A stretch of 21,949 bases of DNA from a virus, in the IMG/VR virus record IMGVR_UViG_3300022187_000283, positions 1 to 21,949 of that record; one strand, 5' to 3'. Positions 1-21,949 of the stretch are shown in pieces. Within the stretch, counting starts at the first letter, position 1, and each line of letters starts with the position of its first letter. A model generated the notes under the pieces. That model saw only the letters and a program-made list of their open reading frames with translations. It was not told where the DNA came from and made no database searches. The position numbers and the translations under genes are program-made.

Positions 1-664
1 GTTTCGACAGTTGTCCCTTGCCGGACTTGTTCCGAGGTTTGACACAATGCAGGATTTCAAAGCGTTCAAAGGGATTGTTGTCTGCTGCCTTTTTGATTTC
101 ATCAGATAGCGATTCTCCGAACTGACGGTAGAGAGATCGTGCCGTGTCCCAGAAGGTCCGGTAGATGGCATCTACTCTGCCGAGTTTGTCTTCTGCAATG
201 TAACAGTGTCCTAAGAAATAAGACCGGAAAACGGGACCGAAGGGAGGTTCATTGGAAACAAACAGGACTGCTGTACCGAAAGCCATCAGGTCCAGAAAGT
301 ATTCGTGGATCGAAGAATGGAAACTGCTCTGAGGAGAATTGAAAACAGCCATCGTTCTGCGTGTCGTTTCTTCCAGCCATAACTGGACTTCTCTCTCTTT
401 CATCAACTGCGGATCTTCGGTCTCCAATGAAAACCAGGGAACCGTATTGCTGGTCAACGTATTGTGTAGACCGGATGCTCCTCGGACCAAGGCACGGACT
501 GCTGTGGATTCATAGATCCGATCTCTCCTCTGTTCTCCGGAAGCACGATACCGATTGGTAAAGTCTGCTCTACGAGGAATCATCAGTTCTGCAATATCCT
601 GCCACTGGTTCTCCCAGTTGCCTCTATCGCTTTTCAGTGCCTCGTATTCTTCGAGAATGTTCAT
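1..664 (-). CDS. Portal / head-tail connector protein, N-terminal part (runs off window)
   Basis: 221 N-terminal residues are present and the C-terminus is beyond the left edge. The protein starts MNILEEYEALKSDRGNWENQ and continues with WQDIAELMIPRRADF, the typical opening of the podovirus head-to-tail connecting (portal) family. Later segments such as HEYFLDLMAFGTAVLF also fit. Portals form the dodecameric ring at one capsid vertex through which DNA is packed and ejected; known members are about 500-700 residues, so less than half is seen. The start is fixed because an in-frame stop lies seven codons upstream, and the ATG overlaps the previous gene's stop as ATGA, a sign of translational coupling. 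It is the last visible gene of the leftward late operon and sits, as usual, downstream of the large terminase. The family call is by recognition of motifs, not by a search. Confidence 0.88.
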   Translation of the reverse strand, partial: MNILEEYEALKSDRGNWENQWQDIAELMIPRRADFTNRYRASGEQRRDRIYESTAVRALVRGASGLHNTLTSNTVPWFSLETEDPQLMKEREVQLWLEETTRRTMAVFNSPQSSFHSSIHEYFLDLMAFGTAVLFVSNEPPFGPVFRSYFLGHCYIAEDKLGRVDAIYRTFWDTARSLYRQFGESLSDEIKKAADNNPFERFEILHCVKPRNKSGKGQLSK

Positions 665-1677
665 AATGCACTCGCATATCTTCTACGATTCATCGGATCT
701 TTTGCCCCAGTTAAAATCGTGTCTTCTCGTCCATATCTGTTCAACATCAGTCTTCTGATTCTGCGGAGTCTTTCCTCCTCCGTCATCTTGTCTGCCTTGG
801 TGGTTGCTGTCTCCATGTCTGCAAAAGGATCTTCGTTGCCAGTGGCTTGTATTGCGTCCAGATCTGCTGCAGCAGGTTCTGCTGCTACCGTCCCTTCTGT
901 CGTTCCTGGTTGAAATGGAGAAATGATATTATCCCAAGTTAATTCCAATGCATCCTTTGCCTTTTCTGTCAAAGCCATCGCTAGATTGGAAGTAGGTTTC
1001 AATGCAGCATTTTCTGCAATTTGCACTACCATCTTTGGTGTTTCTGTCACCGTGGTTGCTGCTTGCTTCACTACATTCTCTACGACCTTCGGTACATCAA
1101 TCTTGGCAATCTCTTCGACTGCCTTGACGGGTTGCTGAACTACCTGTGTAGCCGCCTTGACTACTGGTTCTGCCGCTTTTACTACCGTCTCGGCTGTTTT
1201 TACTGGGGCCAGTATTGTTTCCTTTACTACCGACTCCACCACCTTTGGTGCGTCAATCTTTGTGATCTGTTCTACTGCCTGGACAGGAACCTTGGCAACA
1301 TCCACTACGGATTCAACCACAGGGGTGACTGCCTGGACTGCTGTCTGGGCTACCTGCTCTACGGGTTTCGCTACCTGCTCTACTGCTTTGACTACGGGTG
1401 CTGTTACTGACTTTACGGCTTGTTCTACCGGCTTAGCTACTTGTTCTACTGCTTGGACTGCAGGTGCTGTTACTGTTTCTACAGCTTGTTGTGCTGTGTT
1501 CGTGATCGCTGAATAATCTGGTATATTGAATTTGAAACCACCTTCTGGAACACTGATGTCAATTGGAGAGAATTTAAACCCACCACTACTGTATCCGCTA
1601 CTTTTCCCGCCACTTTTACTAGATCCGCCACTTGTGCTTGCCCCAGATAAATTCAGTATATCACCTAGAAAACTCAT
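661..1677 (-). CDS. Virion-associated protein with long 11-residue (hendecad) Val/Ala/Pro repeat
   Basis: 338 residues. Residues 1-50 are Gly/Ser-rich. From about 69 to 211 the chain is built of 11-residue units: VTAPAVQAVEQ (69-79) recurs as VTAPVVKAVEQ (91-101), and VAKPVEQ at 80 recurs at 102. A larger echo pairs KIDAPKVVESVVK (140-152) with KIDVPKVVENVVK (192-204). Such hendecad periodicity suggests long amphipathic helices or a right-handed coiled coil. The C-terminus ends with a basic helix, then RYGREDTILTG (314-324). A GR-x-x-TILTG tail is, in my experience, common in a small protein encoded beside podovirus portal and terminase genes, so a virion or assembly role is inferred. AGGAG lies seven bases before the ATG, and the stop overlaps the portal start. 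Exact function is unknown. Confidence 0.8.
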   Translation of the reverse strand: MSFLGDILNLSGASTSGGSSKSGGKSSGYSSGGFKFSPIDISVPEGGFKFNIPDYSAITNTAQQAVETVTAPAVQAVEQVAKPVEQAVKSVTAPVVKAVEQVAKPVEQVAQTAVQAVTPVVESVVDVAKVPVQAVEQITKIDAPKVVESVVKETILAPVKTAETVVKAAEPVVKAATQVVQQPVKAVEEIAKIDVPKVVENVVKQAATTVTETPKMVVQIAENAALKPTSNLAMALTEKAKDALELTWDNIISPFQPGTTEGTVAAEPAAADLDAIQATGNEDPFADMETATTKADKMTEEERLRRIRRLMLNRYGREDTILTGAKDPMNRRRYASAL

Positions 1678-1678
1678 A

Positions 1679-2119
1679 CTATGCTCCTATAAAATATTGT
1701 GATCCAATCTGTTGCCCCCCTTGGCGTTTCAGAAATTTATTCACTCGTTCAAAATCAGACTCTGGTTTTCGGAAGGTTCCATAGAAAAACGGTAGTTTCA
1801 CTGACTGTGCTACGGACTTCGCTACTTTGTAGAGTTCAAAGGCTGTTCTCGTTTTTCTGTGCTCCGGATGGACGTAGACATAGTATTCATAAAGAGCAAC
1901 ATCCTTAGTGTACCAGTGGCTTTCGACTCTCAGACCCATGTGTCCCAAGAGTTTTTCGTCTTCAGTCTTCTTCAGAACTACGTGGTGCTGAATACTGTCG
2001 GTTAGAAACGAAATACATTTCTCTTCATCCATCTTTCCGAAGGGGGCCATTTCGACATACATGTTCCGGAGATCTGCCATCAAGGCATCTACATCGGCTA
2101 GAGTACACTTTTCAATCAT
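1679..2119 (-). CDS. GNAT-family N-acetyltransferase-like protein
   Basis: 146 residues with the layout of a small GNAT domain. There is an N-terminal helix pair (about 6-45), then strands around LLGHMGLRV (57-65) and LYEYYVYV (76-83). A motif-A-like segment HPEHRKTRTAFELYK (84-98) follows, where the acetyl-CoA pyrophosphate loop would be, and the domain ends with FERVNKFLKRQG. The usual R/Q-x-x-G-x-G/A loop reads R-K-T-R-T-A, so the central Gly is replaced. The start overlaps the preceding gene's stop (ATGA). GNAT-like genes are known in phage structural operons, where they may modify virion or host proteins; the substrate cannot be read from sequence. It may also have lost catalysis. Confidence 0.75.
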   Translation of the reverse strand: MIEKCTLADVDALMADLRNMYVEMAPFGKMDEEKCISFLTDSIQHHVVLKKTEDEKLLGHMGLRVESHWYTKDVALYEYYVYVHPEHRKTRTAFELYKVAKSVAQSVKLPFFYGTFRKPESDFERVNKFLKRQGGQQIGSQYFIGA

Positions 2120-2574
2120 CGGATGGCTGAAGGACTCCGGACGGTAGAAGTCAGAATGCTCTGCTGATAGTTTCTGCGAACTCCCTGTTTCCTCGGATCT
2201 CGTTCCACTTCAATCTGTTTCAATAAGGACGGAAGCATCTCGTTGATCTGGTCTAACTCTGCGCCACTCTGTTGCATCGTAGTCTGGTACTGCTGAAGAG
2301 TCGGTTCGTATGCCTTGTAATTGGCCTGGAGACCCTCGTAGGTCGATAACAGTGCGTTGTAAGCATCCAGACGGGCCTGAGTCTTGTTCGCTTGAAAAGC
2401 ATCGTAGGCACTCCGAACCTGGGGTTCAAAGGCAACTGCTTCATCGTAGGCACTTCGATACTGAGGATAGTCCTGCTGGTACGACTGCTGTGCCGAAAGT
2501 CCTTGTTGTCGGACTGTTTCAAAACGTTGTCTCAGTTCCTCCACACGGGAGACGGGGTTGTATCCTCTGGCCAT
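2116..2574 (-). CDS. Coiled-coil/helical protein of the portal-terminase cluster, function unknown
   Basis: 152 residues from ATG at 2574 (MARGYNPVSRVEELRQRFET). The frame stays open a little further upstream to a TTG at 2583, but ATG with GGAG just before it is the more credible start, although the spacing is short. The sequence is almost wholly helical and rich in Gln, Ala and Tyr, with repeated acidic/aromatic helices such as QQDYPQYRSAYDEAVAFEPQ, and no Cys. It overlaps the terminase C-terminus by 43 bases in another frame and the GNAT start by four. Position between large terminase and portal fits a small structural or assembly protein, but I recognise no family. Confidence 0.75.
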   Translation of the reverse strand: MARGYNPVSRVEELRQRFETVRQQGLSAQQSYQQDYPQYRSAYDEAVAFEPQVRSAYDAFQANKTQARLDAYNALLSTYEGLQANYKAYEPTLQQYQTTMQQSGAELDQINEMLPSLLKQIEVERDPRKQGVRRNYQQSILTSTVRSPSAIR

Positions 2575-4016
2575 GCTCTCCAATGGTTGAAAGGGTCAAA
2601 AGTGCGATCTGACAAAGAACCCTCGGCTACCTCTGCTCTGGGTCTCCAGGTCCGAACTGTTGCATACCGAAGAGATTGAACGGCATAACGGGTGGCGGAC
2701 ATCAAGTCATCATTCTTTCTGACAATCTTTCCGTCCTTGCGGTGATAGATTCTGTATTCCTTGTACCAGTCCTGCAAATGATCGAAGACCTTCAGTCTTC
2801 CGGTTTGAAACCTTGTGATCATCGCCATGATTCCTGGTTCGACAGCAATTCCGCCTTCCGGATTGTGAAAGTGGGAACCCAAGAAATTGACTCCGGCTCT
2901 GCGATACTGATCAGCTAAAGCATGTCCACTTCCCTTGTCATGAATGCTACCGTCATGAGGCCAAGCTACCGGAATCCAGTTTCCTCGGAGTTTGATTGCT
3001 TCGGCATGTTGCAACATCGCTGCACCGGACTGACAGTAGCTGTCATAGAGATAAGCTGTGTCTGTGTCACGGTCCCAGGCTACCCAGATTGCTGCAGTCG
3101 GATGGTCGAAACCGAAGTCGATTCCACAGATCCTCGGCCAGTGTTCCGGAATTTCAAAGGCTCTGACTGAAAAGGATTCTTCTGCAATCGGAAAGACTTG
3201 TCCGCTTCCAAGTACCGGAATTCCCTTGGATCTCATTTGACGCTCATGCAACGGTAACGCTGAGAGAATCTCCTGTTTTACATCCTCGGATAAATGCGGA
3301 GCATCGTCCCAGGAAGCAGTCACCAGTTGCTGCGAAGGCTTTCGGTCATTCAAAAAGTTCTGAACAACTCCGGTTACTCCCCGTTCCGGTGTGAACGTCA
3401 GATAGACCGGACCTCCGTTCTTCAGTGATGCACGAAGTGATTGCGAGTAAATGTCCTGCGGTGGTTCCTCGTCCATCCAAACTACGTCTACGGCTACTCC
3501 CATCCAGGCAGAAGCACCACTGTCATATGATTTGAACTGGAGTCTGCTCTTTCCATTTACATGCTTGACCAGCACCATCCCGATGCCGTTGGGAACCCCA
3601 GGATTTCTTTCTGTCGATAGAATCAATTCTCTCGGAATGGCTGCCGTTCCCTGTGCATCCGGATCTCCTGGAGTTCCGAGAAGTTCACACTGAACAATGT
3701 CTCTCGTTGCATAGTGACTCTGTCCTGCGGCCCAGGCTTGGATCGGTCTGTCGAACCTCCAGCCATCCCACCACTCTGGATACAGTCCCGTTAGATGATA
3801 TGCCATCTCTGCTGCACCACAGAAGGTCTTGCCGACCTTGTTTCCAGCCATCAGACAACGTTGCCGTGCCTGATTCCCAGAATCGTCCCTGCTCCGGTGA
3901 AACTCCGCCTGATACCGATACGGTTCGTAAGATAATAGCTTGTTGAACTTCTTGGCTTCCTCGTACTCCTTCTGGAGTTCTAGAGCCTCAACTACTATTT
4001 TTTCTTTTTCAAGCAT
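2532..4016 (-). CDS. terL: Terminase large subunit (packaging ATPase-nuclease)
   Basis: 494 residues, full length for the family. The ATPase domain shows a variant Walker A, MAGNKVGKT (56-64, Lys63), a Walker B VVWMDEE (178-184, Asp182/Glu183) and a coupling motif TFTP (207-210). The C-terminal RNase H-like nuclease shows ICGIDFGFD (297-305, Asp300), AWPHDGS (351-357, Asp355) and NDDLMSATRYA (435-445, Asp436/Asp437). TerL docks on the portal, pumps DNA into the prohead and cuts concatemers. The first residues overlap by 22 bases the tiny Cys-rich gene upstream, and no strong ribosome binding site is seen, so translation is probably coupled. The small subunit candidate lies further upstream in the same operon. 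Confidence 0.95.
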   Translation of the reverse strand: MLEKEKIVVEALELQKEYEEAKKFNKLLSYEPYRYQAEFHRSRDDSGNQARQRCLMAGNKVGKTFCGAAEMAYHLTGLYPEWWDGWRFDRPIQAWAAGQSHYATRDIVQCELLGTPGDPDAQGTAAIPRELILSTERNPGVPNGIGMVLVKHVNGKSRLQFKSYDSGASAWMGVAVDVVWMDEEPPQDIYSQSLRASLKNGGPVYLTFTPERGVTGVVQNFLNDRKPSQQLVTASWDDAPHLSEDVKQEILSALPLHERQMRSKGIPVLGSGQVFPIAEESFSVRAFEIPEHWPRICGIDFGFDHPTAAIWVAWDRDTDTAYLYDSYCQSGAAMLQHAEAIKLRGNWIPVAWPHDGSIHDKGSGHALADQYRRAGVNFLGSHFHNPEGGIAVEPGIMAMITRFQTGRLKVFDHLQDWYKEYRIYHRKDGKIVRKNDDLMSATRYAVQSLRYATVRTWRPRAEVAEGSLSDRTFDPFNHWRAWPEDTTPSPVWRN

Positions 4017-4105
4017 TTACCGGCCATCTTGCACTTGCTCGGTGACGGACACGTTGCACACGGTTTGAACGCTTTCTTTGACGTTTTCTTTTTTCCGTAC
4101 ATCAT
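3995..4105 (-). CDS. Tiny Lys/Cys-rich protein (possible zinc-binding)
   Basis: 36 residues. It begins MMYGKKKTSKKAFKPCATCP and then has two more cysteines, giving Cys16, Cys19, Cys25 and Cys31 (C-x2-C-x5-C-x5-C), with Lys-rich ends. The four Cys could hold one zinc ion. Its ATG overlaps the TGA of the upstream basic protein as ATGA, and its own end overlaps the start of the terminase gene by 22 bases. Three genes are thus tightly chained. It is too small for usual gene calling, but the tandem overlaps, the ordered cysteines and the strong charge bias argue that it is translated. A nucleic-acid or capsid-assembly role is only inferred from charge and place. Confidence 0.6.
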   Translation of the reverse strand: MMYGKKKTSKKAFKPCATCPSPSKCKMAGKCLKKKK

Positions 4106-4263
4106 TTCGTTCCTTTCGGTTTGTTCCGTTTTGCAGTCTTTGCTGCTTGTTTAAACGCCTTGTCTGTAGGTGCTCCCTTCTCTCCTTTCTTCCTCATGGG
4201 CTTCCCAGATTTCCGTTTCTTGTGAATGTTGTGATAGAGTCCGTGCTTCGATCCCTTGTGCAT
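4102..4263 (-). CDS. Small basic conserved phage protein (GLY-x-NIHKKR type)
   Basis: 53 residues, strongly basic, with a GLYHNIHKKRKSGKPMRKKG segment (8-27) followed by EKGAPTDKAFKQAAKTA (28-44). This pattern (GLYxNIHxKRxR, then MRKxGxKGAPTxxAFxxSAKTA) is one I recognise from short conserved proteins in phage terminase regions; its function is not known to me. The start has a textbook AAGGAG seven bases upstream. The stop overlaps the next gene's ATG as ATGA. High charge suggests DNA binding or a role at packaging, but that is inference. Confidence 0.8.
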   Translation of the reverse strand: MHKGSKHGLYHNIHKKRKSGKPMRKKGEKGAPTDKAFKQAAKTAKRNKPKGTK

Positions 4264-4315
4264 CGTTGCTCCTTGTTAAAGTCAACAATCCCGTTCGTTC
4301 CTCACGTAACTGCTT

Positions 4316-4618
4316 TCAGCAGTTCCACATCTTCCGACTCCAGTAGTTCGCTGAAGTCCGGTCTGATTTTCCCTTGATCCCACCACTGCGAGCACAGTAG
4401 CTTTTCTTCCGATCTGGCTGGTCCTTTTTAATCGACATCTTCGGATCTCCGAAACGGACCTTGATCACATTGCCTTTATCGTTCTTCACATAGACTGCGA
4501 ACTTCTTCTTTTCCTTCGGTGTCCGAAACGGTTTGTTCAGACTGACCTTTTTCCCCTGGTACGTTGCCACTCCAACATCTCCGATAACGTTCACAAAGAA
4601 TTCGATAATTACAGTCAT
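4316..4618 (-). CDS. Conserved phage protein with KVRFGDP...ANYWSRKMW motif
   Basis: 100 residues. The N-terminal half is a predicted beta-rich segment (MTVIIEFFVNVIGDVGVATY). The C-terminal half holds VIKVRFGDPKMSIKKDQPDR (51-70), KKSYCARSGG (71-80) and SANYWSRKMWNC (89-100). The block KVxFGDPxM, PxRxKSxxAR and a final YWSxKMW recurs, to my knowledge, in many phage proteins, alone or as a tail of larger ones, without a settled function. Two Cys flank the block. No clear ribosome binding site precedes the ATG, but the base before it ends a very short frame (TAATG), so coupling to upstream translation is possible. A gap of 52 bases leads to the next gene. Confidence 0.78.
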   Translation of the reverse strand: MTVIIEFFVNVIGDVGVATYQGKKVSLNKPFRTPKEKKKFAVYVKNDKGNVIKVRFGDPKMSIKKDQPDRKKSYCARSGGIKGKSDRTSANYWSRKMWNC

Positions 4619-4677
4619 TACAAAATTTGAAGAGACGCACCTTTCAACACCTTGCTATTGATTATCGGTTTGCCCAT
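4618..4677 (-). CDS. Possible 19-residue leader ORF before the KVRFGDP gene
   Basis: A 19-codon frame (MGKPIINSKVLKGASLQIL) starts at an ATG two bases after GGAGGT, the best Shine-Dalgarno in this gap, and stops with TAA that overlaps the next ATG as TAATG. That layout would explain how the following gene, which has no ribosome binding site of its own, is translated. The SD-ATG spacing is short and such a frame can arise by chance. The rest of the gap down to the small terminase stop (4678-4760) shows only a 30-codon frame without an SD. Confidence 0.28.
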   Translation of the reverse strand: MGKPIINSKVLKGASLQIL

Positions 4678-4760
4678 GGACCTCCAACAGATTTTATCTG
4701 CCGAAAAGATGGCTCGACTACCGAGTGCGGACCGTGGTGTCCAACAAAGTCCATGAACGT

Positions 4761-5246
4761 TTACGTCTCTACAATCTCTGCATCCTCTATCGATGACAGT
4801 CCGAGTAACTTCTCGGCTAACTCGTTGCCTAACTTCTTCCTCGCTTCCTCTTCAATCTCCTTCGGTGACCTCTTGATCACTTCCTGAGTGATGTGCGATT
4901 CGGTCTTCGGCTTGAACCCTGCTCGGTCCAACAGGTCTCTGGTTGCATTGAAACGAGTCTTCTCATCTTCTGCAGTGAACGCCAGATCAACCATGTTCTG
5001 TAACGCATCGACCGCAATCTCTCCGAGATTCGCTCGGACCTGCAGTTCCACCAGTTCCCCATATTTCCTGTTCATCTCACGGATTGTATTGGCCGGAAGT
5101 CCGGACTTGTCCGATAACTTCTTGACTGTCAAACCTGCCGCTTTGCCCTGGGACCAGAGAGCACCCATCGGAGCACACTGAATCTTTCCGAACTTCTCCT
5201 TGATCTCAATGTCTCTCTGCTTGACTCGGTGTCTGGGGTCTTTCAT
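4761..5246 (-). CDS. terS: Terminase small subunit-like DNA-binding protein
   Basis: 161 residues from ATG at 5246, which has AAAGGAG five bases upstream; the frame is open to a TTG at 5264 but that start would lie in operator DNA. Residues about 38-59 (GLTVKKLSDKSGLPANTIRE and on) look like a helix-turn-helix. A helical segment ending TRFNATRDLLDRAGFKP (97-113) follows; such a block occurs in many phage small terminase proteins. The acidic C-terminal helix (about 126-150) could contact TerL. The small subunit recognises phage DNA and loads the large subunit. It is the first gene of the leftward late operon, directly behind a promoter with two TGATCA sites. Assignment rests on place and pattern and could be another HTH protein. 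Confidence 0.72.
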   Translation of the reverse strand: MKDPRHRVKQRDIEIKEKFGKIQCAPMGALWSQGKAAGLTVKKLSDKSGLPANTIREMNRKYGELVELQVRANLGEIAVDALQNMVDLAFTAEDEKTRFNATRDLLDRAGFKPKTESHITQEVIKRSPKEIEEEARKKLGNELAEKLLGLSSIEDAEIVET

Positions 5247-5257
5247 GTTTCTCCTTT

Positions 5258-5283
5258 TGATCAATTTATATCAGTTTTGATCA
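5258..5283 (-). promoter_or_regulatory. Operator: three 10-bp-phased TGAT(CA) half-sites before terS
   Basis: TGATCA occurs at 5258-5263 and 5278-5283, with TGATAT (minus strand) between them at 5273-5268, so three half-sites repeat every ten bases. They flank and cover the -10 of the promoter next to the small terminase gene. The same spacing is seen upstream of the repressor and at two other promoters. The binding protein is inferred, most simply the repressor at 13534. Confidence 0.55.
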
Positions 5284-5292
5284 GACCGTCTA
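5265..5292 (-). promoter_or_regulatory. Predicted operator-covered promoter for the late operon
   Basis: On the minus strand TAGACG (5292-5287), a 16-base spacer and TATAAA (5270-5265) form a sigma70-like promoter with an extended -10 (TGA before TATAAA). Transcription would begin near 5258, leaving a very short leader with AAAGGAG before the ATG at 5246. It starts just after the T-run of the upstream terminator, so it could feed the late genes independently. Confidence 0.45.
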
Positions 5293-5294
5293 GT

Positions 5295-5319
5295 AAAAAC
5301 TCCCCCCGTGTGGGGGAAG
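5295..5319 (-). terminator. Strong intrinsic terminator upstream of the late genes
   Basis: Read on the minus strand, CTTCCCCC (5319-5312), loop ACAC, GGGGGGAG (5307-5300) and TTTTT (5299-5295) form an eight-pair GC-rich hairpin with a U-tract. It has no T-run on the plus strand, so it works leftward only. It lies between a promoter at 5474-5447 and the small terminase gene, so it would stop that promoter's transcripts unless antiterminated. Confidence 0.8.
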
Positions 5320-5440
5320 GGGATGACCTACCACAGACCAAGGGCCGATTTTGTGACCCCCCATACCTTTTGAACCAGGGAGAAAACGAGGACTAAATCG
5401 GTGGTTTAATTGCTAATCGATGATTAAACGTAGCTATATG
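5295..5440 (-). ncRNA. Predicted short leader RNA (lambda 6S-like) from late promoter to terminator
   Basis: The promoter at 5474-5447 and the terminator at 5319-5295 would together produce an untranslated RNA of about 145 nt. No gene with a ribosome binding site lies inside. The arrangement resembles lambda pR'-tR', whose terminated product is the 6S RNA. The inference depends on the promoter call. Confidence 0.3.
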
Positions 5441-5446
5441 TTCACT

Positions 5447-5474
5447 ATTATACGATATGGAACGCATACAGCAA
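5447..5474 (-). promoter_or_regulatory. Predicted late promoter with perfect TATAAT -10
   Basis: On the minus strand a perfect TATAAT (5452-5447) follows TTGCTG (5474-5469) by 16 bases; the -35 is a poor match, as is common for activator- or antiterminator-linked phage late promoters. Transcription would start near 5440 and run into the terminator at 5319-5295 before the late genes. Confidence 0.5.
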
Positions 5475-5568
5475 GAACAGTAGTCAATGAAATCAGTGAC
5501 TTGTAAGTTCTGATAAAGTTATCAGTGATAAAAAACGGAAGGGATCGGGAGGTACTGGAGGGATCGGG

Positions 5569-5627
5569 CAAGCTCAGGAGGTCGGATTTTGTTCCGGAAA
5601 ATGGCTTTCCCAGCTTGTTTCCGACCT
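5569..5627. other. Interleaved inverted repeats able to form an H-type pseudoknot or cruciform
   Basis: Two inverted repeats interlock: CAAGCT (5569-5574) with AGCTTG (5612-5617), and AGGTCGGA (5579-5586) with TCCGACCT (5620-5627). The loop contains the palindrome TTCCGGAA (5592-5599). In RNA the two stems could coexist only as a pseudoknot; in DNA they may be protein sites. It is G/C-richer than the DNA around it. Confidence 0.4.
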
Positions 5628-5719
5628 ACCATCGAACAACCACAACCAAACTAATATATTAGTCTATCAATGGCAACCTGAGCAACTGCTTGGACCTGGA
5701 GCAAAAGACCAAAAAAAAA

Positions 5720-5735
5720 TGATCAAGAATGATCA
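5720..5735 (+). promoter_or_regulatory. Operator TGATCA-N4-TGATCA
   Basis: TGATCAAGAATGATCA is a near-perfect 16-bp dyad with two TGATCA half-sites ten bases apart. It ends seven bases before the -35 of the rightward promoter, and a further TGATCA lies downstream at 5792-5797. The placement would suit repression or positioning of a regulator beside the polymerase. Confidence 0.55.
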
Positions 5736-5742
5736 AAAAGTG

Positions 5743-5772
5743 TTGACTAGTCATAATGACAAGTGTTAGGAT
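5743..5772 (+). promoter_or_regulatory. Predicted promoter of the rightward small-gene operon
   Basis: TTGACT (5743-5748), an 18-base spacer and TAGGAT (5767-5772) with a TG at 5764-5765 (extended -10) fit a sigma70 promoter. The start would be near 5779, about 50 bases before the first gene at 5829. Confidence 0.6.
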
Positions 5773-5828
5773 AGTTTTACTGATTCAATTCTGATCAGTG
5801 ATTATTACCTTATTAATACGAGGACAAG

Positions 5829-6005
5829 ATGAGCCCAAAACTCTTCTGCTTCTACACGAAGCATCCGGAGCATCCAGAGTGTGATTGGTTATGCTTAGTA
5901 ACCGATATCAAACAAGCTCTCTTCTACGCTAATCATTTTCAGATCCCTCATTCCGGAGTCGGAACAGATGGCGAGTGTTTCTGGATCATTGAGCCAACAA
6001 ACTAA
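5829..6005 (+). CDS. Small protein of unknown function, first of rightward operon
   Basis: 58 residues (MSPKLFCFYTKHPEHPECDW then LCLVTDIKQALFYANHF and onward to FWIIEPTN). GAGG lies five bases before the ATG and a good promoter is about 50 bases upstream. It has four Cys (7, 18, 22, 50) and many His and aromatic residues, with no recognised motif. The end is 10 bases before the next start, in a run of genes that all carry a GAGG-type ribosome binding site. I do not recognise the family. Confidence 0.68.
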   Translation: MSPKLFCFYTKHPEHPECDWLCLVTDIKQALFYANHFQIPHSGVGTDGECFWIIEPTN

Positions 6006-6015
6006 AGAGGAACAA

Positions 6016-6198
6016 ATGAAAATCATCATCGAACAAAAACAGGTCTACGGAAAGACCTTATACTATCCAATCTGTGAAACTGCACAGATCTTTTCAGATC
6101 TAACCAGGACAAAAACACTAGACCGTTTCCAGCTACATAAGATCAAGAGCCTTGGCTATTCCATTGAACTGAAGCAACCGGAGGTATCGTGGCAGTAG
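6016..6198 (+). CDS. Small conserved phage protein (YGKTLYYP...TKTL type)
   Basis: 60 residues from ATG at 6016, which has GAGG five bases upstream; a longer frame upstream is the shadow of the first gene. The sequence reads MKIIIEQKQVYGKTLYYPIC, then ETAQIFSDLTRTKTL, then IKSLGYSIELKQ. The pattern of an N-terminal strand, YGxxLxYPxC, TKTL and LGYxIELK is one I have seen in short early proteins of unrelated phages; its role is unknown to me. The end overlaps the next gene by ten bases. Confidence 0.75.
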   Translation: MKIIIEQKQVYGKTLYYPICETAQIFSDLTRTKTLDRFQLHKIKSLGYSIELKQPEVSWQ

Positions 6199-6407
6199 AT
6201 CTAACAAAAGAACCGAAGATTTATCTATCCTTGGAACAGAGGAAACCGATCAGGGAAACCATGCAGAAAGCTTTGTCTTCATTAAATACTGATGATGCCT
6301 GGGCCTATGCTAGTCAATGTTTCGCTAGAGAATACCAGTACTACAAGAAAGCTCAGAGACTTGAGCGGACCTTGTTTGATTTTACTACTGACGACCAAAT
6401 TATTTGA
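6189..6407 (+). CDS. Small helical protein of unknown function
   Basis: 72 residues starting at GTG 6189, which follows GGAGGT closely and lies inside the end of the previous gene, indicating coupling. The protein is mostly helical (LSLEQRKPIRETMQKAL, WAYASQCFAREYQYYKKAQR) and ends acidic (FTTDDQII). No family is recognised. Between similarly small genes it belongs to the accessory set transcribed from 5743. Confidence 0.68.
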   Translation: MAVDLTKEPKIYLSLEQRKPIRETMQKALSSLNTDDAWAYASQCFAREYQYYKKAQRLERTLFDFTTDDQII

Positions 6408-6415
6408 GAGGAACT

Positions 6416-7117
6416 ATGAGCAAACAACTAATCAAACTACTAGCAGAAACTGGAAATACGAAACTGGACAAGACCAGGACTGATCAGATCTTGATTGCCG
6501 GATTGTCCCTTGCTCCTGCAATGGAGTCGGGAACTGAGCTTTGTCCCAGTAGATCAGAAGGATGTACTTCCGTATGTCTATTTGATCAGGGAAGAGGAAA
6601 GTTTTCTAACGTGAGACAGGCAAGAATCAAGAAAGCTCAACTGTTTTTAGAGAACAGAAGATTATTTCTAAGCACTCTGGAATCAGAGCTCGATGCCATT
6701 GAAAGGAAAGCAGAGAAGCAAGGGAAAACTCCTTTTGTTCGGTTGAATGTTCTTTCGGATGTTGCCTGGGAACTGGTAGCACCTAGTTTATTTAAACGAA
6801 AGATCAGGTTTTACGATTACACAAAACGATTTGATCGAATGGACCGATATCTGACAGGAAAGTTCCCTTGGAACTACGATTTGATTTTTTCGCGATCAGA
6901 GAAAAACGAGAGCTTCTGTTTAGATGTTTTGTCTTCTGGTGGAGTAGTCAACGTAGTTTGGAGAACGAGAGAAAGCATCCCTGATACCTGGTTCGGTTAT
7001 CACGTGATTAAAGAACAAGATGATACTGATGTCTGGTGGCTAGGAAAGGTCTCTCAAGTAGGTGGAGCCTTCGCAAAAGGTAGCGCAAAACAGGATACAA
7101 CTGGGTTTGTACTATGA
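6416..7117 (+). CDS. GP88-like phage protein with C-x6-C-x3-C cluster
   Basis: 233 residues from ATG at 6416, with AGAGGA five bases upstream; a TTG twelve bases earlier is inside the ribosome binding site. Motifs in order are LSLAPAMESG (30-39), Cys43-x6-Cys50-x3-Cys54, GRGKFSNVRQARIKKAQLF (59-77), RLNVLSDVAWE (109-119), FYDYTKRFDRM (132-142) and a C-terminal TTGFV (228-232). This set matches what I know as the phage gene product 88 family, found in mycobacteriophages and marine phages. Its biochemical role is not settled; the three-Cys cluster suggests metal or iron-sulfur binding, which is inference. It is the largest gene of the rightward operon, and its stop overlaps the next start (ATGA). 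Confidence 0.8.
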   Translation: MSKQLIKLLAETGNTKLDKTRTDQILIAGLSLAPAMESGTELCPSRSEGCTSVCLFDQGRGKFSNVRQARIKKAQLFLENRRLFLSTLESELDAIERKAEKQGKTPFVRLNVLSDVAWELVAPSLFKRKIRFYDYTKRFDRMDRYLTGKFPWNYDLIFSRSEKNESFCLDVLSSGGVVNVVWRTRESIPDTWFGYHVIKEQDDTDVWWLGKVSQVGGAFAKGSAKQDTTGFVL

Positions 7118-7293
7118 GAGTCGTAACTGTTTCCTGGAAAGCAGGGAAATTTATTGTAACAGATCAAGGAATCGTGATTTGGTCCGGACCTCCTGAGCTA
7201 TGGCACTTTCTACAAGATGCTATTCATGGCGCTGGAATTCGTTTTACTGATCAGCTAGCGATGCAAGAGTATTTGAAACACTATCCAAACTAA
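7114..7293 (+). CDS. Small protein of unknown function
   Basis: 59 residues (MRVVTVSWKAGKFIVTDQGI to QEYLKHYPN). The ATG overlaps the stop of the GP88-like gene, and eight bases after its stop an intrinsic terminator begins. Predicted strands (VVTVSWKAGKFIVTD, IVIWSG) precede a helix (PELWHFLQDAIHGAG). There is no Cys, and no motif is recognised. Confidence 0.65.
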   Translation: MRVVTVSWKAGKFIVTDQGIVIWSGPPELWHFLQDAIHGAGIRFTDQLAMQEYLKHYPN

Positions 7294-7300
7294 CTAACTG

Positions 7301-7322
7301 AACCCTCTCCGGAGGGTTTTTT
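7301..7322 (+). terminator. Intrinsic terminator inside the rightward operon
   Basis: AACCCTC-TCCG-GAGGGTT followed by further T residues forms a seven-pair hairpin with a U-tract. The next gene begins 13 bases later with no room for a separate promoter between, so it must be reached by read-through. Confidence 0.85.
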
Positions 7323-7335
7323 AATTTGAGGAACT

Positions 7336-7581
7336 ATGATCACGATATTTTCAGAAACACATCGAGACGCTTGTTTGTACAAATCAAGAACCATGGACCA
7401 GAACGTCTATGATCAACAGATCGGAAAGTATTTTCAGTTTGTCCAGGACAAGGCAAAGGCAAAAGGCATCGAACTGGAAATCATTGACCAACAAAGCACC
7501 CATTCATTCCGAGCAGAAACAGATCAAGAATATGAATTTATTTTCTATGGAGTTCCTACTTTTTGGCAATGGATAAACTGA
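7336..7581 (+). CDS. Acidic small protein of unknown function between two terminators
   Basis: 81 residues; the ATG follows GAGGAACT, the same leader sequence seen before the GP88-like gene. The protein is acidic and aromatic, with a long helix (VYDQQIGKYFQFVQDKAKAK) and a strand-rich end (EYEFIFYGVPTFWQWIN). No family is recognised. Its place between two intrinsic terminators implies lower or conditional expression than the five genes before it. Confidence 0.7.
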   Translation: MITIFSETHRDACLYKSRTMDQNVYDQQIGKYFQFVQDKAKAKGIELEIIDQQSTHSFRAETDQEYEFIFYGVPTFWQWIN

Positions 7582-7593
7582 TCTAACTATCCT

Positions 7594-7625
7594 GGGCAAG
7601 TTCTTCGGAGCTTGTCCTTTTTTTT
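7594..7625 (+). terminator. Intrinsic terminator with UUCG tetraloop ending the rightward operon
   Basis: GGGCAAGTTC-TTCG-GAGCTTGTCC gives a ten-pair stem (two G-U pairs) closed by a C(UUCG)G tetraloop and followed by eight T residues. It begins 12 bases after the last gene of the rightward operon. Confidence 0.9.
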
Positions 7626-7893
7626 GTGCTTTCTTCCTGGTATCTCCCAAAACTATCATCTATCGATGCTCAAATCTTCCGTCAGTCCGTTTTTCTGTTT
7701 CAAGACTAGTCAAGTATACCTTCGGAAAATATCCTGATCTCGAAAGATTTGAACAGAATCACAATTTTACTTGCTTTTCGTGGCTTTAAACCTGATTTGA
7801 CCCGTTCGATCTTGTATCTCGTTTGCATTCGGTTTGATTCTGATCCGCTCATGACCGCAAAAATTCTCACTTCCGCTCAGGACCGCAAAAATT
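7626..7893. other. Regulatory gap upstream of the XRE regulator
   Basis: No gene is supported in these 268 bases. It contains the direct repeat described separately and pyrimidine-rich DNA. A TTGACC at 7797-7802 could be a -35, but no good -10 is found at the right distance, so no promoter is called. Confidence 0.5.
7845..7893 (+). repeat. 28-bp-period direct repeat abutting the XRE gene start
   Basis: CCGCTCATGACCGCAAAAAT(T) at 7845-7865 recurs at 7873-7893 with a single T-to-G change (20 of 21 identical). The second copy ends exactly at the ATG of the XRE gene. Near-identical units that close to a start are a candidate operator, perhaps for autoregulation by that protein. Confidence 0.6.
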
Positions 7894-8238
7894 ATGGCTA
7901 AAAAACCTTTGATTGCTTCGACCGACTGTCTGCAGACCATGACCGATGAAGATTTCTTCGGAGACAAAAGTCCTGGGGAATGGTTACGTGGAATTAGAAC
8001 AGAACTCGGATTTACTCAGCAGGAACTATCAGATATACTCGGCTATACAAATGTTGAAATCAGTAAGTTTGAATCTGGAAACAGAAAATTCTCACAAGTG
8101 TTTAAAGTGGCTATGCTCCTGATGAAGATCATGTACGATTCGGAAGAACTGGAAAAACGGATCTTCGTTTCTCCACCACGGATGCACGATGCTTTGATCC
8201 AGGAAGCTACGGCTGATCGACCAAATGTGAGACTTTGA
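7894..8238 (+). CDS. XRE-family HTH transcriptional regulator
   Basis: 114 residues, one domain. Residues 30-57 (LRGIRTELGFTQQELSDILG, then YTNVEISKFE) form a classical helix-turn-helix of the HTH_3/XRE type; before it lies an acidic lead (MTDEDFFGDKSPGEWLRG), and after it a helix and a short tail. No peptidase or sensor domain is present, so it is Cro-sized. The ATG at 7894 directly follows the 21-bp repeat and no Shine-Dalgarno is visible, so the start could be leaderless; the Met at residue 16 has none either. It stands alone, behind the terminator of the rightward operon and convergent with the replication operon. A Cro-like role in the lysis/lysogeny choice is inferred. Confidence 0.85.
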   Translation: MAKKPLIASTDCLQTMTDEDFFGDKSPGEWLRGIRTELGFTQQELSDILGYTNVEISKFESGNRKFSQVFKVAMLLMKIMYDSEELEKRIFVSPPRMHDALIQEATADRPNVRL

Positions 8239-8245
8239 TTTTTTT

Positions 8246-8288
8246 TGATCAAAAGTGATTGACAGAACTCCGGTTTCCATGGTATCTT
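8246..8288 (+). promoter_or_regulatory. Operator overlapping a lone rightward promoter
   Basis: TGATCAAAAGTGATTG (8246-8261) is an operator-type pair, with a third TGAT ten bases upstream at 8236. It overlaps TTGACA (8259-8264), which with TATCTT (8283-8288) at an 18-base spacer forms a plausible promoter. It points into the 3' end of the oppositely transcribed helicase-like gene; no gene follows on this strand. Confidence 0.45.
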
Positions 8289-8314
8289 CCAGATCAGACG
8301 GTAACCCAAAAGAA

Positions 8315-8421
8315 CAGTACTTCGTTAATACAGTACTATTAATATGTATGGAACCGGAAAAACCTCGTTAAATTCCCTTATTGGCACCAAGTGTCACCGT
8401 GACAGTTAGCGAGCAGTGCCA
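8315..8421. other. Convergent intergenic stretch with repeats and nested inverted repeats
   Basis: Between the XRE gene and the converging helicase-like gene lie a direct repeat CAGTACT...TTAATA (8315-8330, 8331-8343) and a nested inverted repeat: TGGCAC (8382-8387) with GTGCCA (8416-8421), enclosing TGTCAC-C-GTGACA (8392-8404). The outer arm ends right at the helicase stop codon. It has no U-tract on either strand, so it is not a standard terminator. It could fold as the end of either transcript or be a protein site. Confidence 0.4.
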
Positions 8422-9747
8422 TTAAGAACATTTAAAACCTCTCGTAGACCGTTTCTCGACCATTACCATGGTCTCTTCAATCATTCCTGACTCCAGTAAC
8501 TGCTCCAGAATCTGAATTCTATATGCCTTTGGGATATGGTGACAGCTTCTGTTCAGTTCTCGGTTACTGATTCCATCCGGTTTCTCGGAAATCTTCTGAT
8601 AGATCTTGTTGATCCTCTGTTCATGTCTGGTTTCTCCCATTTCACCGGATGCTCGTTGACTTGCGTTTCGACAAAGATAGTTCGTTAGTTCCACAGACCA
8701 CTGCATGTGCTCTTCGGTGACATTCGGTAGTTGATACTGATACCCACTGATAGCGACCAGAAGTGCAGCTTTCCGACACATATCGTTTGCTCTCTTCCAG
8801 AGATCTCTAGCCTTGTTTACCGGATTCTGTGACTCTTCCTTCCAGTGCTTCTGTGCTTGACGCAGTACCTCGTTTGCTGCTTCTGTAGCCGTAATCACTT
8901 GGGGCATTGGAATCGTAGCATCTTCTCCCATCGAAACTCTCGGTAGAGAATACAGTCTCTTTAATTGCTGGACCATGGATTGATTCAAAACAGGTTCTTG
9001 TACGTTCTGCTCCTCCGGTGATTCCTCTCGGTTTTCAAAGATCCAGAATCGATTCAGAAATCCATTACTGATCAGATCCCCGTTCATCAAAGGCCAGAAT
9101 TGCTCTGGAGTCGATGTTCCATAGATCGTTACATGCGGCTGATGAATCACTTTCCGTCCTCCATCGGTCTTTGTCCAACCGGATCTGTAGGTTCCGTCAG
9201 AAAGGCCATAGAGTTTCATCAGAAGTTCTAGAATGCCAACGAGATACGGAGAACTACTACTCAACTGAGTTCGTTTCAGAAACTTTCCGAATTCATCTAA
9301 CAAAAAAAGTAATTGTGGCTGATTCGATAACTGATCGACTACTCCAGCATCACTACTGATTTCGTCTCCAGCAATCACTGAATCTGCTCCAGCAGCAACG
9401 AGATATCTATCGATCATTCTCCGACCATGTTCCTTTCCGGCAGCAGTCGGTGCTACAGAAAGACAATAGATATTTGCTCTCATTCCGGACTGTGACTTGA
9501 TCCGTTGTCCAACTAGGGAGCTGATGATCACCGAAGCTGCAGAGATCGATAACAACTTCTGTCGTTTGTAGCCACTGTCACAGATCATTTCTGCCAGTTC
9601 GCCTAAGAACCCTGGAGGATAGTCCAGTTCTGGAATCGGTTCTTCCACTTCTGCTGGAAATATTTCCTCTTCTACTTCTGGTCTCTTAATTCCCTGTCTC
9701 TTCAAAAATTCAATTGCTCTTTGATCACGGAGATCGTTACTCGACAT
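8422..9747 (-). CDS. DUF3987-type helicase/ATPase of phage replication
   Basis: 441 residues. A P-loop-like APTAAGKEHGR (99-109, Lys105), Walker B LLFLLDEFGK (146-155, Asp151/Glu152), a sensor-1-like TIYGTSTPE (207-215) and a candidate arginine finger NRF (232-234) place it in the ASCE ATPases. The overall arrangement is that of DUF3987 proteins, which are thought to be primase-helicase-type partners in phages and mobile elements. The C-terminal part (about 370-430) looks like a winged helix. AGGGAAGG precedes the ATG, which lies inside the end of the RusA gene (46-base overlap). It is the last gene of the early operon and the only replication motor visible; no polymerase is in this window. 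Confidence 0.82.
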   Translation of the reverse strand: MSSNDLRDQRAIEFLKRQGIKRPEVEEEIFPAEVEEPIPELDYPPGFLGELAEMICDSGYKRQKLLSISAASVIISSLVGQRIKSQSGMRANIYCLSVAPTAAGKEHGRRMIDRYLVAAGADSVIAGDEISSDAGVVDQLSNQPQLLFLLDEFGKFLKRTQLSSSSPYLVGILELLMKLYGLSDGTYRSGWTKTDGGRKVIHQPHVTIYGTSTPEQFWPLMNGDLISNGFLNRFWIFENREESPEEQNVQEPVLNQSMVQQLKRLYSLPRVSMGEDATIPMPQVITATEAANEVLRQAQKHWKEESQNPVNKARDLWKRANDMCRKAALLVAISGYQYQLPNVTEEHMQWSVELTNYLCRNASQRASGEMGETRHEQRINKIYQKISEKPDGISNRELNRSCHHIPKAYRIQILEQLLESGMIEETMVMVEKRSTRGFKCS

Positions 9748-10106
9748 CGTGCCTTCCCTTTGTCCATGGGTTTTCGGATTACTTCCAGTTCATCGATCTG
9801 AGAATCGTTGGTGTAGATATGACCTTCCATGGTGTCCAACAGTGCTTTCAATCTGCCGTCTATATCAAAAGACCTACGATCACCAGGAATCAGTTCTACG
9901 AGGATTCTGAGACGTTCTGTGGGGAAGGACGGGAGAAGAGTATCGGATGTTCCTGCATCGCTTAACTCCATGAGACCAACTAACGCTAGTTGATGAAATT
10001 CCCGTCCTTTTTTTGAAAGATAAACAGATCTACTTCGGAAGGAACTCCGGTAGTAAGTGTTTACCGAAGGAGGAAAAGGTAGTTCAAAACTCAGGTTCAT
10101 CGTCAT
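9702..10106 (-). CDS. rusA: RusA-like Holliday junction resolvase
   Basis: 134 residues. PFPPSVNTYYR (10-20) is the typical RusA opening. The acidic core FDIDGRLKALLD (80-91) supplies Asp81, Asp83 and Lys87, and NDSQIDELEV (100-109) supplies Asp101, matching the order D-x-D, K, D of the E. coli enzyme's catalytic site. RusA dimers cut four-way junctions symmetrically, here before packaging or during recombination. An ATG two codons downstream (10100) is an equally possible start. It overlaps both neighbours, the SSB-like gene by 23 bases and the helicase-like gene by 46. Confidence 0.93.
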   Translation of the reverse strand: MTMNLSFELPFPPSVNTYYRSSFRSRSVYLSKKGREFHQLALVGLMELSDAGTSDTLLPSFPTERLRILVELIPGDRRSFDIDGRLKALLDTMEGHIYTNDSQIDELEVIRKPMDKGKARCRVTISVIKEQLNF

Positions 10107-10497
10107 CAGTATCCATCACCGGAACCTGTGACAGTTTTTCCTTGTACTTCAGCACTTCGATGAATCCGTTCTGGTTCAATCCGAGTTCCACTGCTACGGT
10201 TCTGTTCAATAGATCATCCGTATTACTGAACGATCCTTCCAGACCACTGCAACGGGCTACTCTTCCCAGTTTCTTCTGAGCACTCTGACGAGTGGTTTCA
10301 CTAGCATGACCAACATTGAAATTATCCCAGACATGTCCATGATCGTTTGCTAACTTCATGTTCAGCATCCAGCCACCTTTCTTCGTTGGTTTGCTACCGA
10401 TGTATTGGATCTCGACCATGTGCTCCCCTGGGGGCAACGGAGTCGTTTGAATCATTTCTTTCGGGTATTCGATTTCGATTGAAAATCCTAAGTCCAT
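10084..10497 (-). CDS. DUF669-type single-strand-binding-like protein with SSB-style acidic tail
   Basis: 137 residues from ATG at 10497, with AAGGAG six bases upstream; 17 more codons are open upstream but lack a start signal. PLPPGEHMVEI (20-30), KKGGWMLNMKLA (39-50) and HVWDNFNVGHASE (55-67) follow the pattern of DUF669 proteins, which sit in phage recombination operons. The chain ends DTDDDEPEF, an acidic tail with terminal Phe like the tip of bacterial SSB that recruits partner proteins. A single-strand-binding role for the phage operon is therefore likely by inference. Neighbours are a small membrane protein upstream and RusA downstream. Confidence 0.85.
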   Translation of the reverse strand: MDLGFSIEIEYPKEMIQTTPLPPGEHMVEIQYIGSKPTKKGGWMLNMKLANDHGHVWDNFNVGHASETTRQSAQKKLGRVARCSGLEGSFSNTDDLLNRTVAVELGLNQNGFIEVLKYKEKLSQVPVMDTDDDEPEF

Positions 10498-10507
10498 AGA
10501 TTTCTCC

Positions 10508-10627
10508 TTAGAGTTGATTGAACACTCTTGTCCAAAAGTTGAGCGCATTGATGATCGCTGGAGTCAGTAGCAGGAAAGCTAGTGAGGCCAACGTGAGGAA
10601 AACAGAAAATCGAAGTGTTGCATCCAT
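10508..10627 (-). CDS. Single-span small membrane protein
   Basis: 39 residues from ATG at 10627, with GGAG five bases upstream. FSVFLTLASLAFLLLTPAII (about 7-26) is a membrane-spanning segment, followed by NALNFWTRVFNQL. A longer frame to 10711 exists but has no ribosome binding site. Small membrane proteins in early operons often act on the host (exclusion or cell-envelope control), but nothing in this one shows which. The 124 bases between it and the next gene upstream hold no other gene. Confidence 0.6.
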   Translation of the reverse strand: MDATLRFSVFLTLASLAFLLLTPAIINALNFWTRVFNQL

Positions 10628-10751
10628 TGCTACTCCATGTGTGGGAGACAGGGCCATCGTAGAGAAATGCGGAACTCTCGTATTGATTAACCAGTAATGA
10701 ATTCGGACCATTTATTTAGGGAGGAAGGCCCACTGGCTATACCCTGTCTGA

Positions 10752-10970
10752 TTAGTCTGCTAAGTTTCGTTGTTGGTCCCAATCGTTAAAGGCAATGACA
10801 TAACGTTCTGCAGCTTCCACTAGATCCGAGGGAACGGTTTCCCTTCTGTCTTCCTGGAGTAATCGCAGATACACTTGCCAAGTCATCACGCAATAAAGAT
10901 TTTGGATCTCTTGTAGAGAGACTCCGACTTTTCTTTCCATGATCATGTCTTCCAGATATCCTTCGATCAT
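10752..10970 (-). CDS. Small helical protein of unknown function
   Basis: 72 residues (MIEGYLEDMIMERKVGVSLQ to DWDQQRNLAD), helical and slightly acidic, with one Cys. Its ATG overlaps the ERF gene's stop as ATGA, so it is in the recombination operon and translationally coupled to the annealing protein. No family is recognised; a helper of the recombination set is possible. Confidence 0.7.
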   Translation of the reverse strand: MIEGYLEDMIMERKVGVSLQEIQNLYCVMTWQVYLRLLQEDRRETVPSDLVEAAERYVIAFNDWDQQRNLAD

Positions 10971-11425
10971 CGTTTCACTCCGGTTCTCGGCATCGGAGGT
11001 CCAGCACTGATTGGCATAGAAGCATTCCCATCATCATCCATGTCTCCAGCTAGACCCAGAATGCTCTGGTAACAGTACCTCCGTGCATACGTAATTGCTG
11101 AACCGTCTCCCTGGGGATCATCCTTGTGTGTTGGCAACGAATACTCTGATACGATCCATTGACCTGATGAATGAGACAGTCTGGAGACCAACTTAGAACT
11201 CGTTGGATGCTGCTGAAGAGAGAGTCCATGTTTAGCGAGAACCGGAGTTGCTGCTTTCAAAAGTGCGGACAGAGAAGTAAAACTGTTTCTGAAATGGGGA
11301 TTCGTTCCGTCTTTTTCTACGAGAGCACTCATCTCTTCTTTGACCTTGGCGAGTGCCTTGTCGAGTTCCTGGGTATCCAGTGAAGTCGTTAGGTCTTCTG
11401 TGATCTTCAGAATGTTTTCACTCAT
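10967..11425 (-). CDS. erf: ERF-family single-strand annealing protein
   Basis: 152 residues. A helical N-terminus (about 18-45) leads to NPHFRNSFTSLSALL (42-56) and LAKHGLSLQQHP (63-74). The hallmark GSAITYARRY (108-117) and LGLAGDMDDDGN (123-134) follow. These are the signature blocks of the ERF (P22 essential recombination function) family, which anneals complementary single strands, here probably with the 5'-3' exonuclease three genes upstream, as in lambda Red-like systems. AGGAA precedes the ATG. The end overlaps the next gene by four bases. Confidence 0.93.
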   Translation of the reverse strand: MSENILKITEDLTTSLDTQELDKALAKVKEEMSALVEKDGTNPHFRNSFTSLSALLKAATPVLAKHGLSLQQHPTSSKLVSRLSHSSGQWIVSEYSLPTHKDDPQGDGSAITYARRYCYQSILGLAGDMDDDGNASMPISAGPPMPRTGVKR

Positions 11426-11663
11426 ATCTTTCCTTGAGAAGTCGGTGACAAAATACGAGGATTGAGGATGCCAACCGATAGTTTTTTAAATGAATCTGTG
11501 ACTGAGCTAACTGAAAGGCTTCCAGTAGTTCTTCATCGTCCCAATCTACTTCCATCTTCTCCGGTATTAACGAGAGATCGGAGGCTTTGAGTGTCTCCAT
11601 GACCATTTCCTCCATGTAGTTCGGTCCTTTCATCAGTGATTTTGCTTTATCCAGGGTCATCAT
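11418..11663 (-). CDS. Small acidic protein of unknown function
   Basis: 81 residues, helical and acidic in the middle (VDWDDEELLEAFQLAQSQI, 39-57), with N-terminal MMTLDKAKSLMKGPNYMEEM. Its start and the stop of the zinc-knuckle gene share one base, and its end overlaps the ERF gene by eight. The operon context suggests a partner of the recombination proteins, but no motif is recognised. Confidence 0.72.
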   Translation of the reverse strand: MMTLDKAKSLMKGPNYMEEMVMETLKASDLSLIPEKMEVDWDDEELLEAFQLAQSQIHLKNYRLASSILVFCHRLLKERYE

Positions 11664-12538
11664 TACTGCTCCATGGTAATGGGTGAGTGACAGAAACCGA
11701 CTGATAGCTTCGTAATTTTTCCTCCTTTCTTTAAATAGTTTTGAATTTGATCCTTAAAATCCGAGGACTCTACGGAAGAGTCTGTCGGTTCCAGATCGAT
11801 GAAATGTCTTTTCTGTAAACGGGTCCAAGGACTGCTGAAGAAGTCGTTGCTCTCCGGTTCAAAGATGATGTCGGATTCCGGTGCATTGAACTTCTGTCGG
11901 TTCATTTTGATCTGCTGAAGATCCTTGGAACATCGATCACAAATCTTCGCCTTGGAATTCCTTGATAGAACCCGTTGTTTACATCGAGAACAGGGTCTGT
12001 TCGGATTCTCCTTGTATCGTTCTCGGTCCCGAAAGTTTCTGACTAATTGTTTGCACTGAGGGCTACAGTAGATCTGGTTGGAGTTCTTCTGAATGAATAG
12101 CTTGGAACAAGTTGATACTGCACAATGGACCTTTTTTCTGTTCAACCACTTCTCGTTTTCAACTACTCTTTCGTTCCCTCTCTGACAGATCGTGCTACAG
12201 AAGCGTTTATTCGGATGAACATCTTTGAATTTCCGGTTACAGTGCCGGTAGGCACAGGTCTTCTCTGGTTTTTCCTTCAGTCTTACTGCACGTTCTTCTC
12301 GTTTCTTCTTTAGAAACTTTTGATAGAACTTCTTACTTCCGACTTTCCGGCATTCTTTGGAACAGTAGACATTGATATTCGTTTTCGGTTGGAAAGTGCT
12401 ATTGCAGGTTGCACAGCTACTAGGTTTTAGCCTCGTATGCCTCCGTACATACATTTCATAAGTACAAGGATCTCCACAATACTTCTGGTTATTGACTTTT
12501 ATTGACATCTCCTTCTGGCATAGTTTGCACTGCTTCAT
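11663..12538 (-). CDS. Protein with five tandem four-Cys zinc knuckles and a GGKITKL tail
   Basis: 291 residues, basic. Five four-Cys modules are spaced along residues 4-203: Cys4/7/21/25, Cys42/45/59/63, Cys95/100/114/118, Cys139/144/158/162 and Cys183/186/200/203. In every one exactly 13 residues separate the second and third Cys, and the third is usually in a Y/F-C-S-x-x-C context (VYCSKEC, RFCSTIC, IYCSPQC). This fits repeated treble-clef/zinc-ribbon folds, which often bind DNA, RNA or proteins. An acidic linker follows, then IQNYLKKGGKITKLSVG (265-281), a C-terminal motif I know from other small phage and plasmid regulators. It lies between the exonuclease and ERF genes (ATGA overlap upstream). 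Function is not established; a nucleic-acid-binding regulator or recombination mediator is possible. Confidence 0.82.
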   Translation of the reverse strand: MKQCKLCQKEMSIKVNNQKYCGDPCTYEMYVRRHTRLKPSSCATCNSTFQPKTNINVYCSKECRKVGSKKFYQKFLKKKREERAVRLKEKPEKTCAYRHCNRKFKDVHPNKRFCSTICQRGNERVVENEKWLNRKKVHCAVSTCSKLFIQKNSNQIYCSPQCKQLVRNFRDRERYKENPNRPCSRCKQRVLSRNSKAKICDRCSKDLQQIKMNRQKFNAPESDIIFEPESNDFFSSPWTRLQKRHFIDLEPTDSSVESSDFKDQIQNYLKKGGKITKLSVGFCHSPITMEQ

Positions 12539-13470
12539 GACAACTCCATTACGTCCTCATGGTAACCTTGGCTATAGATCTCTCCAGAGAGATACTGTTT
12601 GTAGAGTTCGACTGCTTGATTGATCTTGAATTCTGCGTTGTGCATCAATTCATCGGAAAGTTTGTACAAGGCCACGTTGTACGGTGCTGTGTTTTCGACT
12701 ACTAAAAATAAAAACTCCGGATAGTGACCGGAAACAGATTGATAGGCTCTTCGATACCAGTTGGCCTGGATGTCGTATTGATACCGTGTGACTGCTTTTT
12801 TGAATCCGTACGGTGAAGCATCCTGAGCACTCTTCAGATCTACTACGAGGTGCTGTCCCTCGTCACTGTAATCAAGTCTCGCTTTTGCTCGGATACCGTT
12901 TTCTTCCCAAGTGATTACCTGTTCTACTTCCGCATTCGGAATGATTCTCCAGAACTCTGGATGTCTAAAAACTGACTCGGTCATCAGCACTACGTCTTCG
13001 TAGTCTTCTTTCTTCAGTACCGTTCTTTTTTCTTCTGCTACAAACTGATCGTATTCCTCCCGTCCTGCCTTCGTTCTCCTGTCCACATTGGGCGCAACCA
13101 CGTACTTGTCACCGAAAGATTTTCCGGCTAGTCGAAGTTCAATGGAATCGTGAATCGCTACTCCCTTTGCCATCGATGGAGACTGTTCCATCGGAGAAGA
13201 CAGATAGTGGTTCAAAGACTTGTTCAGCCGTTTGATTAGCGAGGCATTCAGTCCATCTAGTTCACAGTATTCATCGAAGCTCATTCTTGAACTTCTCGGT
13301 TTGATCACTGTGTTCCGGAGGATTTCTGCAGTGGGGATTAAATGTGGGGATCTATCGTGGGTCTGGATACTTTTGATCTGACCATTACTGATCATTCTTC
13401 GTATCTGATCGACACTGACTCCAAGAGCCTTGGCAGCCTGAGTGGTATTGAGAAGGTTGCTATCTTGCAT
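12535..13470 (-). CDS. Excisionase-type HTH fused to RecE/RecB-like PD-(D/E)xK exonuclease
   Basis: 311 residues from ATG at 13470, preceded by GGAG at four bases; the frame is open to an ATG at 13521, but that one lies upstream of the expected transcription start. Residues 5-52 (NLLNTTQAAKALGVSVDQIR and on, IKSIQ, HLIPTAEIL) are a MerR/excisionase-type winged helix (HTH_17). Residues 64-311 are a PD-(D/E)xK exonuclease: an opening YCELDGLNASLIKRL, His107, KARLD (196-200), VVDLKSA (209-215; Asp211, Lys213) and the QANWY motif (235-239). The nuclease part resembles the RecE/DUF3799 group, which makes 3' overhangs for an annealing protein such as the ERF gene downstream. The HTH may autoregulate the operon or guide integrase. 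It is the first gene of the early operon, divergent from the repressor. Confidence 0.85.
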   Translation of the reverse strand: MQDSNLLNTTQAAKALGVSVDQIRRMISNGQIKSIQTHDRSPHLIPTAEILRNTVIKPRSSRMSFDEYCELDGLNASLIKRLNKSLNHYLSSPMEQSPSMAKGVAIHDSIELRLAGKSFGDKYVVAPNVDRRTKAGREEYDQFVAEEKRTVLKKEDYEDVVLMTESVFRHPEFWRIIPNAEVEQVITWEENGIRAKARLDYSDEGQHLVVDLKSAQDASPYGFKKAVTRYQYDIQANWYRRAYQSVSGHYPEFLFLVVENTAPYNVALYKLSDELMHNAEFKINQAVELYKQYLSGEIYSQGYHEDVMELS

Positions 13471-13484
13471 TTCACTCCATGTTC

Positions 13485-13498
13485 TAACCGTTAACCGT
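13485..13498. repeat. Tandem TAACCGT repeat in the early leader
   Basis: TAACCGT occurs twice head to tail (13485-13491, 13492-13498), between the early promoter and the exonuclease start. GTGCAT also occurs twice ten bases apart (13506, 13516). Either could be a site for the HTH domain encoded just downstream or for the XRE regulator. Confidence 0.4.
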
Positions 13499-13526
13499 TC
13501 ACTCTGTGCATCGGAGTGCATATATG
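13498..13526 (+). promoter_or_regulatory. Predicted repressor promoter giving a leaderless mRNA
   Basis: TTCACT (13498-13503), a 17-base spacer and TATATG (13521-13526) make a moderate sigma70 promoter. The start would fall at about 13533-13534, the ATG itself; no Shine-Dalgarno is visible, so the repressor message may be leaderless, as is lambda cI from pRM. Confidence 0.4.
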
Positions 13527-13550
13527 ATCAGAAATGATTTATGGAGTCAA
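13522..13550 (-). promoter_or_regulatory. Predicted early promoter of the recombination/replication operon
   Basis: On the minus strand TTGACT (13550-13545) and TCATAT (13527-13522) are 17 bases apart. The -35 lies inside the repressor's first codons, and the operator at 13525-13540 fills the spacer, so a bound repressor would block it. The -10 is weak. Confidence 0.45.
13525..13540 (+). promoter_or_regulatory. Operator TGATCA-N4-TGATTT between repressor and early operon
   Basis: TGATCAGAAATGATTT covers the early promoter spacer, the repressor -10 edge and the repressor's ATG. The same 14-mer TGATCAGAAATGAT recurs at 13751-13764 inside the repressor gene. Half-sites are ten bases apart, as at the other operators. 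Confidence 0.6.
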
Positions 13551-14166
13551 CAAGAAAGTGCAAAAAATTTTAGAAAAGTTCGATCTGTGGCGGAAGTCCC
13601 AGGGATATTCTCAACAAGAGATAGCAGATGCCATTGGATGGGATCGATCTAAAGTGAACCGAGTTCTTCAAGGAAAACAGGATTCATCCTACTTTCTGAG
13701 CAAAATAGAACAGGTCTTTGGAAATATAGATGAGGTCAAAACGGAAGAAGTGATCAGAAATGATAACTATCGGCTGATCCGAAAGTTCGACACAGAGGCA
13801 AGTGGTGGAGCAGGAACGCTGACTACCGATGAAAACGGAGAAACAATCTCTGTGATTACCGAGTGGCTACCGAAGCTACCAGAAAAGAACCTAGCGTTCA
13901 TTACCGTAGTCGGTGACAGTATGTCTCCACTGATGGGTTCCGGAGATACGATTCTCGTTCATATGAACAGTGGCTTTCTCGGTGACGGAGTCTATGTCTT
14001 GAGACTCTGGGAGTCTCTCCATGTCAAACGGGTGCAACGGGTAGCTCAGGATGAGTACCGGATTGTGTCGGATAATCCGATCTACAAAGATCTCACGATT
14101 ACGGCTGATGATAGTGACGGGTTCGTTATCGTTGGAAGAGTCGTTCGTTTAGTAAAGGCACTATGA
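13534..14166 (+). CDS. CI/LexA-like prophage repressor with S24 peptidase domain
   Basis: 210 residues. Residues 25-46 (YSQQEIADAIGWDRSKVNRV and on) form the helix-turn-helix. A linker holds GGAGTL (91-96) with an Ala93-Gly94 bond where CI and LexA cleave themselves. The C-terminal S24 domain has VVGDSMSP (125-132, nucleophile Ser129) and LHVKRVQ (162-168, general base Lys165), then RIVSDNP (176-182) and IVGRVVRL. This implies a repressor cut during the host SOS response. The gene faces the early operon with shared operator DNA and shares an ATGA overlap with integrase, so repressor and integrase are made together. No Shine-Dalgarno precedes the ATG. Confidence 0.95.
   Translation: MIYGVNKKVQKILEKFDLWRKSQGYSQQEIADAIGWDRSKVNRVLQGKQDSSYFLSKIEQVFGNIDEVKTEEVIRNDNYRLIRKFDTEASGGAGTLTTDENGETISVITEWLPKLPEKNLAFITVVGDSMSPLMGSGDTILVHMNSGFLGDGVYVLRLWESLHVKRVQRVAQDEYRIVSDNPIYKDLTITADDSDGFVIVGRVVRLVKAL
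13751..13766 (+). promoter_or_regulatory. Operator-like site inside the repressor gene
   Basis: TGATCAGAAATGATAA repeats the 14-base core found at the repressor start exactly, 226 bases downstream. It lies in the linker-coding region and could give looping or roadblock autoregulation, or be chance. Confidence 0.4.
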
Positions 14167-15116
14167 TTGATCAATATATCGACTATCTACGGACCTATCG
14201 TTCAGAGAGGACTGTGAATACCTATCGACCTCAATTAGCCCGATGGCAAGCCTTCTCGACATCCGATTCCATTACTTACGAAACTTTTAAGGACTTTGTC
14301 GATCATCTCCGGTCCGAAGGTCTCTCCGATGGTTCAATCAATTCTCATTTACGATCTTTGAAAGCGTATTTGAACTGGTGTCATAAATATCTGAACCATC
14401 CGAAGCATCATGTGCCGATGCTGAAAGTGAACAAAAAGATCCCGAAGGTCTGGACAACTCATCAACTGGAGATCATCGAAACCATTCTTAATCACAGAGC
14501 ACAACGATCACGGAGATATCAAATTCTTCGGAGAACCCATTACATGCTTCGGTACACCGGAATGCGAGCAGGAGAATTGTTCCATTTGAACTGGTCAGAT
14601 ATCGGATCTGGAATCCGTATCGAAGGAAAGGACTTGTGGACAACAAAAAATAAACAAGACTCCATTCTCCCGATACATCCGAAGCTACTCGAGTTTTTAC
14701 AGATCGAAAAACATGAGGGGGAAACTAATTACTTGGATCACCATTTTAAAGAACTGAGTCATTTAACGTATTCGATGAGAAAGTTTCAGAAGTCTATCGA
14801 TTTAGATGGACCGAAACCACTCCACGGTTATAGAGCTTCTGTTGCTACTGAACTATTGTCCGGAAATATGAATCCGGTACACGTGCAACATCTGCTACGA
14901 CATGAACGTTTATCGACTACAGAACTCTATCTGAATACGACTCATTTGCCGCTACAAGAATTGGTGAATTCGTTAGGAATTTACAGAGAGGATACAGAGG
15001 ATGTTACAAAAACGATGAAGTGGCCAGAGCGGGAATCGAACCTGCGACACACGGATTTTCAGTCGTTAGAGGAAAAGATAGATAAACTGTTACGACTAGT
15101 ACAGAAAGATCAGTAG
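14163..15116 (+). CDS. int: Tyrosine-family integrase with attP inside its 3' end
   Basis: 317 residues. The N-terminal 90 form a SAM-like core-binding domain (TVNTYRPQLARWQAF; INSHLRSLKAYLNW). The catalytic set is Arg135 (TGMRAGELF), Lys162 (TTKNKQ), His221-x-x-Arg224 (HGYR), His247 (LLRHERLS) and nucleophile Tyr256 (ELYLN), all present. Residues 287-301 (WPERESNLRHTDFQS) are the antisense translation of a tRNA-Phe 3' end, the attP core, so the last 16 residues (LEEKIDKLLRLVQKDQ) would be replaced after integration. The start overlaps the repressor stop (ATGA). The last seven bases overlap the oppositely oriented endolysin gene. Confidence 0.95.
   Translation: MIDQYIDYLRTYRSERTVNTYRPQLARWQAFSTSDSITYETFKDFVDHLRSEGLSDGSINSHLRSLKAYLNWCHKYLNHPKHHVPMLKVNKKIPKVWTTHQLEIIETILNHRAQRSRRYQILRRTHYMLRYTGMRAGELFHLNWSDIGSGIRIEGKDLWTTKNKQDSILPIHPKLLEFLQIEKHEGETNYLDHHFKELSHLTYSMRKFQKSIDLDGPKPLHGYRASVATELLSGNMNPVHVQHLLRHERLSTTELYLNTTHLPLQELVNSLGIYREDTEDVTKTMKWPERESNLRHTDFQSLEEKIDKLLRLVQKDQ
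15021..15064 (-). other. attP core: 3' part of tRNA-Phe (anticodon GAA)
   Basis: Read on the minus strand, 15064-15021 gives tRNA positions 30-73: anticodon loop CTGAAAA (anticodon GAA at 15060-15058), 3' anticodon stem TCCGT, T-arm GCAGG-TTCGATT-CCCGC (one A-C mismatch), acceptor strand TCTGGCC and discriminator A. CCA is absent and the 5' half is missing: beyond 15064 the sequence no longer pairs with the anticodon stem. It lies in the int gene of a phage with an integrase, so it is the attachment core, and host integration would rebuild an intact tRNA-Phe. Confidence 0.88.
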
Positions 15117-15493
15117 GACCAGATCCAGGGACGGGGAGATTTGGCAGTATTGGTTAAATCGTCACAGTGAAGAAATCTAGTGGACCTCAATCCAGACATC
15201 TTAAATCCGAGTCCGGTCATCCCGTACTTCAGACAAAGTTTCATGAGTTCATAGGCTTCCTGACCGTAGATCAGAATGTCTACGGCTCTTCCTGTCGTAT
15301 GTGGTCCAGTGGGTCCAGTGGATGAAATCTCATCGTTATAACGTGGACATCGGTAGGCAGAACTAATGACCATCGGTTGCTGATATTCATCTCGGATCAA
15401 CTGTAGTTTTTCTAAGAAAGCTACGTTCATCTGATTGCCACCACAGCAATTACAACTAAGTTCTCTATGTTTGAAGTTCCGAGTTTCGATCAT
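15110..15493 (-). CDS. Endolysin, peptidase M15 family (zinc D-Ala-D-Ala / L-Ala-D-Glu type)
   Basis: 127 residues. VISSAYRCPRYNDEI (42-56), PHTTGRAVDI (64-73; zinc ligands His65 and Asp72) and RFLHCDD (106-112; His109) are the M15_3 blocks, and the end RPWIWSY is typical of phage members. Such enzymes cut the peptide stems of peptidoglycan. There is no signal peptide, so access to the wall needs the holin encoded three genes upstream. The ATG overlaps the upstream tiny gene's stop (ATGA); the stop overlaps the integrase end by seven bases. It is the last gene of the late operon. Confidence 0.92.
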   Translation of the reverse strand: MIETRNFKHRELSCNCCGGNQMNVAFLEKLQLIRDEYQQPMVISSAYRCPRYNDEISSTGPTGPHTTGRAVDILIYGQEAYELMKLCLKYGMTGLGFKMSGLRSTRFLHCDDLTNTAKSPRPWIWSY

Positions 15494-15609
15494 TTCTTCA
15501 TCCGTTTGAACATTTTGACTCCGAAGACCAATCCTGCTGGAGCACCGAGGGCAACCAGACCCATTTCCAGAAATCCGGTTTCTAAAGCGAGGTTGAATAA
15601 TTCTTCCAT
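15490..15609 (-). CDS. Tiny membrane protein of the lysis cassette
   Basis: 39 residues. An acidic N-terminus (MEELFNLALETGF) is followed by MGLVALGAPAGLVFGVKMF (16-34), a short hydrophobic span, and a basic end KRMKK. The Met is the base after the preceding TAA, and the gene's TGA overlaps the endolysin ATG (ATGA). Place and topology suggest a second holin, antiholin or other lysis helper. It is too short for standard gene calling, but both junctions support translation. Confidence 0.65.
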   Translation of the reverse strand: MEELFNLALETGFLEMGLVALGAPAGLVFGVKMFKRMKK

Positions 15610-15915
15610 TTACATCTCCTGAGTAATTCCACCACAGACCTGGGCATAGTAGAGAGACTGTTCTTCTCGTTCTGAATCACTGAGACTCAGCAGTTCATCA
15701 TGAGTATAGTTCTCTCGGAACTTATCGATGACACAACTGCAACCCTGAGAAGCCATACTGAACGCAAAGTTCCATGGCATTCCCTTGGATTCGTAAGTCG
15801 GAATCATCCTGCTCGTACAGTTACCTGTCCAAACAAACAGATAATGAGTTTTGTAATCCAATTCTGTAGCAACTGCTGTCGTACTAAGGAACAACAGAGG
15901 GAGCAGGAGTTTCAC
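15610..15915 (-). CDS. Secreted Cys-containing protein of the lysis cassette
   Basis: 101 residues. MKLLLPLLFLSTTAVATELD is a signal peptide, with cleavage expected after AVA or near it; no lipobox is seen. The mature part has Cys33, Cys59, Cys61 and Cys93, with GCSCVIDKFRENYTHDELLS (58-77) as a distinctive block, and aromatic residues around TGNCTSRMIPTY. I have the impression of similar small secreted proteins in marine phages but know no function. Lying between holin and endolysin, it could replace a spanin, though no spanin features (lipoprotein or inner-membrane coiled coil) are seen. Confidence 0.75.
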   Translation of the reverse strand: MKLLLPLLFLSTTAVATELDYKTHYLFVWTGNCTSRMIPTYESKGMPWNFAFSMASQGCSCVIDKFRENYTHDELLSLSDSEREEQSLYYAQVCGGITQEM

Positions 15916-16193
15916 CTTCTTTCCCCGTGTTCTATCGTTTGCTTGAGTTCGCTGATTGCTACCGTCATTTCCTTTAGAGTGGTATTTACTCCGGTCATTA
16001 TCTGGATCAACTGATTGTGCGAACTGGACATCAACTGGCGTAACGCTTCATCGTTTACTGAGTCCTTGTCGTAGAGGATTTTTCGTTCTTCTCGATGTTG
16101 ATCGGAGATGTACCGGACGTACCAACCAGCACCAATTAGAGCGATGAATAGGCCACCCAGGTTCGATAACTCTTTAATCAATTCTATATCCAT
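15912..16193 (-). CDS. BhlA/UviB-type holin-like protein
   Basis: 93 residues. One membrane span, LGGLFIALIGAGWYVRYI (12-29), is followed by a charged helix (SDQHREERKILYDKD) and a long amphipathic helix up to EHGERR. This topology matches BhlA-type holins, which permeabilise the inner membrane at the end of infection. The stop overlaps the secreted protein's ATG. Its own start has only a weak GAG upstream. It is the first gene of the lysis cassette. It could instead be a small membrane protein of the virion. Confidence 0.75.
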   Translation of the reverse strand: MDIELIKELSNLGGLFIALIGAGWYVRYISDQHREERKILYDKDSVNDEALRQLMSSSHNQLIQIMTGVNTTLKEMTVAISELKQTIEHGERR

Positions 16194-16234
16194 CGTTTTA
16201 CTCGTTTTGGTTCAGTTGGCATTGCTCGGCCTTT

Positions 16235-16480
16235 TTAAACGGTTTGTGCTGCTAAGTGAGCTTGATAAGCATCTTTGATTTCCTGAGTATGAACTGCTGC
16301 AATGACAGCAGAAACTTTTGGATCTGTGCTTGTCTCTCCTGGTGCTACGACATAACGATGGAAAGACTGTGAAATCAAGTTACCGTCTTCTAGCACTTGG
16401 ATTGCTTCACGCACTTGGATGTGATTGTAGGGGCCAACGATTTCGATTTTGTCGGTTACTGTTTGTTTGGTTAGTGCCAT
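16235..16480 (-). CDS. Small conserved phage structural-region protein
   Basis: 81 residues (MALTKQTVTDKIEIVGPYNH, then IQVREAIQVLEDGNLISQSF, HRYVVAPG and HTQEIKDAYQAHLA). AGGAAA lies six bases before the ATG. The pattern VTDKIEVVGxYxxIQVREA...SFHRxVxxPG is familiar to me from small proteins next to fibre genes in marine phages, probably virion or fibre accessory proteins. The role is unproven. Confidence 0.78.
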   Translation of the reverse strand: MALTKQTVTDKIEIVGPYNHIQVREAIQVLEDGNLISQSFHRYVVAPGETSTDPKVSAVIAAVHTQEIKDAYQAHLAAQTV

Positions 16481-16534
16481 TGATTATTTCCTGTTGATGG
16501 TTGGACTGACTACCCTGTGATCCAACAAAATTGG

Positions 16535-17287
16535 TTATCGTGTTTGATAGGTGTAAGTAAATACAACATCATGACTACCAGCTACGGCAGTTATATCTAT
16601 AACGCTAGCGCCTGTATTATCCCCAAATTGGACATATCTAATAGTGGACGTAGAGGCATCTCCAGAAAGTCCGTACTGTGTATACCCAGAACTCAAAGCA
16701 ACATTAGAAATATACCCTACAGCACCACCTGCTCTTGCAATAGCGTCATGTGCAAAGGGTAACCCACCTACTAAAGCAGTCCCAGATCCACCACTACGGG
16801 CGCTAGTTTGCAATCTACAAAAAAGATTAACGGTATTACCTACTTTAGTATAATAGCCTGATGGTGAAATATAAGAAACAATTAACGGATCTTGTGGGGT
16901 TGAAGAAGCCGCAAGCAAAGTAGGCGTCCAAGTCCCCTCCTCATAATCATCCAAAGTATTTGCCGATAGAGAACCACTTCCTGCCCCACCAGAATCACCG
17001 TGATAACTACCAAAATTCAGACTCAAATATCCTGCTGCCGTGTTATCGGTCCCAATGGTTATTGCCGTGTTTCCGTCTTCATCTTTAATAGTCAGGCTTT
17101 GTCCAGTTGCAGGTTGAACCGTGTTAATAGTCCCTCCTGTGATTGCAACAGAATTAGCATTTTGCGTTGCCATTGACCCCAGACCAAGATTTGTCCGGTT
17201 GGTAGCACTATTTATATTTGATAGTGTGATTGTCCCAGAAGACTCGGTTGCCATCGTGGTGCTGTTTAATTGAATCTCTCCTGCCAT
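16535..17287 (-). CDS. Short tail fibre / receptor-binding tip protein
   Basis: 250 residues. Residues 17-60 contain a fibre module (TNLGLGSMATQNANSVAITG) that closely matches TSLGLGSIATQASDSVSITG in the long fibre upstream. A collagen- and strand-rich neck follows, then LDDYEEGTWTPTL (111-123), a motif common at the head of receptor-binding domains of phage fibres, and a beta-rich C-terminal domain rich in Gly/Ser/Thr. The start and the long fibre's stop share one base (TAATG). It probably trimerises and binds the host surface together with, or as an extension of, the long fibre. Confidence 0.82.
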   Translation of the reverse strand: MAGEIQLNSTTMATESSGTITLSNINSATNRTNLGLGSMATQNANSVAITGGTINTVQPATGQSLTIKDEDGNTAITIGTDNTAAGYLSLNFGSYHGDSGGAGSGSLSANTLDDYEEGTWTPTLLAASSTPQDPLIVSYISPSGYYTKVGNTVNLFCRLQTSARSGGSGTALVGGLPFAHDAIARAGGAVGYISNVALSSGYTQYGLSGDASTSTIRYVQFGDNTGASVIDITAVAGSHDVVFTYTYQTR

Positions 17288-19371
17288 TAGTGTCTCACTG
17301 AAAGGGTTCCTGTTATGTTTGCCGTTCCCGTTAAATTGATAGGACCGTCTAAAATCACCATTTTACCTGCTACGGTTAGAGTCCCACTGAACGTAGTGTC
17401 TCCGATATACAGTCGGTTATTACCGGATGCTACGGTGATGTTGTCACTGATACTGTTTGCGTGTTCAAACGCATTCGCTACTCCTGCGGTAAATACCTGT
17501 GACTGAGTGACCCACTCTACGTCCGTACCACCGGAGTTCAGTGCTAAGACCTTTGATCCATTCCCAGAATAACTCGGTAACAGATTCGACCTAGCTTCTG
17601 CTTCAGTACTTGCTCCTGTTCCTCCATCGGCCACTGTGATATCAGTGATTCCAGTGATCGAACCACCCGTGATACTGACAGAATCAGATGCCTGAGTCGC
17701 TATGCTTCCGAGACCTAAGCTAGTCCGTGCAGTCGCACCGGATTCAGTGACCCAGTTCGTTCCGTTCCCAACAATAAAGTTCCCGTCTGTTACCGTTAAA
17801 GCCGCAATATCATCTAACTGAGTGTCCCAGGCTTGCACCGAAGATCCGATATCGGAATCGACAACTACGTTGCTCCCTCCGTTCTGGAGGGTTCCGGTAA
17901 AATTGGCTGTTGTATCGTCATACTTTGCAGTGTCTGCATCATAGCCTTGGACCGTACTCCCGATGTCACTGTCTACCAGAACATTCGATCCACCATTCTG
18001 AAGAGTCCCTGTGAAGTTTGCAGTGGTATCTGAATAATCTGCATTCGTAGAACTGTAAGCTTCGACATCAGTACCGATGGTTAAGCCCAGAGACGCTCTA
18101 GCCGTAGCACCGGATTCTGCGACCCAAGTAGTGCCATTGCCGACAATAATGTTTCCGTCTGTGACTGCGAGAGCACTGATATCGTCCAACTGCTGGTCCC
18201 AGGCTTGTACCTGCGATCCGATGGAAACTCCGAGACTTGCTCTGGCTGTTGAACCGGATTCGGCTACCCAACTGGTCCCGTTCCCTACGATGATGTTTCC
18301 ATCCGTTTTGGCTAATGAGGAGATATCCTGGAGAGAGACACTGTAGGCTTGAATATCTGAACCGATAGACAATCCCAGAAGCGTTCTGGCCTCTGAACTA
18401 GAAGTTCCCCCTGTGCCACCGAGGGAAACCGGAACGACTCCAGCCGTAATCACTTGATTGGAAATCGTTAAATAATTTTCGGAAACAGTCGCTAACGAAG
18501 TAGTGACAGGTTCAAATCCGGTCCCACTCACATAGTATTTGAGAATCGAATTCGTAGTGTCGTACCAGAGATCTCCAGCATCAGGAGTTCCGGAATATGG
18601 ATTCGTTGCTCCCGTTTTGTACTGCCCCTGGAAAGAAGCCAGTGCTGCTTCTGCATTGGTCTCGGCTGTTTCTGCTCCCGTCTTTGCAGTCTCTGCAGCT
18701 TCCTTCAGAGTTCTGACCGTCTCGACATCAACGAGCAGTTCAAAGTACGTTGTATTGGTTAATGACGTTCCAGCAGAAGCATTGACTTTCGTGAAGTACA
18801 CATTGTCATTCGATGAATCCCTGATCAGATCTCGGACTACATAAGATGCTGTGGTCGTTGTAGAATCGCTACCTCTAAATGTCCCAATTTCTTGGGTGGT
18901 TACAAATGCTCCCGTGGAATCGAAAGCCAGTAGCTTCCCGGCAAGATCTGCAGTTCCTGCTGCTAACTTCAGTGAAGTCGTATCCGTATCATTGACCGTC
19001 TCATCGAATCCAATCGCCTTGTCCGCAAGGTTTTTTACCTGCTGGCACATCATGGTCAACTTGTCGAATGCCGCTTCTAAAGTTTCAGCATCCAGAATAT
19101 CGTTATTTGCGTAGTCTGTGGTCTGAAGGAAGTCGGTTTCTCTCAGGATCGTGACCAAGGTTCCAGTAGCTGGAGCAGTCACAAAAGTAACGGTTCCTGT
19201 GCTATCCGGATCAGTCAGAGTGTAGTGCGTGGTGATCGTCTGTAGAGTGTCATTCAGATAAACTTTAATCTGGGACTTCTCGGTGTACGGAAAATTGACA
19301 GTAAATTGAGTAGCAGTCCCTGGGCTTTCTTGACCGTACTGAACCTTGTTCCGGAGTACTGAGACCGTCAT
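17287..19371 (-). CDS. Tail fibre with T7 gp17-type N-terminus and repeated shaft modules
   Basis: 694 residues. The N-terminal 140 (FTVNFPYTEKSQIKVYLND, YTLTDPDSTGTVTFVTAPAT, LVTILRETDF, LDAETLEAAFDKLTM) match the T7 tail-fibre attachment domain. A helical stretch (TVRTLKEAAETAKTGAETA) precedes the shaft. The shaft has three copies of TDGNIIVGNGTTWVAESGAT-type units followed by ARASLGL, and two copies of DTTANFTGTLQNGGSNVLVD-type units (about residues 350-560). It ends in a short strand-rich tail (FSGTLTVAGKMVILDGPINL). The start overlaps the internal-virion gene stop. The protein should anchor to the tail and carry the short fibre. Confidence 0.92.
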   Translation of the reverse strand: MTVSVLRNKVQYGQESPGTATQFTVNFPYTEKSQIKVYLNDTLQTITTHYTLTDPDSTGTVTFVTAPATGTLVTILRETDFLQTTDYANNDILDAETLEAAFDKLTMMCQQVKNLADKAIGFDETVNDTDTTSLKLAAGTADLAGKLLAFDSTGAFVTTQEIGTFRGSDSTTTTASYVVRDLIRDSSNDNVYFTKVNASAGTSLTNTTYFELLVDVETVRTLKEAAETAKTGAETAETNAEAALASFQGQYKTGATNPYSGTPDAGDLWYDTTNSILKYYVSGTGFEPVTTSLATVSENYLTISNQVITAGVVPVSLGGTGGTSSSEARTLLGLSIGSDIQAYSVSLQDISSLAKTDGNIIVGNGTSWVAESGSTARASLGVSIGSQVQAWDQQLDDISALAVTDGNIIVGNGTTWVAESGATARASLGLTIGTDVEAYSSTNADYSDTTANFTGTLQNGGSNVLVDSDIGSTVQGYDADTAKYDDTTANFTGTLQNGGSNVVVDSDIGSSVQAWDTQLDDIAALTVTDGNFIVGNGTNWVTESGATARTSLGLGSIATQASDSVSITGGSITGITDITVADGGTGASTEAEARSNLLPSYSGNGSKVLALNSGGTDVEWVTQSQVFTAGVANAFEHANSISDNITVASGNNRLYIGDTTFSGTLTVAGKMVILDGPINLTGTANITGTLSVRH

Positions 19372-21949
19372 AAAGATCCTCCATACGGAACGACTTCAGC
19401 AGGAGACAGTCCAGGTAAGAAGTTCTGATTGTTCTCTCGTTGGAAACGATTCTGCATTCTCATTAATGCCCCTGGATGTAGCATTTCCTGAATCTGGTAG
19501 TTGATTGCATAATCAAGAATTGTTCTGGAAGCCCAAAAGTTGACATAAGGAGTGTTGTTGTACAGTGCTTTCCAAGCAGTTTTCCCAATTTCTCCAACAG
19601 TTTCATCTCCTCTCAGTACTGCGGCTGTTGCTCCAGCCACTGCAAATACATCTTGTGCTGTTCCAATTGTAGGTCCACCGAGTAAATCGGCAAGACCATA
19701 ACCGTACTTGCGAACATCATTTAACAGCCAGTCAGATGCTAGTCCACCAAAGCCACTTTGGGTTACTCCAACGTATGCAATTTTATAAATGTTATCAGGG
19801 TCTCTTGGATCAAGTGGTTCTCGGCCTTTCAAAATGTCTTTAGCGGACTTTATGGCATAGCCGATGCCAACCATCGGAAGTAAATGCAAAAAGGCAGGAG
19901 CACCCATTTGGGCAACCCGTGGGAAGTTTCGCATCATCATCGACAACGGGAATCCTCTGAATTGCCAGAAAGTTCTTGCTGCCATTGCACTTGCAGTCCC
20001 TGATTTACCTGCTCCTTCTCCACCAAAAGGAATCCGTCTCATGAACGATTGTTCTGATGCTCCTGGTTCAATAACAGCCATCGTGTTTTCACCGACTATG
20101 AACATCTGGATTTTGTCTGCCAGTTGATGAGAACGTTTTACAAGATCAGGAGGTACTTTGCCGTTCTTGATGGCATCTCGGACTCCGTAAGGAGTGATCA
20201 GGTCATGTCCTTCAACTTTGGTTGTCGGTAACTTCCTGATATCTCCCCAATCTGCTTCTGTGATCCCGTACTGACTAAGAGCATATCGGTAACGTTCATT
20301 GAGTTGGTTCCATGGTCTTTTTGATGCCGTATACATGTCTCTAGACATAATATAAGCAGCACCGTTTCTCATGATATTTGTGAATCCATTCAGTGCGTTC
20401 CAACGGAAGAAATTATTATTTGCTCCTGTTACATACTGAGTAGCTGATCTTGCTGCAGCAAACCGACCTGCGGATGACCCAACTGCCCCCTCTAGTCCAA
20501 ATCCCATCAGAATGCCAAATTCTTTGATTTCCTTACTGGATAATGCTTGTAGTGCAGCTTTGTAGGTATCGTAATAAGCACTGAAGATATTGACTCCGTG
20601 GTAACTGCGAGTAAATGCCGTGTAGATCGGATCGCTAAAAGCACTGAATACGGCACTACCGAGTTTGGACATCGATTGCAAAGCAGTAATGTTTGCTGTC
20701 CACTGGTGCAATGAGGGATTCGCTATTTCATAGGCTTTCCCTGATACGACGTCAAAGTCTCCTTGCACTTTGTTTTTTTCAGAAGGAGTCATCTCCACAT
20801 TGGACATCAGTCTCTTGAACGTCAGATCTGGGTTCGGTCCCATACGGTTGATCAGTTCCAGATCGTCAGACAATCGTTCAATACCTGTCAGGATCGCATC
20901 TATCGGGTTTCTGTGACCATACTCGTTATTGTAAGCTAGCCATGAATCTGCATCTTTGAAATGCAACTGTCTGCTTTGAGAAACCTTGGAAGCCAGTGAC
21001 ATCCGACCTACGTTGAGATCCGTAGGGATCAATTCATGGACATGCCGATTTCCGGAAACAATATTGTCAAAGACTGCAGAAAGAAACTTTACCCGTTCAG
21101 CCTTGGTTTCAACAATTTCTCCTGTTGGCTTTACAAAGGTTCTCTCTACATCCAGTAACCCAGAGTTCTGATTCGGGTTGTCATCCGGCGCATTGTAAAG
21201 CCTCTGAATCCAACGATCTTTTGCTTCTTCTCTGGTAATTCCTTTTCTAAGAATTCCTCCTGCTTCAAACCCCCCAGACGCAATCGCTACTGAATCGTGA
21301 TACTGTGTGGTCACATGATCGGCTAGCCAACCGATATTCACCCCGTTTGCTCGGAATTGAGCAACTACATCCCTTTTGACTTCAATCGTGGCTTTCGCAA
21401 ATTTTTGAGCTAATTCGTTATTTGTAACTGGAACTCCTTTTTTCGGGGCATCAAACATTTCATGGACAACATCTCTATGGAAATTGACATCGTCAAAGAT
21501 CCCTTGGCCAAAAGGATACTGAATTTTTTTGTTTAAATTACTGCCCCCCAGAATAGTCGGTCTTGATAAAGCCCAAGCACCATCGATCCCAAGAGAATGG
21601 ATTATGTAATTTAAACGTTCCCTCCTTTTTGACGCTTGTTGTCCTGCTATCGAATCCAATTGCTGGAATCCCGTACCTCCTTTTTCAAAGTCCTTTTGCC
21701 ACCTCTGCGGCTGATACCCTGCAATATATTCTTTTAATTTCTTAGCCGATTTCGGGTCATTGACAATCCGGTTGTCTAACTGCGAATTGATGATAATTTG
21801 TGCTTTCCGTCTTCGTTTAGCGAATAACAGATCCTGTTTCATTTTCTCGGACATTGCTCCTGCGGCCCGTTTCAACTTCACAAGATACTCCGGATCTCCT
21901 TTCAGTAGAGCCATTTGCTGTTTTAATCGGTCAACCAACTCCTTGGCAT
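19368..21949 (-). CDS. Internal virion / DNA-ejection protein, C-terminal part (runs off window)
   Basis: The frame is open to the right edge, with no credible start, so about 860 C-terminal residues are seen. The sequence is largely helical, with hydrophobic glycine-rich stretches (MGAPAFLHLLPMVGIGYAIK; GFGLEGAVGSSAGRFAAARS). Its C-terminal region, TPYVNFWASRTILDYAINY, QEMLHPGALMRMQNRF and ENNQNFLPG, is the type seen at the end of large podovirus ejection proteins encoded just before the tail fibre. In T7 the counterpart gp16 is ejected to span the envelope; a lysozyme domain, if present, would be in the missing N-terminal part. The stop overlaps the fibre start (ATGA). Confidence 0.82.
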   Translation of the reverse strand, partial: AKELVDRLKQQMALLKGDPEYLVKLKRAAGAMSEKMKQDLLFAKRRRKAQIIINSQLDNRIVNDPKSAKKLKEYIAGYQPQRWQKDFEKGGTGFQQLDSIAGQQASKRRERLNYIIHSLGIDGAWALSRPTILGGSNLNKKIQYPFGQGIFDDVNFHRDVVHEMFDAPKKGVPVTNNELAQKFAKATIEVKRDVVAQFRANGVNIGWLADHVTTQYHDSVAIASGGFEAGGILRKGITREEAKDRWIQRLYNAPDDNPNQNSGLLDVERTFVKPTGEIVETKAERVKFLSAVFDNIVSGNRHVHELIPTDLNVGRMSLASKVSQSRQLHFKDADSWLAYNNEYGHRNPIDAILTGIERLSDDLELINRMGPNPDLTFKRLMSNVEMTPSEKNKVQGDFDVVSGKAYEIANPSLHQWTANITALQSMSKLGSAVFSAFSDPIYTAFTRSYHGVNIFSAYYDTYKAALQALSSKEIKEFGILMGFGLEGAVGSSAGRFAAARSATQYVTGANNNFFRWNALNGFTNIMRNGAAYIMSRDMYTASKRPWNQLNERYRYALSQYGITEADWGDIRKLPTTKVEGHDLITPYGVRDAIKNGKVPPDLVKRSHQLADKIQMFIVGENTMAVIEPGASEQSFMRRIPFGGEGAGKSGTASAMAARTFWQFRGFPLSMMMRNFPRVAQMGAPAFLHLLPMVGIGYAIKSAKDILKGREPLDPRDPDNIYKIAYVGVTQSGFGGLASDWLLNDVRKYGYGLADLLGGPTIGTAQDVFAVAGATAAVLRGDETVGEIGKTAWKALYNNTPYVNFWASRTILDYAINYQIQEMLHPGALMRMQNRFQRENNQNFLPGLSPAEVVPYGGSL

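Follow-up and report, generated by a model that had tools for sequence, protein, structure and literature searches.

The window (the whole viral stretch analysed, 21,949 nt) carries a gene, int, for a tyrosine recombinase, located between a gene for a putative CI/LexA-type repressor and a gene for a probable endolysin (Table 1). The encoded protein belongs to the Phage_integrase class, with a PF00589 match of E=4.7e-12 (46.5 bits against a cut-off of 27.1), and an N-terminal SAM-like domain was also detected by profile search (E 2.6e-8). Its catalytic residues (R135, K162, H221, R224, H247 and Y256) show no variation across 29 aligned sequences. The end of the repressor gene and the start of int share an ATGA (overlap 14163-14166), while int and the M15 peptidase gene converge with a 7-bp overlap. 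A further gene lies on the opposite strand (12535-13521) and diverges from the repressor gene, with 12 bp between the latter and its own start codon. It encodes a DUF3799 PDDEXK nuclease that carries an HTH_17/MerR-like domain at its N-terminus (that is, an excisionase-like HTH together with a recombination nuclease).

Table 1. Features of the integrase locus (positions in the window)
Feature	Position	Strand	Remarks
HTH + S24 peptidase-like (CI/LexA-type) repressor	13534..14166	+	PF00717 1.3e-18, HTH_3 3.1e-5
Tyrosine recombinase (integrase) gene int	14163..15116	+	317 aa; PF00589 and N-terminal SAM-like matches
C-terminal extension, codons 273-286	14979..15020	+	Between last helix common to relatives (LPLQELVNSLG) and core
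attP core	15020..15064	+	45 nt, antisense tRNA-Phe(GAA) 3' half; 100% identity to attB in L021
Antisense anticodon loop TTTTCAG	15056..15062	+	Likely 7-bp overlap region
Post-attP tail, codons 301-317 SLEEKIDKLLRLVQKDQ	15063..15113	+	Conserved amphipathic L302/I306/L309/V313
M15 peptidase, probable endolysin	15110..15493	-	PF08291 2.7e-14; tail-to-tail with int

The preliminary description placed the 3' end of a tRNA-Phe(GAA), in antisense orientation, in codons 287-301 of int, downstream of all catalytic residues (Tyr256 being the last) and with phage sequence on both sides. All of this was borne out, except that the match is 45 nt long (15020-15064) and not 44. It covers the tRNA from the anticodon stem-loop through the discriminator base and lies in frame with int, the first base of codon 287 (TGG) being 15021 and the last base of codon 301 being 15065, so that it encodes WPERESNLRHTDFQS. 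The invariant residues R135 to Y256 are all 5' of this core in gene order; the repressor gene and the rest of int lie upstream of it, and the M15 peptidase gene downstream. A half tRNA adjoining int is the arrangement of tDNA-targeting elements and would, on integration, restore the whole 3' half of tRNA-Phe. No complete tRNA was found in the 21,949-nt window by ARAGORN or Rfam, as expected if the core is half a tRNA. An Rfam match over the core to a plastid 3'UTR (E 0.067) was under the gathering score, resembles a match to tRNA-like sequence and was set aside.

An identical in-frame core is present in 20 of the 20 other integrases of the clade that reach the site (21 of 21 with the window). 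These were found in IMG/VR and comprise 18 close loci, 90-100% identical, plus the more distant L024 and L034 (61-63% Int identity). Since all 21 sequences keep the core and two of them are only 61-63% identical in Int, its position in the frame is not due to chance. The core therefore lies within the int frame and 3' of the catalytic codons in every sequence, which is the arrangement found in phage Mx8 (see below). The exact 43-nt core occurs in 22 viral stretches and in one contig among approximately 85,000 bacterial and archaeal species genomes. In one of the core-bearing contigs (37,108 bp) the core is internal and the ends share a repeat of 99 bp, as would fit a complete genome, either circular or redundant.

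The corresponding host site (attB) is an intact tRNA-Phe(GAA) gene identified by ARAGORN at 7631-7706 (+) of contig CAJXNF010000111.1 (L021), which comes from a bacterial MAG (G001) labelled uncultured proteobacterium. This contig groups with relatives of its own genome: a long protein is 91-95% identical in two of them (G037 and G038). The tRNA-Phe genes of G036 and G038 have the same 5' half as that of G001, with a T-arm of GGTGG..CCACC against GCAGG..CCCGC in G001. We considered the possibility that the G001 gene, with its phage-type T-arm, is an occupied site. This was ruled out by its downstream flank, which is homologous to that of G036 (alignment score 136; mean of shuffled sequences 36, with 0 of 200 as high). 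As the sequence upstream of the gene is, in addition, 85-88% identical among G001, G036 and G038, the G001 site is an empty attB. In attB a 5-bp inverted repeat (ACGGA/TCCGT, the anticodon stem) stands on both sides of the anticodon loop and, by general tyrosine integrase practice, the crossover is likely to be placed in this loop (15056..15062).

Some further observations concern this tRNA. At tRNA positions 51-63 the G001 gene and the phages, unlike the relatives, seem to have an A.C mismatch; the phage-like T-arm of G001 is possibly the scar of a past phage recombination, or simple divergence. Two viral contigs (L187, 9796-9831, and L188, 7179-7214) carry a tRNA-Phe 3' half of the G036/G038 type; phage cores thus vary along with the host version of the tRNA inside a single bacterial group. 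Two large contigs of another phage type (L022, 5041-5083, and L031, 2136-2178) share the 3' half of the window, in their case 48 nt including CCA, which lies between genes and about 11 kb away from their integrase. Two others (L189, 885-926, and L190, 6848-6889) have only the 5' half and the anticodon loop, the opposite of the half normally present in attP.

We joined attP and attB in silico at the anticodon loop, using the sites of three related hosts. With the G001 attB the frame remains open and Int changes from 317 to 311 aa, ending DFQSVALPTELSGR, with the tail LEEKIDKLLRLVQKDQ replaced by VALPTELSGR. The G036 site gives a protein of 312 aa (tail VALPTELSGLR) and the G038 site one of 330 aa (tail VALPTELSGRLEDKDVNPKKLWEIFQKSK). 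All three predicted prophage forms have an open frame and keep the catalytic residues, in agreement with the earlier proposal that integration drops LEEKIDKLLRLVQKDQ and retains the catalytic part. The part of Int that would be lost on integration is residues 302-317 (16 aa). The replacement tails of all hosts examined have SVALPTELSG in common, the first new residues, VALPTELSG, being fixed by the conserved 5' half of the tRNA. The predicted junction consists of int sequence and then ...AACCTGCGACACACGGATTTTCAGTC joined directly to CGTTGCTCTACCAACTGAGC; because the phage and G001 are identical over the whole core, the position of the crossover within it would make no difference to the product. 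Provided that the phage integrates at this site, the C-terminal swap is thus very likely to occur. Integration would also part int from the endolysin gene, as had been pointed out; this does follow, but trivially so, as it would from any attP located between two genes.

The tail that would be exchanged is a real coding element under purifying selection. The selection test was applied to the first 13 tail codons only and gives a pN/pS of approximately 0.2-0.3 (Fisher p 0.002-0.018). Over two independent comparisons (the window with L013 and L024 with L034) pS is 0.42 and pN 0.08 (Fisher p 0.002). Between the window and L024 the values are 0.75 and 0.24 (Fisher p 0.005), near those of the catalytic domain for the same pair (0.89 and 0.20). 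Variable columns of the tail are distributed 9/2/9 over the three codon positions, and codon 301 is TCG, TCC or TCT in different sequences, specifying Ser throughout. An a/d-like hydrophobic spacing is retained: L302, L309, L310 and V313 do not vary, and position 306 is occupied by I, L or M. AlphaFold models were made with five sequences (mean pLDDT 53) and with 29 phage sequences (mean pLDDT 78), and the latter was used. In it, residues 275-302 are disordered and residues 299-316 form a helix of pLDDT about 55-61, which suggests, with modest confidence, that the tail is a helix behind a disordered linker encoded by the tRNA. We consider it highly likely that the tail has a function in the phage form of Int. 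A role as a degron was also considered and not retained: by eye, neither the phage nor the prophage tail has an ssrA-tag-like end.

More distant integrases serve as natural controls. A wider scan provided 63 viral integrases with 36-40% identity to Int. In most of these sisters (L124-L186) the protein stops at Tyr+42 to +47 and a sense tRNA-Asn(GTT) half begins at, or overlaps, the stop. In several (L124, at about 1449-1457, and similar cases up to L186) the int stop is the TAA within the anticodon loop CTGTTAA; here the stop is provided by the tRNA target itself. In six others (L140, L153, L154, L157, L168 and L172) Int stops at Tyr+15, and the three that were inspected (L140, L153 and L172) have a half tRNA with a CAT anticodon about 90 nt downstream of the stop. 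This clade and the bacterial relatives from the host phylum, in which Int ends near residue 275, both terminate near the start of the extension formed by codons 273-286. The tRNA-Asn and CAT-anticodon sisters thus resemble the present phages in having a half-tRNA core at the 3' end of int, but their core is in sense orientation, with the stop before it or in the anticodon loop, whereas here it is antisense and is read through. As judged from these sequences, a sister Int that stops before or at the core should be unchanged by integration. A maximum-likelihood tree recovers one group for each arrangement (it was made by a quick method and has long bacterial branches, so that its deep order is unsure). 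As the read-through integrases form a single group, only one of the clades sampled has an int that runs across the core.

The preliminary description proposed that the C-terminus of Int be compared in phage and prophage form at real junctions. The change of tail could be followed in silico, but a search of 2.9 million viral contigs and of 52 host-phylum genomes turned up no attL or other prophage junction, and there was none among the 22 core-bearing viral stretches. The viral contigs also contained no restored tRNA-Phe with the host 5' half; this half is present in only two contigs, both lacking an intact tRNA. In the 52 genomes, none of the relatives has the read-through tail intact, and a TerL search of the host phylum genomes gave no match. 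As no prophage junction was found, we infer both integration at this site and any change in activity. Three viral contigs (L018-L020) that begin at the same base within int were examined as a possible attL/attP fork; their two strain types diverge at base 128, which fits an assembly fork (k=127), and the shared start has no biological meaning. The closest bacterial match (L041, 1501-2088, from G035, a member of the host's order) is a degenerate int interrupted by stops; the antisense tRNA fragment next to it resembles, by eye, tRNA-Arg(TCT).

Very few elements are described with att sites inside the integrase gene (PMC4701971), although the authors of Islander reckon with integrases reaching across attP (PMC4383910). 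Integration-dependent immunity had been put forward as the precedent for this locus. In mycobacteriophage BPs, attP lies in the repressor gene and the phage form of the repressor carries a degradation tag (PMC4557955). The two cases are alike in that attP is in a gene of the lysis-lysogeny decision and the prophage protein differs at its C-terminus. However, the BPs system alters the repressor; here it is the integrase that is altered, and the core lies 854 bp downstream of the end of the S24 repressor gene. Since the repressor gene is untouched, the precedent does not fit. The closest one is the pair of Myxococcus phages Mx8 and Mx9, which have attP within the coding part of a tyrosine integrase gene (PMC6070905, PMC4701971). 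On integration, the 112-residue C-terminus of Mx8 Int (IntP) is exchanged for 13 residues and the prophage form is less active (PMC4701971; also PMC6070905). As here, the C-terminus is replaced and the catalytic part stays, but in the present phages 16 residues would be exchanged for about 10-29, and the core, an antisense tRNA-Phe 3' half, encodes an invariant linker. A tblastn search of phage records, which may or may not include Mx8, returned no Mx8 match to Int at E 1e-5.

Two other systems share part of the arrangement. In streptococcal ICEs with serine integrases inserted in rumA, att lies in the integrase gene and C-terminal ends are reciprocally exchanged (PMC4701971); att within the integrase gene and the C-terminal exchange are common to both, but the ICEs use a serine integrase and a protein-coding target gene, and a frame change is involved. 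The archaeal SSV-type suicidal integrases also have att in int, a tRNA target and the anticodon loop as the overlap region (PMC8371274). They are a stronger form of the att-in-int arrangement, in which int is split and the catalytic domain parted from the N-terminus, whereas here the catalytic residues remain together.

Taken as a whole, the locus is probably the integration module of a temperate phage in which an attP core derived from tRNA-Phe serves as int coding sequence; that the phage is capable of lysogeny is suggested by the repressor, int and the identity of attP and attB. On integration into the host tRNA-Phe the phage-borne 3' half would restore the tRNA, with int then convergent with it. 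The int frame of the prophage would continue antisense through the 5' half of the host tRNA, LEEKIDKLLRLVQKDQ giving way to VALPTELSG and a few more residues. In our preferred reading, the tail of the free-phage protein would aid assembly of the integrative complex, and its loss would make the Int of the lysogen weaker or differently directed, thus limiting spontaneous excision. Such a limit may be called for because int, through its overlap with the repressor gene, may be co-transcribed with it in the prophage; this overlap makes expression of int in lysogens plausible. Whether the swap serves as a regulatory state switch is, to us, slightly short of an even chance. It is supported by Mx8, where the shortened prophage Int is less active; on the other hand, relatives without a tail end near residue 275, so that catalysis in general can do without it and its exchange could be neutral.

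It is also conceivable that int once ended just before attP, lost its stop and ran on passively through an open antisense frame, the swap having no function. The stops of the sister clades, at Tyr+15 or just at the core, fit such a history, two of the three antisense frames of tRNA-Phe are open and tailless relatives are common. We nevertheless regard it as rather unlikely: a useless tail would not be expected to have nearly invariant second codon positions, or to be kept in two lineages 62% identical with the pS and pN given above (0.75 against 0.24). The Int binding sites of attP normally adjoin the core, and the core-adjacent tail might be conserved as DNA, with 15063-15113 representing the other half of the core-type or arm-type sites and the frame being incidental. 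This is very improbable in view of the strong divergence of synonymous but not of non-synonymous tail sites, codon 301 specifying Ser every time.

The preferred reading also assumes an active int in the lysogen. The gene would face the restored tRNA, which is presumably strongly transcribed, and it could be silent, either unexpressed or opposed by this transcription, with excision depending on another factor or a superinfecting phage. The archaeal suicidal integrases show that such elements can persist (PMC8371274); yet their split contrasts with the prophage frame predicted here, which retains all catalytic residues, and the overlap with the repressor gene may allow transcription in lysogens, so that we judge a silent int improbable. 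Finally, the absence of a junction from the contigs and genomes searched, and the fact that in L022 and L031 this half tRNA is some 11 kb distant from the integrase, would agree with a captured tRNA fragment that is not a functional attP, the phage integrating elsewhere or never. This seems very improbable for a core that abuts the catalytic end of int and is identical to attB, all the more so as the sister clades hold tRNA-Asn or CAT-anticodon halves at the same place past the catalytic end.

The particular features of this locus are the linker encoded by an antisense tRNA, the small tail under selection, a replacement tail that is largely independent of the host, and the controls offered by the sister clades. 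The phage family adds a bacterial example that targets a tRNA and has a known empty attB to the few att-in-int elements. The small selected tail, the known attB and the sisters that stop before or at the core make it a clean case for comparative and experimental tests. A bolder possibility, which we hold only tentatively and think doubtful, is that crossover in the anticodon loop acts as a switch at the level of the protein, the sequence of Int itself recording whether it originates from phage or prophage. The free-phage enzyme would be marked by the tRNA-encoded linker and the selected helix tail, and integration would put in their place the tail that the conserved 5' half of the host tRNA fixes. 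If true, directionality would be obtained with less need for an excisionase and would have arisen in one clade, among relatives with frame-safe cores. The question that can be tested here is whether integration may change the behaviour of an integrase through its own sequence, a route to directionality distinct from that of excisionases.
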